Below, in pieces: positions 1 to 64,000 of a DNA stretch of 64,000 nt. The notes under the pieces are model-generated. The model ran no database searches. It was not told the origin of the DNA and saw nothing but the letters and a program-made list of their open reading frames with translations. Positions within the stretch are counted from its first letter, which is position 1. Every line of letters begins with the position of its first letter. The stretch spans positions 1 to 64,000 of the forward strand of contig NZ_LXYE02000019.1 in NCBI RefSeq assembly GCF_001659685.2. The letters run 5' to 3'. The stretch is from Labilibacter marinus (GTDB taxonomy: Bacteria; Bacteroidota; Bacteroidia; Bacteroidales; Marinilabiliaceae). The translations under genes and the position numbers were made by a program.

Positions 1-30
1 GTAATAGTTAAATGCGTTTGCCGTGACAAA

Positions 31-57
31 CCTCCCAGGTTTTAAAAACCTGGGAGG
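31..57. repeat. Perfect palindrome, terminator-like
   Basis: Two 13-nt arms (31-43 and 45-57, CCTCCCAGGTTTT and its complement) flank a single central base, giving a very stable hairpin followed on the plus strand by a T-rich stretch (tattttatt). It could be the intrinsic terminator of a plus-strand gene lying left of the window. GC-rich palindromes centred on TTTTnAAAA also occur as dispersed intergenic repeats in Bacteroidota, which is from general knowledge. One copy is seen here, so the dispersed-repeat reading is inference. Confidence 0.5.
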
Positions 58-86
58 TATTTTATTGACATACATACAGGATATTA

Positions 87-251
87 TTAATATTTTCTGG
101 TCAACTTAGGAAAGCTTGTCCTGAAATCCTTAGGATGAACGTAATCACCAGTCATTTTATATCTGCCCACATCGTAACCTACATCAAAGATTTGGTGGTG
201 TTCAAAAACTAGATAACCTATCGAAAAACAAAGACCCCCACATACTTTACC
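87..251 (-). pseudogene. Possible remnant of a protein-coding gene
   Basis: An open frame of about 54 codons runs from just after a TAG (252-254) to a TAA at 87-89. It reads like ordinary protein (for example GYLVFEHHQIFDVGYDVGRY, then MTGDYVHPKDFRTSFPK), but the only in-frame ATG lies past the middle. I see no ribosome binding site for a full-length start, and no matching upstream part before the rhomboid gene. It may be the 3' end of a decayed gene. I do not recognise the family, and chance is a real alternative for an ORF this short. Confidence 0.22.
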
Positions 252-306
252 CTAGCGCATTATGGGCTGGTTACCTTTTTTTCACCTATCATTACTGCTA
301 TATATA

Positions 307-948
307 TCACCCAAAATATCTATCATAGAAATACAAAAGGGCAAAAGGTAAAAACATAGCCAAGATAAGATAAATCTCTTGCATGAAAACCCAGGGAATA
401 ACAGAAATAGCGTATAAGATTCCTGTAAAAGCACCCCCTATATGAGCATCATGTCCAATGTTGTCAGTTCCTTTTTTCATTAAGTAGTGAGAAACTAAAA
501 TAAATAAAACAGCATATACATAGTCAGGAACAGGAATGGGTATAAACATTATATATATACTTCCACTTTCCATAAGAAATATTGAGGAATAAATAATTCC
601 ACAAACTCCACCTGAAGCCCCAACTGCTGAATACAAATCGTTTTTCCAATTATTAAAAAGACTATATATTCCTCCACCTATTACGCTAAACAAGAATGAT
701 AAGAAAACAACTCTTGAAGAGTATTCTATTTCAATAAATTCAGCAAATGAAAATAAAGAAATCATATTAACAATAAGATGAGTATAATTTACATGGATGA
801 ACCCAGAGGTAATTATCCGATAGTATTCCTTCTCATTCTTTATAGCCCCAACGTTAAATGAGTATTTATCATAGAAATCCGAATGATTAAATGCATATAT
901 TGTTGTTGCAGTAATGGCAGCTATTAAAATGATAGTAAATATTGGCAT
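307..948 (-). CDS. Rhomboid-family intramembrane serine protease
   Basis: This 213-residue, strongly hydrophobic protein has about six membrane segments. The rhomboid signature is complete: a HxxxN-type segment (HVNYTHLIVNMISLF) near residue 55, the catalytic serine in GASGG near residue 110, and the catalytic histidine in GHDAHIGG near residue 168. Rhomboids cut transmembrane helices of other membrane proteins within the bilayer; the substrate here cannot be told. It is a single gene on the minus strand with an ATG start, about 115 nt from pssA, and is probably not in an operon with it. The length is typical of the minimal six-helix bacterial rhomboid. Confidence 0.88.
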   Translation of the reverse strand: MPIFTIILIAAITATTIYAFNHSDFYDKYSFNVGAIKNEKEYYRIITSGFIHVNYTHLIVNMISLFSFAEFIEIEYSSRVVFLSFLFSVIGGGIYSLFNNWKNDLYSAVGASGGVCGIIYSSIFLMESGSIYIMFIPIPVPDYVYAVLFILVSHYLMKKGTDNIGHDAHIGGAFTGILYAISVIPWVFMQEIYLILAMFLPFALLYFYDRYFG

Positions 949-1063
949 CTAAAATTTATTTATTGTTTTTTTCAACTTAGTTCTATATTAATAAACTGTC
1001 TTCATTTTAGTTAAACATTTTATGTGTTATTTCGGTCTGATTACCCATAAATACTATACAACT

Positions 1064-1792
1064 TCAACCAACAACCAACTTTACCAACGAAAACACAACA
1101 TACAGTGCAATGACCAAAGCTATTGCTCCCATACCAGATAGAATAAGGAGAACCACACTTGCCAGCAGTAGGGTGTATTTATCCACATTATCTTTGAGTC
1201 CGAAGTTTTTAAACTTAAGCGAGAACATGGGTACTTCTGACACCAACAAAAAAGAGAATATTGGCACAAAGGACAATAGTAACCATTGATTGTGAATTAA
1301 GTCTGACAACCAATTGCTTTCTCCTACAAAAACAAAAGCTAAGGAAGCTAAAAACATGCCTGTAGCTGTAGTGGTTAAACCAATAAAACTTTCACTCTGA
1401 CGCGTATCTACATTAAACTTAGCCAATCGCAATCCAGAAAATACAGTAATTACAAATGGGGAGATGAGCAAAATTTGCGTAGTTAATTCTGCTGCAAAAA
1501 AGTCAGCATCAAAGGCACCTAGCATCACTTTTTTAAGCATCATATGCAACATTACCATAGGCGCAAAACCAAAGCTCACCATATCAGCTAAAGAATCCAA
1601 CTCTTTACCCATAGGCGAATAGGCCTTTAAAGCCCGGGCAGCAAAACCATCCGAAAAATCGAATAGCGCACCTACAAATAATAAAATAGAAGCTTCTTGC
1701 AACAAGCCATGAAAGCCAGCGAACACACTTAAGGCTCCACAGAATAAATTCAGGCTCGTTAAAAAATTAGGGATATGTTTTTTTATCGACAT
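1064..1792 (-). CDS. pssA: CDP-diacylglycerol--serine O-phosphatidyltransferase
   Basis: This integral membrane enzyme makes phosphatidylserine from CDP-diacylglycerol and serine, the first step to phosphatidylethanolamine. The CDP-alcohol phosphatidyltransferase motif is intact in the first third of the protein: DGFAAR, then a glycine eight residues on, then two aspartates spaced by three (KELDSLAD). Several hydrophobic helices follow. I place the start at the ATG at 1792 (MSIKKHIPN). The frame stays open a little further upstream, but only through a 7-bp tandem repeat with a TTG codon. The gene follows ccoI by 57 nt on the same strand, so read-through from the respiratory cluster is possible. 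The CDP-diacylglycerol supplier cdsA is at 53.9 kb. Confidence 0.9.
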   Translation of the reverse strand: MSIKKHIPNFLTSLNLFCGALSVFAGFHGLLQEASILLFVGALFDFSDGFAARALKAYSPMGKELDSLADMVSFGFAPMVMLHMMLKKVMLGAFDADFFAAELTTQILLISPFVITVFSGLRLAKFNVDTRQSESFIGLTTTATGMFLASLAFVFVGESNWLSDLIHNQWLLLSFVPIFSFLLVSEVPMFSLKFKNFGLKDNVDKYTLLLASVVLLILSGMGAIALVIALYVVFSLVKLVVG

Positions 1793-1822
1793 AGTATCAA
1801 GTATCAAGTATCAAGTATCAAG
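1793..1822 (-). repeat. 7-bp tandem repeat abutting the pssA start codon
   Basis: Four perfect copies of agtatca (plus strand) plus two further bases run right up to the pssA ATG. On the coding strand this reads as repeated TTGATAC immediately before ATG. The repeat occupies the place where a ribosome binding site would be and contains no purine-rich site. A change in copy number would shift leader spacing and, because seven is not a multiple of three, any upstream reading frame. Confidence 0.8.
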
Positions 1823-1849
1823 ATTTCCATCCAACACCTGTACCGGGGT

Positions 1850-4234
1850 TTATTTTAAAATTCTATTGCCATAAAGGCGAGTACTAAATGTGGTAAAAGC
1901 CACTACCGTTATAGAGCTTACCGGCATTAGTATGGCCGCAATAACGGGAGATAAATTTCCGCTGATGGCAAAGCCAAGCCCAATGGCGTTATAGAAGAAC
2001 GAAATTAAAAAACTTTGCTTAACTATGCTTAAACTTTTCTGCGCAAAACGAATATACTGATGAAACTTCTCGAATTTAGCCGCTTCGAGTATAGCATCGC
2101 CAGCTGGTGAAAAGTGGTAAATATCATCGGCCAAGGAAAGCGCCACATCACTACTCATAAAAGCTCCTGAATCATTTAAACCATCACCCGTCATTAAAAC
2201 CGACCGCCCTTCTTGCTGAAGTTTGCTAACAAAATTCATTTTATCCTGCGGCTTCTGGTTAAAATGCAACTTGTCCTCATCCATCATCTGAGCCAAATTC
2301 TCCTTTTCCGAATCATTATCGCCAGAAAGCATATAAAGCGTATACTTCAGCTTTAGCTTACCCAATACTTTTTCAATTCCAGTACGATACTTATTCCCGA
2401 TCTTATAATAACCTTTCAGCTCTCCATTGATAGAGATATAAACCGCAGAAGCCTGTGCACTATTTTTCTCACCTGCATTATCAGCTACATATTCCAAGGC
2501 TCCCAAACGAACCGCTACATCATTTACTTTGGCAAACACACCTCTTCCTGCAACCTCAGTATAAGCCTTCGTTTCCAGCGTGTTAATATCCTGATAAAAA
2601 GAACTAATAGCATTGCTTAAAGGGTGTGTGGACTGCTTTGCCAACGAAACGACCATCTTCAACTCCTCATCGGATAATGGTTTTCCATGAAACTCCACAT
2701 TACTTTCTTCTGGCCGCGTTAAGGTGCCCGTTTTATCAAATACAATGGTATCAATATGCGTTAGTCGCTCAATAACTTCAGTATTTTTAATGTACAAGCC
2801 CTTCTCTCCAAAAATACGCATGGAACTCCCAAAAGTAAACGGAATAGAAAGCGCCAAAGCACAAGGACAAGCTACAATAAGCACCGAGGTGAGCACCATA
2901 AGGGCAGCCTTAAAACTATCGATATAAAACCAGGTAGCAAACCCTGCAATGGCAATAATAATAACGGCCAAAGTAAATTTACCACTTATTTTATCCACCA
3001 GCGAGGTTAAAGACTTTGAGTTGACAGGTCCATTCTCGCTTTGGTTCCATAACTGAGTCAGGTGACTTTGAGCTACTTCTTTATTCACCTTAATGGTTAT
3101 CGCACCACCCGTCTGCACACCGCCTGCATAAAGGAAGTCATCTTTCTTTTTGAGCACAGGAGCAGATTCGCCCGTCACAAAACTATAATCAACCAGTGCA
3201 TCTCCTTCAACCAGAATAGAGTCGGCAGGTATTAATTCTTTATTTCGTATCAATAGATAATCACCCTCTTTCACTTCTTCGAGCAGCACACTTTCCTCTT
3301 GTCCGTTTAAGCGCGTAACAGCTACTGGAAAATATGATTTATAATCTCTATCAAAAGCCAAGGCCTGATAGGTTTTGCTCTGATACCAGCGCCCCAGTAA
3401 CAAGAAAAACAAGAAACCAGAAAGACTATCGGAATAGCCAGGACCAATGCCCATCAGCACTTCGTAACTGGTAACAAAGAACAAGGCCAAGATGCCTATG
3501 GCAATGGGCAAATCAATATTCACGATCCCTTTAACCAGATTCTTCGAAGCAGAGATCAAGTAATCGCATCCGCTATAGAACACCAACGGGAAAGTGAGCA
3601 CATACATCAGGTAGTACAAAAAGGAACCAAAGGAACCTTCAATAGCTTCGCCGTTAAAATATTCTGGCAAACTATACAACATCACATTTCCGAATACAAA
3701 GCCTGCAACACCAATCTTATATAACAGCGCTTTGTTTTGCGATTTCTTCTCGCCTTTATTATCTAAATCTTGTAAAGATACGTCAGGCACATAATGTATA
3801 GAAACTAAGAGCTCTACCAATTCCCGAAGCGAAATTTCCTTTGTATTGAAAGTGACCGTATATTTTTTCTGCACAAAATTAACGGCCGCATGTTTAACGC
3901 CCTTACTCAATTTATTCAGATGCTCGAGCAACCAAATACATGAGGCGCAATGGATAGATGGTATATATAAAGTGACTTTAGCAATGTCATTATCAAAAAA
4001 CTCATATAGCTTTTCTTTGACATCCTCTTTATCGAGATAAGCGTATTTGCTGAGATGTGGTGCATCATTTAAACGAATTCCGGGCTGCTGCTGAAACTCA
4101 TAATACTGCTGCATCTGGCTATCATTAAGCAATTGATATACCGACTTACACCCGTTGCAGCAGAACTTCTTCTCCTCCCACACAATTGGGCTCTTGCCGC
4201 AATCAGCTCCGCAATGCACACACTTATTATCCAT
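1850..4234 (-). CDS. ccoI: CcoI/FixI-type copper-exporting P-type ATPase
   Basis: This P1B-type ATPase of 794 residues delivers copper across the membrane for assembly of the cbb3 oxidase. In order it shows a cysteine-rich N-terminal metal-binding region (Cys 5, 8, 12, 25, 26, 29) typical of the FixI subgroup, a heavy-metal-associated domain with CASC at 96-99, membrane helices, the TGES actuator motif near 354, the ion-path CPC at 456-458, the phosphorylation site DKTGT at 500-504, and the hinge motif GDGLND in the last quarter. It lies at the 3' end of the cco cluster, downstream of ccoG, ccoH and the SafE-like gene, which fixes its role better than sequence alone. A general Cu(I) export role is the alternative. 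Confidence 0.93.
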   Translation of the reverse strand: MDNKCVHCGADCGKSPIVWEEKKFCCNGCKSVYQLLNDSQMQQYYEFQQQPGIRLNDAPHLSKYAYLDKEDVKEKLYEFFDNDIAKVTLYIPSIHCASCIWLLEHLNKLSKGVKHAAVNFVQKKYTVTFNTKEISLRELVELLVSIHYVPDVSLQDLDNKGEKKSQNKALLYKIGVAGFVFGNVMLYSLPEYFNGEAIEGSFGSFLYYLMYVLTFPLVFYSGCDYLISASKNLVKGIVNIDLPIAIGILALFFVTSYEVLMGIGPGYSDSLSGFLFFLLLGRWYQSKTYQALAFDRDYKSYFPVAVTRLNGQEESVLLEEVKEGDYLLIRNKELIPADSILVEGDALVDYSFVTGESAPVLKKKDDFLYAGGVQTGGAITIKVNKEVAQSHLTQLWNQSENGPVNSKSLTSLVDKISGKFTLAVIIIAIAGFATWFYIDSFKAALMVLTSVLIVACPCALALSIPFTFGSSMRIFGEKGLYIKNTEVIERLTHIDTIVFDKTGTLTRPEESNVEFHGKPLSDEELKMVVSLAKQSTHPLSNAISSFYQDINTLETKAYTEVAGRGVFAKVNDVAVRLGALEYVADNAGEKNSAQASAVYISINGELKGYYKIGNKYRTGIEKVLGKLKLKYTLYMLSGDNDSEKENLAQMMDEDKLHFNQKPQDKMNFVSKLQQEGRSVLMTGDGLNDSGAFMSSDVALSLADDIYHFSPAGDAILEAAKFEKFHQYIRFAQKSLSIVKQSFLISFFYNAIGLGFAISGNLSPVIAAILMPVSSITVVAFTTFSTRLYGNRILK

Positions 4235-4365
4235 TTATATTTAGGCTTTTTTTTAGACGAAAGACTGTATAAATTTGAAATTATGTAGTAATTATAGACC
4301 TTTTCTGTTTTTCCGGTTCCCCTTCTCCTTTTTCCATTCTCCGAAAGCAAGAACAATATTATTCC

Positions 4366-5121
4366 CTAATCATCATCCTCGGCATGACAGCAGGATTTTT
4401 TAACGGCCTCACTGGCATCTTCTTGCACTTTCTCCATATGAATTTGAGGGTTCAATTTCTTTTCTGGCGGACTTAAATACGGAATACCTAAACTCAATCC
4501 GCGCAATATAAAAATGATACCAATAATTACCACTAAAACAGGAATCACTTTATTTATCTTTTCACGAATTGCAATACTCACCATATTTCCGAGCATAGAT
4601 ATAGCCAACATCATAGGCAGCGTTCCTAAACCAAACAATATCATAAACAGGGTTCCCGTCAATACATCTCCCGTTCCTATTGCGCCTGCTATAGCCAGAT
4701 AAACCAAACCACAAGGTAACAAACCGTTCAGTAAACCAATAAAAAACAGACGACCAAAGGACTTCTTTACAAACAACTTTTGAATGCCTTTTCGTACCAT
4801 ACCAGCAATAGGAATATTACCTGTATTCACATTCTTAAATACGGATGGTATCAACACCGAGATAATCATGAGTGCTCCCATAATTACTGAAACCCATTGT
4901 TGAAACCCCACCAAAGACAAGCCTTGACCAATCATTCCAAAAATAGCTCCCATAATACCATAAGTGATAGTACGCCCCACATTATACATAACACCACCGA
5001 AAGCTTTCGTTCCAGCACCCTTACCATACAGGGGCAAACTTAAAGCAATAGGACCACACATACCTGCACAATGCAAACTACCCATTAGTCCTAAAACAAA
5101 TCCTGAAATGATTATTTCCAT
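4366..5121 (-). CDS. SafE/TauE-like membrane protein of the cbb3 assembly cluster
   Basis: This 251-residue polytopic membrane protein has about six helices. It begins with a conserved motif in the first helix (GSLHCAGMCGPIALSLPL) and carries a second conserved GLLPCGLVY segment near residue 133. This is the sulfite exporter TauE/SafE-like (UreH-type) family, which in many genomes sits between ccoH and ccoI. The C-terminus ends in a cysteine/histidine-bearing acidic tail (KKSCCHAEDDD). The histidine, cysteines and methionine in helix 1 and the tail could bind copper; that is inference. Only 3 nt separate it from ccoH, so it is surely co-transcribed. Transport of sulfite is not supported by the context. 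Confidence 0.8.
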   Translation of the reverse strand: MEIIISGFVLGLMGSLHCAGMCGPIALSLPLYGKGAGTKAFGGVMYNVGRTITYGIMGAIFGMIGQGLSLVGFQQWVSVIMGALMIISVLIPSVFKNVNTGNIPIAGMVRKGIQKLFVKKSFGRLFFIGLLNGLLPCGLVYLAIAGAIGTGDVLTGTLFMILFGLGTLPMMLAISMLGNMVSIAIREKINKVIPVLVVIIGIIFILRGLSLGIPYLSPPEKKLNPQIHMEKVQEDASEAVKKSCCHAEDDD

Positions 5122-5124
5122 TTT

Positions 5125-5565
5125 TTATCTGACTCTAAAATCTTTTGAAACACTGTACTTTTGATTATCCTTAAACCAGGACACAGACACAATATAACGA
5201 CCTAGTACTAATTCACTTTTAGGAATAGTCAATGCTCCTTCACCTTGCTTAATCGTTAATCGCTTATCATCCTTCTCTGCAGATGGACGATAGAAATAGA
5301 CTTCCTTTTCAGTTTTTAAGGAAGCAATAGATGATGGCAAAAGAATCTGCACAGCATCATTCACATTTTTTATCGCAACACTATCTTTAAAAACAGCAGA
5401 GCGCTTATTAATATCTATTTGTTTAGAATATTCTGCCCCTTGCTTATAATAATCCTTTGTTACCAAGTCGTTATTCTCACTAAACGTAAAAACAACAAAG
5501 GATATAATCCAGGTAAAAAAAATGATAAAAAAGATTATTATTCCATGTCCCCAAGTAAACTTCAT
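5125..5565 (-). CDS. ccoH: FixH/CcoH family cbb3 oxidase assembly protein
   Basis: This 146-residue protein has one N-terminal membrane helix (residues about 8-28) and a periplasmic domain, as in FixH/CcoH. It contains the family's conserved segment after the helix (NDLVTKDYYKQGAEY). CcoH is known to be needed for assembly or stability of cbb3-type oxidase. It lies between ccoG (30 nt upstream) and the SafE-like gene (3 nt downstream). The sequence family is weakly conserved, so the call depends on both the FixH-like motif and the neighbourhood. Confidence 0.85.
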   Translation of the reverse strand: MKFTWGHGIIIFFIIFFTWIISFVVFTFSENNDLVTKDYYKQGAEYSKQIDINKRSAVFKDSVAIKNVNDAVQILLPSSIASLKTEKEVYFYRPSAEKDDKRLTIKQGEGALTIPKSELVLGRYIVSVSWFKDNQKYSVSKDFRVR

Positions 5566-5595
5566 CTCTTAATCTTGTTTTTAATTCAATATTAA

Positions 5596-6954
5596 TTATT
5601 CTGGTTTGGGCGCTATAAAAGTAGCCGCTGTTGTTTCCAACAACTTGCCATCCCAATACAAGCCTAGCTCAACAGGTGCATTCTTCGTTTTAATATCAGA
5701 CTTAGCCTGCTTTAAGATTAACACACCATCAAAGCTACCATTCTCATTTAACTTTATGGGATGTTCCGACAGAAAAAAGGCACTATTATTAGGACGTAGA
5801 AACTTTAGCTCAATATTTTTAAAGCCTTCTGTTTTATTTACCACTTTCAACTGGTAAATATTAGAAATTGTATCTGCACTCGCCTCTTGATACATGGTAC
5901 CTGGCATCCTTAACAAGGAAGCATCCACCGCTGTTCTTCCAGAAATGGCAACAACTAAAGCTACCAGAAGAATAAACAACACACCACTATAGGCATAGGT
6001 TCTTAAGCTCTTAATACTGCTCTTGCCTGTTTCAACACTATAGCTTGATGCAAAGCGAATTAGGCCTTCTGGCTTTTTCATCTTTCGCATAACAATATTA
6101 CACTCATCGATACAAGCCGTACAATTCACACATTCCAACTGAGTACCGTTTCTAATATCAATACCCGTAGGACAGACAGAAACACAACCACCACAATCTA
6201 CACAGTCACCTTTTATCCTTCGGGGCTCCCCTCGTTTATAATCATAGGCTACTGTAATCGATTTTGCATCGAGCAATACACCTTGCATTCTTCCGTAGGG
6301 GCAAAACAAAGTACAAACACCCTCACGGATGTAGGCATAAATCCAAAAGTAAACTGCAGTAACTACAAACATAGCTGTATACACTTGCCAATACTCATGG
6401 AAAGGGCTCTTCCAAATAATCAACAATCCTTTGGGGCCCGTAAACCACATGATAAATACATTGGTAAAAAACAAAGTAACCAAGAAGTACAGCACATATT
6501 TTATGGCAACAGCAAACCTACTAGGTACTTTTGCTCTACGACCACGCTGATAATTTCCATGAAAAAGATATTCAATTCTTCGATAAATCATTTCCATAAA
6601 AACCGTATGCGGACAAGCCCAACCACACCAAAACCTTCCGAACACAACCGTAAACAGTACCACAAAAATAACAGTAACCGCCATTACAATCGCCATAATA
6701 TCCGTATCCTGTGAATATACTGTTGCTCCAAACAAATGAAATTTACGGTTCACAACATCCAGCAACATAAAAGGCTTACCGCCAATTTTAATGATAGGTG
6801 CCAGAATAAAGAATAATAATAAAAATGAAGCCACCACAGTTCGTCGTGTATACCATTTTCCTTTGGGCTGACGTACTTTAATCCACTTTCTGTTTCCCTG
6901 ATCATCTATCGTATCGGGTCTTTCTCGAAAAGTTTTTTGTTTTTGAGTTGCCAT
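5596..6954 (-). CDS. ccoG: CcoG/FixG/RdxA polyferredoxin, cbb3 oxidase accessory protein
   Basis: This 452-residue membrane iron-sulfur protein has the CcoG order of parts. An N-terminal helix (about 40-57) is followed by a second helix and a cysteine pair in FWCGWACPHT (Cys 110 and 114). Further helices precede two ferredoxin-type cluster sites (CVDCGGCVSVCP and CVNCTACIDEC) in the middle of the protein. A last helix near 320 and a periplasmic Ig-like C-terminal domain complete it. CcoG is implicated in cupric reductase activity during cbb3 biogenesis. It starts the assembly part of the cluster after an 11-bp hairpin that separates it from ccoP. Confidence 0.93.
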   Translation of the reverse strand: MATQKQKTFRERPDTIDDQGNRKWIKVRQPKGKWYTRRTVVASFLLLFFILAPIIKIGGKPFMLLDVVNRKFHLFGATVYSQDTDIMAIVMAVTVIFVVLFTVVFGRFWCGWACPHTVFMEMIYRRIEYLFHGNYQRGRRAKVPSRFAVAIKYVLYFLVTLFFTNVFIMWFTGPKGLLIIWKSPFHEYWQVYTAMFVVTAVYFWIYAYIREGVCTLFCPYGRMQGVLLDAKSITVAYDYKRGEPRRIKGDCVDCGGCVSVCPTGIDIRNGTQLECVNCTACIDECNIVMRKMKKPEGLIRFASSYSVETGKSSIKSLRTYAYSGVLFILLVALVVAISGRTAVDASLLRMPGTMYQEASADTISNIYQLKVVNKTEGFKNIELKFLRPNNSAFFLSEHPIKLNENGSFDGVLILKQAKSDIKTKNAPVELGLYWDGKLLETTAATFIAPKPE

Positions 6955-6971
6955 AGGTTTTAGTTGAACAC

Positions 6972-7013
6972 AAACCCAGTTAACTTTTCATATTTGAAAT
7001 GCTAACTGGGTTT
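6972..7013 (-). terminator. Hairpin between ccoP and ccoG
   Basis: Arms aaacccagtta (6972-6982) and taactgggttt (7003-7013) are exact complements with a 20-nt loop. On the minus strand the hairpin follows the ccoP stop and is followed by a short T-rich run (tttgtgttc). It could partly terminate transcription after the structural genes, or stabilise their mRNA, giving less of the assembly proteins. The T run is short, so full termination is doubtful. Confidence 0.45.
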
Positions 7014-7045
7014 ATTTATTTCTTGATATTTTGTATTTACGTATA

Positions 7046-7630
7046 CTACTTACATTCTTCTCCCTGAGGATCTTTAGGATTAGCAGGACTAGAGCCAACC
7101 AAATCATTTAAAATATAAACAGCTACATACTTAATCTCTTCTTCCGTCATCATACTTTTGTATGGAGTCATACCTTTAGTTGGCCTACCGTTGGCTATTA
7201 CACCCATTACATCTTCCACACTGCAGCCATTAATCCAATGATTATCCGTTAAGTTAGGACCAATAGTATTCCCTTCTCCACTAGCTCCATGACAAGCCAT
7301 ACAGGCATTTTTTACGTACAACTCTTTACCTTGAGCAATCATCTCTGCTTCACTCAACTCTGGCATATTAGCTTTATTAGCGGCCTTTAACTTGGCCTGC
7401 TCTGCTTCAAACTCCGCTACCGACTTAGCATACTCACTAGCCTGATCGCGCTCGTTACCCGGATAACCAAAGTAATGCACCACATAAAACAAGGAGAACC
7501 CAATAGTTACTAAAAACAATAAGGTAATCCAGAATGGAGCTGGGTTATTTTGCTCCTTTATTCCATCATAGTCATGCGATTCGATATCGTCATGAAAATC
7601 TTTAGGGTCTTTATTATTATCTTGACTCAT
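7046..7630 (-). CDS. ccoP: cbb3 oxidase subunit III, monoheme CcoP
   Basis: This 194-residue subunit has an N-terminal segment DYDGIKEQNNP (the family's D-GI-E-NNP box, residues 20-30), one membrane helix (about 33-54), and a single cytochrome c domain with CMACH at 110-114 and a likely axial methionine at 154 (RPTKGM). Classical proteobacterial CcoP is about 300 residues with two c-type hemes; here the second heme domain is absent. It passes electrons toward the CcoO heme. It lies 2 nt downstream of ccoQ and is the last structural gene before a hairpin. Confidence 0.92.
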   Translation of the reverse strand: MSQDNNKDPKDFHDDIESHDYDGIKEQNNPAPFWITLLFLVTIGFSLFYVVHYFGYPGNERDQASEYAKSVAEFEAEQAKLKAANKANMPELSEAEMIAQGKELYVKNACMACHGASGEGNTIGPNLTDNHWINGCSVEDVMGVIANGRPTKGMTPYKSMMTEEEIKYVAVYILNDLVGSSPANPKDPQGEECK

Positions 7631-7632
7631 GC

Positions 7633-7836
7633 CTATTCGTTTTGATTATTTTGTTGATTTTCAGTTGCCATATCATCTTCTAATATGGCATTTTTATATT
7701 GAACGAAATTTGACTTTGGCGTTCGTATTGTTTTATATACGATAACAATGAACAAGGCTATAAAAATCGATATTCCGATAATATAATACCATTGTATTCC
7801 ATCTACATCTTTTAAAACTTCACTTACAAATCCCAT
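7633..7836 (-). CDS. ccoQ: CcoQ-like small subunit of cbb3 oxidase
   Basis: This 67-residue protein has one membrane helix (about 16-35) followed by a short polar tail. Length, topology and its exact place between the ccoNO fusion (3 nt) and ccoP (2 nt) match CcoQ/FixQ. CcoQ stabilises the interaction of CcoP with the core complex. Sequence similarity in this family is slight, so the assignment is mostly from topology and position. Confidence 0.75.
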   Translation of the reverse strand: MGFVSEVLKDVDGIQWYYIIGISIFIALFIVIVYKTIRTPKSNFVQYKNAILEDDMATENQQNNQNE

Positions 7837-7839
7837 ATC

Positions 7840-9999
7840 TTACTTTTCTTCTTCAACACCTGAAATATCTCTACCTAGCTTATGTAAATATGCAATTATC
7901 GCAACCACCTCTTTCGTTGGCTCAACCTCAATGCCCGATGCCTTAAGGTCATTTACAATTTTATTAGCCTGCTTCATATAGTCCTCAACAGCCACCTCTT
8001 CGTAACCATCTCTATAAGGCACTCCCAAGGTTTTCATCACTTTAATTTTCTTAGGAATCAAATCCATCACCACCTCATTTTCCGCAAACCACGGGTAAGC
8101 GGGCATAATAGATTGCGGATTCATTTCTAATGGCTTCATAAAATGGTTATAATGCCAAACTGCTGTTTTATAAGTAGTAGATCCTCCAATAGAAACATCA
8201 CCTAAATAACCTGCTCTAGCTAAATCTGGACCCGTTCTGCGCGAACCCCATTGGAATGGATGATCATAAACAAACTCACCAATTTTTGAATACTCGCCAT
8301 AACGGTCTGTTTCCCATCGTAACGGACGAATTTGTTGCGAGTGGCAATTATAGCAACCATTCGAAATATAAATATCGCGCCCAGCCAATTCTAATGGCGT
8401 ATATGGCGTAACCGTAGATATTTTAGGAATATTAGACTCAACCGTCATCAAAGGAATAATTTCAACTGCACCACCAATGGCCACCGCAATAAATACAAAC
8501 ACGGCAAAACGAACTCCTCTTCTTTCTAACCATCTATGAACCGTTTCTCCTGCTACATTACGTTTCTTAGGGTTTTCTAGACCTGGAGCTTCAGTTTCCT
8601 CATCGGCAACCATTTCACCAGCCTTCATTGTTTTCATGATGTTATATAAAAACAACACAAAGCCTGCAAAGAACAACACTCCACCTACAATCCTAAAGGC
8701 ATACATAGGTAGTATTTGAATAGTTGTTTCTAAAAAGTTAGGATAAGCTAATGAACCCGTTGGTGTATATTCTTTCAACATTAACCATTGTGTAATGGCT
8801 GCCCAATACAACGGAATAGCAAACATTAAAATACCTAATGTAGCTACCCAAAAATGAGCATTCGCTAGTTTGCTAGAGAATAGCTTTGTTTTAAATAACT
8901 TAGGCACTAACCAATAGAACATACCGAAGATTAATCCTCCGTTCCATCCCATACCTGCAATATGAGTATGAGCCACTGTCCAATCCGTAAAGTGACTGAT
9001 AGAATTTACAGTTTTCAAGGACATCATTGGCCCTTCGAAAGTAGCCATACCGTAGGCAATTAATGCGACTACCATAAACTTCAAGTCCGCTCTATCTCGC
9101 ACTTTATCCCACGCTCCACGCAAGGTCAACAACCCGTTTATCATACCACCCCACGAAGGTGCAATTAGCATGATAGAGAAGGTTACTCCTAAAGCTTGAA
9201 GCCAATCTGGTAAGGCATTATATAACAAGTGATGAGGCCCTGTCCACATGTATAAGAATATCAATGTCCAGAAGTGAATAATGGATAATTGATACGAGTA
9301 AATCGGTCTGTTTGAAGCTTTAGGCAGATAATAATACATCAGCCCTAACCAAGGCGTAGTTAAAAAGAATGCCACTGCATTATGACCATACCACCATTGT
9401 ACCAAAGCATCTTGTGCTCCGGCATAGATAGGATAACTCTTGAATAATGAAACGGGCAACTCAATAGAGTTAACAATATGTAGAACAGCTACCCCTAAAA
9501 AAGTAGCTAGATACCACCAAACGGCTGCATAAATATGCTTCACACGACGCTTGATAATGGTTCCAATCATATTCCAACCAAACAGTACCCAAGATACAGC
9601 GATTAAAATATCAATTGGCCATTCTAATTCAGCATACTCTTTACCGGTTGTAAAACCAAGCAAAAGTGTAACGGCCGCTAGTACAATAATTAACTGCCAG
9701 CTCCAAAAATGAACCTTACTAATTACATCATTAAATAAGCGCGCTTTTAAAACACGCTGTAATGAATAATAAATACCAGCAAACATGGCATTACCAATAA
9801 ATGCAAAAATAACTGCATTGGTATGCACAGGTCTTACCCTTCCAAAGGAAGTATATTCGAGTCCGAGGTTAAAAGCAGGATAAGCTAACTGCAAAGCCGC
9901 TAACAAACCAACAATTAAAGCTACAGCTCCCCAAACTATGGTTGCAATAGTAAAATTTCTTACCGTTGCATTATCGTATTTAAACTTTTGTATCTCCAT
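7840..9999 (-). CDS. ccoNO: Fused CcoN-CcoO cbb3-type cytochrome c oxidase subunits I/II
   Basis: One 719-residue protein joins the catalytic subunit and the monoheme subunit. Residues 1-460 are CcoN with about twelve helices, the low-spin heme ligand region RPVHTNA (His 59), the Cu-B site WYGHNAV (His 206) and the His pair 256-257 (GPHHLL), and THIAGMGWNG near 345. After a charged linker (460-495) a helix leads into CcoO, with its heme c site CYNCH at 549-553 and the conserved IRPLRWETDRYGEYS segment. This complex reduces oxygen with high affinity and pumps protons. Fusion of N and O is common in Bacteroidota. It begins 18 nt after ccoS. Confidence 0.96.
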   Translation of the reverse strand: MEIQKFKYDNATVRNFTIATIVWGAVALIVGLLAALQLAYPAFNLGLEYTSFGRVRPVHTNAVIFAFIGNAMFAGIYYSLQRVLKARLFNDVISKVHFWSWQLIIVLAAVTLLLGFTTGKEYAELEWPIDILIAVSWVLFGWNMIGTIIKRRVKHIYAAVWWYLATFLGVAVLHIVNSIELPVSLFKSYPIYAGAQDALVQWWYGHNAVAFFLTTPWLGLMYYYLPKASNRPIYSYQLSIIHFWTLIFLYMWTGPHHLLYNALPDWLQALGVTFSIMLIAPSWGGMINGLLTLRGAWDKVRDRADLKFMVVALIAYGMATFEGPMMSLKTVNSISHFTDWTVAHTHIAGMGWNGGLIFGMFYWLVPKLFKTKLFSSKLANAHFWVATLGILMFAIPLYWAAITQWLMLKEYTPTGSLAYPNFLETTIQILPMYAFRIVGGVLFFAGFVLFLYNIMKTMKAGEMVADEETEAPGLENPKKRNVAGETVHRWLERRGVRFAVFVFIAVAIGGAVEIIPLMTVESNIPKISTVTPYTPLELAGRDIYISNGCYNCHSQQIRPLRWETDRYGEYSKIGEFVYDHPFQWGSRRTGPDLARAGYLGDVSIGGSTTYKTAVWHYNHFMKPLEMNPQSIMPAYPWFAENEVVMDLIPKKIKVMKTLGVPYRDGYEEVAVEDYMKQANKIVNDLKASGIEVEPTKEVVAIIAYLHKLGRDISGVEEEK

Positions 10000-10017
10000 A
10001 TTTATATGCGATAGGGT

Positions 10018-10215
10018 TTACTTTTTTTCTTTATCACTTACTTGTGTTTTCTCCTCTTTGTTTGTTTCAGACACTTCATCATCATCAAACAAAATACGCA
10101 CTGATGGCGAATAAGTATCTTCGTACTGACCTGACTTAACTGCCCAAATAAACAACACCAAGAAGAAAAGTGCAGCCAGTAAACTTACTCCAACTAATAA
10201 ATAAAGTATGTTCAT
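10018..10215 (-). CDS. ccoS: CcoS cbb3 oxidase assembly protein
   Basis: This 65-residue protein has an N-terminal membrane helix followed by the CcoS signature: FIWAVKSGQYEDTYSPS then VRILFDDDE. CcoS is required for insertion of heme or copper into cbb3 oxidase. Here it comes before the structural genes rather than after ccoI as in many Proteobacteria. It is 13 nt from the upstream cytochrome c gene, which places the quinol module and the oxidase in one transcript. The lysine-rich C-terminal tail is not conserved in the family. Confidence 0.9.
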   Translation of the reverse strand: MNILYLLVGVSLLAALFFLVLFIWAVKSGQYEDTYSPSVRILFDDDEVSETNKEEKTQVSDKEKK

Positions 10216-10228
10216 GACTGCCTATTAA

Positions 10229-11158
10229 TTATATTACTTTTTGGTCTTCAGGTATATCTTCTTTACCTAAAGCGTATATCTTTTTAACTACAAACAATAC
10301 GTAAAAGATAAAAAACCAGACGGCTAAAACAGAACCCGTATATCCAAAGATAATCCACAATGGAGCTTTTTTCACAGTATTCCACATGGCTCTTTCAGCA
10401 TTTAATGCAGGTTTATTGTTAACCGCACCAATCTGTAAGGTCTTTTCTGTTTTTATATCTCCATACAACTCAGTTTCTACTACCTGAGCTATCAACTTAA
10501 CATTACCTATTGAATCACCTGGAATTTCATCATTTAAGATAAAATAAGCTAAACCTGATTTATTAGTTGTTTTACCTTCGCCAATCTTTAGATTACCAAA
10601 ATACCTTTCAACAGCCAAGGTAACCTCCACTCCGCCAACAACACTCTCTTCTCCATTCAGTGTTCCTGTAAGCTTCAGCTTTAAAGCTTTTTTCTCTTCT
10701 TCATAATCTAAGTTCAGACTTAATACAGTTCCTTCAGGAATGTTACTTTCAATCTTTTCTGCCGTTTCCTGAACGTAGGTAGTATTAAAACTACGCACAT
10801 AAGCAATCACATTCCAGATATCAGCCTTGCTTAGAGCACTTTTAAAAGAAGGCATTGTTACACGACCTTCACTAATCTTATAAAATAGCTCACCATCGGT
10901 ATTCAATTGAAACTTCTCACTGGCAGGGTCGTCTGGAGATGGATTTAATAAGGCGTTAAAATTCCCCTTACCTGGAGTTCCATGACATGCAGTACACTTG
11001 CCTGCAAACACATCAGCTCCCGACTTTTGCATGGACTCTGTAAACTCCACCATGCTCAGCTTTTCTTTCTGATCTTGTGGAACTACCCATGTATTTTGCG
11101 CTGTAACATTTAAAACAGCACAAACACAAACTACTACGATTAAATAATACTTGTTCAT
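10229..11158 (-). CDS. Membrane-anchored monoheme cytochrome c
   Basis: This 309-residue protein has a signal peptide (residues 1-20, ending TAQ), a cytochrome c domain with CTACH at 55-59 and a likely axial methionine at 102 (TMPSF), then an Ig-like beta-rich domain (about 140-245). A C-terminal membrane helix near 268-292 anchors it, with a short cytoplasmic tail. It sits 10 nt downstream of the NrfD-type gene and 13 nt upstream of ccoS. The likely role is to carry electrons from the FeS/NrfD quinol oxidoreductase to the cbb3 oxidase; that is inferred from order and topology. I know no established gene name for this architecture. Confidence 0.82.
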   Translation of the reverse strand: MNKYYLIVVVCVCAVLNVTAQNTWVVPQDQKEKLSMVEFTESMQKSGADVFAGKCTACHGTPGKGNFNALLNPSPDDPASEKFQLNTDGELFYKISEGRVTMPSFKSALSKADIWNVIAYVRSFNTTYVQETAEKIESNIPEGTVLSLNLDYEEEKKALKLKLTGTLNGEESVVGGVEVTLAVERYFGNLKIGEGKTTNKSGLAYFILNDEIPGDSIGNVKLIAQVVETELYGDIKTEKTLQIGAVNNKPALNAERAMWNTVKKAPLWIIFGYTGSVLAVWFFIFYVLFVVKKIYALGKEDIPEDQKVI

Positions 11159-11168
11159 TGTTCCTGTT

Positions 11169-12506
11169 TTAAATTATTTTAGTCTTAGTTCCTTCTTCTT
11201 CTTCCGCCATTTCCCAGATTGGAATTACTGGAAATAGTTTAGCTAAAACAGAGATAATCATTAATCCCATTATAATAGAACCAATGGTAACTGCTGTTTC
11301 GATAATGGTTGGTTGATACACTACCCACTCATGAGGCAAATTTTGTACGGGTAAAAAAGGATGCTCCATGGTTGGGATAACAATAATATATCTTTTTAAC
11401 CAAGCACTAACCAATACAAAGAGTGAAATAATAAATAAAGGCAATGGTTTACGGAATGGCTTCCATAACAATACCACCATTGGAATTAATAAACCAAATA
11501 TCTGCGAAAACCAAAACATGATAGCATGTTTACCTAAAAACAATTCATGTATATGAATAGCATCAAACTCTTTCATTTTATAAGCAGGCACCACAAATTC
11601 GTTTAGGTTAAAATAGAAATAGATAACACAAACAAATTCTAATAGCTTACCCATCTTATCAAACAAAGATTCACCTAGGTAATCTCTCAGTTTATAATTG
11701 TTTCGGAAGAAGAATACAGCTATAATTACCGCTGCCATTCCTGTTACAAATGCTCCCGTTAAAAAGTAAGGTCCAAAAATGGTACTATCCCATCCACTAC
11801 GAGAGTTAACTGCCAACAACCAAGATGTTACTGTATGGATTGCAAATGCGGTAGGGATAACCAATATGATTAATAATCTAGTGGCCTTAAATAATAACTT
11901 ATACTGCTTTGGATGATGTGTCCATTTAAACGATAAAATTTCATACAACTTCATCATCCATTTAGGCGCATTCTGCATACGCCCTCTAGCGATAGCTAAA
12001 TCAGGAATTAAAGGCAGCAAATACAACAATGTACTGATGACCAAATAAGTGGTTACCACAGTAACATCCCATAAGATAGGCGATTGAACCCTTCCGTGGA
12101 TAAACACATTGAGCAATCGCTCTGGTCGTCCCATATCAGAAACAATAACCAAACCTGCTACAGCTGCAAACGCAACAGCAATAATTTCCGCTATTCGAGT
12201 AATGGGCTTAATCCAGGTATAACCTAATAAACCAATAACTCCGCTTATTAACATACCCACCAATGCGGTGGCTACAAAAAATACAAAGTTGGCAATATAC
12301 ATACCCCAACTTACCATATCACGCATCCCTGTAACAATCAGCCCTTTTTGGTACTGTATTACATATGCGTAAATACAAGCCAATAAAGCCATGGTTAAAA
12401 AAGACATCCATGTTAAAAACCCAGGACCAAAACCAACGGGTTTAAGGATATCCTTGGCTACTTTATCCAGCTTTTCTTTGTTTATTTTAATATTATGTCC
12501 AGACAT
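11169..12506 (-). CDS. NrfD/PsrC-family quinol-site membrane protein
   Basis: This 445-residue polytopic protein has about ten helices. It contains family features such as SDMGRPERLLNVFIHGRVQS (near 124-143) followed by PILWDVTVVTTYL, parallel to the HMGR and [14 protein letters not shown] segments of the ActC protein at the right edge. NrfD-type subunits (NrfD, PsrC, HybB, ActC/ActF) bind menaquinol and pass electrons to an attached periplasmic iron-sulfur subunit. Its partner is the FeS protein encoded 16 nt upstream. With the cytochrome c gene 10 nt downstream it forms a three-part module feeding the cbb3 oxidase. A homologous hydrogenase or polysulfide reductase role is less likely because no such catalytic subunit is near. 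Confidence 0.88.
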   Translation of the reverse strand: MSGHNIKINKEKLDKVAKDILKPVGFGPGFLTWMSFLTMALLACIYAYVIQYQKGLIVTGMRDMVSWGMYIANFVFFVATALVGMLISGVIGLLGYTWIKPITRIAEIIAVAFAAVAGLVIVSDMGRPERLLNVFIHGRVQSPILWDVTVVTTYLVISTLLYLLPLIPDLAIARGRMQNAPKWMMKLYEILSFKWTHHPKQYKLLFKATRLLIILVIPTAFAIHTVTSWLLAVNSRSGWDSTIFGPYFLTGAFVTGMAAVIIAVFFFRNNYKLRDYLGESLFDKMGKLLEFVCVIYFYFNLNEFVVPAYKMKEFDAIHIHELFLGKHAIMFWFSQIFGLLIPMVVLLWKPFRKPLPLFIISLFVLVSAWLKRYIIVIPTMEHPFLPVQNLPHEWVVYQPTIIETAVTIGSIIMGLMIISVLAKLFPVIPIWEMAEEEEGTKTKII

Positions 12507-12522
12507 ATTTTGGGTTTATAGA

Positions 12523-13473
12523 TTAGTGATGATTATCTGGTTTCTCAGGTGCTTCAAAAACTCTGTCTTTTGGAGGCAAATAATAAACGCGAGGTTTTGT
12601 CCCTAGCTCTTCCATCAATCTATAACCTGCATTCTTTTCTAATAAATCGCTTAATACCACCGTTTCGCGTGTTGTTCCATTCGTTACAGCATCTTCATTT
12701 TGGTCTCCAAAATAGAAAACCTCATTAGGACAAGCCCTCACACAGGTTGGCAATTCACCATCGCGTAAGCAATCCGCACTAAACAAACATTTTGAAACCG
12801 TTCCTTTTTTCTGTGGCACGTTCATCTCCACATCATATTCCATTGGCTCCTCTTTATACAGCTGAGCCTGAAATGGTTCTTCCCAATTGAATACCCTTAC
12901 CGAATAAGGACAAGCTGCCATACAGAACCTACATCCGATACAACGTTCGTTATCAATTAAAACAACTCCATCCTGACGTTTAAATGTAGCATCCACAGGA
13001 CAAACAGAAACACAAGGTGGATTATCGCAGTGCATACATGGTTTAGGCATATTGTAAGGTGCCGACTGCGGGTTATCCTGCATTACCAATGTATTAATAT
13101 GGTATTGGTAAGGATGTAAATGATGATGCTCCTGACAACCTTTTACACATTCTCTGGCATTTCTACATTTAGCTAAATCAATAACCATTACCCAACGCTT
13201 ACCTTCAATTCCTATTCTTCCGCGTGTTTGTAATGCATCTGTATCAAGCTTCACTTCCTTCACTTGACTTTTTGGAATTTCTACTAACTTATTATCTGAA
13301 GTTAGTACTTTAACATATTCCGAGCTTGAAGACTCTTCTGATTTAAACCCTGTTGTTGCTGCACCTGTTGTAGCTGCAACTCCGAGCAAGCCCAGCTTTC
13401 GCATAAAATCCCGTCTAGAATTTTTGCCTTGCTGCTTGTCAAGTTCATTCTTTTTAATACCGTCAGAACTCAT
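12523..13473 (-). CDS. Tat-exported four-cluster ferredoxin-like subunit (DmsB/HybA/NrfC type)
   Basis: This 316-residue protein has a twin-arginine signal (SRRDFMRKLGLLG, Arg 20-21) and cysteine groups at 103/109/113, 146/149/154/158, 178/181/184/188 and 229/235/244/248. This is the pattern of NrfC/DmsB/HybA electron-transfer subunits. There are 15 rather than 16 ligand cysteines: the position expected at 106 is alanine, so one cluster is probably [3Fe-4S]. It is the first gene of the respiratory cluster and pairs with the NrfD-type protein. It should carry electrons between menaquinol and the cytochrome c on the periplasmic side. No molybdopterin catalytic subunit is encoded nearby, which sets it apart from DmsB and PsrB systems. 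Confidence 0.9.
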   Translation of the reverse strand: MSSDGIKKNELDKQQGKNSRRDFMRKLGLLGVAATTGAATTGFKSEESSSSEYVKVLTSDNKLVEIPKSQVKEVKLDTDALQTRGRIGIEGKRWVMVIDLAKCRNARECVKGCQEHHHLHPYQYHINTLVMQDNPQSAPYNMPKPCMHCDNPPCVSVCPVDATFKRQDGVVLIDNERCIGCRFCMAACPYSVRVFNWEEPFQAQLYKEEPMEYDVEMNVPQKKGTVSKCLFSADCLRDGELPTCVRACPNEVFYFGDQNEDAVTNGTTRETVVLSDLLEKNAGYRLMEELGTKPRVYYLPPKDRVFEAPEKPDNHH

Positions 13474-13521
13474 TATATTAGTTTTAATTATTCTATTAAA
13501 ATGCTTCTATATTTAGGCACT

Positions 13522-13537
13522 TTACCTATTTAGGTAA
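13522..13537. promoter_or_regulatory. Palindromic operator candidate upstream of the respiratory cluster
   Basis: TTACCTA (13522-13528) and TAGGTAA (13531-13537) form a perfect 7-bp inverted repeat with a 2-nt spacer, about 50 nt upstream of the first respiratory gene. A related half site (ATAGGTAAT) lies near 13606-13614. The spacing and symmetry suit a dimeric regulator. Which regulator is unknown: it does not match the FNR consensus TTGAT-N4-ATCAA. The site lies between divergent operons but much nearer the respiratory genes. Confidence 0.4.
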
Positions 13538-13678
13538 TGCGATGCCGAATATATAAATTTCAACTTTTAATTTAGTTCAATATCCTTTATCATTTACAAT
13601 TGATAGGTAATTTATATTATTTCTGAATAAGGCAGCCAGCGGCTTAATTATAAATTAACATTAAATCCTCATTTTAAA

Positions 13679-13709
13679 TTTGGATTTTAAAATTTATGAC
13701 TTACTTTTG
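13679..13709 (+). promoter_or_regulatory. Histidine operon promoter (Bacteroidota type)
   Basis: A -33 element TTTG (13679-13682) and a -7 element TACTTTTG (13702-13709) are separated by exactly 19 nt, matching the Bacteroidota primary sigma consensus TTTG-N19/20-TAnnTTTG. Transcription should start near 13714-13717, about 15 nt before the leader peptide ATG at 13730. Confidence 0.85.
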
Positions 13710-13729
13710 TATCGATTCAATAAAGAACA

Positions 13730-13777
13730 ATGACAAATATCACACATCATCACGGACATCATTTTTATCTACTATAG
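13730..13777 (+). CDS. hisL: Histidine operon leader peptide
   Basis: A 15-codon frame, ATG at 13730 to TAG at 13775-13777, encodes MTNITHHHGHHFYLL. Five of fifteen codons are histidine, clustered at positions 6-8 and 10-11. It lies between a strong promoter and an intrinsic terminator just before hisG. This is the arrangement of a classical his attenuator: ribosome stalling at the His codons when charged His-tRNA is scarce should free the antiterminator strand that begins at the leader stop codon. Confidence 0.9.
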   Translation: MTNITHHHGHHFYLL

Positions 13778-13820
13778 GTGGGCCGGGATTGTTGTGTATA
13801 ATAATATAGGAGGGCTTACC
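13777..13820 (+). promoter_or_regulatory. Predicted his antiterminator stem
   Basis: GGTGGGCC (13777-13784), starting at the last base of the leader stop codon, can pair over all eight positions (two of them G-U) with GGCTTACC (13813-13820). The second strand overlaps the left arm of the terminator (13810-13817), so the two structures exclude each other. A ribosome finishing the leader peptide would cover the first strand and allow termination. One stalled at the His codons, about 15-30 nt upstream, would leave it free. Pairing was worked out by eye; no energies were computed. Confidence 0.7.
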
Positions 13821-13843
13821 GTATGGAAAGCCCTCTTTTTTTT
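13810..13843 (+). terminator. his attenuator intrinsic terminator
   Basis: Arms GAGGGCTT (13810-13817) and AAGCCCTC (13828-13835) are exact complements with a 10-nt loop, followed by eight T residues (13836-13843). It lies between the leader peptide and hisG, 46 nt before the hisG start. It is therefore an attenuator for the operon rather than the end of a gene. Confidence 0.92.
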
Positions 13844-13889
13844 GCCTAAAAATTTAAATAACAAAAAATAGAAACAAAGAATTCGCATC

Positions 13890-14747
13890 ATGGAGAAACT
13901 TAGAATTGCTTTACAGAAAAAAGGAAGATTACACGATGATTCAATGAAGCTTTTAAAAGAAGCTGGAATCAAATTTAACATTGGTAGTGGTAAGTTAGTG
14001 GCTCAATCGCCTAGCTTCCCTATTGAGGTTTTATTTTTACGTGATGATGATATTCCACAAACCATTGCTGACAACGTAGCTGACATAGGTGTTGTTGGAG
14101 AAAACGAAGTAGAAGAAAAAAACTTCGAACTAACTATTGCTAAAAGACTTGGCTTCAGCAAATGTCGTATTTCCTTAGCTATTCCAAAAGCTGATGAATA
14201 CCCTGGACTAGAATACTTCCAAGATAAGAAAGTAGCTACTTCTTACCCTGTAATTCTTAAAAAGTATTTTGACGAAAAGAAAATTAATTCTGACATTCAT
14301 GAGATTGCTGGTTCTGTTGAAATAGCTCCAGGAATTGGTTTAGCAGATGGTATTTTTGATATTGTAAGCTCAGGGAGTACACTTGTAGCGAACAGCCTTA
14401 AGGAAGTTGAAGTGGTGATGAAGTCAGAAGCCTTATTAGTTCAGGCAGATGGTTTATCAGATGAGAAAAAAGCTTTATTAGAAGAATTATTATTCCGCAT
14501 CAACTCGGTAATGGCGGCTAATTCAAATAAATACATTTTACTAAACGCTCCAAACGACAAAGTTGAAGCCATTGTAAAAGTATTACCAGGAATGAAGAGT
14601 CCTACCGTATTGCCTTTAGCAGAAAAAGGCTGGAGCTCTATCCACTCGGTTATTTCTGAAAAACAATTTTGGGAAAACATTGGAAAGCTAAAAGAAAATG
14701 GTGCTGAAGGAATCATCACCTTCCCAATCGAGAAAATGATTCTGTAA
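13890..14747 (+). CDS. hisG: ATP phosphoribosyltransferase (long form)
   Basis: This enzyme condenses ATP and PRPP in the first step of histidine synthesis. At 285 residues it is the long form, with an N-terminal catalytic pair of domains and a C-terminal ACT-like domain for histidine feedback inhibition. Recognisable parts are the N-terminus MEKLRIALQKKGRLHDDS, the DIGVVGENE segment near residue 70, and the PRPP-binding loop DGIFDIVSSGSTLVANSL near 155. Being the long form, it needs no HisZ partner. It is the first structural gene behind the attenuator. A 10-bp hairpin separates it from hisD. Confidence 0.95.
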   Translation: MEKLRIALQKKGRLHDDSMKLLKEAGIKFNIGSGKLVAQSPSFPIEVLFLRDDDIPQTIADNVADIGVVGENEVEEKNFELTIAKRLGFSKCRISLAIPKADEYPGLEYFQDKKVATSYPVILKKYFDEKKINSDIHEIAGSVEIAPGIGLADGIFDIVSSGSTLVANSLKEVEVVMKSEALLVQADGLSDEKKALLEELLFRINSVMAANSNKYILLNAPNDKVEAIVKVLPGMKSPTVLPLAEKGWSSIHSVISEKQFWENIGKLKENGAEGIITFPIEKMIL

Positions 14748-14780
14748 TTATTTTATAGGAATAATATAATTGACAATAAT

Positions 14781-14804
14781 GGCTGAGTTTTTATAAACTC
14801 AGCC
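14781..14804 (+). other. Intercistronic hairpin between hisG and hisD
   Basis: GGCTGAGTTT (14781-14790) and AAACTCAGCC (14795-14804) are perfect complements with a 4-nt loop, in the 75-nt gap between hisG and hisD. No U tract follows, so it is more likely to affect mRNA stability or processing than to terminate. Confidence 0.6.
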
Positions 14805-14822
14805 AACTTTATAATCTACTAC

Positions 14823-16106
14823 ATGCAGGTATTTGAATATCCACAGAAGAGCGATTGGGCTAAATTATTACAACGCCCCGAAAATGATTTGAGCGGTTTG
14901 TTTAATACAGTTCAAGATATATTGAATGATATAAAAGCAAATGGTGAAAGTGCTGCAAAAGCTTATTCTGAAAAATTTGATGGTTACGCACCAGAAACAC
15001 TGTTAGTTTCTAAAGACGAAATGGATGAAGCTTGTTTACAAGTATCATCAAAACTTAAGGAGGCTATATATATGGCCAAACTAAATATTGAAAAGTTCCA
15101 TCAAGCTCAAATATCTCCTGAAAAAATAGTAGAAACAATGCCCGGCGTAACATGTCGCCAAAAAAGCATGCCCATTGAAAAAGTAGGCTTATATATCCCT
15201 GGTGGAACAGCGCCTTTATTTTCTACGGTATTAATGTTAGCTATTCCTGCCATCATAGCAGGATGCAAACAAATAGTTTTATGTACACCCGCTAACAACG
15301 AAGGAAAAATAAACCCTGCCATACTTTTTGCCGCCTCTCTTATAGGTGTAAAAAATGTATTTAAACTAGGAGGAGTACAAGCAATTGGCTCTATGGCTTA
15401 CGGAATAGAATCGATACCTAAAGTAGATAAAATTTTTGGCCCAGGAAACAGCTATGTAACAGCTGCTAAACAATTAGTAAGCCTAAAAGATGTGGCCATA
15501 GATATGCCTGCTGGACCTTCGGAAGTTGAAGTAATGGCCGACGAGTCAGCTAATGCCGCATTTATAGCTTCGGACTTATTAAGCCAAGCAGAGCACGGAA
15601 TAGATAGTCAGGTGATATTTATTACCGACTGCAAAGCATTAATTGCTGAAGTTCAAGAAGAATTAAGCAAGCAACTGAAAACATTATCGCGCAAAGAAAT
15701 TGCAGAAAAAGCATTAGAAAACAGTCGCATCATTTTATTAAAGGATAAAAATGAGATGATTGAGATGACAAACGAATACGCTCCTGAGCATTTAATTATA
15801 GCCATGCGAGACGAAGATGAAGTGGCGGATAAAATCACCAACGCAGGCTCCGTATTCATAGGAAATTACACACCCGAAAGTGCGGGAGATTATGCTTCAG
15901 GAACTAACCACACCCTTCCTACCCATGGATACGCACGAGCATATAGTGGTGTAAACTTAGATAGTTACATTAAGAAAATCACTTTTCAGAAGATTACTGC
16001 TGAAGGATTAAAAAAGATTGGACCTGCTATTGAAGTAATGGCTGCAACCGAGCAATTGGACGCCCATAAAAATGCAGTTACCATCAGACTTAATTCTTTA
16101 AAATAA
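14823..16106 (+). CDS. hisD: Histidinol dehydrogenase
   Basis: This zinc enzyme oxidises L-histidinol to L-histidine with two NAD+, the last two steps of the pathway. The 427-residue length is normal. Visible family motifs are EKVGLYIPGGTAPLFST near residue 120, FGPGNSYVTAAKQLV near 205-220, and PAGPSEVEVMADESANAAF followed by LSQAEHG near 230-260, which carry zinc and catalytic residues. A C-terminal SGTNHTLPTHGYAR segment holds a further histidine ligand. It is the second gene of the his operon, 75 nt after hisG and 38 nt before hisC. Confidence 0.95.
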   Translation: MQVFEYPQKSDWAKLLQRPENDLSGLFNTVQDILNDIKANGESAAKAYSEKFDGYAPETLLVSKDEMDEACLQVSSKLKEAIYMAKLNIEKFHQAQISPEKIVETMPGVTCRQKSMPIEKVGLYIPGGTAPLFSTVLMLAIPAIIAGCKQIVLCTPANNEGKINPAILFAASLIGVKNVFKLGGVQAIGSMAYGIESIPKVDKIFGPGNSYVTAAKQLVSLKDVAIDMPAGPSEVEVMADESANAAFIASDLLSQAEHGIDSQVIFITDCKALIAEVQEELSKQLKTLSRKEIAEKALENSRIILLKDKNEMIEMTNEYAPEHLIIAMRDEDEVADKITNAGSVFIGNYTPESAGDYASGTNHTLPTHGYARAYSGVNLDSYIKKITFQKITAEGLKKIGPAIEVMAATEQLDAHKNAVTIRLNSLK

Positions 16107-16144
16107 CAAAGTAATAATTCAACTTTTTCTTAATACCAAATAAA

Positions 16145-17191
16145 ATGAAATCATTAGACCAATTAATACGTCCCAATATAAAATCGTTAAAACCATACTC
16201 ATCAGCAAGAGATGAGTATTCGGGTGAAGAGGCTATATTTTTAGATGCCAATGAAAACCCATTTAACGAACCATACAACCGCTATCCTGACCCATATCAG
16301 CGAAAGCTTAAAACTAAAATTGCTGAAATAAAAAGTATTTCTGAAAAGAGCATTTTTCTAGGAAATGGGAGCGACGAAGCTATTGATTTAGCTTTTAGAG
16401 CATTTTGTGAGCCTGGAGTTGATAACATTGTATCAATCGACCCTACTTACGGAATGTATCAGGTAGCCGCCGACATCAATAATATTGAAGTTAGAAAGGT
16501 AAAACTAACTCCCGATTTTGAACTTGATACTACAAAACTACTCTCGGTAGCTGATGAAAACTCAAAATTACTTTTCATCTGTTCGCCTAACAACCCAACA
16601 GGCAACAGTTTTAAAAAAGAAGACATTATTACCTTAATAGAGAAGTTTGAAGGTCTTGTTGTACTGGACGAAGCATACATCGATTTTGCTCCAGAAAAAA
16701 GCTTTTTACCCGATTTAAACAAATACCCTAATTTAATAATTCTTCAAACACTTAGTAAAGCTTGGGGTATGGCAGGAATTCGTTTAGGTATGGCCTTTAC
16801 ATCTCCTGAAATAATAACCATTTTTAACCACATTAAATATCCTTACAATATCAATATCCTTACACAACAAAAGGCTCTTGAATTATTAGAAAAAGAGGAT
16901 GAAAAAAACGGGTGGGTAGAAGAACTTTTAAAACAAAAGGCAGCCATGACTATTCAGATAAAAGGTTATTCTTTTGTTGAGAAGATTTACCCTTCAGACG
17001 CCAATTACCTTTTGGTAAAAACCAATGCCCCTAAGGAGATATACAACTTTTTAGTAGAACAAGGCGTTATCATCAGAGATCGCTCAACAGTTAGCTTATG
17101 CGAAGGATGCCTAAGGCTAACCATTGGATCTAAAAAGGAAAACAAAGCTTTATATGAAGGCTTGGATAAATACACGAATCAAATACAATAA
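16145..17191 (+). CDS. hisC: Histidinol-phosphate aminotransferase
   Basis: This PLP-dependent fold type I aminotransferase converts imidazole acetol phosphate and glutamate to histidinol phosphate. In its 348 residues one sees the N-terminal DANENPF segment, the PLP-contact motif CSPNNPTGN near 143-151, the DEAYIDFA segment, and the PLP lysine in TLSKAWGMAGIRLG near residue 205. A C-terminal RLTIGS segment contains the substrate-binding arginine. It lies 38 nt after hisD and 6 nt before hisB, so it is in the same transcript. Confidence 0.95.
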   Translation: MKSLDQLIRPNIKSLKPYSSARDEYSGEEAIFLDANENPFNEPYNRYPDPYQRKLKTKIAEIKSISEKSIFLGNGSDEAIDLAFRAFCEPGVDNIVSIDPTYGMYQVAADINNIEVRKVKLTPDFELDTTKLLSVADENSKLLFICSPNNPTGNSFKKEDIITLIEKFEGLVVLDEAYIDFAPEKSFLPDLNKYPNLIILQTLSKAWGMAGIRLGMAFTSPEIITIFNHIKYPYNINILTQQKALELLEKEDEKNGWVEELLKQKAAMTIQIKGYSFVEKIYPSDANYLLVKTNAPKEIYNFLVEQGVIIRDRSTVSLCEGCLRLTIGSKKENKALYEGLDKYTNQIQ

Positions 17192-17197
17192 CAACAT

Positions 17198-18325
17198 ATG
17201 CAACGCGTACTTTTTATAGATAGAGACGGAACCATTATCAACGAACCTCCTACTGATTTCCAGGTAGACAGTTTGGAAAAATTAGAGTTTTACCCTAAGG
17301 CTATTACAAATTTAGAGAAAATAGCTTCTAAGCTTGATTTTGAATTAGCCATGGTAACTAACCAAGATGGTTTAGGCACTGACTCTTTTCCTGAAGATAC
17401 TTTTTGGCCTGCTCAAAACAAAATGCTTAAAACGCTTGAAGGCGAAGGAATTGTATTTGATGATATTTTTATCGACCCTTCTATGCCCGAGGAAAATTCT
17501 CCTGCCAGAAAACCGGGTACCGCGATGCTAACCAAGTATTTTGAAGAGAAATATGACATGCCCAATTCATTTGTTTTAGGCGATAGAATTACGGACGTTC
17601 AACTTGCTAAAAACATGGGTTGCAAGGCAATCTTTTTAGCAGATAACGAAACAGCACATGCACAACTTAAGGAGCAAAATTTAGAAGACGTTTGTTCTTT
17701 AATATCAAAGGATTGGGATAAGATATTTGAATTCCTTTTTTCTAAAGAAAGAACAGCTGAAGTTATAAGAACTACGTCAGAAACTGATATTGCTATTCAA
17801 TTAAATTTGGATGGAACGGGGAAGTGTGACATTTCTACTGGGCTTCACTTTTTCGACCACATGTTGGAACAAATTGGCAAGCACTCTGGCTGCGACTTAA
17901 GCATTAAGGTAAAGGGCGATTTGCACGTGGACGAGCACCACACTATTGAAGATACAGCACTGGCTTTAGGACAAGCTTTTAAAGAAGCACTTGGAGACAA
18001 ACGAGGAATTGAACGCTATGGTTACTGTTTACCTATGGATGATTGCATGGCACTTGTGGCTCTTGACTTTGGTGGTAGACCTTGGTTAGTGTGGGATGCC
18101 GATTTTAAGCGCGAAAAAGTAGGTGATATGCCAACTGAAATGTTTCTTCATTTCTTTAAAAGCTTTTCTGACGCTTCGTTAAGTAACTTACAAATTCAGG
18201 CAAGTGGAGATAACGAACATCACAAAATAGAAGGCATTTTTAAGGCGCTAGCAAGAGCCATAAAAACCGCCATTAAAAAAGACGTTTTCAGCAACACTTT
18301 ACCGAGTACTAAAGGAGCTTTATAA
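17198..18325 (+). CDS. hisB: Bifunctional histidinol-phosphatase / imidazoleglycerol-phosphate dehydratase
   Basis: This is the two-domain HisB of 375 residues. Residues 1-165 form a HAD phosphatase with the nucleophile motif FIDRDGT near residue 6 and a later DRITDVQLA acidic motif. Residues about 180-375 form the IGP dehydratase with manganese-binding histidine groups ([14 protein letters not shown] and [14 protein letters not shown]) and the later [16 protein letters not shown] repeat. It catalyses steps 7 and 9 of the pathway. It is the last his gene here: hisH, hisA, hisF and hisI do not follow and must lie elsewhere. Confidence 0.95.
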
Positions 18326-18423
18326 TCGTATAATATTTTTTTTACTGGTCTCACTTACTATTCATATTTAAGGAAATTATTATTAACTTCCCCATTATAT
18401 TGTTATTTGATTAAATGGCGTAA

Positions 18424-19644
18424 ATGGCAGGCATAGGCGATAAAACTAATTTCCCTCTGTACAATACGGGCTTAATGCCCCAAGAGGAAATGTTGGAAGT
18501 AAAAAAGACCGGTAAGAAATTAACCATTGGCATACCTAAGGAGAAATCAAAGTTCGAAAATAGACTTGCATTAACACCGCAAGGCATTGAGCTTTTGGTA
18601 GAAAATGGCCACACTGTTTTATTTGAATCAGGAGCAGGAGAACCGGCCAATTATTTCGATAATGACTTTTCGGAATGTGGTGCTACGATAGTTAACAACG
18701 CCAAAGAGGTCTTTCAGTCAGAAATTGTCTTAAAAATCTCTCCTTTTACAGATGAAGAGTTGGATCTACTTCGGTCCAATCAAACGATCATTTCATTAGT
18801 ACAACTACACCAACAATCTAAGCAGCTTTTAAAAAAAATGATGAGTAAAAAGGTGAACGCAATCGCCTTTGAACTTATTAAAGACAGCAACGGGTGCTAC
18901 CCTGTTACTCGAAGCATGAGTGAGATTGAAGGTGCTGCATCCATCATGGTGGCTAGTGAATACCTAAGCAAAGCACATAATGGTAAAGGTGTTTTATTAG
19001 GTGGAATTACAGGTATTTCTCCTTCAGAAGTTGTTATACTGGGAGCAGGTACAGCTGGAGAAAGTGCAGCACGCGCGGCACTAGGGTTAGGAGCTACTGT
19101 TAAAGTCTTTGATAATTCTTTTAAGAATTTAAGAGAGCTGGAACTAAATGTAGGACAAAGAGTATTTACTTCTGTATTACATCCTAAAGCACTTACAAAG
19201 GCACTTAAATCTGCCGATGCAGTAATCGGAAACCTAAGATACCTGCAATCTGGCTTAAGCTATATGGTTACAGAGGATCAAGTTTCTCAAATGAAAGCAG
19301 GCTCTATATTGATTGATTTAAGCATGGGACAAGGGGGGTGTTTTGAATCATCGATTTGTACCGACTTTGCGCATCCTGTTTTTATTAAACATGGCGTAAT
19401 TCATTATTGCGTGCCTAACGTTGCTTCTCATGTTGCTCGCACAGCAACCATTGCTCTTAGTAACATATTTACACCCTTATTACTTAAAATAGCAGAGGTT
19501 CCTAGCATTAACACATTAATCAAGGAAGACTCAGGAATTAGCAATGGTATCTATGTATACAAAGGAATATTAACCAATCATTACATTGGCGAGACGTTCT
19601 CATTGCCATCTAAAGACATTGGGCTTTTAATGGCCGCATTTTAG
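18424..19644 (+). CDS. ald: Alanine dehydrogenase (AlaDH/PNT family)
   Basis: This 406-residue protein has the alanine dehydrogenase / transhydrogenase fold. An N-terminal domain (TIGIPKEKSKFENRLALTP near 35) carries conserved lysine and arginine, and a Rossmann domain has the nucleotide motif VVILGAGTAGESAARAALGLGATVKVFD near 200. It should interconvert alanine with pyruvate and ammonia using NAD(H). The N-terminus is about 25 residues longer than in classical Ald, which is usual for Bacteroidota members of the group. The gene is 98 nt downstream of hisB and could be read with it, though its metabolism is unrelated. A second ATGGC lies nine bases upstream but is closed by a stop after two codons. 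Confidence 0.85.
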   Translation: MAGIGDKTNFPLYNTGLMPQEEMLEVKKTGKKLTIGIPKEKSKFENRLALTPQGIELLVENGHTVLFESGAGEPANYFDNDFSECGATIVNNAKEVFQSEIVLKISPFTDEELDLLRSNQTIISLVQLHQQSKQLLKKMMSKKVNAIAFELIKDSNGCYPVTRSMSEIEGAASIMVASEYLSKAHNGKGVLLGGITGISPSEVVILGAGTAGESAARAALGLGATVKVFDNSFKNLRELELNVGQRVFTSVLHPKALTKALKSADAVIGNLRYLQSGLSYMVTEDQVSQMKAGSILIDLSMGQGGCFESSICTDFAHPVFIKHGVIHYCVPNVASHVARTATIALSNIFTPLLLKIAEVPSINTLIKEDSGISNGIYVYKGILTNHYIGETFSLPSKDIGLLMAAF

Positions 19645-19745
19645 CATTTACCTACTGCCTGTAGGAAAACTACGATTTTTTACTGCTTGATTTGAGAATC
19701 AAGGAGCTTAATTTGTAAATGACTATTTTAAAAAAGGTCGTAACG

Positions 19746-19769
19746 AAAAAATTACTTTTCTAGTAAGTA
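19746..19769 (-). terminator. Weak terminator after the GAF histidine kinase
   Basis: On the minus strand TACTT and AAGTA (19753-19757 and 19765-19769) form a 5-bp stem right after the kinase stop codon. They are followed by a run of T residues (plus-strand A run 19746-19751). The short stem makes this a low-confidence call. A second hairpin (CTTGATT/AATCAAG, 19686-19703) lies nearer ald. Confidence 0.35.
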
Positions 19770-21125
19770 CTATCTTGGAATTGTAAACTTTAACAAGGCA
19801 CCGTCCTGTTGATTTGGTTCTGCCCATACATTACCACCCATTATTTGGGTATACTTTTTAACGATAGATAAACCAATTCCATTACCTCCAAACTCGCGCG
19901 AATTATTTAAATCGGCTTGTCTAAACAAGTCAAAGATACTTCGCTCATGGCCTGCTGGTATTCCAATTCCCGTATCCTTTACAAAGAATTCGTAATGATC
20001 CTCTTCTGCAGTATATCCAATATATATTTCTCCTTGTGCGGTAAACTTAATGGCATTACTTAATAAATGATCGAATATTTTATACAAGGCCTCCTTGTGC
20101 GTATCTACCACATCTTTACCATCATCATTCCCAAATAGCAAATTAATTTCCAAAGGCTTCTGCATTACGGCAATCTCCTCCGTATAGTTTGCACTCAACT
20201 GTGATATTAGGGTATTGATCCGAACCTTCTCTTTAGGTTCAACATACACCTTTGTTTGCAGTTTAGAAATATCAATTAAAGCATCCATAACACGCATTAA
20301 CTGGTTTCCATTTTGATGTATAATATTTAAATACTCAGCTTTTTCTACAGAGCTAAGATTATTCGACTTTAACAATTCGGTAAACCCAATAATGGCATTC
20401 ATCGGGGTTCTTACTTCGTGACTTAAATTAGCTAAAAAAGAAGATTTAAGCATATCGCTTTCTTCTACCTTTTTCGATGCTTCTTTTAGTTCTTTATTAA
20501 TTTTATCCAGCTCTTTATTCTTTCGAATAAGTTCTTCTTTAAAGACTAATAGCTCTAAGTTTCTTCGCTTCAATTCTCTTTGTTTCTCAAGATGTTCTAA
20601 CTCAGAACCTATTCTTGAAGAAAACATAAACATTAAAGCTTCAATTTTTTTTGCATCATCAATGCTATCACTAAAAAGTGCCGTTAATACACCTATAGGC
20701 TTGCGCGAAGAATTATAAATAGGAACACCACAATAGGCTTCAATTTCCATATCCTTTAAACTTATAGCCAACGGAAACTTCTCACGAACATTAGAATTAT
20801 AAGTAAAGATACCTTCACCTAATACCTTCTCACACGGGGTATCTTTATAACAGAACGTTGTATTTGGCACAATCGTTTCACGATTACATCGCGCAACAGT
20901 CTCCAATACACTTTCCTCCTCCTGTAACTGAGCTACAAAAACATAATCTGCATTCAAATATCTACTTAAGGACAAAATTGCAGATTCAAAAAATTCCTCT
21001 CCCAAACTATGATTCTTAGGATTAAAGAGATCATATATACATGCCTCCCATCCTTCATCAAGATTTGCCTCCCGACTAATTACTTCCTTATGTCTCCGTA
21101 TTGCCATATATCGTTTTACTGACAT
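19770..21125 (-). CDS. GAF-domain sensor histidine kinase
   Basis: This soluble histidine kinase of 451 residues has no membrane helix and no receiver domain. Residues about 25-185 look like a GAF domain, containing YCGVPIYNSSRKPIGVLTAL. A coiled coil follows (about 185-230, rich in K and E). The HisKA H-box SHEVRTPMNAIIGFTELL sits near 240, and the HATPase domain has the N-box LLSNAIKFT, DTGIGIPAG and GGNGIGLSIVKKY. It should autophosphorylate in response to a cytoplasmic cue. No response regulator is adjacent, so its partner is unknown. The start could also be the ATG six codons later. Confidence 0.85.
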   Translation of the reverse strand: MSVKRYMAIRRHKEVISREANLDEGWEACIYDLFNPKNHSLGEEFFESAILSLSRYLNADYVFVAQLQEEESVLETVARCNRETIVPNTTFCYKDTPCEKVLGEGIFTYNSNVREKFPLAISLKDMEIEAYCGVPIYNSSRKPIGVLTALFSDSIDDAKKIEALMFMFSSRIGSELEHLEKQRELKRRNLELLVFKEELIRKNKELDKINKELKEASKKVEESDMLKSSFLANLSHEVRTPMNAIIGFTELLKSNNLSSVEKAEYLNIIHQNGNQLMRVMDALIDISKLQTKVYVEPKEKVRINTLISQLSANYTEEIAVMQKPLEINLLFGNDDGKDVVDTHKEALYKIFDHLLSNAIKFTAQGEIYIGYTAEEDHYEFFVKDTGIGIPAGHERSIFDLFRQADLNNSREFGGNGIGLSIVKKYTQIMGGNVWAEPNQQDGALLKFTIPR

Positions 21126-21271
21126 AAAATTAGTTTGTTACTCCAAACAGGCTATTGCTCTACGAACCTTCAATTATATTTGATAAATACAATATTTTAC
21201 CCGTTTAACGCACCACCAAACATTAACATAATACATCGATAAAATGGAAACATTAATATAATTGGAGCTTA

Positions 21272-21303
21272 TTAGATACAAATGCTAGATTTTTGTAATT
21301 TTG
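21272..21303 (+). promoter_or_regulatory. Candidate cysS promoter
   Basis: A perfect -7 element TAATTTTG (21296-21303) lies 25 nt before the cysS ATG. At the right distance (20 nt) upstream there is only a partial -33 element, TTAG (21272-21275). The -7 match and position are good; the -33 match is poor. Confidence 0.45.
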
Positions 21304-21328
21304 ATCCCTTATTACAAAAAAAGCAAAA

Positions 21329-22801
21329 ATGAATAAGCAACTATATATATACAATACACTTTCGCGAGAAAAAGAATTATTCGAACCAATAACACCTGGC
21401 AGAGTAGGATTGTATGTTTGTGGCCCTACAGTTTATGGCGATCCGCATTTAGGACATGCACGACCAGCCATCACTTTTGATTTATTAAATCGCTACCTTA
21501 CTCATCTTGAATATAAAGTAAGGTATGTACGAAACATTACTGATGTTGGCCACTTGGAGAGCGATGGTGACGAAGGGGAAGATAAGATCGCTAAAAAAGC
21601 TAAGCTAGACGAGTTGGAGCCAATGGAAGTTGTTCAACATTACACCAATAGCTATCATAATTTCATCAACCAGCTAAACGTAAAAAGCCCAAGTATCGAA
21701 CCTAGAGCTTCGGGACATATTATAGAGCAAATTGAAGTTATTAAGTCCATTATTGACAAAGGTTACGCATACGAAAGCAATGGCTCTGTGTATTTTGAAG
21801 TAAAAAAATATAACAATGATTTTCCGTATGGTATTCTTTCAGGAAGGAAAATTGAAGACCTTATTAACAACACCCGTACCTTAGATGGCCAAAGTGAAAA
21901 ACGCGACGGATTAGACTTTGCACTATGGAAAAAAGCAGCACCTGAACATATTATGAGATGGCCATCAGAATGGAGTGATGGCTTTCCGGGTTGGCACTTA
22001 GAATGTTCTGCCATGAGTAAGAAATATTTAGGCGAACAATTTGACATACACGGTGGTGGCATGGATTTACTATTCCCTCATCACGAATGTGAGATAGCAC
22101 AAAGTACAGTAAGCAATGGCAAAACACCAGCTAAATACTGGATGCATAACAACATGATTACCATCGACGGACAAAAGATGGGTAAGTCGCTAGGTAACTT
22201 TATTACACTGGAGCAATTCTTTTCTGGTAATCACGACAAGTTGGAGAAGGCCTACAGCCCAATGACTGTAAGATTTTTTATTCTTCAAGCACAATATCGT
22301 AGCACTTTAGATTTTGGAAACGATGCACTACAGGCTGCAGAGAAAGGCCTATCCAGATTATCTGAAGCCTTCAACAACTTAGATAAGATTCCTATTTCTG
22401 AGAAATCTAACGTTGATATTGAAGCTCTCAAGGAAAAATGTTATGCAGCGCTTAACGACGACTTAAATAGCCCCATATTAATAGCGCACTTATTTGATGC
22501 CGTAAAAACCATCAATAGCTTAATTGCAGGAAATGTCACCATTAATCAACAAGACTTAGGTTTGCTAAAATCTATTATGCAAAATTTTGCTATTGACATA
22601 TTAGGACTAAACCTTGATCCTGCAGAAGCAAGCGGTAATGACGAAAAATTAGATGATGTAATGCAACTATTACTTACGATGAGGTCGGATGCCAAATCAA
22701 ACAAAGATTGGGCTATGGCGGATAAAATTAGGGATGAGTTAGCCAATCTAGGATTTGTTATAAAAGATGGTGCAGAAGGTGCCACATGGGAAATCAAATA
22801 A
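21329..22801 (+). CDS. cysS: Cysteinyl-tRNA synthetase
   Basis: This class I aminoacyl-tRNA synthetase of 490 residues charges tRNA-Cys. The HIGH-type motif appears as [14 protein letters not shown] near residue 38. A zinc-binding set includes Cys 31 ([10 protein letters not shown]) and WHLECSAMS with HHECEIAQS. The KMSKS motif is [13 protein letters not shown] near 285. The C-terminal helical DALR-type domain is present. Its stop codon lies 21 nt before the start of the M28 peptidase gene, and the pair is probably co-transcribed. Confidence 0.96.
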
Positions 22802-22821
22802 AAAAACTAAACACTAAACTT

Positions 22822-23811
22822 ATGTTCAAGCATTTATCCTTAGTATTATTTATAGTCTTAATCAGTTGCAACTTTTCACCTGCAGAAACAAAATCATCTG
22901 CAAAAAAAAAGAAAGAGCCTAAAGTTGAGGCACCCACTTTCAATGCGGACTCAGCCTACCTCTTTGTACAAAAGCAAGTTGATTTTGGACCTAGAGTACC
23001 TAACACAGAAGAACATGCTAAGTGTGCTAATTATTTAAGCGAAAAACTAACATCTTTCGGAGCAGATGTTATCGTGCAAGAAGCTGAACTGAGAGCTTTT
23101 GACAATACTTTATTAAATGCCAAAAATATCATTGGTCAGTATAAACCAGAGCTTAAGGACAGAGTACTTTTGTTTGCCCATTGGGATACCAGACCATTTG
23201 CCGATCATTGTGACGACCCAAGCCGCCAGAACGAGCCTATTCTGGGTGCTAATGATGGTGGTAGCGGCGTTGCTGTTTTGTTAGAAATTGCTCGCCAACT
23301 TCAGAAAGCACCTATTTCAATGGGCGTTGATATCATCTTTTTTGATGCAGAGGATTATGGCAATCCTGATCATATTGAAATTCAAAATCCAAAACAAGAC
23401 ACTTGGTGCTTAGGCTCTCAATATTGGGCTCAAAATCCGCACGTAAAAAATTACTATGCTCGCTTTGGTATTTTACTAGATATGGTAGGAGCTCCAAATG
23501 CAACGTTCCACAAAGAACTTCACTCCAAGGACTTTGCTCCTAGAATCCAGAAAAAACTTTGGAATACGGCGCACAAACTTGGATATGGAAACTATTTCGT
23601 CTTTCAGGATGGAGGTTATATCACCGATGATCACATATATGTAAATAAACATCTGAACATACCTTGTGTAGACATTATTCAATACGATACAAGCTCGAAT
23701 ACCAGCTTTGGAAGCTATTGGCATACGCACGACGACAACATGGATGTTATCGATAAAAATACTTTAAAAGCGGTAGGTCAAACTGTGCTTGAGTTTATTT
23801 ACAATCAGTAA
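22822..23811 (+). CDS. M28-family zinc peptidase or glutaminyl cyclase lipoprotein
   Basis: I start this at the ATG at 22822 (MFKHLSLVLFIVLISCNFSP) because it gives a lipoprotein signal with lipobox LISC at the right distance; upstream codons in the frame overlap cysS. The 329-residue protein has the M28 metal ligands: HWDTRPFADH, GANDGGSGVAV, FFDAEDYG, LLDMVGAP and a C-terminal WHTHDDNMD. In Bacteroidota, lipoprotein members with the HWDTRPFAD form include type II glutaminyl-peptide cyclotransferases, which make N-terminal pyroglutamate on exported proteins. An aminopeptidase role cannot be excluded from sequence alone. It lies 6 nt before rnhB. Confidence 0.85.
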   Translation: MFKHLSLVLFIVLISCNFSPAETKSSAKKKKEPKVEAPTFNADSAYLFVQKQVDFGPRVPNTEEHAKCANYLSEKLTSFGADVIVQEAELRAFDNTLLNAKNIIGQYKPELKDRVLLFAHWDTRPFADHCDDPSRQNEPILGANDGGSGVAVLLEIARQLQKAPISMGVDIIFFDAEDYGNPDHIEIQNPKQDTWCLGSQYWAQNPHVKNYYARFGILLDMVGAPNATFHKELHSKDFAPRIQKKLWNTAHKLGYGNYFVFQDGGYITDDHIYVNKHLNIPCVDIIQYDTSSNTSFGSYWHTHDDNMDVIDKNTLKAVGQTVLEFIYNQ

Positions 23812-23817
23812 TAAGCA

Positions 23818-24426
23818 ATGAAAAGTAAACTAGAACTCTATTTACATAAAGATAAAATTGAAGCAGGCTGCGATGAAGCAGGTAGAGGTTGCTTGGCTGG
23901 TCCTGTTGTGGCAGCAGCAGTAATATTACCTGACAATTTTGAACACCCATTATTAAACGATTCTAAACAGCTTACCGAAAAACAAAGGGAAACTTTAAGG
24001 CCTATAATTGAAAAAGAAGCTTTAGCTTGGTCTGTTGCATTTGTAGACAATAATGAGGTAGACGAAATAAATGTATTGAATGCATCAATCACTGGTATGC
24101 AACGCTCCGTGAAAGAACTTAGCATCACCCCAGAACACTTGCTGATTGATGGTAACAGGTTTAAGCCTTATAAAAATATTCCGCATACATGCATTATTAA
24201 GGGAGATGGCAAATACATGCCCATCGCAGCAGCTAGTATCCTGGCTAAAACTCACCGAGATGAACTGATGGAAAAATTAGATCAGGAATATCCTGGTTAT
24301 GCTTGGAAGAAAAACAAAGGCTATCCCACTAAAGCCCATCGTGCAGCTATCGAAAAACTCGGTACAACGCCCTATCATCGCCAAAGCTTTAAATTATTAG
24401 ACACCCAACTAAAATTGAACATTTAG
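23818..24426 (+). CDS. rnhB: Ribonuclease HII
   Basis: This enzyme removes ribonucleotides and RNA primers from RNA-DNA hybrids. The N-terminal catalytic signature AGCDEAGRGCLAGPVVAAAV (near residue 17) gives the first Asp-Glu pair, and LLIDGNRF near 107 gives the next aspartate. AAASILAKTHRDELM and the C-terminal GYPTKAHRAAI segments complete the family pattern. The length of 202 residues is normal. It starts 6 nt after the M28 gene and is followed by 114 nt before the S46 peptidase. Confidence 0.96.
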   Translation: MKSKLELYLHKDKIEAGCDEAGRGCLAGPVVAAAVILPDNFEHPLLNDSKQLTEKQRETLRPIIEKEALAWSVAFVDNNEVDEINVLNASITGMQRSVKELSITPEHLLIDGNRFKPYKNIPHTCIIKGDGKYMPIAAASILAKTHRDELMEKLDQEYPGYAWKKNKGYPTKAHRAAIEKLGTTPYHRQSFKLLDTQLKLNI

Positions 24427-24540
24427 CACATAAGTAGTAATAATTGTCATTGTTTTTTAGATATTTTATTACCTAATTGCGCCGTCTTGTCTTAGTTTAA
24501 ACCATTTGGATTTAAAAGCATAATTAATAATAAATTACTA

Positions 24541-26697
24541 ATGAAAAAATTAACCGTTTTATTCATTGCCTTTATTATGGGTTTTTCTGGAGCCCTTAAA
24601 GCTGATGAAGGGATGTGGCTTCTTCCTTTAATATCGAAGCTAAACATGAACAAAATGAACGACATGGGTCTAAAGCTTTCTGCGGAAGATATCTATAGCG
24701 TTAACAATTCAAGCTTAAAAGATGCCGTTGTAATTTTTGGCGGAGGCTGTACTGGCGAATTAATTTCAGACCAAGGTCTATTGCTAACTAACCACCATTG
24801 TGGATACGGAAATATTCAAGCATTAAGCTCTGTAGAGCACAATTACTTAAAAGATGGTTTCTGGGCAAAATCATTAAAAGAGGAATTACCAGCCGAAGGC
24901 TTATCCGTAACTTTCCTTAAAAGAATGGATGATGTAACACAAAAAGTACTGGAAGGAATTGATGCTGATACAGAAGCAGAAGAAAGAAAAAAGTTGATTG
25001 GCGAAAACATCACGGCCATTAAAGAAGAGGCTTCTAAAGATAACGATTACACGGTAAGCGTTAAAAGCTATTTCGAAGGCAACCAATACTTTTTAATTAT
25101 CTACGAAAAGTATAACGATGTTCGTTTTGTTGGAGCTCCTCCTTCGTCTATCGGAAAATTTGGATTTGATACAGATAACTGGATGTGGCCTCGTCATACA
25201 GGTGACTTTAGTATGTTTAGAGTGTATGCCGACAAAGATGGTAAACCTGCAGCTTATTCAGAGGACAACGTGCCTTTAAAGCCTAAACACCACTTACCAG
25301 TATCACTAAAAGGTGTTGAGCAAGAAGATTTTGCAATGACTATCGGATTCCCTGGAAGCACAAGCAGATATTTAACCTCATGGGGTATCGAAGAAAGAAT
25401 GAATGTTGTTAACAATGCTCGAATTATTCCACGTGGTCTTAAGCAAGATTTATGGAAAGAAGACATGTTAGCGAGCGAAAAAGTTAACATTCAATATGCT
25501 TCTAAATTTAGCCGTAGCTCAAACTACTGGAAAAACAGCATTGGAATGAACCGCGGTTTAGAAAAGCTAAAAGTTGTTGATAGTAAAAAAGAGATTGAAA
25601 AAGAATTCACAGCATGGGTTTCTGCCTCTCCAGAGAGAAAAGAAATGTATAGTGACGTACTATCTACACTAGAAAAAGCTTACGCAGATAGAGGTAAAGA
25701 TCTTAAAGCTCAAAGTTATTTAATTGAGTGTATGCTAAGAGGCACCGAAATTATTGCGCTTGGAACAAGAACTTTAAAACTTGAAAAAGCACTTGAAGAT
25801 GAGGAAAGCGATGAGAAGGTTAAAGAAGTTGCGGATGGGATTGCTGCTTCCTTAGATGCATTTTATAAAGATTACAGTGTTTCTACCGACCGCAAAGTAT
25901 TTTCGGCAATGCTTGAATTATACTATAAAGAAATTGCTAAAGAATACTATCCTTCATTCTATAATGATGTGGTAATTAAAAAATACAAAGGCGATTTTAA
26001 CAAATATGGCGAAGTCGTTTTCAACAAGTCGGTATTTACAGATCAAAAGAAACTAGAAGCGTTTTTAGCTGATCCGAGCTTAAAATTACTTCGTAAAGAC
26101 CCTGTATTTATTGCAGCCAAATCCACCATTAAGTTATACAAAGAGCTTTATGGTAAAGTAGCTGAAGCAAGAGCCTCGGAAGCAGAAAATAACCGTTTAT
26201 TCTTAAAAGGTTTAATGAAAATGAAATCCGATAAAGTATTTTATCCAGATGCTAACTTCACTATGCGTTTGAGTTATGGCAAAGTAGGTAACTACGAGCC
26301 AAAAGACGCTGTTATTTATAAACACTACACAACACTTGCCGGTGTAATGGAAAAGTACGAGCCAGGAAATTACGAATTTGAAGTTCCTGAGAGACTAATT
26401 GAACTATACGACACCAAAGATTACGGACAATATGCAGCTACGGACGGCTCATTACGTGTTTGTTTTACAACCGATAATGATATCACAGGTGGAAATTCAG
26501 GAAGTCCAGTGATCAATGCCAATGGCGAACTATTCGGCTTAGCATTTGATGGAAACTGGGAAGCCATGAGTGGTGACATTGCTTTTGAAACACAACTGCA
26601 AAAATGTATTAACGTTGATATTCGCTACGTACTGTTTATCATTGATAAATATGCAGGAGCAAGTAATTTAATTAATGAAATGACATTGGTTAAATAG
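24541..26697 (+). CDS. S46-family dipeptidyl peptidase (DPP7-like)
   Basis: This exported serine exopeptidase of 718 residues releases dipeptides in the periplasm for peptide-based nutrition. It has a signal peptide (1-21), the S46 catalytic histidine region LLTNHHCGYGN (85-86), the aspartate region FDTDNWMWPRHTGDF near 220, and the serine in TGGNSGSP (Ser 653). The residue 18 after the serine, which by my recollection of the Porphyromonas enzymes separates DPP7 (Gly) from acidic-specific DPP11 (Arg), is glycine (AFDGNWEAM, Gly 671). This points to hydrophobic-residue specificity. A strong terminator follows the gene. Confidence 0.92.
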   Translation: MKKLTVLFIAFIMGFSGALKADEGMWLLPLISKLNMNKMNDMGLKLSAEDIYSVNNSSLKDAVVIFGGGCTGELISDQGLLLTNHHCGYGNIQALSSVEHNYLKDGFWAKSLKEELPAEGLSVTFLKRMDDVTQKVLEGIDADTEAEERKKLIGENITAIKEEASKDNDYTVSVKSYFEGNQYFLIIYEKYNDVRFVGAPPSSIGKFGFDTDNWMWPRHTGDFSMFRVYADKDGKPAAYSEDNVPLKPKHHLPVSLKGVEQEDFAMTIGFPGSTSRYLTSWGIEERMNVVNNARIIPRGLKQDLWKEDMLASEKVNIQYASKFSRSSNYWKNSIGMNRGLEKLKVVDSKKEIEKEFTAWVSASPERKEMYSDVLSTLEKAYADRGKDLKAQSYLIECMLRGTEIIALGTRTLKLEKALEDEESDEKVKEVADGIAASLDAFYKDYSVSTDRKVFSAMLELYYKEIAKEYYPSFYNDVVIKKYKGDFNKYGEVVFNKSVFTDQKKLEAFLADPSLKLLRKDPVFIAAKSTIKLYKELYGKVAEARASEAENNRLFLKGLMKMKSDKVFYPDANFTMRLSYGKVGNYEPKDAVIYKHYTTLAGVMEKYEPGNYEFEVPERLIELYDTKDYGQYAATDGSLRVCFTTDNDITGGNSGSPVINANGELFGLAFDGNWEAMSGDIAFETQLQKCINVDIRYVLFIIDKYAGASNLINEMTLVK

Positions 26698-26718
26698 CCC
26701 CCAATAATATTAAAAATT

Positions 26719-26748
26719 AAAGGGGATGTTTAAAGCATCCCCTTTTTT
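26719..26748 (+). terminator. Intrinsic terminator after the S46 peptidase
   Basis: AAAGGGGATG (26719-26728) and CATCCCCTTT (26736-26745) are exact complements with a 7-nt loop. The right arm runs straight into a T stretch (26743-26748). It ends the S46 gene and separates it from marC. Confidence 0.9.
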
Positions 26749-26793
26749 ATTGCCTATATTCACACATAACAAAAACACTTAAATCAAGCACTT

Positions 26794-27393
26794 ATGAAGA
26801 TAGATTTACTACAAATTGTTTCTGCATTTATTGTATTATTTGCTGTAATAGATATTCTAGGCTCTATTCCACTTATTATTGATTTAAAGAAGAAAGGAAA
26901 TAAGATTAATGCACTTCAAGCTGCTTCCATTTCTTTGGGAATTCTTTTATTATTCTTCTTTTTGGGAGAACCATTACTGGGTTTATTTGGCGTCGACATT
27001 TCTTCCTTTGCCATCGCGGGTTCATTTGTTTTATTAGTAATGGCCTTTGAAATGATTTTCGGCATTCACATATTTAAGCACGATTCTCCAGCTGGCGCTA
27101 GCATTGTCCCCATCGCTTTTCCTTTAATTGCTGGTGCAGGATCATTTACAACCATACTTTCATTAAGAGCTGAATTTGACTCAATCAACATTATCATAGC
27201 ATTGGTGATAAATATTATTATTGTATTTCTTGTTTTGCGATCAACAGACAATGTAGAAAAGATTATTGGCGAAGGAGGAGTATATGTGTTGCAAAAATTC
27301 TTTGGAATTATACTATTAGCTATGGCTATTCGCTTATTCTTATCTAATTTTGCCAACTTATTAACTCAATTTTTACCAGCTTTAAAAGGCTAA
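26794..27393 (+). CDS. MarC-family integral membrane protein
   Basis: This 199-residue protein is mostly hydrophobic with six predicted helices. It carries the MarC/UPF0056 features: an early acidic-proline segment in helix 1 (AVIDILGSIPLI) and an SFVLLVMAFEMIFGI stretch in the third helix, then a symmetric second half beginning FPLIAGAGSFTTILSL. The function of MarC proteins is not settled; the old link to multiple antibiotic resistance was not upheld. Two nucleotides separate it from rnhA, so they are likely co-transcribed. Confidence 0.88.
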   Translation: MKIDLLQIVSAFIVLFAVIDILGSIPLIIDLKKKGNKINALQAASISLGILLLFFFLGEPLLGLFGVDISSFAIAGSFVLLVMAFEMIFGIHIFKHDSPAGASIVPIAFPLIAGAGSFTTILSLRAEFDSINIIIALVINIIIVFLVLRSTDNVEKIIGEGGVYVLQKFFGIILLAMAIRLFLSNFANLLTQFLPALKG

Positions 27394-27395
27394 TC

Positions 27396-28025
27396 ATGGC
27401 AAAGAAGAATAAATTTTATGTGGTTTGGAATGGACATGCGCCTGGCATTTATACTAGCTGGGCGGAATGTCAGAATAATATAAAAGGAGTAAGCAATGTT
27501 AGATACAAAGGCTTTGCTACCATACAAGAAGCTGAGGCAGCTTTTGAAGATAACCCTGATGAGCATTGGGGCAATAAAAAAAAGACCAGTAAAAGTTTTG
27601 AAGAAATAGATGATAATCCAGATATCATCAACAATAGTATATCGGTAGATGCAGCCTGCAGTGGAAACCCTGGAGTGATGGAATACCAAGGAGTTTATAC
27701 CGTATCGGGCACGCAAATATTCATTAAAAAATTCCCTTTAGGAACCAACAACATTGGCGAATTTTTAGCTATAGTACATGGTTTAGCGTATCAAAAACAA
27801 CACAAACTAAACATTCCTATTTACACCGATTCAAAAATTGCCATGGGATGGGTAAAAGCCAAAAAATGCAGATCAAAACTTCCTTTAACTGCTCAAACAC
27901 AAAGCTTATTTGAAGTGATAAAAAGAGCGGAAGAGTGGCTTAAAAATAACACCTATACGCAAACCATTTTAAAATGGGATACCAAAACCTGGGGTGAGAT
28001 ACCAGCTGATTTTGGCAGAAAATAA
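27396..28025 (+). CDS. rnhA: Ribonuclease H1 with N-terminal hybrid-binding domain
   Basis: This 209-residue protein begins with the caulimovirus-viroplasmin / RNase H1 hybrid-binding domain (KFYVVWNGHAPGIYTSWAEC to about residue 50). An acidic linker leads into an RNase H domain with catalytic acidic residues in SVDAACSGNPG, GEFLAIVHGL and YTDSKIAMGWV, and a late DFGRK aspartate at the C-terminus. It cleaves RNA in RNA-DNA hybrids. The genome thus holds both an RNase H1 here and RNase HII 3 kb upstream. Its stop lies 4 nt from the stop of the convergent TPR kinase gene, with no clear terminator between them. Confidence 0.92.
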   Translation: MAKKNKFYVVWNGHAPGIYTSWAECQNNIKGVSNVRYKGFATIQEAEAAFEDNPDEHWGNKKKTSKSFEEIDDNPDIINNSISVDAACSGNPGVMEYQGVYTVSGTQIFIKKFPLGTNNIGEFLAIVHGLAYQKQHKLNIPIYTDSKIAMGWVKAKKCRSKLPLTAQTQSLFEVIKRAEEWLKNNTYTQTILKWDTKTWGEIPADFGRK

Positions 28026-28029
28026 AGAC

Positions 28030-29925
28030 TTACTTTAATTCACGCAGAGGTATGGTAAACTCTACTCTTGTGCCATTTGTACCGTATTTAGATCTGTCTT
28101 CAACTAACAAATCAACACGATTGGCTAAATGATTTTTATTAATCAGCTTCAGTCGTTCCTTGGTGATTTTTAAAGCCAGAGACTTATGTTTTTTCGTAGT
28201 TGGACTATTACTTCCTTTACGAGTTGATAAAATACCTATTCCATTATCCTCAATCTGATAAGATAGATTTTTTCCTTTTTTCTCAAAACGAACCAATATA
28301 TGTCCATCTTCACGCTTACAAAGCTCTCCATGCTCAAATGAATTCTCGATAAAAGGTTGAGCCAACATTGGTGGAATTTTCACTTTCGACTTTTCTAACT
28401 TTTCATCGATTACGATCTGATATTTTACCTTATCCCCAAATCGTTTATTTTGCAAATCAATGTAAAAATCAAGAATCTCTCGTTCTTGCTCCAAGCTTAT
28501 AAACTCCTCTTGCGAATAATGTAAAACCATCCTCATCAAACTCGCAAAATCAGCAAGAAAGTCCACTGCATCCATCGTTTTATTTTCTAAAACATAACAC
28601 TGTATAGCAGACAAAGAGTTAAAGATAAAGTGCGGATTCATTTGCGTTCTAAGCACCTTTTGCTCCAAACTTAAGAGTCTCTGCTTCTCCTTCATGCCTT
28701 TATCTCTACTATAAAAATAGACTACTACCCCACCAAAAATTACAAAGAAAGCAATAGATAAAAACACAATGGTATACAACCTATTTTTAGCTCTTAACTC
28801 TGTCACCTGCCCTTGTGAACGTTGCAAAATATATTTATTCTCCAACTCTAATATCTTATCAAACTGCTCCATGCTATAAATGCTATCCACAATTTGATGA
28901 TATTGTTCAAATACCCTCAAAGCATTTTCGGTATCCCCCATACCTTTATAGGTTTCGTACAAGCTATATAAATTCTCCCCTTGTGTACCCAGAAGGCCAA
29001 CTTCCTTATTAACCTCCTCACATTTCTTATACATTTCAATAGCAGCCTGATAATTTCCCTTTTCCGCAAACAAATCACCTAAACCCGTATAAGCACTTAT
29101 TAACCCTGATTTTTTATTTATGCGACTAAAAATATCAATGGAATTATTAAAATACTTCTCTGCGTCATCAAATTTCTGCACCCTAGTGTAATAACAGGCC
29201 ATATTGTTATATACCGATGCAATTCTGTTTGAGTCATTTAATTGTTGATAAAACTCTAATGCCTCCTGATAATACTTAAACCCTTCCTTTAGCTCATCCT
29301 GAGCAACGTATGTTACCCCCAAATTCAAAGCCATATCCGCAATAGAACGATGCTCACCTAGCTTCTTATATAAAGCTAATGCCTTTTTATAATAAGAACT
29401 TTGTAACTCAAACTTATCCCATTTACCCACAATTAAACCCATGTTCTGTAAAGTTTGAGCCATACCTACACTATCATTTAGTTGCATTTCTAAATCGTAG
29501 CTTTTCTCATAATACATCAAAGATGTTTTATAATCTGCTTTATACAGGTTTATTAAGCCAATATTACTATAGGTAGCAGCCAAACGAGCTGTATCATCTG
29601 TAAACTTTAGAAACTTCTCGGCATCTTGATATCTTTCCAAAGCCAAATCGTATTGTTCTTTATAATAATGGGCCTCTCCACATACAAAATAAGCCAAGCC
29701 TTTATATCCAAACTGCTTATCATCTACCATCTCTAACATTTCATGGCCAATACTGTCTGCTACATAAGGATTACTAACAACAACTTCAAGCGCTTTGTTA
29801 TACATAGCATCAAGCTTCTCATCTCCTTCTAAATTTGAAAAAGAAAATTCATCTGAACTTAGCGAAAAACTTGCGGTAAAAAATGAGGTAAGAAAAAGTG
29901 CTAGTAAAATACAGCGAATATACAT
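28030..29925 (-). CDS. TPR-containing LytS-type sensor histidine kinase
   Basis: This 631-residue protein has an N-terminal signal peptide, then seven or so tetratricopeptide repeats (about residues 60-350, with repeated A-Y-N-G and Y-Y-K-A-L patterns), one membrane helix (near 385-405) and a short coiled coil. The His_kinase domain has the characteristic H-box QMNPHFIFNSLSAIQ, and the HATPase domain has ENSFEHG and DNGIG. Such proteins usually signal to LytTR response regulators, but none is adjacent. The TPR region is predicted to be periplasmic. What it senses is unknown. Confidence 0.88.
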   Translation of the reverse strand: MYIRCILLALFLTSFFTASFSLSSDEFSFSNLEGDEKLDAMYNKALEVVVSNPYVADSIGHEMLEMVDDKQFGYKGLAYFVCGEAHYYKEQYDLALERYQDAEKFLKFTDDTARLAATYSNIGLINLYKADYKTSLMYYEKSYDLEMQLNDSVGMAQTLQNMGLIVGKWDKFELQSSYYKKALALYKKLGEHRSIADMALNLGVTYVAQDELKEGFKYYQEALEFYQQLNDSNRIASVYNNMACYYTRVQKFDDAEKYFNNSIDIFSRINKKSGLISAYTGLGDLFAEKGNYQAAIEMYKKCEEVNKEVGLLGTQGENLYSLYETYKGMGDTENALRVFEQYHQIVDSIYSMEQFDKILELENKYILQRSQGQVTELRAKNRLYTIVFLSIAFFVIFGGVVVYFYSRDKGMKEKQRLLSLEQKVLRTQMNPHFIFNSLSAIQCYVLENKTMDAVDFLADFASLMRMVLHYSQEEFISLEQEREILDFYIDLQNKRFGDKVKYQIVIDEKLEKSKVKIPPMLAQPFIENSFEHGELCKREDGHILVRFEKKGKNLSYQIEDNGIGILSTRKGSNSPTTKKHKSLALKITKERLKLINKNHLANRVDLLVEDRSKYGTNGTRVEFTIPLRELK

Positions 29926-29971
29926 GTGCCAAATATTTTGTTATGGTTTAAAAATAGGTGTAATAAAGCAC

Positions 29972-30004
29972 AAAAAAAAGTCGCCCAATTTCTTGAACGA
30001 CTTT
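29972..30004 (-). terminator. Terminator of the Cys/Lys-rich peptide gene
   Basis: On the minus strand AAAGTCG (plus 29998-30004) pairs exactly with CGACTTT (plus 29977-29983) and is followed by a run of eight T residues (plus-strand A run 29972-29979). It lies 21 nt after the stop of the small peptide gene and before the TPR kinase start. Confidence 0.88.
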
Positions 30005-30025
30005 GTGAACACATCTTGTGAATTC

Positions 30026-30241
30026 TTATTTTTTCTTGCTACACTCTTTTTTCTCCTTGCTACATTCTTTCTTATCCTTGCTACACTCTTTTTTCTTATC
30101 GCAAGATTCTTTCTTCTTATCGCAACATTTTTCTTTTTTCTCAGTTTTTTGAGGCTCTTGAACTCCGTCCATTGCCATTACAGGAGAAGCAATAGCTAAC
30201 ATAAACATAAATAAAAACGAAACTGCAATTGTCTTTTTCAT
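30026..30241 (-). CDS. Small secreted Cys/Lys-repeat peptide
   Basis: This 71-residue protein has a clear signal peptide (cleavage likely after residue 23, PVMA-MDG) and a mature part made almost only of Lys, Glu, Ser, Asp and Cys. Cysteines lie at 39, 40, 47, 53, 60 and 67, so the tail is a near-heptad repeat of the CSKxKKE type. The gene is real: it has a good ATG, a signal sequence and its own terminator. I do not recognise a characterised family. A periplasmic metal-binding or thiol-buffering role is inference from six cysteines in a charged, probably disordered chain. It is divergent from the Cys-sensor kinase gene, 195 nt away. Confidence 0.8.
   Translation of the reverse strand: MKKTIAVSFLFMFMLAIASPVMAMDGVQEPQKTEKKEKCCDKKKESCDKKKECSKDKKECSKEKKECSKKK
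30029..30124 (-). repeat. 21-bp tandem repeat within the Cys/Lys-rich peptide gene
   Basis: The 3' end of the peptide gene is built from degenerate 18-21-bp units; on the plus strand a typical unit is ttgctacactcttttttctcc. Each unit encodes one Cys-Ser/Asp-Lys block. The units stay in frame, so copy-number change would lengthen or shorten the peptide without a frameshift. Confidence 0.7.
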
Positions 30242-30380
30242 ATTGATCTTTTTAAAAATTAAATAATTAAGTATTTATTGTCATTACAAATATTCACTGA
30301 ATCATTTGCAATATATGTTATTCTGTTGTTAATACGTGTTAACAACATGTTAAAGTACTGCCGTAATGAGTTTTAATTCC

Positions 30381-30388
30381 TAATTTTG
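30381..30388 (+). promoter_or_regulatory. Candidate -7 element for the two-component operon
   Basis: TAATTTTG (30381-30388) matches the Bacteroidota -7 consensus exactly and lies 48 nt before the kinase start at 30437. No good -33 TTTG is found 19-20 nt upstream, so the promoter may need an activator or the match may be chance. Confidence 0.35.
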
Positions 30389-30436
30389 TTGATGCATTAC
30401 CTTACTCCCTTATTAAATTAGAATCATTCATAATTT

Positions 30437-31690
30437 ATGAATATTAAAATTGACAAACAGTCTTTACTCGCAGGAATAACATTTGCCATGTTACTTTGTT
30501 TAATTGGTATTCAGCTTATGTTTCTGGTTAAAGCTGCAAAACTAGAACAAAAGCACTTTAACCACAGGGTTGTACTTGCTTTACGCGAGGCTAGAAATGA
30601 AATTGCGCGCGAAGCGAATGCTTGCGACAATATGCACAACTATGTCTGCGGAAACCAATGTCCGACAGAAATCCAATACATCAATTTTCACAGGGCTGAC
30701 AGTATCATTAGCTCCAACTTAGCCATTCATAAAATAGAATTAGATTATACTTTTGAATTTATTAACGAAGTTCAAGTAGGCAAAAGACAATTGTGTGTAA
30801 CTTGCTACGAACAGTCTTTAAACGGCCTCCTTGAACAAAATGGCATCAAACTTCAAATTGAATTCCCTGACGACAAACAATTTTTATTTGCTCAAGCAGG
30901 CATGCTTTTTTACATCTCAATTGGAGCTATCATTTTTGTAATGATTTCATTCTTTTTTACATCTCGCCTATTCCAACAAAAGAAACTGATTTTAAGCAAC
31001 ACCAAAGGCTTTATCGATAACATGGTTCATGAATTTCAAACACCCATAGCAAATATAAAATTAGCATCTAACCTGATAAAGAAAAACATATCACAAGATT
31101 CAAACAAAGAAAAAATTATTAAATATACACAGCTAATCAATAGCGAAAACCAAAAAAATGAAGATCATGTTAAGGATATTTTGAGTGTTGCCGCAATGAG
31201 TTTAGAAAATTCACAAGCAAGTTTAGTTAACATTCATCAACTAATTGAACAATGTAACAATGCCTACAAGCATTCCTTAATACAACTGAATGGCACTTTA
31301 GAGCTAAAACTTGAAGCAAAATATTTCTGCATAATGGGAGAAAAAGAATATCTTCATCATGCTATTTGCAACATTATTGATAATGCTTTTAAATATACGA
31401 CGGCCGAGCCTCGAATTCTAATAAAAACATACAACGTAAAAAACAAGTTGATAGTAGATATTACCGATAATGGCATCGGTATACCAAAAAAAGAGTTCCA
31501 AAGTATATTCGAAAAATATTACAGAATAAACAATGGTAATATTCATGATAAAAAGGGATTTGGACTTGGACTTAACTTTGTTAAAAACGTAGTAGAAAGA
31601 CATAAAGGAAACATTAAAATAAAAAGTCATTTAGACCAAGGAAGTACATTTAGCTTATCTTTTAAAGCCGACAAAAACTATGAGTGCTAA
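30437..31690 (+). CDS. Sensor histidine kinase with Cys-rich periplasmic domain
   Basis: This 417-residue membrane kinase has two helices (about 12-32 and 156-176) bounding a periplasmic domain. That domain holds C63xxxHxxxC71xxxC75 (CDNMHNYVCGNQC) and C120xxC123 (CVTC), a set that could bind a metal or form disulfides. The cytoplasmic part has the HisKA motif VHEFQTPIANI (His 198), then NIIDNAFKYT, DNGIGIP and GFGLGLNFVKN of the HATPase domain. Its 3' end overlaps the response regulator gene by 11 nt, so the two are translationally coupled. General layout resembles RprX-type kinases of Bacteroides, but the cysteine pattern is what sets it apart. Confidence 0.9.
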   Translation: MNIKIDKQSLLAGITFAMLLCLIGIQLMFLVKAAKLEQKHFNHRVVLALREARNEIAREANACDNMHNYVCGNQCPTEIQYINFHRADSIISSNLAIHKIELDYTFEFINEVQVGKRQLCVTCYEQSLNGLLEQNGIKLQIEFPDDKQFLFAQAGMLFYISIGAIIFVMISFFFTSRLFQQKKLILSNTKGFIDNMVHEFQTPIANIKLASNLIKKNISQDSNKEKIIKYTQLINSENQKNEDHVKDILSVAAMSLENSQASLVNIHQLIEQCNNAYKHSLIQLNGTLELKLEAKYFCIMGEKEYLHHAICNIIDNAFKYTTAEPRILIKTYNVKNKLIVDITDNGIGIPKKEFQSIFEKYYRINNGNIHDKKGFGLGLNFVKNVVERHKGNIKIKSHLDQGSTFSLSFKADKNYEC

Positions 31691-32366
31691 AACAAAAATA
31701 TTACTAGTTGAGGACGATACCGCCATGGGATTTCTACTTGTAGATTTTCTTGAATCTAACGACTTTGATGTTAAACTTTATAAAGATGGGCTTCAAGGTA
31801 TTAATGCATTTGAACAAAACAGCTACGACTTTTGCATACTCGATGTAATGTTACCTGGCATGGATGGCTTCTCCATTGCCGAACGCATTCGTAAAAAAAA
31901 CAAAACAGTACCCATTGTATTTTTAACAGCCAAAACGCTGAAAGAAGATAAATTAGCAGGCTTTAACATTGGAGTAGATGACTATATTGTTAAACCTTTT
32001 GACGAGGATGAATTATTATGCCGAATTAAAGCCATATTAAATCGCTGCAAGAATGATATGCTTGCCGATCCAGTTATTTCTATAGGACAATATAATTACG
32101 ATACTCAAAATTTACTATTAAAAATTGGGGATGAAGAAAAGCGTTTAACTCAAAAAGAAAACGAGGTATTAAAAATGCTAGCATGCAGTAAAAATACGCT
32201 TGTTAAACGAGACGATATCCTATTTAAACTTTGGGGCGATAATGATTATTTTAATAGCAGAAGTCTTGATGTTTTTATCGCAAAACTTCGCAAATACTTA
32301 AAGCTCGACACAAAAATCGCCATTGAAAATGTACCTTCTGTTGGCTATGTTCTAAAGGACATTTAA
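31680..32366 (+). CDS. OmpR-family response regulator
   Basis: This 228-residue regulator has a receiver domain with the phosphorylation site in CILDVMLPGMDGF (Asp near 54), the acidic pair EDD near residue 11, the conserved Thr-Ala in FLTAKT, and the lysine in VDDYIVKPFDE. The C-terminal winged-helix DNA-binding domain (about 130-228) ends with RSLDVFIAKLRKYL and VPSVGYVL. It overlaps the kinase gene and is surely its partner. The natural first target to test is the divergent Cys/Lys-rich peptide gene. Confidence 0.93.
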   Translation: MSAKTKILLVEDDTAMGFLLVDFLESNDFDVKLYKDGLQGINAFEQNSYDFCILDVMLPGMDGFSIAERIRKKNKTVPIVFLTAKTLKEDKLAGFNIGVDDYIVKPFDEDELLCRIKAILNRCKNDMLADPVISIGQYNYDTQNLLLKIGDEEKRLTQKENEVLKMLACSKNTLVKRDDILFKLWGDNDYFNSRSLDVFIAKLRKYLKLDTKIAIENVPSVGYVLKDI

Positions 32367-32681
32367 AAACTCCAATGTAACCTTTTAACTCCATAGCTAA
32401 GGCATATAAAACCCTCCATCACCCGCAAACGGTTAGCTAAAACAGCTAAAGACATGCTTTTTTATCCATTAGTTTTTAAAAGCATTCCATATTCTGGACA
32501 AATGCACTACCTCCTGTATATCTGATCAATACAAGAACTTATAATGCACAACAGCTTGACACACCCCTAAAATGAACACTCTATTTTAGGCTAAGGTGTA
32601 CTTAATTAAATACTCTCAAAATTACATAGCCTATTTTTTAAGTACATTGCATTAAATATCAACAGTTTAAATTCCGATGAA
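32367..32681. other. Intergenic region with an inverted repeat
   Basis: No gene is visible in these 315 nt. The clearest structure is CCTAAAAT (32566-32573) with ATTTTAGG (32583-32590), flanked by a second complementary pair ACACC/GGTGT (32561-32565 and 32595-32599). No T tract follows, so it is not a clean terminator and might be an operator for the downstream envelope gene. A weaker hairpin (ATGCTTTT/AAAAGCAT, 32454-32461 and 32478-32485) could end the response regulator transcript. Confidence 0.4.
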
Positions 32682-34814
32682 ATGAATAAGGCAATACTTA
32701 AATACTCTTTGTCTTTGCTCTGCATTCTATGCCTAACATGGAGTAGCAGTGCTCAATCGTCAAAACCAGTTAAACCTTCAAGAAACGCTAAATTATTTAA
32801 AAAGGCCATGCAAATGGCGGACCAACAAAACTACAACGAGGCAATTGCCACCTTCAAACAAGTTGTAGCTAATGACCCCAAAGATTTGGATGCTCTTTTT
32901 AATATGGGCTTATGTTACCTTAATACATCTAACGGTGCTGACACTGCTGTTATTTGCTTTAATAAAGGTTTAGATATTTTAACGGATGATGAAAAGAAGG
33001 GGTACTTAGGAACTGAACTTGGATTATCGCTCGGAAAGGCATATCAGGTTCTACTAAAACCACTAAAAGCAATTGCAATTTACGAAGAATTAATCGAGAA
33101 CTCTACTATAGAAGATCCTCTGCTTATCGCTGAGATAGAACGAGAAATACAAATTTGCCATCATGCTGATTTCTTTATTAAAAACCCAATTGATTTAGAA
33201 GTACAAAACATGGGTAGCACCGTTAATTCAATGTATGATGATCATAGCCCATTAATTGGCGTTAGTGAGCAGCAACTCTTTTTTACTTCACGAAGAAATT
33301 GGATTAAACTAAGCTTACTTCCTGATGGACAATATGCCGAGAAAGTATATACAGTGCCATTGTCAGCCAACAACTGGGAATCTGCTCGATTACTAAAAGT
33401 ATTTTTTAAGCAAAACGAACACGAGGCAGCAGCTTCTTTATCACCAGATGGTAATCAAATTGTTTTATTTAGAAATGATGAGCATGGTAAAAGCCTATAC
33501 TTAAGTCATTACACTGGCCGAAGTTGGACTGAACCGGAAAAGCTTCCGTTCCCTATCAATAGCTACTCTGAAGAAACCCATGGCTCTATTTCTGCAGATA
33601 AGAGTACATTCTTCTTTACTAGCGATAGAGAAGGTGGTTTAGGTGGATTGGATATTTACATGGCAAAAAAACTACCCAATGACACCTGGGGAGCACCTCG
33701 CAATTTAGGTCCAAATATCAATACAGAATTTGATGAAGAAACACCTATGATTCATTATGATGGAAAAACATTATATTTTTCTTCAGAAGGGCATAATACA
33801 ATGGGGCGTTTAGATGTATTCTATAGTCAAATGAACCCTGACTCTACATGGACCATCCCTGTTAATATGGGATATCCTATCAACACGCCAGATGATGATT
33901 TCTTTTTTGTGCCAACCATCAGTAAAAGCCATGCCTATTATGCATCTTCAAAGTTTGCAGATAATTATGGTGGCTCAGATATTTACCAAGTAAAATTTAA
34001 CAACGCTACTAATACCGAACTTGCTGTTATAGAAGGTGAGATTGATAAAGAGTTTGGAACCGATTACAAAAAAATGCGCGTATTGGTAACTAGAACAGTC
34101 GACGACCAATTAGTGGGCGATTACAGGCCAGACCCCATTAATGGTCAGTACATGATGTTTTTAGAAAATGGTTTTGAATACGAAGTAAAGCAAACAGATA
34201 TTGAGGACAGAGAAAAAGTAGGCTATGTAAATGTCACCGAAGAAATGGACTATCAGAAAACCAAGCTTCCTGTTATATTTACCGATGTAGTTATGGATGC
34301 TCCTCTTATTAAATTAGCTCCTGCAACGCCCATAATTGACAATAGTGAACTTATTGTAGCTGGTGCAAAACTTGATAAAGTTGACATTCCTGAACCAAAA
34401 CCATCAGGGAAGGTAAAATCAAGTAAAACCACTACGGTGCAAAAAGCAGCAAAATCTAATGCTAAAAACAAAAAAAAGGCAGAAACAAAAATGCCAGATA
34501 ACGTACAAAATGTACAACGCTTTTTAAATAACAAAAACACGGTTGCTAAGACTACGTATCCAATAAAGGGCTATACCATTCAGTTGCTAGCTTTAAAAGA
34601 AGCTCCTTTAAAAAACCTTAACTACTTTGCTCGAAGAAATCTGAAAAATGTACAAATTCATTTATGTACTGATGGTTATACAAGGTATTCTTACGGAGAA
34701 TTCAATAGCTACAGAGAATGTTTAAAATTGAAGAAGGAGCTTATAAAAAACAATGGCCTTACCGATATTTGGATAAGACCACTTAGCGACTTCGCTAAAC
34801 TTGCAGTAAAATAA
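32682..34814 (+). CDS. TPR-PD40-SPOR envelope protein (PorE-like architecture)
   Basis: This 710-residue exported protein has a signal peptide (1-24, ending SSAQ), TPRs (about 38-155, with DPKDLDALFNMGLCYL), then WD40-like PD40 beta-propeller repeats (about 195-445: FFTSDREGGLGGLDIYMAK, LYFSSEGHNTMGRLDVFYS). A basic low-complexity linker (about 570-620) leads into a C-terminal SPOR-like domain (YTIQLLALKEAP to WIRPL). The T9SS protein PorE has TPR, PD40, a carboxypeptidase-like domain and OmpA; here a SPOR-like domain takes the place of OmpA as the possible peptidoglycan anchor. The T9SS link is inference. It is a single-gene unit with a strong terminator. Confidence 0.82.
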   Translation: MNKAILKYSLSLLCILCLTWSSSAQSSKPVKPSRNAKLFKKAMQMADQQNYNEAIATFKQVVANDPKDLDALFNMGLCYLNTSNGADTAVICFNKGLDILTDDEKKGYLGTELGLSLGKAYQVLLKPLKAIAIYEELIENSTIEDPLLIAEIEREIQICHHADFFIKNPIDLEVQNMGSTVNSMYDDHSPLIGVSEQQLFFTSRRNWIKLSLLPDGQYAEKVYTVPLSANNWESARLLKVFFKQNEHEAAASLSPDGNQIVLFRNDEHGKSLYLSHYTGRSWTEPEKLPFPINSYSEETHGSISADKSTFFFTSDREGGLGGLDIYMAKKLPNDTWGAPRNLGPNINTEFDEETPMIHYDGKTLYFSSEGHNTMGRLDVFYSQMNPDSTWTIPVNMGYPINTPDDDFFFVPTISKSHAYYASSKFADNYGGSDIYQVKFNNATNTELAVIEGEIDKEFGTDYKKMRVLVTRTVDDQLVGDYRPDPINGQYMMFLENGFEYEVKQTDIEDREKVGYVNVTEEMDYQKTKLPVIFTDVVMDAPLIKLAPATPIIDNSELIVAGAKLDKVDIPEPKPSGKVKSSKTTTVQKAAKSNAKNKKKAETKMPDNVQNVQRFLNNKNTVAKTTYPIKGYTIQLLALKEAPLKNLNYFARRNLKNVQIHLCTDGYTRYSYGEFNSYRECLKLKKELIKNNGLTDIWIRPLSDFAKLAVK

Positions 34815-34815
34815 C

Positions 34816-34844
34816 CTCCTTCTTGCTAAGTAACCAAGAAGGAG
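34816..34844. terminator. Bidirectional terminator between convergent genes
   Basis: CTCCTTCTTG (34816-34825) and CAAGAAGGAG (34835-34844) are perfect complements with a 9-nt loop. T-rich sequence follows on the plus strand (tatgtattttta), and also on the minus strand after the uraA stop (gttatttta). It should serve both the PD40-SPOR gene and the permease gene. Confidence 0.82.
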
Positions 34845-34853
34845 TATGTATTT

Positions 34854-36065
34854 TTATTCACCGTCCATATGAACTTCCTTCGATTTACCTGGAAGAATTA
34901 GATTCAATATTACTCCAACTACTGAGGCTAAGCCAATTCCCGCCAACGAGAAGCTTCCAAAATCAATAGATGCTCCACCAATACCCACGGTTAAGATAAC
35001 AGAAACAATAACCATGTTTCGAGTCTTATGGAAATCAGCTTTTGACTCAATAAGTGTTTTAACCCCTACACTGGCAATCATACCAAATAACAAAAGCATA
35101 ATACCACCTAACACCTCAACAGGAATAGATTTTAAGAATCCACTTACTTTACCTACTAATGAGAAAATAATAGCTGTTATGGCCGAAATCCTTAACACTT
35201 TTGGGTCAGTCACCTTAGTTAACTCAATCGCTCCAGTTACTTCTGAATAAGTTGTATTAGGAACACTCCCCATTAACCCAGCAAGACCTGTTGCAATACC
35301 ATCACCTAACATGGTTCTATCCAAACCTGGATCTTTCATAAAGTCCTTCTCGGCAACCGCACCAATGGCGTAAATATCTCCTACATGCTCAATTAAAGGA
35401 GCAATAGCTACAGGAATCATAAATAAAATCGCCTCCCAACTAAATGTCGGCGTCGTAAATTCAGGCAACGAAAACCAAGCCGCTTCTGAAATTAACGTAA
35501 AATCAACTTTACCCATCGTTATAGATAAAACATAACCCACAACGATACCTACAAATACAGGTATCAACTTAATGATGCCTTTAAAGTATACTACAGCAAT
35601 AATTGCAGATAAAAGAGACACACCTGAGATAATCCAGTTAGATTTTGCCATACCAACACCTACCGATGCCAAAGACAAACCAATAACCATTATCACTGGT
35701 CCAACCACTACAGAAGGAAAAATCTTTTTAATAAAACCTACCCCTCTCCACTTTACTAACATGGAAACCAAGGAATAAACTACACCCACTGCCACTATAC
35801 CCGATAATGCTCCAGACCAGCCAAACTTTTCGGTAGCTGCTGTAATAGGCGCAATAAAAGCAAAACTACTCCCTAAAAAAACAGGAACTTTACCTTTGGT
35901 GATTAAATGAAAAATTAAAGTTCCAACTCCAGCAGAAAATAGGGCAATTGAGGGATTAATGCCTACTAACAAGGGAACCAAAACGGTTGCTCCAAAAGCA
36001 ACAAACAAGAACTGCACACCCAAAATTATTTGTTTGGGCTGCGATAAATGAGATTGTGATTGCAT
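34854..36065 (-). CDS. uraA: Uracil/xanthine permease, NCS2 family
   Basis: This nucleobase:cation symporter has about 14 helices and 403 residues from the ATG at 36065 (MQSQSHLSQPKQIILGVQ). The reading frame stays open for 60 codons further upstream, but that stretch crosses a terminator hairpin and lacks family similarity, so I reject it. Family signs are QFLFVAFGATVLVPLLVG near the start, FLGSSFAFI in helix 3, the transport-site acidic residues in LIEHVGDIYAIG, and the NTTYSEVTGAIELTKV segment. The spectrum (uracil versus xanthine) cannot be fixed by eye, but it resembles UraA. A strong hairpin with T run lies upstream of the start. Confidence 0.9.
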   Translation of the reverse strand: MQSQSHLSQPKQIILGVQFLFVAFGATVLVPLLVGINPSIALFSAGVGTLIFHLITKGKVPVFLGSSFAFIAPITAATEKFGWSGALSGIVAVGVVYSLVSMLVKWRGVGFIKKIFPSVVVGPVIMVIGLSLASVGVGMAKSNWIISGVSLLSAIIAVVYFKGIIKLIPVFVGIVVGYVLSITMGKVDFTLISEAAWFSLPEFTTPTFSWEAILFMIPVAIAPLIEHVGDIYAIGAVAEKDFMKDPGLDRTMLGDGIATGLAGLMGSVPNTTYSEVTGAIELTKVTDPKVLRISAITAIIFSLVGKVSGFLKSIPVEVLGGIMLLLFGMIASVGVKTLIESKADFHKTRNMVIVSVILTVGIGGASIDFGSFSLAGIGLASVVGVILNLILPGKSKEVHMDGE

Positions 36066-36089
36066 AAAATATATAAATTGGATTTTGTA

Positions 36090-36120
36090 CGAAAGTATAA
36101 AAAATATAGGCCTTAAAAAA
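36090..36120 (-). promoter_or_regulatory. Candidate proximal promoter of uraA
   Basis: On the minus strand TACTTTCG (plus 36090-36097) differs at one position from the -7 consensus TAnnTTTG and lies 25 nt from the ATG. A T-rich -33 candidate (TTTT, plus 36117-36120) is 19 nt further upstream. If used, transcripts would start downstream of the hairpin at 36156-36191 and would not pass through it. Confidence 0.35.
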
Positions 36121-36155
36121 CTCACTACTTGTAAATAACTTAAATTCACAGCATT

Positions 36156-36191
36156 AAAAAAGCCGGAAAGACACCCCTGACTTTCCGGCTT
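36156..36191 (-). terminator. Intrinsic terminator or attenuator upstream of uraA
   Basis: On the minus strand AAGCCGGAAAG and CTTTCCGGCTT (plus 36181-36191 and 36160-36170) are perfect 11-bp complements with a 10-nt loop, followed by a run of six T residues (plus-strand A run 36156-36161). It lies 91 nt upstream of the uraA start and no minus-strand gene precedes it. It is therefore either a leader attenuator for a distal uraA promoter or an insulator between the divergent units. Confidence 0.75.
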
Positions 36192-36407
36192 CCTCAAAGA
36201 TTCTGTGTAATCTAAACCTATTAGAGTGATACTAATATAAAACATTTAAAATTCGAATTCAATGATAAATAGCATTATATACATGATTTATTACCATAGC
36301 TTTTAAATGGGAGTATTAAAAAATAAGGTTCATGTATGTATGAAGCAGCCTAACATACGAACTAATAACTATATTTAATTCATCTGAACTAGTTACTTAT
36401 TTTTTTA

Positions 36408-36415
36408 TATTTTTG
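36408..36415 (+). promoter_or_regulatory. Candidate -7 element of the SLC12-like transporter gene
   Basis: TATTTTTG (36408-36415) matches the -7 consensus and lies 24 nt before the ATG at 36439. The -33 region offers only a partial TCTG at 36383-36386 with 21-nt spacing. The rest of the 373-nt gap between uraA and this gene holds the uraA hairpin and AT-rich sequence without a gene. Confidence 0.4.
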
Positions 36416-36438
36416 ACTGTACTAAAACATTATTACAC

Positions 36439-38670
36439 ATGCAAAAATCACTAACAAACCCGAATGCCTCATTTGGATCTATGCCGGTTTTTATGACTGC
36501 CATTTCAACCATATTGGGAGCAATACTTTTCCTGAGATTTGGATGGGCTGTAGGTAACGTTGGGTTTATAGGTGTAATTGCCATCATTATTATCGGTCAT
36601 TTAGTTACTATTCCTACTGCTTTGGCTGTTGCCGAAATTGCCACCAACCAAAAAGTACAAGGTGGGGGCGCATATTTTATCATTTCCCGATCGTTTGGAC
36701 TAAACATTGGAGGTGCCATCGGAATAGCCCTTTTTCTTTCTCAAGCTATAAGTGTAGCGTTTTACATCATCGCTTTTGGAGAAGCTTTTGATGCTGTAAT
36801 TCCATATCTGCCATTTACAGCAGACCCTAAACAAATTAAGTTGGTTGTTACCATCATTGCAATGACTTTGCTGAGTATTATTGTTGTAATACGCGGAGCC
36901 AACATAGGCATGAAAGCGCTTTACGTTGTAGTTGGTATGTTAATGCTTTCTATTGTATTATTCTTCATGGGTTCGCCAACAGAAAATGCAACAGCCTTTG
37001 ACCTAAGTGAAACTACCACAAATCCAATCAGTTTTTTTAGTGTATTTATTGTAATATTCCCCGCTTTTACTGGAATTGCAGCAGGACTAGGACTCTCTGG
37101 AGATTTAAAAGACCCTAAAAAGTCCATACCCAAAGGCACACTTTGGGCCACTCTAGTTGGAATGGTGGTATATGTTGCTATTGCATACAAGCTGACTGTA
37201 TCTGCATCGGCCGATGATTTAGCACAGGATCAATTAATTATGCAAAAAATTGCCATTTGGGGACCAATCATCCCAATTGGTTTAGCTGCCGCAACCCTGT
37301 CGTCTGCAATTGGGTCTATTCTTGTAGCGCCTAGAACAATTCAAGCTATTGGCTTTGATGATGTTTTACCATATCCCAATCTTAACAAGTGGTTGGCCAA
37401 AGGAAAAGTTAAGGATAACGACCCTTTAAATGGAACTATAGTAACTATCGTTATAGCATATGTATTCGTCATCATTGGAGGGTACCAAGGAATCAACTTT
37501 GTTGCTCAAATCATATCCATGTTTTTTATGGTTACCTATGGAGCTATCTGTTTAATCAGCTTTTTAGAGCATTTTGCAGCAGATCCATCCTACCGACCAA
37601 CATTTAAACACAACAAATGGTATTACTCCTTAACTGGAGCAATCCTATCCTTCTGGCTCATGTTTAAAATGGATACCACATATGCTACACTTTCGTTAAG
37701 CATCATGGGCGTAATCTATCTTATCATAAGCAAATACAGACCTGAAAGAAGAGGATTAGAAAAGCTTTTTAAAGGCGTTGTTTTTCAGTTAAGCAGACAG
37801 ATTCAGATATTTGTGCAACAAGCCAATAAAGATGAGCAGGAATACAACTGGCGTCCTTTTGCCGTTTGTGTTAGCGAAGATTCTTTTGAACGTCAGTCTG
37901 CTTTTGATTTACTCGGATGGATTTCTCATAAATATGGGTTTGGAACTTACATTCATTATATACCTGGTTTATTAAATTATCAAACTAACTTAGAATCAAA
38001 AAAGACTTTAGATCGCTTAATTTCAAGAGCCAAGGGAAGCAACACCCGAGTTTACATCGATACTATTATCAGTCCGTCGTACACCTCAGCTATTGCTCAA
38101 GTGATACAACTATCGGGCATTTCAGGCAAAGGAAGTAATTTGATATTGTTTGAGTTCCCAAGCGACAATCCAAAATCATTACAAAATGCGCTAGACAATT
38201 ACACCTTATTTAACTCGTGTAAGATGGATGTATGTTTCTTAAACACCTCTTTAAAAGGCTTTGGATACAAAAAAGAAATTCATGTTTGGATTGGTCGTCA
38301 TGACTTTTACAATGCCAACCTAATGATTCTTTTAGCTTACATCACTCTTGGCCACCCTGACTGGAAAAAAGGATTTATAAAAATATATTCGTTAGCTCCA
38401 TCCAAAGATTTTGATGAAGAAAGAAAGAAATGGTTGGATTTAATTAAGTCAGGAAGACTACCCATTGCATCTGGAAATGTACAAATGATACCTTTTAACG
38501 AAGGCGACAACAAAGAAAATATTATCAGAAAGCAAAGTCATGATGCCGACCTAACGATCATTGGCTTTTCATCTAAAGACATTAATAATGGAACAGAGCG
38601 TTTTACACAATATGACGGTATGGGTAATATCTTATTTGTAAATGCATACAGAAAAAAGGAAATAGAATAA
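36439..38670 (+). CDS. SLC12-like APC-superfamily transporter with cytoplasmic C-terminal domain
   Basis: This 743-residue protein has about twelve helices (residues 15-440) followed by a 300-residue soluble domain. The N-terminal sequence (GSMPVFMTAISTILGAILFLRFGWAVGN), the VQGGGAYFIISRSFG segment and the SGDLKDPKKSIPKGTL loop match the cation-chloride cotransporter (SLC12) branch of the amino acid-polyamine-cation superfamily. The C-terminal part resembles the universal-stress-like regulatory domain of that branch (NWRPFAVCVSEDSFERQSAF). The likely substrates are K+, Na+ and chloride or an amino acid; the sequence does not decide. It is a monocistronic plus-strand gene. Confidence 0.8.
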   Translation: MQKSLTNPNASFGSMPVFMTAISTILGAILFLRFGWAVGNVGFIGVIAIIIIGHLVTIPTALAVAEIATNQKVQGGGAYFIISRSFGLNIGGAIGIALFLSQAISVAFYIIAFGEAFDAVIPYLPFTADPKQIKLVVTIIAMTLLSIIVVIRGANIGMKALYVVVGMLMLSIVLFFMGSPTENATAFDLSETTTNPISFFSVFIVIFPAFTGIAAGLGLSGDLKDPKKSIPKGTLWATLVGMVVYVAIAYKLTVSASADDLAQDQLIMQKIAIWGPIIPIGLAAATLSSAIGSILVAPRTIQAIGFDDVLPYPNLNKWLAKGKVKDNDPLNGTIVTIVIAYVFVIIGGYQGINFVAQIISMFFMVTYGAICLISFLEHFAADPSYRPTFKHNKWYYSLTGAILSFWLMFKMDTTYATLSLSIMGVIYLIISKYRPERRGLEKLFKGVVFQLSRQIQIFVQQANKDEQEYNWRPFAVCVSEDSFERQSAFDLLGWISHKYGFGTYIHYIPGLLNYQTNLESKKTLDRLISRAKGSNTRVYIDTIISPSYTSAIAQVIQLSGISGKGSNLILFEFPSDNPKSLQNALDNYTLFNSCKMDVCFLNTSLKGFGYKKEIHVWIGRHDFYNANLMILLAYITLGHPDWKKGFIKIYSLAPSKDFDEERKKWLDLIKSGRLPIASGNVQMIPFNEGDNKENIIRKQSHDADLTIIGFSSKDINNGTERFTQYDGMGNILFVNAYRKKEIE

Positions 38671-38803
38671 TTGATTAGAATTAAGCATGTAAAACGCAGC
38701 ACAATCTAGGTTTTTAACGTTACGTATTAGGTAAGCTATTCAAAAATTTAGCCATCAATAATATTTCATAAAACTGGCATGGCTAGAGCAAATTATTAAA
38801 CAA

Positions 38804-40462
38804 ATGACTAAGAAGAACCAACCCGAAACAAAAGATACTGTTTCGAACGCAGAAGCATGGTTAAAAAGCAATGCTAATATTGTATTTTATTTTTTACTTG
38901 GAGTCTATACTCTATTTAGCTTTTTATACTTTAATGTAAAACCAAGTATTGCTGGCGACGATTCCTCCTACATCATTAGTGCAATAAACTTTTTGGACTC
39001 AGGAAGATTTCCTACTTACCAAGGACCTTTGTATCCAATACTATTATCTTTAATCATATCCATTACTGGGATGAATATTGTTGCTCTAAAACTAACATCC
39101 ACCTTATTTATGATTGCTTTTGTAATCATATTTTACCGATCGTTTAAAGATAGGATATCATATATTAGCTTGTTTTACACTATTGCCTTACTAAGTATTA
39201 GTAATTATTTTCTGTTCTTTTCAAGCCAAACGTTTACCGAGGCATTATTCATCATGCTTCAGGCATCCTTATTCTTAATTCTATTTAAAAACATAAATGA
39301 TAAAGATAAAAAGTGGAAACCTGCCAAACGGGAAATTATATATTTAGTTTCTACCACATTTCTTTGTACGCTCATGTTTTTAACAAGAACCATTGGGTTC
39401 GGAGCTCCTCTTGCCTTAGTTATTTTTTATCTTTTTCAAAAAAACTACCAACGAGCAACATATACAACCGTACTTTTCGCCATATTTTTAAGTCTATTTT
39501 TTGTCGTAAGAACAAACATTTGGGATGCCCCTGTAAAATCAGGAAAACAAACTTCCCAATTACTCAATAAAGACCCATACGACGCCAGCAAAGGACAAGA
39601 GAGTGCAGTAGGTTTTTTAGTACGTTTCAAGGATAACTCAAACCAATACCTCTCTAAGCATTTTATGCGTTTTATAGGAGTTAGGAGCATTAAGAAAAAC
39701 ACACAGAAACCAACGATTACACTAATTCTATATGCATTATTTATACTCGGTTTTATAATTCACTATAGAAAAAATAATTTTTTGCTCTTTACAGGAATCT
39801 ACCTTGCTATCATGCTTGGGATAACTTTCTTTTCCTTACAAAAGCTTTGGGATCAATACAGATTAATCATTCCATTTATTCCATTAATTTTAATATTCTT
39901 ATCGGAAAGTGTTTTAGCATATGGCGAAAAACACAAACTTAAATATGTAACTAAAGTATTTCCATTGATACTATTGTTATCATTGGCATTAGCAGCAGGC
40001 AAAGGCATAAAAACCATCGACCTCACAACGCTTTCTAAAAATATAAGAGGTGACAAATTAGCTGGATACACACCCGATTGGATAAGTTATTTAACCATGG
40101 CTGAGTATTGCCACAAAAATTTAAAGGAAGATGAACTGGTAGCCTGTCGCAAACCCAATATGGCACGAATCTACGGCAAGGGCAAAAAGTTTCATGGTAT
40201 CTATCGAATTCCAGCTAACGAGCCGGATGCACTTATTGCTTATTTAAAAGAGCGTGAAGTAAGTCATATTATGCTTGCCAGCCTAAGAAAAAATCCATAT
40301 GCCTATACAGGGCAAACCATTAATACCATACAGCGCTTTATGTCTGTTATTGTAAAAAAATATCCTAAATCATTTAAGCTAGTTAAAAAGTTTGGGGAGC
40401 ATGAACCTACCTATCTTTTTAAAATTGACTACAACGTGCTTACGCAAGAAAACGAAAAATAA
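38804..40462 (+). CDS. GT-C fold (ArnT/PMT-like) lipid-phosphosugar glycosyltransferase
   Basis: This 552-residue protein has about ten to twelve hydrophobic helices. The acidic motif expected in the first extracytoplasmic loop of GT-C enzymes is present (SIAGDDSSYIISA, Asp 52-53), followed by GPLYPILLSLI. It has a soluble C-terminal part (about 430-552). Such enzymes move a sugar from polyprenyl-phosphate onto protein, lipid A or glycan outside the membrane. Its stop codon is one base before the start codon of the next gene, whose GT2 domain is of the type that makes polyprenyl-phosphate sugars, so the two probably form donor maker and user. The acceptor is unknown. Confidence 0.78.
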   Translation: MTKKNQPETKDTVSNAEAWLKSNANIVFYFLLGVYTLFSFLYFNVKPSIAGDDSSYIISAINFLDSGRFPTYQGPLYPILLSLIISITGMNIVALKLTSTLFMIAFVIIFYRSFKDRISYISLFYTIALLSISNYFLFFSSQTFTEALFIMLQASLFLILFKNINDKDKKWKPAKREIIYLVSTTFLCTLMFLTRTIGFGAPLALVIFYLFQKNYQRATYTTVLFAIFLSLFFVVRTNIWDAPVKSGKQTSQLLNKDPYDASKGQESAVGFLVRFKDNSNQYLSKHFMRFIGVRSIKKNTQKPTITLILYALFILGFIIHYRKNNFLLFTGIYLAIMLGITFFSLQKLWDQYRLIIPFIPLILIFLSESVLAYGEKHKLKYVTKVFPLILLLSLALAAGKGIKTIDLTTLSKNIRGDKLAGYTPDWISYLTMAEYCHKNLKEDELVACRKPNMARIYGKGKKFHGIYRIPANEPDALIAYLKEREVSHIMLASLRKNPYAYTGQTINTIQRFMSVIVKKYPKSFKLVKKFGEHEPTYLFKIDYNVLTQENEK

Positions 40463-40463
40463 T

Positions 40464-41897
40464 ATGACTCCATATAGCAATTTAGAGATTAAGAATTACT
40501 GGGACGAATTTTCAGTTAAATGGACTAAATACAGAAAACGAAGATCGTACTATTGGAATTCTATTTCAAAATACTGCAACTATTTCATTCATCCGCAAAG
40601 CTCTATTCTAGAAGTTGGGTGTGGTAATGGTGATTTATTGGACTCTATAGAGGCCAGTGAGAAAACAGGTATTGACTTCTCTCCCAATATGATTAAAGAA
40701 GGAAAAAAACGTTTTCCGCATATTGATCTACAAGAGATGGCAGCTGAAGATATCTCTCTTGATAAAGAATACGATGTCATTATACTTTCTAATTTAATTG
40801 GGGTACTACCCGATATTGAGTCTGTATTCTTGCAGTTACAGAAGGTATCGCACGAAAAAACCAGAATTATTGTTACCTATTACAATAGGATGTGGGAACC
40901 GTTTATTCGATTTGGTGAGTTAATTGGTGTAAAACGTAAATCTCCTCAACAAAACTGGCTTTCAAGTTCCGACATACAAAACTTACTCTACCTGGCTGGT
41001 TTTGAATCATACAAAGAAAATAGAAGTATGTTTCTCCCTTACTTCATCCCTCTAGTTTCAACTTTTTTAAATCGTTTTTTAAGCCGCTTGCCTTTTCTAA
41101 ACAAAATGGGGCTTAACCAATTTGTATTCGCTCGCCCTATTCCACAAACAATTCCCAAAGCAGAAATAGACCAAAAATACACCACTTCGGTAATAATACC
41201 TGCACGAAACGAAAGTGGAAATATTGAACAAGCCATACTTCGGTTACCCAAGTTTGGTAAAGACATTGAAATAATATACGTAGAAGGCAACTCTACTGAC
41301 GATACATGGGAAACCATTCAGAGAATACAAAAGAAGTACAGCCAAACGCATAATATTAAAATTATGCAGCAGGATGGTAAGGGAAAAGGCGATGCTGTGC
41401 GCAAAGGATATGCTGCTGCCACAGGAGATATCCTGATGATATTAGATGCCGACCTCACTGTACCTCCCGAGGATTTACCTAAATTTTACGATGCTTTAGC
41501 TTCTGGAAAGGGTGAATTTATCAATGGCGTACGCTTGGTTTACCCGATGGAGAAAAATGCTATGCGTCCTTTAAACACAGTAGGTAATCATTTCTTCAGC
41601 AAATTCTTTAGCTACATCCTCGAACGACCTATTAAAGATACTTTATGCGGAACGAAAGTGATGTTTAAATCTGATTACGAAAAGCTAGCAGCTAACCGAA
41701 AATTCTTTGGCGAATTCGACCCTTTTGGTGACTTTGATTTATTATTTGGCGCGTATAAACTGAATTTAAAAATCATTGATCTTCCGATTAGATATAAGGA
41801 ACGTAAATATGGCGATACCAACATCAGTCGTTTTAGGCATGGTGTTATTTTATTAAGGATGGCCACCTTTGCTACATTTAAAATTAAGTTTTGGTAA
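40464..41897 (+). CDS. Methyltransferase-GT2 glycosyltransferase fusion
   Basis: I use the ATG at 40464 (MTPYSNLEIKNYWDEF), just after the previous stop codon, since upstream codons only overlap that gene. Residues 1-225 form a class I SAM methyltransferase with motif I ILEVGCGNGDLL at 48-59. Residues about 238-477 form a GT2 domain beginning TTSVIIPARNESGNIEQ, with the DxD motif in MILDADLTVPPEDLPKF near 324 and a C-terminal IRYKERKYGDTNISRFRHG segment typical of DPM1/polyprenyl-phosphate sugar synthases. The fusion pairs methylation with sugar activation. The domain order is clear; the substrates are not. Confidence 0.85.
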   Translation: MTPYSNLEIKNYWDEFSVKWTKYRKRRSYYWNSISKYCNYFIHPQSSILEVGCGNGDLLDSIEASEKTGIDFSPNMIKEGKKRFPHIDLQEMAAEDISLDKEYDVIILSNLIGVLPDIESVFLQLQKVSHEKTRIIVTYYNRMWEPFIRFGELIGVKRKSPQQNWLSSSDIQNLLYLAGFESYKENRSMFLPYFIPLVSTFLNRFLSRLPFLNKMGLNQFVFARPIPQTIPKAEIDQKYTTSVIIPARNESGNIEQAILRLPKFGKDIEIIYVEGNSTDDTWETIQRIQKKYSQTHNIKIMQQDGKGKGDAVRKGYAAATGDILMILDADLTVPPEDLPKFYDALASGKGEFINGVRLVYPMEKNAMRPLNTVGNHFFSKFFSYILERPIKDTLCGTKVMFKSDYEKLAANRKFFGEFDPFGDFDLLFGAYKLNLKIIDLPIRYKERKYGDTNISRFRHGVILLRMATFATFKIKFW

Positions 41898-41990
41898 TTG
41901 TCCTTTGCAGAGTTCAGGTATTTGTGCAACTTTACAGCCGCTAAAATTTTGGCTTACATATTGCATTCAATTAACTTTTAACAAGATAAA

Positions 41991-42467
41991 ATGAGGCGCA
42001 TCGCAATATTTCCAGGGTCATTTGATCCCTTTACAATAGGACACGAAAATATAGTACTTAGAGCTGTTGATCTCTTTGATGAGATTATTATAGGCATTGG
42101 TTACAACGCACAAAAACAAGATTTTTATCCAGTGGATAAACGTATCGAGTGGGTAGACTATTTATTTAATGATGAACCTAAAGTAAGCGTAGCTAAATAT
42201 CAGGGACTAACCGTTGATTTTGCTAAAGAATTAAATGCTGGCTATATTTTAAGAGGAATTAGAACGGCAGCAGATTTTGAGTACGAAAGAGCCATTGCAC
42301 AGGTTAATAAAGCAATGACAACCATTGAATCTGTATTTTTACTTACTACACCCGAACACACTCCTGTTAACTCATCAATTGTTAGAGATATTATTAGGCA
42401 CAATGGCGATGCAAGTCAATTTATTCCTGAAAAAATCAGGTTAAAAATGGGAGAATATAAAAGATAA
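41991..42467 (+). CDS. coaD: Phosphopantetheine adenylyltransferase
   Basis: This enzyme transfers AMP to 4'-phosphopantetheine in the penultimate step of coenzyme A synthesis. The 158-residue protein shows the nucleotidyltransferase T/HxGH site at the N-terminus (IFPGSFDPFTIGHENIV), the substrate-binding LRGIRTAADFEYERAIAQVN segment near 88-107, and the C-terminal VNSSIVRDIIRHNGD motif (ISSTxxR-like). Length and motifs are standard. It lies 3 nt before the thioredoxin-fold gene, so both may be on one mRNA. Confidence 0.96.
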   Translation: MRRIAIFPGSFDPFTIGHENIVLRAVDLFDEIIIGIGYNAQKQDFYPVDKRIEWVDYLFNDEPKVSVAKYQGLTVDFAKELNAGYILRGIRTAADFEYERAIAQVNKAMTTIESVFLLTTPEHTPVNSSIVRDIIRHNGDASQFIPEKIRLKMGEYKR

Positions 42468-42470
42468 TAT

Positions 42471-43928
42471 ATGCGTGTGAGGTGGATTTTAATATTTCTT
42501 GCAATTTCAACATTGTCGTTTGCACAAGCTAAAGAGGTTAAACTTTTTGGCAATGCAACCGAATATGCAGGAATCAACCTTACCGTTGAATATCAGAACA
42601 ACTACATCACTCGATCTTTCAGAGACTTAAAATCCTTTCTCGTCGATAAAAAGGGGAATTTTAGCGCTTCATTTAAATTAGAAGAGATTACCAGAATATA
42701 TATTAACCTGGGTGAAATTAGAGGACATTTATTGGTTGAGCCAGGTAAAACATACGAATTAGTTCTTCCCCCCTACACACCGCTCAAGCAAGCAGATAGA
42801 CTTAATCCTTTCTTCAGGCCCGAACCTGTTGTTATTGGCATTAAAAACGATACAGGTAGCAATCTAAATCGGGTGACTTCCGATTTTGAAGAAAAATACA
42901 ACTACTTATTCAGTAAAAATATTCGCCGAATTGTTTTAACGGGCAATAAAAAACAATGCTTTAAGATTATTGAAGATGTAGATATGGCATTTCCCGCTGA
43001 CAGCGGGACTTGGTTCTATTATTATAAGTTTTTTAAGTATCAGAATTTATACGACTACATATATTCTAATAAACCTAGGGTGGCTATTGCTAATAGCTTT
43101 GCTAAAATCCCAGTACAATACCATTTAGATACTTACTGGACTTCATTCAATCGTCAATTTAGCAATTTCTTCCACTACTACTTTAGCTCTAAACAAGGCG
43201 AGAGCTTTAAAAAGATATGGAATACTTCACATTCGTTCAATGCTATTTGTGCTGAACTCTCCAAGGATACTTTGTTTAAAAACAGAGAACTCTCGGAGTT
43301 AATTGTACTACGAGGTTTGTATAGTGGTTATTTCTCCGATTTATATCCCAAGGCAAGAATCATAAGCATAGTCGAAAGCTCCCAAGATAGTTGTGTAAAC
43401 ACTGAGAATAATCAAATAGCTTCGGCCATATTAACGCGTATTACAAAACTTAACGTTGGATCACAGGCGCCTGACTTTAATGTTAATGCCCTTTTTAATG
43501 GCAAACCAAGAGAACTTAAAGATTACAAAGGCAAATTTGTTTATTTAAATTTTGCCAACACCAAGAATTATGCTTGTAAAAAAGATTTTCAGGTACTAGA
43601 GCAAATGCACGAGAAGTACAAAAAGGACATGTACATCATCACCATTTTAACAGATGAAGACCCAGATGAAGCTGCCGAGTATATAAAAAGTAATAAATTC
43701 AGTTGGCGCTTCTTACATTTTGGACAAAATGCCAAAGTTTTATTCGATTATAACATACAGGCTTTCCCTACATATTACTTAATAGACCCAGAAGGTAATC
43801 TTGTTTTATCACCTGCTCCTGCTCCGGAAGAAAATTTTGCTCCAGCTTTTTCTGAGATATATAAAAATCATAGAAACAAGAAGCTTAGAAAAGACAAGCC
43901 CAAAAGCAGAAGCATTTACGATATTTAA
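42471..43928 (+). CDS. Exported TlpA/AhpC-like thioredoxin-fold protein without CxxC
   Basis: This 485-residue protein has a signal peptide (1-20, ending SFAQA), a long N-terminal region resembling the DUF4369-type or helical part of Bacteroidota thioredoxin-family proteins, and a C-terminal thioredoxin fold (about 325-460: GSQAPDFNVNALFNGKPREL, FPTYYLIDPEGNLV with the cis-proline). Where the redox CxxC should stand, the sequence is NTKNYACKKDFQ, with only one cysteine. A classic disulfide exchange role is therefore unlikely; a peroxidatic or structural role is possible. It lies just behind coaD. Nothing further in the sequence indicates its substrate. Confidence 0.78.
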   Translation: MRVRWILIFLAISTLSFAQAKEVKLFGNATEYAGINLTVEYQNNYITRSFRDLKSFLVDKKGNFSASFKLEEITRIYINLGEIRGHLLVEPGKTYELVLPPYTPLKQADRLNPFFRPEPVVIGIKNDTGSNLNRVTSDFEEKYNYLFSKNIRRIVLTGNKKQCFKIIEDVDMAFPADSGTWFYYYKFFKYQNLYDYIYSNKPRVAIANSFAKIPVQYHLDTYWTSFNRQFSNFFHYYFSSKQGESFKKIWNTSHSFNAICAELSKDTLFKNRELSELIVLRGLYSGYFSDLYPKARIISIVESSQDSCVNTENNQIASAILTRITKLNVGSQAPDFNVNALFNGKPRELKDYKGKFVYLNFANTKNYACKKDFQVLEQMHEKYKKDMYIITILTDEDPDEAAEYIKSNKFSWRFLHFGQNAKVLFDYNIQAFPTYYLIDPEGNLVLSPAPAPEENFAPAFSEIYKNHRNKKLRKDKPKSRSIYDI

Positions 43929-44219
43929 TCGTGCCCAATGCTATTTTAGGCTGTATATTACATTTAATTAATCATAAAACAGTCTTTTTTGATTAAACAG
44001 CTATTTTTATAGATAAACAAACACTTGCCTTACTTATACCCCCTGCTATCATGATAAAAAATGGCTATGTTTGTACAACACAAAACTAAGCTATAACTGC
44101 CTTACAGTCTTACCACAGCAGTATTTTCAAATCGATTACAAAAAGTAAACGATATATTGATAATAAAACCTTTTATTCTGTACGCCAGTATATAGTCGTT
44201 GTTCAACACATCAATTCAT

Positions 44220-46454
44220 ATGGAAAATAATTTCAATAAAACAAATAACTATTGGGGGATAATAGTATTCTTTTTGTGCTTACACCTTAATATCAATGCA
44301 CAACAGCCAACCGCTGAAATCATCAGCGAAGATGTTGCTTTCTGCGAATCTGGAGATGCTGTGATAAAAATTAAATTTACAGGTACCGCACCTTTTGCAT
44401 TTGATTACATATACGATGGTTCTACTTATTTCGAAGATGGTGGTGGTAATATAAATGATGACAACTTTGAGTTTACCATAAATATATCCTCTTCTAGCAC
44501 CATTGAATTGGCAAAAGTATATGACGCTATATATCCTCCAACAGGAAATGGATCTTCTCAAATCTCTGGTGACATGAATGTACAAATTGATCAGTTACCA
44601 ATCATTTCTGCTGGTGACAACATAAATAAATGTGGTTATGAGGTCGATTTAAACGGAACCATATCAGGAACTACTAATATTATAATGTGGTCTGACGCTA
44701 GCTCTGGAGGAAGCTTTAGTGACTTTAACTCACCCACTTCTCAATATCAGAACACTATACCAGATACTTACACTTTGACCTTAACTGCAGAAAATGGCTC
44801 ATGTAAAGTTACTGACGAAGTTGAGGTAACCCTAAAAGGAAGACCAACAGGTTCATTCGCCAATATAAATGTTGAAAAATTTTGTTCGACCGATGGAAAT
44901 AAAGACATAAGTATTGATTTGAACTTTGCTGGAGTTGCGCCTTTCACTTACAAACTTAAAAATGCAGATGGTTCTTTAACGTATGGAGACTTTACTTCTA
45001 CAGGATTAAGTGATAATCCTACTATCAATGTAACAAAATCAGAAACTATTTCATTCTTATCCATTCAGGATGCACAAAACTGCATGTCCGAAACTGAGGA
45101 TATGACAGGCAACAAACCTATTACGGATGTAAAGCCTGATACTCAAGCAGGCGAAGGAAATGATAAATTCTGCGGCAATGAATATATACTAAATGCTGTA
45201 CCAAGTGAAGGAACAACTGGGCTATGGTCATCCTCTCATCCAAATATTTCCTTTGGCGATGCTACAAGTGCTAACACAACAGCCATTATGGAATTTATGG
45301 CTAACGAAGACCTTAAACAAGCCACACTAAAATGGACTGAGACTTCAACAGACGAATTTAGCTGCGCAAATTTCGGTGAAATTACTGTAAATTACATCCT
45401 CAAACCTACGGTTGAAATTGAATCGCTTAGTAAAGACAGGATTTGTGAAAAAGAAGATCAAACCGCTATAAACCTCATATTAAATAAGGACTTTCCTCTG
45501 ACCATTAGTTATAACACTGGAGGTTCAACCATCACAGAAGCGCTTACAACTCCAATATTAATAATAAAAGGCGAAGATTTAAATGCAGGAGATAATACAA
45601 TTAGTATTACTGAAATCTCCGACAGCTATAATTGTTCAGATAATCTGAGTATCTCAGAAGAAGTATATGTAGACATCATGCCCTTTGCTAACGCAGGTAG
45701 TGATATAGATTCTTGTGATGTTATTGTTCAACTAAATGCAATTCCAGATTATGATGATGGTGAATGGAAGTTAGCTGACGGTACTTTTACAAACAGATTA
45801 GATCCTCAGTCAGAATTTAGAGCTAACGCAACAGGAGTTCAAGAATTGTATTGGAAAGAAATAAACGGAACATGTAATGATGTAGACACTGTTAAGGTCA
45901 ACTTCTCCGGAGCGCCATCCCCAGTAAAAGAAACTACGGATAGCATTACTATATATGCAACCACCTCATTACAATTAAATGCAGACTCGTTAATTAAAGG
46001 TAATGGATTATGGAGTGCTAATGATGAATCTGGCGTTACATTTAGTAACGACACACTCCATAACTCTTATGCTCACAACCTTGAAGCCAATAAAACTTAT
46101 AATCTAACGTGGAAAGCTACATTAGAATCGGCACCACAGGATAAATGTAGACACAAATACTATTACGTAAATGTAACTTCAAAACCTCTATTCTCCCCTA
46201 CAGGAATATCTCCTAACGGCGATGGAATAAACGAAGTTCTTAAAATTAAAGGAGTAGAACATATCTCAAATAATAAGCTATCCGTTTTTGACCAGAAAGG
46301 GAAGTTAGTTTACAAAAAGGAAGGCTATGAAAATGATTGGGGAGGAAAAGATAGTGGAGGTAGCGATCTTCCTGCAGGAACCTATTATTACGTTTTTGAC
46401 GGAGATGAGTTAAGCACCCCAATTAGAGATTATCTAATTATTAAAAGGAAATAA
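44220..46454 (+). CDS. T9SS type-B secreted surface protein (gliding motility-associated C-terminal domain)
   Basis: I place the start at the ATG at 44220 (MENNFNKTNNYWG) because it gives a normal signal peptide ending in INAQ; an upstream TTG is possible. The 744-residue protein is a string of Ig/PKD-like beta domains with repeated aromatic-glycine strands. It ends in a type-B sorting domain (FSPTGISPNGDGINEVLKI, LSVFDQKGKLVY, LPAGTYYYVFDGD, DYLIIKRK). Type-B signals direct export by the type IX secretion system and often depend on an adjacent SprF/PorP partner. That partner is encoded 20 nt downstream. This is the first gene of the five-gene surface/sensor operon. Confidence 0.9.
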   Translation: MENNFNKTNNYWGIIVFFLCLHLNINAQQPTAEIISEDVAFCESGDAVIKIKFTGTAPFAFDYIYDGSTYFEDGGGNINDDNFEFTINISSSSTIELAKVYDAIYPPTGNGSSQISGDMNVQIDQLPIISAGDNINKCGYEVDLNGTISGTTNIIMWSDASSGGSFSDFNSPTSQYQNTIPDTYTLTLTAENGSCKVTDEVEVTLKGRPTGSFANINVEKFCSTDGNKDISIDLNFAGVAPFTYKLKNADGSLTYGDFTSTGLSDNPTINVTKSETISFLSIQDAQNCMSETEDMTGNKPITDVKPDTQAGEGNDKFCGNEYILNAVPSEGTTGLWSSSHPNISFGDATSANTTAIMEFMANEDLKQATLKWTETSTDEFSCANFGEITVNYILKPTVEIESLSKDRICEKEDQTAINLILNKDFPLTISYNTGGSTITEALTTPILIIKGEDLNAGDNTISITEISDSYNCSDNLSISEEVYVDIMPFANAGSDIDSCDVIVQLNAIPDYDDGEWKLADGTFTNRLDPQSEFRANATGVQELYWKEINGTCNDVDTVKVNFSGAPSPVKETTDSITIYATTSLQLNADSLIKGNGLWSANDESGVTFSNDTLHNSYAHNLEANKTYNLTWKATLESAPQDKCRHKYYYVNVTSKPLFSPTGISPNGDGINEVLKIKGVEHISNNKLSVFDQKGKLVYKKEGYENDWGGKDSGGSDLPAGTYYYVFDGDELSTPIRDYLIIKRK

Positions 46455-46474
46455 GAAATCACACACAATACAGC

Positions 46475-47389
46475 ATGAAGCAATTCACTATTATCATAGC
46501 TTTTCTTACCCTAATTACAGGATCTGTACTTGGTCAACGAGAGCTTAATATGAGCCAATACATGTATAACAGGTACAGCATTAACCCAGCTTTCGGAGGT
46601 TCGCACGAATCTCTATCGGCATATGCTTCGTACCGCAAAAAATGGTTAGGCTTTGAAGATTCTCCAACAGGAGCTTTTTTTACGATACATTCACCATTAA
46701 AAAAAGAAAATGTAGCACTCGGAGCACAGTTTTTTAGTGACAAATTCGGAGTTTCTCAAAATACAGGTTTTAATCTTTCCTACACCTATCGCTTGCAATT
46801 AGATAATCAGTCTACTTTAGCATTTGGGATCTCTGGAGGTATAGTAAACCACAAGTCAGACTGGACTCAAGTAAGACTTTCAGATAGTGAATATGATGAG
46901 ACATTTGCTAGTGTAGAGCAAACCATGTCACCCTTGGTTGGCTTTGGAGTTTCCATATACAATAAAAAGTATTTTGGAGGCTTCTCAATTCCATCTTTAC
47001 TATACTATGATAGATATGAAACTGCAGAAAGTAGTCTAGACTTTGCTAAGATTGATTATCTATTTACAGGAGGTTTTATTCACAAAGTATCCAACAGTTT
47101 TGCTATTCAACCATCTGCACTTATTAGAGTAAACCTTGACGACAAATCGTTTGCAGAGCTTAGTGCAACTGGTATTTTAATGAATTCTTTAATGGTAGGA
47201 ACCTCGTATAGAACAACTAACGAAATCATTGGAATTATTGGATACCAAATTACGCCACAATTTAGGTTTACCTATAGTTTAGATTACGATATTGATCCGA
47301 TTGGTTCGTACAATAACGGTACGCATGAAGTTGCTCTTCAATTTGATTTCGGATACAAAATTGATTCTCCTGATCCTAAATTTTTTTAA
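46475..47389 (+). CDS. PorP/SprF-family outer membrane protein
   Basis: This 304-residue protein has a signal peptide (1-20, ending VLGQ) and the PorP/SprF N-terminal motif MSQYMYNRYSINPAFGGS. The rest is amphipathic beta-strand sequence with regular aromatic positions and a C-terminal strand HEVALQFDFGYKI. SprF is needed for export of its type-B cargo SprB, and PorP anchors surface machinery to the periplasmic PorE. By position its cargo should be the T9SS type-B protein encoded just upstream. The downstream PD40 gene, 3 nt away, may supply the periplasmic contact. Confidence 0.92.
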   Translation: MKQFTIIIAFLTLITGSVLGQRELNMSQYMYNRYSINPAFGGSHESLSAYASYRKKWLGFEDSPTGAFFTIHSPLKKENVALGAQFFSDKFGVSQNTGFNLSYTYRLQLDNQSTLAFGISGGIVNHKSDWTQVRLSDSEYDETFASVEQTMSPLVGFGVSIYNKKYFGGFSIPSLLYYDRYETAESSLDFAKIDYLFTGGFIHKVSNSFAIQPSALIRVNLDDKSFAELSATGILMNSLMVGTSYRTTNEIIGIIGYQITPQFRFTYSLDYDIDPIGSYNNGTHEVALQFDFGYKIDSPDPKFF

Positions 47390-47392
47390 GAT

Positions 47393-48805
47393 ATGATTCA
47401 ACACAAACTTAAATATATACTAACCTCACTGCTTTTTGCAATTTTCATATTTTCATCTTATGCTCAAAGTATTGAAGTAAAAAAGGTAGAGACCAACAGT
47501 GCATCTAAAGATGATATTGCTCCATTTGTTATGGATTCCGTATTATACTTTTCCTCTAACCGTAAACATGAACTTTTAAAATCATATCTAAATAAAGATA
47601 ACGAATGGGTATATCGCCTTTATAGTGCACCATTATTAGCAAACGATGGTATCGGTTCAGAGAATATGTTATCTAAATCTACATTAAGCAAACTAAATAC
47701 TGCATCTATTAACAGCACAACAGACGACTCTAAAATAGTAATAACGCAAAACCAGTATTCTACAGTAAGAAAGAGTAAGGGTAGAGAAAACCTATTGGGC
47801 ATATTTATTATTGAGAACAAAAAAGGCAAGTGGGGCAGACCATCTTCTTTTAAGCATAACTCACGAAGAGACTTTTCTAACGCACACCCTACCATTACAC
47901 CCGATGGCAATACTATTTATTTTGTATCGGATATGCCCGATGGCTTTGGAAAAGCTGATTTATATGAATCGAGCTTTATAAATGGAGAATGGACAACTCC
48001 TGTTAACCTAGGTAAAGCTATAAATACAGAAGGTAGTGAAGTATTTCCTTTTTATCATCCATCTGGCAAATTGTACTTCTCCTCAGAAGGACATAATAGC
48101 ACAGGAAAACTAGACATTTTCTATACTTCCAAAAACGATGGTAAATGGAGTGCCCCTGTAAAACTAGAACATCCTATCAACAGCGAAAGTAACGACTTTT
48201 CTTGTTTTATTAACAGCACTCAAACGGCTGGTTATTTTGCTTCCGACAGAAGTGGGAATGCAGATATTTATAGATATTCTAGCCCTTATCCTTCCTTCCC
48301 TGATGCTAAGCCGCAAGTGGACGATGGCTTTTGTTTTACATTGTTTGAAAACGGACCGTTTGTATCTGACACATTACCGTACAAATATCGATGGTATTTT
48401 GGAGATGGCAAGTCCGCCACAGGACTTGAAGTTGATCACTGTTTTCCTGGACCAGGAGAGTATAACATAGAATTAAACGTTGTAGATACATTAATTAATG
48501 AAGATTTATATACGGTAGCCAGCTACAATATAAACCTAGAACTCACTCAGCAAGTATACATTTCGGCGCTGGATACTATTAAAGTTGGTCAATCATTAAA
48601 ACTTTCTACCGAAAATTCCGTATTAAAAGACTTTGTTCCTAAACAGTATTACTGGGATTTAGGTGATGGTAACAAAGGCAAAGGGTCTAGTTTAACGCAC
48701 ACATACAGAAATCCAGGTATTTACACTGTAACATGTGGAGCCATATCAGAAACTAAAGCCACAGAAAAGCTTAGTTCAACACGACAAATTGTAGTAATTG
48801 AATAA
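47393..48805 (+). CDS. Exported PD40 propeller and PKD-domain protein
   Basis: This 470-residue protein has a signal peptide (1-25, ending SYAQS) and a WD40-like PD40 beta-propeller (about 30-300: ITPDGNTIYFVSDMPDGFG, LYFSSEGHNSTGKLDIFYT). Two PKD domains follow (about 318-380 with YRWYFGDGKSATG, and 395-470 with YYWDLGDGNKGKGSS and TYRNPGIYTV). It shares the PD40 repeat pattern with the TPR-PD40-SPOR protein at 32.7 kb but has no SPOR or OmpA part. It lies between the PorP/SprF gene and an unknown gene, with 3- and 10-nt spacers. It probably contacts the outer membrane partner from the periplasm or is itself surface exposed. Confidence 0.85.
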   Translation: MIQHKLKYILTSLLFAIFIFSSYAQSIEVKKVETNSASKDDIAPFVMDSVLYFSSNRKHELLKSYLNKDNEWVYRLYSAPLLANDGIGSENMLSKSTLSKLNTASINSTTDDSKIVITQNQYSTVRKSKGRENLLGIFIIENKKGKWGRPSSFKHNSRRDFSNAHPTITPDGNTIYFVSDMPDGFGKADLYESSFINGEWTTPVNLGKAINTEGSEVFPFYHPSGKLYFSSEGHNSTGKLDIFYTSKNDGKWSAPVKLEHPINSESNDFSCFINSTQTAGYFASDRSGNADIYRYSSPYPSFPDAKPQVDDGFCFTLFENGPFVSDTLPYKYRWYFGDGKSATGLEVDHCFPGPGEYNIELNVVDTLINEDLYTVASYNINLELTQQVYISALDTIKVGQSLKLSTENSVLKDFVPKQYYWDLGDGNKGKGSSLTHTYRNPGIYTVTCGAISETKATEKLSSTRQIVVIE

Positions 48806-48815
48806 CACACGACAC

Positions 48816-49793
48816 ATGCATAAAATTTCAATACTTATATTATTTTTTGCGTTTTCATTAAAATCTATAGCTCAACCAGTACCTGCTGTAGACGAAAACA
48901 TTCCTCACTTAGTAACTTTTGGTAACCATGGGGAATCGGCATGGGGAGATAATGATTATACTCAAGTAATTTTCTATTCCGTTCCTAAAGATCATACCGA
49001 ACCTATTTTCATTCGAGTTTATGATCCTGATACTGGCGGTGAAGTAGATGAACAAAAAGGGGAATGGGATACCAGAATGCGATACAGTATATATGGAGGT
49101 AAAGGTGCAGCATCTAACGAGGATGCCAAAAGAATAAATAAAAAAGGAAATTTTAAAAGCGGCACATTGCTAGGTACAAAAACCTTTGCTGCCAATCCAA
49201 GATACGACAAAAACTGGTATACATTTGGTCCGATTAACCCAACCGAGGGAGAATTCTTACCCGATGAATACGGTGGTTACGTTTTTAAAATAGTTATTGA
49301 AGGTATAGGAGGAGATGATGGTAATCTATATAATTTATTTTTAAGCTCTAGTGCAACAGAAAACCAAGCTGTAGAAGGTGCATTTGCATTTTATTATAAG
49401 TACAAATTCCGTCTTCATGATAATGTTAACGAAGTATCACATATTTACCCATTTATCGATGACAAAGTGCAGTCTATTAAGCAGACTAATTTTGACTGGG
49501 ATAATGATGGTATCATTAGAATTATTTCTGTTGCCAAAAATGGTGATTTCTTAAAAATATCGGGAGATGATGCTTGGGGTAATAGTCAGCATGTTGTACA
49601 TCCTACTGAAAAGAATACTTCATACGATATTCAAATTATTAAAAGTAAAAGTGCCAAAATAAAGAGCAACAATGTAGTTATATATCTTGAAAACCAATAT
49701 GGTGAGTTGATTGAATTCTACAGTGTTCCTATTGGTGGAATTCCAAAATACAGATATAGCATTGGCATGAAACCAACCATTAAAAGAAACTAG
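48816..49793 (+). CDS. Secreted protein of unknown function in the surface/sensor operon
   Basis: I start at the ATG at 48816 (MHKISILILFFAFSLKSIAQ), a clean signal peptide 10 nt after the previous stop codon. The 325-residue mature protein is beta-rich and aromatic, with no cysteine and no motif I can assign. Notable stretches are VTFGNHGESAWGDNDYTQV near the N-terminus, an acidic DPDTGGEVDEQKGEWD, and IGGDDGNLYNLFLSSS in the middle. It looks like two beta-sandwich domains. Its position between a PD40-PKD protein and a propeller sensor suggests a ligand-binding or surface component, which is inference only. Confidence 0.75.
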   Translation: MHKISILILFFAFSLKSIAQPVPAVDENIPHLVTFGNHGESAWGDNDYTQVIFYSVPKDHTEPIFIRVYDPDTGGEVDEQKGEWDTRMRYSIYGGKGAASNEDAKRINKKGNFKSGTLLGTKTFAANPRYDKNWYTFGPINPTEGEFLPDEYGGYVFKIVIEGIGGDDGNLYNLFLSSSATENQAVEGAFAFYYKYKFRLHDNVNEVSHIYPFIDDKVQSIKQTNFDWDNDGIIRIISVAKNGDFLKISGDDAWGNSQHVVHPTEKNTSYDIQIIKSKSAKIKSNNVVIYLENQYGELIEFYSVPIGGIPKYRYSIGMKPTIKRN

Positions 49794-49797
49794 TGAT

Positions 49798-52700
49798 ATG
49801 ATACAATTCAAAAAATTACTATTTCTTTTTATTGCAAGCTTGGCTCTAATTGCTCCATGCTCAATTCAAGCTCAATCCTTTGATTTTAAAAGCTTTGATT
49901 CTGATATGGGTTTGCCTCAAAACTTTGTTTATTGTTTGACGCAAGATCACAATGGATACTTATGGATTGGCACAGGAGAAGGATTGGTAAGGTATGATGG
50001 AATTAATTTTATTACGTATACACAAAATGATTCCTTAGCCGACGATTTTGCACATTCCTTATTTGTGGATAGAGATGGTATTTTATGGGTTGGTCATAAC
50101 AATGGTACTTTATCATACTATAAGGATGGTTTTCACAAAGTTATTCCTGAAGAGAAAGCAACCAGTCCAATAAAAGATATCTGCCAAGACAATCTAGGTA
50201 ATATTTGGGCTACAGTACAGAATAATGGCCTAATAAAAATCAGTCCTGATAAAAAAATAACTACCTTTTTTCAAAGAGACTTATTTGCTGACAAACTATT
50301 TTATAGCGTAGAGTCCGTTGATGCTTTTAACCTTTTATTAGGATCATCTGAAGGTTTGTTGCATTTAAAATTAGATCAGAATGCAGAAGCCGAGTCTCTC
50401 AATCCTATTTCCAAAATTCCTCCTACCAATATAAATACCATCGTTAAACGAAGGGCTCTAGAAGGTGAGTATTGGATTGCTACAGAAGATGAAGGTTTTT
50501 ACCTATTTCAATTCGACAATAAGGATGCTAAACACATAGCTAGCAATAAATTATGCGTTCAATTTAATATAGAATACGAAAATATTCTAGATATATATGA
50601 AGAACGAAATGGTAACCTATTATTAGCTACATGGGGTAAAGGTGTTATCAAGTTATTTTTAGATGAAACCACACAGACATTCTCGGAGTCATTCAACTTC
50701 TCCACAGAAAATGGTTTAAACCACAACTTTATCAAAGCTATTTTAGGTGATCGAGAAGATAACTATTGGTTTGCGACTTATGGTGGCGGTGTATCTGTTT
50801 TATTAAGTGACTATTTTATCCATTACGATCTTGAAAACATTGGCTTTAAACAAAGTAAAGCTAAGTCTGTAATAGCTAACCATACAAATCTCTGGATTGG
50901 ATTAGATAATGGAATTCTGCATACTGATCCATTTTGCTTTACCGACCATGAGTACTATGATAGTGCTTTAGGAATACCCAATGATGAAATATCAGGCTTC
51001 GGTTATGATAATGACAGTACACTATGGGTAGCATCCCGCTCAAACGGTTTATACTATAGAAATAAAAACAAACTAGTATTTAAGAAATACAGTTACCGAT
51101 CGGGGATTAGTGACCCAATTATTAACGACATGGCTATTCTTAACAGGAAAATATTTTTAGCCACCAACGATGGTTTCTACGAAGTTGATTTAGCTGCCAA
51201 CGAAACCAGCCTATTTACTACAAATGAAAAACTTCCTCACAACAACATTAATTTTGTTTATATCGATAAGGAGGACAGAGTTTGGATTGGTCCTAAATCA
51301 AGTGGTATCTGTTGGATAGATAGCACAAACATAGAAGTGCATCGACTATCTCACTCTCCTCTTGATGTATCAGGAATGACAACCGATAAAGAAGGTAACT
51401 TTTGGTTATCTACCCAAGGTAAGGGAGTGTTAAAATACAATCAGGATACATTGATCGCAATTGATATAACTGATGGGTTAACTAAAAATTATTGCTACGA
51501 TATTGTATGCGATAAAAACGATCGATTATGGGTTTGTCATCAGCCAGGCGTAAGTACCATTGATATTAAAACAGGTGATATCAGAAAGTTTGGTTTTAAA
51601 GATAAAATGGGAGGCGACTTCTATAACCTTTGGGAAGATGAAGAAGAAAATATTTGGTTTGCCTCAAGTCACGGGGTTATTAAATATTATCCGGATAGAG
51701 ATAGGAAAAACACTGTAGCTCCAAAAATAAATTTCAATTACATTGAGATATCAGGAAAACCATATCCACTGAACACTCCAATAAAACTACCATATCCTTA
51801 CAATAAGGCATATTCTAAATTTAAATTTGACTTTACAGGCATTAGCTTTAAATCTCCGTTAGACGTAACATATCAATACCGCCTATTACAAGAAGGTGAT
51901 GATAAGAAAAAAGATTGGATAGATCTTGGAACGGTTAATTTTAGAGAATATGAGTTTTTACCTGATGGTAAATACGATTTACAGATAAGAGCCTTCAATG
52001 CCGATGGAATACCTAGTACTACTCCATTATCAGTGAAAATTGAAATTGCTTCTCCTATATGGAAAAAGCTATGGTTTTATATGGTGTTACTAGCGCTTGT
52101 TGGTTTTATATTCTACTGGACAATAAAATTTAGAGAGCGTCAACTACGCTTAAAAGCTGAAGCACTTCAAAAGGAAGTTGATTCACAAACAGTTGTTCTT
52201 CGCGAGCAAAAGGAAGAAATTGAAAAGAAAAACATAGATATTACCGCTAGTATTAACTATGCTAAACGTATACAAAGATCCATATTGCCTCCAGTGAATG
52301 AATTAAAAGATTCATTTCCTGAATCGTTTATATTCTTTGCACCAAGAGATATTGTAAGTGGTGACTTTTATTGGTTTAACAGAACCAAAGAAAAATTTGT
52401 ATTATGTTGTGCTGACTGTACTGGACATGGCGTTCCCGGAGCATTTATGTCCATGATTGGTACAACTTTGTTAAATGACATTTCTAATCAGGAAAAATCT
52501 CAGTCACCAGCTGACATTCTTGAGAAACTAGATTCTAACATAAGAGTGTTATTACAAAATGACAATGTTGAGCAAGCCAAAGATGGTATGGATATTTCTG
52601 TTATTGAAATAAACTTGAATAATGGAAAGGTCAGAATTGCTTCTGCCAAACGTCCTGTATTCATGTACATCAATAATGAGCTTTCTGTATATAACGGAAC

Positions 52701-52989
52701 GCGTAGAAGTATTGGAGATGATGACTTAGCTATTCATTCTAAATTTCTTAACTACGAATACGATTGTAAAAAAGGCGACACTATTTATTTATTTTCTGAT
52801 GGGTATACAGATCAGTTCGGTGGACCTAGAGGTAAAAAAATAATGAAGGTAGGTGTTAAAAACCTATTGGAAGAGATTCATGAAAAACCAATGGATAAAC
52901 AGGGCGAGCTAGTAAGAGATTATTTTAAGAACTGGAAAGGGGATTTAGAACAAATCGATGATGTTTTATTTATGGGGATTCAATTATAA
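49798..52989 (+). CDS. Reg_prop beta-propeller sensor with SpoIIE phosphatase output
   Basis: This is a 1063-residue transmembrane signalling protein. It has a signal peptide (1-25, ending IQAQ), two-component-regulator propeller repeats (about 30-620, repeated G-LW-IG/T units such as NGYLWIGTGEGLVRYDG), and a Y_Y_Y beta-sandwich (about 650-745). A membrane helix (about 756-776) and a coiled coil (about 780-815) lead into a PP2C-type SpoIIE domain (about 817-1063) with FAPRDIVSGDFYW, CCADCTGHGVPGAFMSMIG and LFSDGYTDQFGG. In Bacteroidota such propellers usually drive histidine kinases; here the output is a serine phosphatase, which would act on an anti-sigma/anti-anti-sigma type switch. It is the last gene of the operon. 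Confidence 0.9.
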   Translation: MIQFKKLLFLFIASLALIAPCSIQAQSFDFKSFDSDMGLPQNFVYCLTQDHNGYLWIGTGEGLVRYDGINFITYTQNDSLADDFAHSLFVDRDGILWVGHNNGTLSYYKDGFHKVIPEEKATSPIKDICQDNLGNIWATVQNNGLIKISPDKKITTFFQRDLFADKLFYSVESVDAFNLLLGSSEGLLHLKLDQNAEAESLNPISKIPPTNINTIVKRRALEGEYWIATEDEGFYLFQFDNKDAKHIASNKLCVQFNIEYENILDIYEERNGNLLLATWGKGVIKLFLDETTQTFSESFNFSTENGLNHNFIKAILGDREDNYWFATYGGGVSVLLSDYFIHYDLENIGFKQSKAKSVIANHTNLWIGLDNGILHTDPFCFTDHEYYDSALGIPNDEISGFGYDNDSTLWVASRSNGLYYRNKNKLVFKKYSYRSGISDPIINDMAILNRKIFLATNDGFYEVDLAANETSLFTTNEKLPHNNINFVYIDKEDRVWIGPKSSGICWIDSTNIEVHRLSHSPLDVSGMTTDKEGNFWLSTQGKGVLKYNQDTLIAIDITDGLTKNYCYDIVCDKNDRLWVCHQPGVSTIDIKTGDIRKFGFKDKMGGDFYNLWEDEEENIWFASSHGVIKYYPDRDRKNTVAPKINFNYIEISGKPYPLNTPIKLPYPYNKAYSKFKFDFTGISFKSPLDVTYQYRLLQEGDDKKKDWIDLGTVNFREYEFLPDGKYDLQIRAFNADGIPSTTPLSVKIEIASPIWKKLWFYMVLLALVGFIFYWTIKFRERQLRLKAEALQKEVDSQTVVLREQKEEIEKKNIDITASINYAKRIQRSILPPVNELKDSFPESFIFFAPRDIVSGDFYWFNRTKEKFVLCCADCTGHGVPGAFMSMIGTTLLNDISNQEKSQSPADILEKLDSNIRVLLQNDNVEQAKDGMDISVIEINLNNGKVRIASAKRPVFMYINNELSVYNGTRRSIGDDDLAIHSKFLNYEYDCKKGDTIYLFSDGYTDQFGGPRGKKIMKVGVKNLLEEIHEKPMDKQGELVRDYFKNWKGDLEQIDDVLFMGIQL

Positions 52990-53012
52990 ACAAACGTAAT
53001 ATCATAAAAATG

Positions 53013-53044
53013 CAAAGGGTGGTTTTTAATAATTCCACCCTTTT
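53013..53044 (+). terminator. Terminator of the surface/sensor operon
   Basis: AAAGGGTGG (53014-53022) pairs with CCACCCTTT (53035-53043) across a 12-nt loop, with the T residues of the right arm continuing to 53044. It lies 25 nt after the phosphatase stop codon and closes the five-gene operon. Confidence 0.85.
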
Positions 53045-53104
53045 CTCGTATAATAAGGTGCATATACGTACCTTTAATGTATATCTACACTAATAAGCTA
53101 TACA

Positions 53105-53881
53105 ATGGAAGGCTTCATAAAACTAGACAAAACAAACATTAAAGACGAACATATATCTTGTGCATTTTCAGATAAAAAATGTAAAGAGAGTTACGAGCTA
53201 AAAAAGGCTTGGCTATCGGAACAATTTGAGTTTGGTTATACATTTAGAAAGTTAGATGAAAGAGCAAAGGTTTTTATTGAATATGGCCCTAGCGAACATG
53301 CATGGGTTCCAATTAAAGCAAACAATTATCTGGTAATTAATTGCTTTTGGGTTTCAGGGAAGTATAAAAAGAATGGATATGGCAAAGAACTATTAAGTCT
53401 GGCTTTACAAGATGCAGAAGCTCAAGGGAAAGATGGTCTAATAACCGTTGTTGGCACAAAGAAGTTTCATTTTATGAGTGATACAAAATGGCTTATAAAA
53501 CAAGGATTTGAAATAATTGAAGAGCTGCCTACAGGCTTTAGTCTATTGGTGAAGAAAATAAAAAACAACGAAAACACCCCTTGCTTTAATAACAGTGTTA
53601 AATCAATTACTACGGTTAATAAAGAGGGAATAGTTGTGTATTATAGTAATCGCTGTCCATTTTCAGAATATCATGTACATAACTCCTTAAAAGAAACTGC
53701 AAACAAGCGTAACATACCTTTAGAGGTAGTTAAGCTCGAGACTATAGAAGAAGCACAAAATGCTCCAACTCCAGCAACAATTTTTAGTTTGTTTTACGAA
53801 GGTGAGTTTATTACAACCGATATTAGTATTTGCATGGACAGTCGCTTTGACAAGCTTCTAGCAAAGTCCTTAGAAAAATAA
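53105..53881 (+). CDS. GNAT acetyltransferase with C-terminal YoaP-like domain
   Basis: This 258-residue protein has a GNAT N-acetyltransferase domain (about 50-155) with the acetyl-CoA loop in VSGKYKKNGYGKELLSLALQ. A C-terminal YoaP-like domain (about 178-258) begins VVYYSNRCPFSEYH, with a cysteine in a thioredoxin-like position. The joined arrangement is found in a family of uncharacterised bacterial proteins; the acetyl acceptor is unknown. It is a single gene whose stop codon is 3 nt from the stop of convergent cdsA, with no room for a separate terminator. Confidence 0.8.
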   Translation: MEGFIKLDKTNIKDEHISCAFSDKKCKESYELKKAWLSEQFEFGYTFRKLDERAKVFIEYGPSEHAWVPIKANNYLVINCFWVSGKYKKNGYGKELLSLALQDAEAQGKDGLITVVGTKKFHFMSDTKWLIKQGFEIIEELPTGFSLLVKKIKNNENTPCFNNSVKSITTVNKEGIVVYYSNRCPFSEYHVHNSLKETANKRNIPLEVVKLETIEEAQNAPTPATIFSLFYEGEFITTDISICMDSRFDKLLAKSLEK

Positions 53882-53884
53882 TGC

Positions 53885-54697
53885 TTAACGCACAAATATC
53901 TCGATATAGAACGCAGCCATTGGCAAAGCAAAAATAACGGCATCAAAACGATCTAGAAAGCCACCATGACCAGGAAGAATAGAACCTGAATCCTTCACTC
54001 CTATGCTCCTTTTAAACATCGATTCTAATAGATCACCTAACACTGCCATTATTGAGGTTATACCTCCAAAAATAAGCCACTGAGACACATTAAGATCTGT
54101 CCAATATATAGATAAAACATAAGCCGTAATAAGCGTAAATATGAAACCTCCAATGGTTCCTTCCCAAGTTTTTTTAGGTGAGATGCGTTCAAAAAACTTA
54201 TGGCGACCTATAGTTACACCAGATACGTACGCACCAGTATCATTAATCCACACCAAAATAAAAACAGCTAGAGGTAGTTTAAAACTATAAACACCATCAT
54301 GAAAACCTAATGAGTGTAAAAATGCAAATGGAGCACCTACATACAATGCACTAAGCAAACTAGTGCCTAAACTCTCAAATGGCTTACCTGTTGTTTTAAA
54401 TAATTCTAAAGCAAATACTAATGAAATTAGTGGTACTATTAAAAAGAATATGGAAAGTTCGGAAATACCAGATTTTACCAGAAAGCTAGCTAGGTAAATA
54501 AATACGCCTACACTTAACATGGTTAGAAAATTATTCTTGATATTGGCGTTTGTTAGTAAACCCTGCAACTCATATATACTAGCTACAACAACTAAAAAAA
54601 ACACAAGAAAAAAGGAGAAGGCATGATAATAGATTCCTCCAGCTACAATAAAAACAAATAATATCCCAGTTAAAACTCGCTGCCAAAAATTGTTCAT
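53885..54697 (-). CDS. cdsA: Phosphatidate cytidylyltransferase
   Basis: This integral membrane enzyme of 270 residues makes CDP-diacylglycerol from phosphatidic acid and CTP for phospholipid synthesis; its product feeds PssA (encoded at 1.1 kb). About eight helices are visible. The C-terminal CDS signature is complete: SMFKRSIGVKDSGSILPGHG followed by GFLDRFDAV. A preceding SPKKTWEGTIGG segment is also conserved. It lies downstream of ftsH on the same strand, but a terminator separates them, so it may have its own promoter. The rsfS-ftsH-cdsA order is a familiar Bacteroidota arrangement. Confidence 0.95.
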   Translation of the reverse strand: MNNFWQRVLTGILFVFIVAGGIYYHAFSFFLVFFLVVVASIYELQGLLTNANIKNNFLTMLSVGVFIYLASFLVKSGISELSIFFLIVPLISLVFALELFKTTGKPFESLGTSLLSALYVGAPFAFLHSLGFHDGVYSFKLPLAVFILVWINDTGAYVSGVTIGRHKFFERISPKKTWEGTIGGFIFTLITAYVLSIYWTDLNVSQWLIFGGITSIMAVLGDLLESMFKRSIGVKDSGSILPGHGGFLDRFDAVIFALPMAAFYIEIFVR

Positions 54698-54803
54698 TCG
54701 TAATATATTTATACCCTACAAAAATAAGCAGTTAAACTAATTTACATTCATTTTATCGAATAAAATCAATAATTATTTAGCCTATTGTTTCAACAGTAAA
54801 GAA

Positions 54804-54835
54804 CAAAAAAAGAGGAACATAAAATGCTCCTCTTT
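54804..54835 (-). terminator. Terminator after ftsH
   Basis: On the minus strand AAAGAGGAGCAT and ATGTTCCTCTTT (plus 54824-54835 and 54809-54820) form a 12-position stem with one mismatch and a 3-nt loop. It continues into a T run (plus-strand A run from 54805). It lies 36 nt after the ftsH stop and before cdsA. Confidence 0.8.
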
Positions 54836-54870
54836 AATATCTTACGAAAGGCAAACTACCTTTTTATAAT

Positions 54871-56925
54871 TTACGCCTTATCTTCCGAAGCGTTATTATC
54901 CGTTTTTGGGTCCTTATTATCCTCTTCACTATCGTTCTCTTTAGCTTCTGCACCATCTCCATTCTCATCCAACTGAACAATGTGTTTGTTCACTTTACGT
55001 TTTCCAAAAATGCTTTCAAGATCTTCACTAAAAATAACTTCTCTATCTAAAAGAAGGTTAGCTAACTCAGTATGCTTGTCTTTATTCTCAATAAGAATCT
55101 TTTTAGCACGCTCATACTGCTCTTCAATAATTGCACCTACTTCTTTATCTATTGCTTGAGCCGTCACCTCACTATAAGGTTTAGTAAAACCATACTCATT
55201 CTGACCACTCGAATCAAAATAACTGATGTTACCTAACTTCTCACCCATTCCATAATAAGTAACCATGGCATAAGCCTGTTTAGTAACTTTTTCAAGATCA
55301 TTTAAAGCTCCTGTCGAAATCTTACCAAATTCAAGTTCTTCAGCTGCTCTTCCTGCTAGTGTAGAACACATCTCATCTAAAATTTGCTCTGTAGTAGTCA
55401 ACTGACGCTCTTCTGGTAAATACCAAGCAGCACCTAAAGCTTTTCCCCTAGGAACAATCGTTACTTTTACCAAAGGATGAGCGTATTCTAACAACCAACT
55501 TGTAGCAGCATGACCCGCTTCATGAAAGGCAATTGCTTTTTTCTCTTCTTTGGAGATGATTTTATTCTTCTTTTCAAGTCCTCCAACAATTCTATCAACA
55601 GCACTCAAGAAATCTTCCTTCTCTACAATTTTTTTGTTACCACGTGCTGCAATTAAAGCTGCTTCGTTACACACGTTAGCAATGTCAGCACCAGAGAAAC
55701 CGGGTGTTTGCTTCGATAAGAAATCAGACTTCACATCATCGCTTAATTTTAGCGGACGTAAATGCACTTCAAAAATCTGCTTACGCTCTTTGATATCCGG
55801 AAGTTCAACATGAATCTGACGATCAAAACGCCCTGCTCTCATTAATGCTCTATCCAAAATATCGGCACGGTTAGTTGCTGCAAGAATAATTACACCCGAA
55901 TTGGTTCCAAAACCATCCATCTCAGTTAATAACTGATTCAGCGTGTTCTCACGTTCGTCATTAGCTCCCATGCTAGCACTCTTACCTCTGGCTCTACCTA
56001 TCGCATCAATCTCATCGATAAATACTATACATGGAGATTTTTCTTTGGCTTTTTTAAACAAATCTCTAACTCTAGAAGCTCCTACTCCAACAAACATCTC
56101 TACAAAGTCAGAACCTGACATACTAAAGAAAGGAACATTCGCTTCTCCAGCTACAGCTTTTGCTAATAACGTTTTACCTGTACCTGGAGGGCCTACTAAT
56201 AAAGCTCCTTTAGGAATTTTACCTCCTAGATCTGTATATTTCTCTGGTTTTCTAAGAAATTCAACGATTTCTTCAAGCTCTGTTTTAGCTTCCGCTAAAC
56301 CTGCTACATCCAAAAAGTTAACATTGATATTTGATTCCTTATCAAAAACCTTAGCTCTGGATTTTCCTACATTAAAGATGTTACCACCTCCAGCACCTCC
56401 ACCTTGAGAACCCATTCTACGGAAGATGAATATCCAAATAATCAACAGCAAAAGCAAAGGCCAAATAAAGCCTAGAATCTCGTTCAGATAATTTGAGCGT
56501 TGTTCATATTTGTGTGGAACATTTAGGTTTTTAGCTTCCTCCATCTTTCGATGGTCTTCAACATAACTATCAATGGTAGGTAGTTCAACTCTAAAATGAG
56601 GTCCTTTTTCGGTAAGGGCAGAAAACCTATCTCCAAATTCGTCTTTATACTTATCTAAAGCGTCCTTTTTTATAGTTACCTCTACAACTCCTTCATTCCT
56701 TATAACGGTTACCATATCAATATCACCAGAAGGCAATACCTCATTAACATACTGACTATAGGGTAATTTTTTAACTATCTCATCTTGTTTTACCATAAAG
56801 AATGAGATCAGCAATAGTAGTACTATGCCGTAAATCCAATATCCATTAAATTTAGGAAACTTTGTATTTAAGTTATTTCCTCCCTGATTGGAAGGATCGT
56901 TTTTTTGTTTTTGCTCTTCGCTCAT
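54871..56925 (-). CDS. ftsH: ATP-dependent zinc metalloprotease FtsH
   Basis: This membrane-bound AAA+ protease degrades misfolded membrane proteins and some regulators. The 684-residue protein has an N-terminal helix (about 28-46), a periplasmic domain, a second helix (about 150-170), then the AAA module with Walker A GPPGTGKTLLAKAV near 230, Walker B CIVFIDEIDAIG and the arginine finger region RAGRFDRQ. The zinc site is HEAGHA near 468. The C-terminal tail (about 640-684) is unusually rich in Glu, Asp and Asn. It lies between rsfS (21 nt upstream) and cdsA. Confidence 0.97.
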   Translation of the reverse strand: MSEEQKQKNDPSNQGGNNLNTKFPKFNGYWIYGIVLLLLISFFMVKQDEIVKKLPYSQYVNEVLPSGDIDMVTVIRNEGVVEVTIKKDALDKYKDEFGDRFSALTEKGPHFRVELPTIDSYVEDHRKMEEAKNLNVPHKYEQRSNYLNEILGFIWPLLLLLIIWIFIFRRMGSQGGGAGGGNIFNVGKSRAKVFDKESNINVNFLDVAGLAEAKTELEEIVEFLRKPEKYTDLGGKIPKGALLVGPPGTGKTLLAKAVAGEANVPFFSMSGSDFVEMFVGVGASRVRDLFKKAKEKSPCIVFIDEIDAIGRARGKSASMGANDERENTLNQLLTEMDGFGTNSGVIILAATNRADILDRALMRAGRFDRQIHVELPDIKERKQIFEVHLRPLKLSDDVKSDFLSKQTPGFSGADIANVCNEAALIAARGNKKIVEKEDFLSAVDRIVGGLEKKNKIISKEEKKAIAFHEAGHAATSWLLEYAHPLVKVTIVPRGKALGAAWYLPEERQLTTTEQILDEMCSTLAGRAAEELEFGKISTGALNDLEKVTKQAYAMVTYYGMGEKLGNISYFDSSGQNEYGFTKPYSEVTAQAIDKEVGAIIEEQYERAKKILIENKDKHTELANLLLDREVIFSEDLESIFGKRKVNKHIVQLDENGDGAEAKENDSEEDNKDPKTDNNASEDKA

Positions 56926-56946
56926 TAGTTAAAAATAAATAACTGA

Positions 56947-57321
56947 CTAAAATAAGTTTTCGATGTCGGTACGTTTTGCATCAGCCCAAAGCTCTTCTAA
57001 ATTGTAAAAGCTTCTGATAGGCCTCTGAAAAACATGAACTACTACATCCACAAAGTCAACTAAAATCCACTCGGCATTTTCTTTTCCTTCTGTGTGATAT
57101 GGTTTTTCATTCAGTTTTTCTCTTATATAATCTTCAACTGAATCACCAATGGCACCTACTTGGGTATTACTATCCCCATCACAAATCACAAAAAACTGAC
57201 AAATACTTCCGTCAATTTCTCGCATGTCCAAAACAGCAATATTTGTGCCTTTCTTTTCCTGAATACCTTCAACAACGGCATCTACCAATTGTTCAGCAGA
57301 GTTATTCTCTTGGATTGTCAT
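56947..57321 (-). CDS. rsfS: Ribosomal silencing factor RsfS
   Basis: This 124-residue protein of the Iojap/DUF143 family binds ribosomal protein L14 and blocks subunit joining in slow growth. The conserved core is visible: NIAVLDMREIDGSICQFFVICDGDSNTQVGAI near residues 29-60 (kept here as separate motifs LDMREIDG and FVICDGDS), EGKENAEWILVDFVDVVVH, and a C-terminal YNLEELWADA. It is the first gene of the rsfS-ftsH pair, 21 nt before ftsH, and is divergent from birA. Confidence 0.93.
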   Translation of the reverse strand: MTIQENNSAEQLVDAVVEGIQEKKGTNIAVLDMREIDGSICQFFVICDGDSNTQVGAIGDSVEDYIREKLNEKPYHTEGKENAEWILVDFVDVVVHVFQRPIRSFYNLEELWADAKRTDIENLF

Positions 57322-57484
57322 TAATTTTATATGTTTTTTACGATTACTTTATACTACAAGGCTGCTAATTTACTAGAAAAACATGAAGATACTACATTTT
57401 TATATTCGCTTTTACTAACTACTTTTGCTGTTATAAAACAATCTGCCAACTTTAGTGACATTATGGCGGAATAAATCACATCAT

Positions 57485-58249
57485 ATGTCATCATTGGATC
57501 AGTTTAAAATATATAAATACGAACAACTTGCTTCTACCAACAATAAATTGAAGGAGCTCAAGCTTACATCTGACCTAAATGAATACGCCATTGTACAAAC
57601 GGATAATCAAACTGCAGGCAAAGGTCAAGCAGGTAATTCATGGGAAAGCGAGAAAGGTAAAAACCTAACGTTTAGCTTATATATCAAACCTAACTATGTA
57701 GAAATCCAAGACCAATTTATCATTTCAAAAGCGGTTGCTCTTGGAATAATTAGTGTATTTAACTCTTACAAAGAAGGATTTAAGATAAAATGGCCCAATG
57801 ATATATATTATCACAATAAGAAAGTAGGAGGAATATTAATAGAAAATGCACTTTGCCAAAGCGAAATAAGTGAATCCGTTATCGGGATTGGATTAAATAT
57901 TAATCAGACTAATTTTATTAGCGATGCACCAAACCCAATTTCTATAAAATCCATTCTTAATAAAACTATGAATTTGGATGAGATATTAGTTCGTATTTTA
58001 GCGAGCATTATTGAGCAAATAGAAAAAATTAAAGCAGGCAAAGATATAGAGCTTGATGATTTATATATGAAACACCTATATAGAAATGTAGGATTACACG
58101 CGTATAAAGATGAGAATGGGAAATTTGAGGCTTCTATTAACGGAATTAATAACTACGGCCACCTAGAATTAAAAACTCCAGATGGAACAATTCGTAGTTA
58201 CGCCTTTAAGGAAGTTGAATTCCTACTTAATTTGGATATTGATAATTAG
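57485..58249 (+). CDS. birA: Biotin--[acetyl-CoA-carboxylase] ligase
   Basis: I start at the ATG at 57485 (MSSLDQFKIYKYEQLASTN); ten further upstream codons are open but start-less apart from an alternative codon. The 254-residue enzyme attaches biotin to carboxylase carrier protein. It has the BirA catalytic motifs QTAGKGQAGNSWES near residue 50 (GRGRxGR-like loop), FKIKWPNDIYYHNKKVGGIL near 108-127, and IGIGLNIN. There is no N-terminal DNA-binding domain, so it is not a repressor. The 3' end overlaps the convergent SRPBCC gene by 23 nt. Confidence 0.9.
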   Translation: MSSLDQFKIYKYEQLASTNNKLKELKLTSDLNEYAIVQTDNQTAGKGQAGNSWESEKGKNLTFSLYIKPNYVEIQDQFIISKAVALGIISVFNSYKEGFKIKWPNDIYYHNKKVGGILIENALCQSEISESVIGIGLNINQTNFISDAPNPISIKSILNKTMNLDEILVRILASIIEQIEKIKAGKDIELDDLYMKHLYRNVGLHAYKDENGKFEASINGINNYGHLELKTPDGTIRSYAFKEVEFLLNLDIDN

Positions 58250-58637
58250 CAATAGCGTCTCCTAACATATTTAAAAATTTATTGACTTGCTTACCCACCA
58301 TCATTTTCATCATCGGGTTTAACTCTGCTTTTAAGGTCAACTTAATTCTGGTATCACTTTCAGAAACTTTCTTTAACTGAACCCACAGATAAAAGTTAAA
58401 TGGCACCTTTCCATCCGTTGAATATTTTACGGTTTTAAAGGGTTCCTTATCTACAATTTTCAATCCTGCATCTCCAATTCCATCTACCTTAAACCTACAA
58501 GTATCCTCTGTACTTTGCCAGTCCTTAATCTTATCTTGGGGAATTAGCTCCTGAAAATTATTAAAGTTGGAGATAAACGAAAACACCTTTTCTTCAGGGT
58601 GCTCAGTTTTTTTTATTTCACTTTCGTATTTAGTCAT
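58227..58637 (-). CDS. SRPBCC-fold (START/polyketide cyclase-like) protein
   Basis: This 136-residue cytoplasmic protein has the pattern of the Bet v1-like SRPBCC fold. An N-terminal strand-helix (EEKVFSFISNFNNFQELIP) is followed by a run of beta strands and a long C-terminal helix (KMMVGKQVNKFLNMLGDAIANY). The fold makes a hydrophobic ligand cavity; the ligand is unknown. It lies downstream of pyrE on the same strand, after a terminator, and overlaps the 3' end of birA tail to tail. Confidence 0.82.
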   Translation of the reverse strand: MTKYESEIKKTEHPEEKVFSFISNFNNFQELIPQDKIKDWQSTEDTCRFKVDGIGDAGLKIVDKEPFKTVKYSTDGKVPFNFYLWVQLKKVSESDTRIKLTLKAELNPMMKMMVGKQVNKFLNMLGDAIANYQYPN

Positions 58638-58647
58638 ATCTTAAAAC

Positions 58648-58682
58648 AAAAAAAGCTCAAAAGGGAGCAACCCAATTGAGCC
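58648..58682 (-). terminator. Terminator after pyrE
   Basis: On the minus strand GGCTCAA (plus 58676-58682) pairs with TTGAGCT/C (plus 58654-58660), followed by seven T residues (plus A run 58648-58654). An inner GGGTTGCTCCC region may add to the stem. It sits between the pyrE stop and the SRPBCC start, so the SRPBCC gene probably depends on read-through or its own promoter. Confidence 0.72.
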
Positions 58683-58702
58683 ATTATATTTTTATATATT
58701 TA

Positions 58703-59335
58703 TTACTTCCCCCAACTTGCTGGGTCATTTCTCCATGCTCCCAATTCGTTCACATCATCAGCAGATACATAACCTGACGAAGCAGCAACTTCAATTAACG
58801 TTTGATAATCACTTAGGGTATTCAATTGAACGTTGTTCTCAGTAAAATTATCTACAGCCTTTTGAAAACCATATGTAAAAATAGCTACCATTCCCATTAC
58901 CTCACAGCCAGCTTTTCTTAAAGCATCCACAGCTTTTAGGCTACTTCCCCCTGTTGAGATTAAATCCTCAACTACAACCACTTTTTTACCTGCTTCAATA
59001 TCACCTTCAATCAAATTTTCCATTCCGTGCCCTTTTGGCGAAGAACGAACATATACAAATGGTTTTTTTAACTCATCTGCCACTAAAGCTCCTTGCGCAA
59101 TTGCACCTGTTGCAACTCCAGCAATAACATCTGCATCTGGATATAATTCATTCACTAAATCTACAAACTTCAACTTAATAAAATCGCGAACCTCTGGATA
59201 AGATAATGTTTTTCGGTTGTCGCAATAAATAGGAGAATTCCACCCTGAAGCCCACGTAAATGGGTTTGTTGGTTGCAATTTAATTGCCTTAATTTGCAAC
59301 AATTGTTTTGCTATAGTTTCTGATACTTTTTCCAT
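58703..59335 (-). CDS. pyrE: Orotate phosphoribosyltransferase
   Basis: This enzyme forms orotidine monophosphate from orotate and PRPP in pyrimidine synthesis. I start at the ATG at 59335 (MEKVSETIAKQLLQIKAIKL); the open frame extends 36 codons upstream but only across the NUDIX gene. The 210-residue protein has FTWASGWNSPIYCDNR near 23-38, VIAGVATGAIAQGALVA, FVYVRSSPKGHG and the PRPP-binding motif VVVVEDLISTGGSSLKAVDA. The start codon overlaps the ATG of the divergent NUDIX gene on the other strand. Confidence 0.95.
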   Translation of the reverse strand: MEKVSETIAKQLLQIKAIKLQPTNPFTWASGWNSPIYCDNRKTLSYPEVRDFIKLKFVDLVNELYPDADVIAGVATGAIAQGALVADELKKPFVYVRSSPKGHGMENLIEGDIEAGKKVVVVEDLISTGGSSLKAVDALRKAGCEVMGMVAIFTYGFQKAVDNFTENNVQLNTLSDYQTLIEVAASSGYVSADDVNELGAWRNDPASWGK

Positions 59336-59954
59336 GGTGCAAATGTATAAAGTTTTTTTTAAGGATAGAATTGTTTTTTTAACCAACAATATTGATCGAG
59401 ATCTTAGTCCGGATTTTGGGGCTATTTTCAAATATTCAAACACAAAGGAACTTCAGGATTTTATTACAAATTTTGAAAAGAAGGAAGAAATTAAAAAGGC
59501 CTTTATATACCATCATGATTTGGATGAATTAATGGTATTATTCGGTAATTGCTTTAAGCAAATAACAGCAGCTGGTGGTGTAGTTTACAATTCCAACAAT
59601 GAGATTCTTTTTATTCATCGTTTGGGCGTTTGGGATTTACCCAAGGGAAAAGCTGAAAAAGGCGAATCGATTGAAGAAACTGCCCTTCGAGAAGTTGAAG
59701 AAGAATGTGCTATTTCTCCACTAAAAATTATCAAACCCTTAAATTCAACTTTTCATACTTATACTTTAAAGGGTAAACTAATCCTAAAAAAGACATACTG
59801 GTATAAAATGGAATATGCAGGAAACGATATCCCTAAACCTCAATTAGAGGAAGATATTACTGAAGCTTGCTGGATTCCCTCAAATAATGTTAAAAAAGTA
59901 ACAGATAATACCTATCCTAGCATTAAGGAGGTACTTTTTGAAGTAGAAAGTTAA
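59334..59954 (+). CDS. NUDIX hydrolase
   Basis: This 206-residue protein has an N-terminal domain of about 80 residues (MYKVFFKDRIVFLTNNID) and a NUDIX domain. Its NUDIX box GKAEKGESIEETALREVEEE (about 112-131) keeps the catalytic glutamates; the usual late Gly is Ala (ECAIS). The WDLPKGK segment and the N-terminal domain are common in Bacteroidota members of unknown substrate. The start may be 59334 or the ATG three codons later at 59343; with the first, it shares two bases with the pyrE start codon on the opposite strand. Pyrophosphatase activity on a nucleoside derivative is expected. Confidence 0.85.
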   Translation: MVQMYKVFFKDRIVFLTNNIDRDLSPDFGAIFKYSNTKELQDFITNFEKKEEIKKAFIYHHDLDELMVLFGNCFKQITAAGGVVYNSNNEILFIHRLGVWDLPKGKAEKGESIEETALREVEEECAISPLKIIKPLNSTFHTYTLKGKLILKKTYWYKMEYAGNDIPKPQLEEDITEACWIPSNNVKKVTDNTYPSIKEVLFEVES

Positions 59955-60063
59955 ATTTTTAATCTATTTTTGCACTCAGCCACTGATTTTGCCAAAGAAT
60001 GTAATTTCAAGTTTCGTTTTATTATATTTATAAAAGAATTAAGTACAAGCAAGCACAACACAC

Positions 60064-60741
60064 ATGACGGCCCAAGAATTTGAATTTGAAAACAAAAAAA
60101 ATAGACTTAGACAGGAAGCTGTAGACAAAGAGGTTCAACGCTTAAGAAAAATAAGTCAAAAACAATCGGGGAAAATTACTAACTTAAGAAAAGCCCTATA
60201 CTTTCAGTTATTCTTCTTTATCACACTATTCTTAGTATTAATTTTTAAAGGTATTATAAACTTTAAAAGTACTTCGTCAAGTAAGGATTATGCATTGTTA
60301 GTTAAAAAATATGAGCTACTCTCTAAAAAACAAAGTTCACTATCTACTACTTTAGTGATGTATAGAGACAGTATCCATAAATTTTATGATAAAAACATTG
60401 TAGAAAGAGGTGAAGAAGGCTATAAATACCGTGTGCAAATTGGTGCTTACAAAGAAGTTAATCTAAGTGAATATTTAGATGATTTAGTAGCTATTAATCA
60501 GGAAACGTACGATAGCATTTGCCAGTATACCTTAGGTTCGTTTGATGATTACTCAAAAGCTGTTACTTTTTCGAAAACCATTAAAAAAATGGGCTTTAAA
60601 GATTCTTTTATTTTAGCAACAAAAGATGGAAAAAGAATTCAGTTAGATCAACTCCCGAAAGAAGTTAGGGAAAATAATAAAATTCCAACTGCAAAAAAAC
60701 AAACAGATAAAGCTGAGCAGAATGAAGCTACTCAGCTTTAG
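60064..60741 (+). CDS. SPOR-like single-pass membrane protein with coiled coil
   Basis: This 225-residue protein has a basic N-terminal coiled coil (about 1-40), one membrane helix (about 46-66, LYFQLFFFITLFLVLIFKGI), and a second coiled coil. A SPOR-like domain follows (about 120-185), with YKYRVQIGAYKEV and YTLGSFDDYSKAVTFSKTIK. Such domains bind denuded peptidoglycan at division sites or the envelope. The start has no strong competitor. Its stop codon is 4 nt from that of convergent actE. Confidence 0.78.
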   Translation: MTAQEFEFENKKNRLRQEAVDKEVQRLRKISQKQSGKITNLRKALYFQLFFFITLFLVLIFKGIINFKSTSSSKDYALLVKKYELLSKKQSSLSTTLVMYRDSIHKFYDKNIVERGEEGYKYRVQIGAYKEVNLSEYLDDLVAINQETYDSICQYTLGSFDDYSKAVTFSKTIKKMGFKDSFILATKDGKRIQLDQLPKEVRENNKIPTAKKQTDKAEQNEATQL

Positions 60742-60745
60742 TATT

Positions 60746-61324
60746 TTATTCAACACTCTTATTGATTAATCCTTCTCTTATATAGGAAACGATTTTCCAT
60801 CTATCTTCTGGCATAATCTGTCCTTGATGGGCGCCCATAACACCATATCCAACAGAAATCACATGAAACATTTCTCCATCAGGATTGGTTGTCACTTTTT
60901 CAGCTAATAAACTAGCTGGTGGATAAGCATACTTCCCACTTGTATACAAAAAGCCTTTACCGTCGCCTTTATCACCATGACAATGCCAACAATAAATATT
61001 ATACAAGCGCTTACCTTCGATAATAGCTTCAGTATCTTGTGTTTCTCCCATAAATGGGTTTAATAATTTTTCTCCTGCTAGTTTTCTGTTTTCCTCCGTT
61101 TTTTCAAACTGATATGGTATTACACCACGAGGAATACTATTCTCAACAGGTAACAAATTCGTTTTTCCTCCCTCTACAACAGGATTTTCAGAATAGGTTT
61201 CGTAACTCCTAGACTGTTCCATATCTGGGAAGTAACTATAACCAGGCTTATTTCGATCATTATCGCACGAAACTAAAGCAATACTAACAATCAATAAAAG
61301 AATAAGTCTATTTAATATTTTCAT
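60746..61324 (-). CDS. actE: Alternative complex III subunit ActE, monoheme cytochrome c lipoprotein
   Basis: I use the ATG at 61324 (MKILNRLILLLIVSIALVSC); the codon before it in frame is TTG. The 192-residue protein has a lipoprotein signal with the lipobox cysteine in ALVSCD, then a cytochrome c domain with CWHCH near residue 112 and a GAHQGQIMPEDRWKIVSYI C-terminal segment. In ACIII, ActE passes electrons from the quinol-oxidising core to the terminal oxidase. The start overlaps the 3' end of actF by 17 nt, showing translational coupling. Confidence 0.9.
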   Translation of the reverse strand: MKILNRLILLLIVSIALVSCDNDRNKPGYSYFPDMEQSRSYETYSENPVVEGGKTNLLPVENSIPRGVIPYQFEKTEENRKLAGEKLLNPFMGETQDTEAIIEGKRLYNIYCWHCHGDKGDGKGFLYTSGKYAYPPASLLAEKVTTNPDGEMFHVISVGYGVMGAHQGQIMPEDRWKIVSYIREGLINKSVE

Positions 61325-62480
61325 AGTCAAAACTTTCTTTAAAATATGGATGATTTTCTGGAACTAAACTGCCTTTTGTTAATGCCTTAAAAACAAAGAA
61401 TGCAAATATGGCTACGTAAAGAACGCTTAATCCTATTTCGAATAAACCAATATGCGAATGCTCCGCTCCTACTGCTCCTGGCATGATAGCTAAATATAAA
61501 TCTACCCAATGACCAAGAAAAACGATAATTGCAGTATAAAATAACCATGTTGTTTTACGCTTTGTTCCTCTGGCCATTAAAGCAAAGAAAGGCGCTACAA
61601 AACAAACTATTACATTTACATAGAATAAGGTTTCAAAGCCCTTTATGCGAGTTACATAATAAGTGGTTTCTTCTGGAATGTTAGCATACCAGATTAATAA
61701 ATACTGCGATACCCATAGGTAGGCCCAAAAAATACTAAAGCCAAACAAATATTTACCTAAATCATGCAAATGCTCATCATTAACATGATTCATATAACCC
61801 ATTTTTTGAAGCAAAACCAAAAAGATAATGATAACCGCAATAGAATTAACAAACATTCCTATGAAGGTATACCAACCATATAAAGTACTAAACCAATGTG
61901 CATCAATACTCATTAACCAATCCCATGCTGAGGTTGAACTTGTAATGGCAAAAAACACAATAAATATTCCTGAAAAAGTACGTAAGCGATTAAAAAGCTT
62001 TAAGTCGGGGTTTACATCACTCATGAGTGACACTTTGCGGATATTGTGAAATAAGAAAATCCAACCTGCCAAATAAATAAACATTCTCAGGATGAAGAAC
62101 GGCATATTTAAATAGCCTTGTTTCATCTGTAAAATATGATCTAAATGCTCGGTATGTGTCCAATGATATAATGAATGAGCGCCTAATAATATTGGCACAA
62201 TCATAATTGCTCCTAACCAAATATTACTACCAATAGCTTCAGCAATACGCTGAATAGAAGTTTGCCATCCCGACTCAGCAATTAAATGAACTGCGACAAA
62301 GAACCCTGCTCCTAAGGTTAGGCCAATAACCATAAAACCATTCAGTAATATGTTTGCCCAAAACCTATGACCATCTACACCTCCTGTAAAATACCCAAGA
62401 AGGGTCAGAACAAATCCAACAACGGCTGCCGCCATCAACGTGGTCTTTAGCTTTTTAGAAAAGATAAAATCCTTATACAT
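61308..62480 (-). CDS. actF: Alternative complex III subunit ActF (NrfD-like)
   Basis: I start at the ATG at 62480 ([20 protein letters not shown]), which overlaps the actD stop by a few bases; an upstream TTG is less likely. The 390-residue membrane protein has about ten helices. It contains HLIAESGWQTSIQRIAEAIG, GAHSLYHWTHTEHLDHILQM, STSAWDWLMSIDAHWFSTLYG and a later FAYLWVSQYLLIWYANIPEET-type segment (seen as WAYLWVSQYLLIWYANI). This is the ActF member of the NrfD family in alternative complex III, a proton-translocating or quinol-linked membrane subunit. It lies between actD and actE. Confidence 0.92.
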   Translation of the reverse strand: MYKDFIFSKKLKTTLMAAAVVGFVLTLLGYFTGGVDGHRFWANILLNGFMVIGLTLGAGFFVAVHLIAESGWQTSIQRIAEAIGSNIWLGAIMIVPILLGAHSLYHWTHTEHLDHILQMKQGYLNMPFFILRMFIYLAGWIFLFHNIRKVSLMSDVNPDLKLFNRLRTFSGIFIVFFAITSSTSAWDWLMSIDAHWFSTLYGWYTFIGMFVNSIAVIIIFLVLLQKMGYMNHVNDEHLHDLGKYLFGFSIFWAYLWVSQYLLIWYANIPEETTYYVTRIKGFETLFYVNVIVCFVAPFFALMARGTKRKTTWLFYTAIIVFLGHWVDLYLAIMPGAVGAEHSHIGLFEIGLSVLYVAIFAFFVFKALTKGSLVPENHPYFKESFDYENIK

Positions 62481-63012
62481 CTTGCTCTGTTTTTGAAGGT
62501 TCAACTTGTTTTACTTCTTCTGCTCCTGCACTACTCAACACCTCTGTTATATTAGAAACTTCACTTTCATCATTCACCTGAATAGCCACTAAAAAAGCAT
62601 CATCTGTTGTTCTCTCGTCAAAAATGATGACTGGAGCACCAGGACCAATTCCAGAGCGTATTAAAAATCCAAACACCAAGGAAATTGCAGCAAATAGAAC
62701 CGCCAACTCAAAAGTTACTGGAATAAATGAAGGAACTGATAAATATGGTTTACCTCCAAAATTAATAGGCCAACTTTGGGTAAACACCCACATCTGAAAA
62801 TAAAAAGCTAAAACACCACCTAACGCGCCAGCTATAAAACCTAATCGAGGCAGTCTAGACCTTTTTATTTTTAGAACATCATCCAAACCATGCACAGGGA
62901 AAGGAGTTCTTACATCAAAAATAGAAATCCCTTTATCCTGAATCTCTTTAATTCCCGTAAGCAGATCTTTATCATCCCAATAAACACCCGTTATGAATTT
63001 ATTACTTTTCAT
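62473..63012 (-). CDS. actD: Alternative complex III subunit ActD (DUF3341)
   Basis: This 179-residue protein has a cytoplasmic N-terminal half ([20 protein letters not shown]) and two membrane helices (about 57-79 and 95-117). Between the helices lies a periplasmic loop containing [20 protein letters not shown]. This is the DUF3341 pattern of ActD in alternative complex III. Its start overlaps the actC stop by 11 nt and its end overlaps actF, so the whole set is translated as a coupled unit. The C-terminal tail is acidic. Confidence 0.92.
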
Positions 63013-64000
63013 TTCGACCTCCTTTCTTTATGAAGTTTTCACCCGAACTTTTTAATACACTCTTTATCTCAGAAATAGCAATTACTGGGAAAAAACGGAT
63101 AAACAAAAAGAACATGGTAAAGAACAAACCAAAGGTTCCGATATATACACCTACTTCAACCCAAGTTGGCGAATACATAGCCCAACTCGATGGCAGAAAG
63201 TCTCGATGAAGTGAGGTTACAATAATTACAAAACGTTCAAACCACATTCCAATATTCACGAAAATGGATATCACAAAAGTAGCAGCTAAATTTCGTCGTA
63301 TCTTTTTAAACCAGAAGAGCTGAGGTGTAATTACGTTACACGTCATCATTATCCAGTAGGCCCACCAGTAAGGACCAAAGGCTCGATTAACAAAAGCATA
63401 CCGTTCGTAGACGACTCCTGAATACCAAGCCATAAAAAGCTCTGTTAGATAGGCTATACCAACAATTGATCCTGTTGCGATGATTACCTTATTCATCGAT
63501 TCCACATGACCAACGGTAATATAGTTTTCTAGATTCAGCGCTTTTCGTGTGATAATCATTAAGGTTAGTACCATGGCAAACCCTGAAAACACAGCTCCTG
63601 CCACAAAGTAAGGCGGAAATATAGTGGTATGCCAACCAGGTATAACCGAGGTAGCAAAGTCCATACTTACAATAGAGTGTACCGAAAGCACTAATGGCGC
63701 AGCCAAACCTGCCAATATCAAACTCATACTTTCATGGCGCGACCAATGTCTTGCAGAACCAGTCCAACCAAAACTAAGTACTGTATAAATTTGCTTTCTT
63801 ATACCGTCTTTAAGTCTATCTCTAATAGAAGCGATATCTGGAATTAAACCCATATACCAAAAAAGCAAAGAAACTGTAAAGTAGGTAGAAATGGCAAATA
63901 CATCCCATAATAATGGAGAGTTAAAGTTTACCCATAAATCGCGCGTATTTGGGTAAGGAAAAACAAAGAATCCCAATGGTAAACGTCCCATATGTAATAA
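63002..64000 (-). CDS. actC: Alternative complex III subunit ActC (NrfD-like), 5' part outside window
   Basis: This gene enters from the right edge; about 332 C-terminal residues are present and the frame is open through 64000. The ATG at 63991 is internal ([12 protein letters not shown]). ActC holds the menaquinol site. Family signs are the HMGR segment, [35 protein letters not shown], and [20 protein letters not shown]. About seven helices remain here. The missing upstream part should be about 130 residues, preceded by actB and actA if the operon has its usual order. This operon is separate from the NrfD gene at 11.2 kb. Confidence 0.92.

Follow-up and report, generated by a model that had tools for sequence, protein, structure and literature searches.

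Which respiratory role is played by three genes, for an FeS protein, an NrfD-type membrane protein and a membrane-anchored cytochrome c (together called the module below), that directly precede the cbb3 oxidase genes of Labilibacter marinus? They lie in a stretch of 64,000 nucleotides, here called the window, and the first-pass annotation of this stretch had regarded them as a quinol-oxidising module that belongs to cbb3 and does not stand in for a missing complex III.

The gene cluster

The relevant features of the window are as follows.

12523-13473, minus strand: periplasmic FeS protein of 316 aa, DsrO/ActB2/NrfC-like, with a Tat-type signal, SRRDFM (ORF, family matches)
11169-12506, minus strand: NrfD-family membrane protein, ActC/DsrP-like, with a quinol site and a candidate ion path (PF03916)
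10229-11158, minus strand: anchored monoheme cytochrome c (ORF, one CxxCH)
10018-10215, minus strand: ccoS (FixS), cbb3 assembly (above Pfam and NCBIfam cut-offs)
7840-9999, minus strand: ccoNO, fused cbb3 oxidase subunits I and II (COX1 and FixO above cut-off)
7633-7836, minus strand: 67-aa ORF in the ccoQ position, named ccoQ by place only
7046-7630, minus strand: ccoP, short monoheme form (FixP_N above the Pfam cut-off)
5596-6954, minus strand: ccoG (FixG-like), cbb3 assembly (family match)
5125-5565, minus strand: ccoH (FixH; family match)
4366-5121, minus strand: DsbD_2-type membrane protein, assigned to cbb3 biogenesis by place (family match)
1850-4234, minus strand: heavy-metal P-type ATPase, by place probably a ccoI-like copper supply protein (NCBIfam)
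60746-64000, minus strand: ACIII genes actE, actF, actD and part of actC; actB and actA lie beyond the window, to C11:68558

ORF calls place all seven genes of the cluster, from the FeS gene to ccoP, at the positions noted by the first-pass annotation on the minus strand, with successive intergenic gaps of 16, 10, 13, 18, 3 and 2 nt; the earlier statement that no gap exceeds 20 nt is thus borne out (range, 2-18 nt). Neither promoter-like sites, which are not in excess (32 vs. 30.1 in shuffled sequences), nor terminator-like sites (10 vs. 5.7 in shuffles) were used as evidence. ORFs and a family search revealed no gene for an ActA multiheme protein, ActD, ActF, a molybdopterin subunit, a Rieske protein or cytochrome b in the module locus, in agreement with the first reading that the module lacks the molybdopterin-like half of ACIII as well as Rieske protein and cytochrome b. 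Also as first read (60.7-64 kb), ACIII is encoded separately; act gene names other than ActC and ActD were assigned by gene order and sequence, not by family search. The genome as a whole (G000) holds the module, ACIII and a Rieske/cytochrome b locus.

Within the cbb3 part, CcoN, CcoO and CcoS exceed their NCBIfam cut-offs (604 vs. 583, 224 vs. 201 and 54.8 vs. 28.4 bits, respectively), and FixS, COX1, FixO and FixP_N lie above those of Pfam. CcoP falls below the equivalog TIGR00782 (83 bits vs. a cut-off of 180) and is a short monoheme form, and the ORF in the ccoQ position has no family match in Pfam or NCBIfam. A single CxxCH is found in CcoP in all 31 loci compared, whether or not the module is linked, which rules out that the module cytochrome compensates for a heme lost from CcoP. 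Because CcoP is monoheme regardless of the module, nothing in the cbb3 sequences looks adapted to it.

Sequence and structure of the three proteins

The FeS protein is matched by several 4Fe-4S models and contains ferredoxin domains only. Ferredoxin motifs II and III are intact; the second expected Cys is replaced by Ala in motif I and by Ser in motif IV, so that two clusters are each short of one ligand and an unbroken chain of clusters is not certain. Its structure model (pLDDT 34.5) was not used.

The NrfD protein scores 108 bits against PF03916, and its best relatives among solved structures are ActC chains (6btm chain C, 195 bits). In an alignment made together with the genome's own ActC, the quinol-site and gate residues D124, S142, D147, R104, E107 and E303 are invariant in all 90 aligned NrfD rows, and R372 is present in 89 of 90, with a gap in the other. 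This agrees with the earlier view that the three genes look fit for quinol oxidation and heme c reduction. Position 124 in NrfD proteins of an intermediate clade is Cys or Ser (6/6 rows).

The cytochrome comprises a signal peptide, a cytochrome domain (approx. residues 41-122), a beta-sandwich (approx. 145-241) and a C-terminal transmembrane helix (267-298). The best PDB fold match of its model is ActE (6lod_E; E 1e-5, 28% identity over 98 columns), nearly equalled by the small cytochromes c552 and c6. The CxxCH motif is missing from the module cytochromes of three loci (L124, L129 and L130).

Distribution and partner enzymes

Module-clade NrfD, which is what "module" denotes in all genome counts rather than the presence of all three genes, was found in 81 of 393 genomes of the order to which L. 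marinus belongs; such presences are lower bounds, since at most the best four or eight candidates per genome were scored and genomes are incomplete. By tblastn, 9 of 84 loci are incomplete and lack one gene or two of the set, either at contig ends (L109, L115 and L131) or otherwise (L053, L057, L070, L084, L097 and L112), and thus a few "module" genomes, including G306 among the module-only genomes discussed below, have NrfD without the rest. A COX1 match occurs in 78 of the 79 module genomes first found (weakly in G016 and G070).

Besides the locus in the window, 84 module loci were classified by partner: caa3 (31), cbb3 (9), caa3 together with cbb3 (3), nar (3), nap (2; confirmed for L011) and ACIII (1), the remainder being without a recognised partner (26, of which 18 have more than 5 kb read downstream) or cut off (9); L061 was classed as caa3 by sco alone, and the cbb3 label of L117 comes from ccoS plus a truncated ccoNO. 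A haem-copper oxidase cluster follows downstream on the same strand in 43/84 loci and a nitrate reductase in 5/84. Among the 49 loci whose partner was recognised, 31 have caa3 alone, and others have nap or nar; a cbb3-dedicated module is thus ruled out as the general case, and the first-pass claim that the module belongs to cbb3 finds no support in that form. Six genomes carry two modules each. In five of these the partners differ, with cbb3 and nap combined in G238 and G370, and caa3 and nar in G002, G170 and G318.

The link to an adjacent oxidase claimed earlier is nonetheless supported. The genome tabulation then proposed shows that the three genes recur upstream of ccoS (L003-L006, L048, L100, L107, L114, L117, L120 and L121), although caa3 is the commoner partner. 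The module-ccoS junction, of 9-14 nt, is kept in L003-L006 and L048; the other six loci stand elsewhere on the NrfD tree, which suggests that the adjacency is more than chance. On this tree (a "quick" tree with SH-aLRT support only), cbb3 linkage appears in four separate places, the starred branches force at least four changes (gains or losses) of the cbb3 label, and the clade of the window's NrfD is nested within caa3-linked sequences.

Outside this range, neither coxA nor ccoNO was found in 16 intermediate-clade regions (covering 18 of the 37 matches listed, some regions with short flanks). A phylum-wide search returned 10 of 395 genomes at E <= 1e-110, including that of the window; in the other nine, NrfD is 46-53% identical, the cytochrome match is in pieces, and no linked oxidase was found except for a 24% ccoNO match in L161. 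As these relatives are divergent and essentially without a linked oxidase, counts are given for the order alone. A plasmid search with NrfD gave 34 records, all below 60% identity (26-32% for the best 10 of the 34).

The module and ACIII

An aa3-type oxidase, defined by a COX1 score of at least 416 bits, is present in 97 genomes; this criterion may overlook genes truncated at a contig end. The module without ACIII occurs in 40 of the 97, ACIII without the module in 41, both in 12 (that of the window among them) and neither in 4, i.e., the two largely exclude each other (odds ratio 0.03, p 7e-12). Partial NrfD matches in G243 and G350 were counted as module because their bits per residue fit the module clade (without them, the counts are 40/43/10/4), and a sub-cut-off ActD match with stops in G284 was left out. 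At the level of the 47 families, the counts are 21, 16, 10 and 0 (p 4e-6), the 10 families with both including ones in which module and ACIII sit in different genomes. No association between module and ActD is seen when the whole set of 393 genomes is taken. The four genomes with neither comprise one whose contig starts inside sco (G136), two with a divergent oxidase (G184 and G219; 36-37% identity) and one that is 60% complete (G316).

No ActD above the cut-off was found among the 40 module-only aa3 genomes, and the ActA of L. marinus as query matched in only one of the 40 (21% identity); the same query recovers ActA in the loci of four ACIII genomes (35-52% identity). Cytochrome b of the bc/b6f type (PF00033, PF13631) had no match in 35 of the 40. 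Within genus g100, the aa3 cluster is adjoined by ACIII in G283 and by the module in G198. Caa3-linked module loci in ACIII genomes number 2 of 31, in addition to the truncated locus of G243. The earlier statement that the module does not replace complex III therefore fits this genome, where both ACIII and a Rieske/cytochrome b locus are kept; it does not fit the family.

Proposed function and alternatives

What was observed is the gene content, the conservation of residues, the linkage, the variety of partners and the way in which module and ACIII exclude each other in aa3 genomes. From this we predict, with a probability of roughly 80%, that the FeS protein, the NrfD protein and the cytochrome form a minimal menaquinol:cytochrome c oxidoreductase, which takes the place of ACIII across much of the order and, in the lineage of the window, has been re-assigned from caa3 to cbb3. 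As we infer it, menaquinol would be the donor and would bind the NrfD protein at the periplasmic face; the FeS clusters of the Tat-exported subunit would relay the electrons to the one heme of the anchored cytochrome, from which they would go directly to the terminal enzyme encoded downstream, in the window to the hemes of CcoP and CcoO in cbb3. Proton movement by the NrfD protein is a further possibility. Where ACIII is absent, as over much of its range, the module would feed a caa3 oxidase and stand in for complex III; in the lineage of the window, it would have moved from caa3 to cbb3 with ACIII retained.

For this genome in particular, the module might be a redundant low-oxygen side entrance to cbb3, the main donor being ACIII or the Rieske/cytochrome b locus. 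Both loci are indeed at hand in G000, which lends this some plausibility, and yet we consider it unlikely: the close junction with ccoS has been maintained in L003-L006 and L048, and the aa3 cluster of G000 has the usual gene order without a module, which leaves ACIII free for aa3.

Somewhat less likely still is a general NrfCD-type quinol dehydrogenase serving a periplasmic reductase encoded elsewhere, either a molybdoenzyme or NrfA, with the adjacency to cco accidental or a matter of co-regulation only. The term multifunctional quinol:acceptor reductase has been applied to an NrfCD pair that lacks a molybdo-subunit (PMC3534657), and 26/84 loci show no linked terminal enzyme. However, the search for an unlinked molybdoenzyme partner, suggested by the first-pass annotation, turned up a single Molydop_binding (PF01568) protein in the genome, with the make-up of an assimilatory nitrate reductase, and NrfA is located on another contig with its own four-heme NrfH-like neighbour. 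Moreover, oxidase linkage recurs in separate parts of the tree, and the module excludes ACIII in aa3 genomes. Reverse flow from cytochrome c to quinone, as in the NrfD complex Qrc (PMC8076601, as far as consulted), with the operon shared only through a common low-oxygen response, is very improbable, as the recognised partners are terminal reductases, except for one ACIII cluster, and 35/40 module-only aa3 genomes have no other quinol:cytochrome c enzyme by the families searched.

Comparison with known systems

The predicted minimal oxidoreductase resembles ACIII in several respects: its quinol subunit is nearest ActC with the quinol-site residues present, its FeS subunit resembles the C-terminal part of ActB, and it occupies the same slot before caa3. 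It differs in lacking the ActA multiheme protein, the molybdopterin-like half of ActB, ActD and ActF; in having Asp at the TMH2 position where ActC has His; in an intact FeS motif III, where the genome's own ActB has Thr for the second Cys; and in the loss of one Cys each from motifs I and IV. In Flavobacterium johnsoniae, aa3 activity is lost when actA is absent (PMC8552683). Asp at the TMH2 quinol position is shared with DsrP, according to the portion of PMC8076601 consulted. The best NCBIfam matches are DsrO (172 bits, FeS) and DsrP (140.5 bits, NrfD), but both miss the curated thresholds of 200 and 350 bits, nothing resembling DsrMKJ was recognised in the module locus, and the cytochrome is monoheme and anchored.

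Cable bacteria have a TMH1-DsrOhPh-tetrahaem locus, about which earlier work speculated that it is a "candidate alternative complex III". It likewise combines a DsrOP-like pair with cytochrome c, has no molybdo-subunit and is proposed to play the same role, whereas its cytochrome is tetrahaem and neither oxidase linkage nor ACIII exclusion is given in the part of the source seen (PMC13047784). FeS-NrfD modules without a molybdo-subunit are also described, in the sections consulted, for Melioribacter (PMC3534657) and MBNT15 (PMC9386147); these are quinol-oxidising pairs with cytochromes c, but the cytochromes are multiheme and are discussed for Fe(III) reduction. NrfBCD similarly uses FeS, NrfD and cytochrome c components to reduce a terminal enzyme, with a pentaheme NrfB and NrfA as partner (PMC8076601, in part); the module FeS protein scores 104.8 bits for NrfC vs. 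a cut-off of 377.6, and NrfA is unlinked. The module is set apart from bc1/b6f by the missing Rieske protein and cytochrome b, and from CISM molybdoenzymes by a locus without a molybdopterin catalytic subunit. A literature search thus found similar published FeS-NrfD-cytochrome modules, and none describing this one.

Implications

It seems probable, though less so than the function itself, that beside bc complexes and ACIII there is a third class of quinol:cytochrome c oxidoreductase: a portable three-gene module with two distal three-Cys FeS clusters, re-plugged among caa3, cbb3, Nap and Nar, which in many of the order's aerobic or facultative members does the work of complex III on its own. 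In the 35 of 40 module-only aa3 genomes without a bc/b6f-type cytochrome b, it would fill a gap in the respiratory chain. The module would be a natural minimal ACIII, suggesting that no more than FeS, NrfD and one heme c is needed to carry electrons from menaquinol to an oxidase. By comparison with such a minimal form, or by swapping, it becomes testable what ActA, ActD, ActF and the molybdopterin-like half of ActB contribute.

The module and its downstream partners

The seven genes that the first-pass annotation had joined in one cluster lie where it placed them, on the minus strand from 13473 to 7046, with successive gaps of 16, 10, 13, 18, 3 and 2 nt. They encode an FeS protein, an NrfD protein and an anchored monoheme cytochrome c (together, the module), followed by ccoS, ccoNO, the ccoQ-position ORF and ccoP. 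The gene names agree with family searches, except for the 67-aa 'ccoQ', which was named by position alone. The proposed tie between the module and cbb3 oxidase holds in part: of nine named loci from a scan with the window's NrfD protein, four (L003-L006) share the order FeS-NrfD-cytC-ccoS-ccoNO-ccoQ-ccoP-ccoG-ccoH, but caa3, nap and nar partners occur too. For example, the three genes precede napA-napG-napH-napB in Marinifilum (L007, L009, L011) and Draconibacterium (L010), with NapA, NapG and NapH of L007 over cut-off, and at L008, from a Marinilabiliales MAG, the module is followed by a small DoxX-like gene and then sco-coxA-cox3-cox2.

A census of 393 genomes of the order (GTDB Bacteroidales, judging by named relatives) with an NrfD profile (A1; threshold ≥450 bits) gave 84 matches besides the window, and flanks were fetched for all of them. 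By tblastn, all three module genes are present at 75 loci, and one or two are absent at nine, partly contig-end cases. Downstream partners are caa3 (31 loci), cbb3 (9), cbb3 together with caa3 (3), nar (3), nap (2) and ACIII (1); a further 26 loci show no linked partner, 18 of them with more than 5 kb read downstream, and nine end with the contig. Neither coxA nor ccoNO was found in any of 16 control regions of the next NrfD clade (290-370 bits). Six genomes carry two modules, and in five of these the partners differ (cbb3 and nap in G238 and G370; caa3 and nar in G002, G170 and G318), a pattern that would fit a separate donor for each terminal enzyme.

Several loci depart from the simple arrangement. 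A P-type ATPase-sized gene separates the module from ccoS at L086, L090, L093, L094 and L105, and an extra, divergently oriented caa3 cluster lies upstream of the module at L107 and L120. At L123, the nar partner is narGHJI, whose NarG and NarH score over cut-off, accompanied by a pair of NarK-like genes and a cytochrome with two CxxCH. At L122, L123 and L128, a cytochrome-like gene (two CxxCH in L123) lies between the module and the narG-type genes, where the module may give a Nar-type reductase an additional route for electrons. At L125 (3000-13560; G145:C9), an ACIII cluster lies downstream of the module on the same strand, and L053, L070 and L097 have module-clade NrfD genes without FeS or cytochrome neighbours.

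Module and ACIII in aa3 genomes

The ACIII marker ActD (PF11821) is over cut-off in 63 of the 393 genomes; COX1 is matched in 173 (168 over cut-off), of which 97 are aa3-type (score ≥416 bits). With presences taken as lower bounds and the module counted by its NrfD, 40 of these 97 have the module only, 41 ACIII only, 12 both and four neither (Fisher OR 0.029, p 7e-12); across 47 families, the counts are 21, 16, 10 and 0 (p 4e-6). In the full set of 393 genomes, the presence of the module is independent of ActD (12 genomes common to 79 and 63, p 1.0; the 79 precede the addition of two truncated NrfD matches, which gave 81), and the exclusion is thus specific to aa3 genomes. At most 16 kb, on either strand, separates the module from the aa3 gene in 29 of the 40 genomes with the module only; the same holds for ActD in 22 of the 41 with ACIII only. 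Within one genus (g100), actABCD adjoins coxA in G283 and the module precedes coxA in G198.

Among the 40 module-only genomes, ActA is matched in one (21% identity), and 35 have no match to cytochrome b family PF00033; PF13631 cytochrome b is confined to the same five, two of which have only proteins of about 900 aa. One genome (G306) has NrfD without the FeS and cytochrome genes. Weak PF00033 matches were seen in proteins of about 900-920 aa encoded on G020:C89, G231:C57, G347:C31, G067:C186 and G217:C1.

Features of the module proteins

In the FeS protein, the second Cys of motif I is replaced by Ala in 71 of 75 ORFs (Val in two, Glu in one, Cys in one), and motif IV carries Ser in 70 (Cys in four, one unread); in the ten rows compared, motifs II and III are unaltered. 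We take the two altered clusters to be the distal ones, following cluster assignments in CISM FeS subunits, and from their ligands they may be [3Fe-4S]. Of 16 FeS proteins of the next clade, 15 carry Ala in motif I and 15 retain Cys in motif IV. A Tat-type pattern occurs in 64 of 75 ORFs. The nap- or nar-linked proteins of L007, L010 and L123 have an apparent Cys after the Tat signal, absent from the window's, and are possibly lipoproteins.

CxxCH occurs once in 71 of the 74 cytochrome ORFs and is missing from L124, L129 and L130; a C-terminal hydrophobic stretch is common to all 74. In the predicted structure of the cytochrome (pLDDT 72.8, pTM 0.44), a beta-sandwich and a helix accompany the cytochrome domain. 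Among PDB entries, ActE of ACIII matches this model best, ahead of small cytochromes c and other proteins.

In NrfD, Asp124, Ser142, Asp147, Arg104, Glu107 and Glu303 are invariant in 90 of 90 rows and Arg372 in 89. Aligned with the genome's own ActC, S142, D147 and R372 occupy the serine, aspartate and gate arginine positions, and D124 the protonatable TMH2 position (His in that ActC), following the residues described for ActC of R. marinus (PMC8076601); the numbering offset to R. marinus is inferred. In the intermediate clade (L132-L147), the TMH2 quinol position is occupied by Cys or Ser. Downstream of the FeS-NrfD pair of this clade comes a stretch that resembles the module cytochrome but in many cases has no CxxCH; small monoheme cytochromes are encoded separately nearby, as are 7-heme cytochromes at L133, L137, L138, L141 and L142.

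Probable partner switching

A quick tree built from 97 NrfD rows, in which gains and losses are indistinguishable, requires the cbb3 label to change at least four times on starred branches, and nap and nar once each. The window's clade sits within caa3-linked sequences, adjoining G197 and G282 (both module-caa3). The genome's own aa3 cluster, on contig C41, lacks the module and keeps the usual gene order (sco-coxA-cox3-cox4-cox2-ctaB), as would be expected if the module had shifted from caa3 to cbb3. The distance from cytochrome stop to ccoS start is 12 nt in L048, 7 nt in L107 and L117, and -4 nt in L120; it is 48 nt in L114 and 180 nt in L100. The ccoNO fusions of L107, L114, L120, L121, L189, L190, L193, L194 and L197 are 814-864 aa with a second CxxCH; elsewhere they are about 710-760 aa with one.

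Probable role of the module

The module is most likely a minimal menaquinol:cytochrome c oxidoreductase, ACIII-like in its working and, by the features tested, not a member of ACIII. Quinol-oxidising modules in which an FeS-NrfD pair accompanies multiheme cytochromes have been described (PMC3534657, PMC9386147), and the combination of a DsrOP-like pair and a tetrahaem cytochrome found in cable bacteria has been termed a candidate alternative complex III (PMC13047784; related literature: PMC5492636, PMC8552683, PMC10564751, PMC4643136, PMC10732223, PMC4013037). Searches of open-licence literature yielded no publication on this module, which may be described elsewhere, and none that linked NrfD to cytochrome c oxidase in Bacteroidales.

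The genome containing the window (G000, with the window at C11:1-64000; 6.03 Mb; nearest named relatives Saccharicrinis and Labilibacter) does encode ACIII, as the first-pass annotation held. It also has one locus with a Rieske protein, cytochrome b and a multiheme protein (L159, 5886-7692, G000:C50), which is a further bc-like complex; here, Rieske and cytochrome b adjoin a multiheme c protein with repeats, and the best NCBIfam match of the cytochrome b is ExtP, under cut-off. A single PF01568 protein is assimilatory in appearance. At L014 (7099-13115; G000:C11, ~187-193 kb), molybdenum cofactor-like genes precede an assimilatory-type nitrate reductase fused to a reductase domain, then a nirB-like gene. 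Both aa3 and cbb3 oxidases are encoded, as is NrfA with an NrfH-like gene. Since ACIII, the Rieske/cytochrome b locus, aa3, cbb3 and NrfA are all present, the module gives this genome an additional entry point, most simply one dedicated to cbb3.
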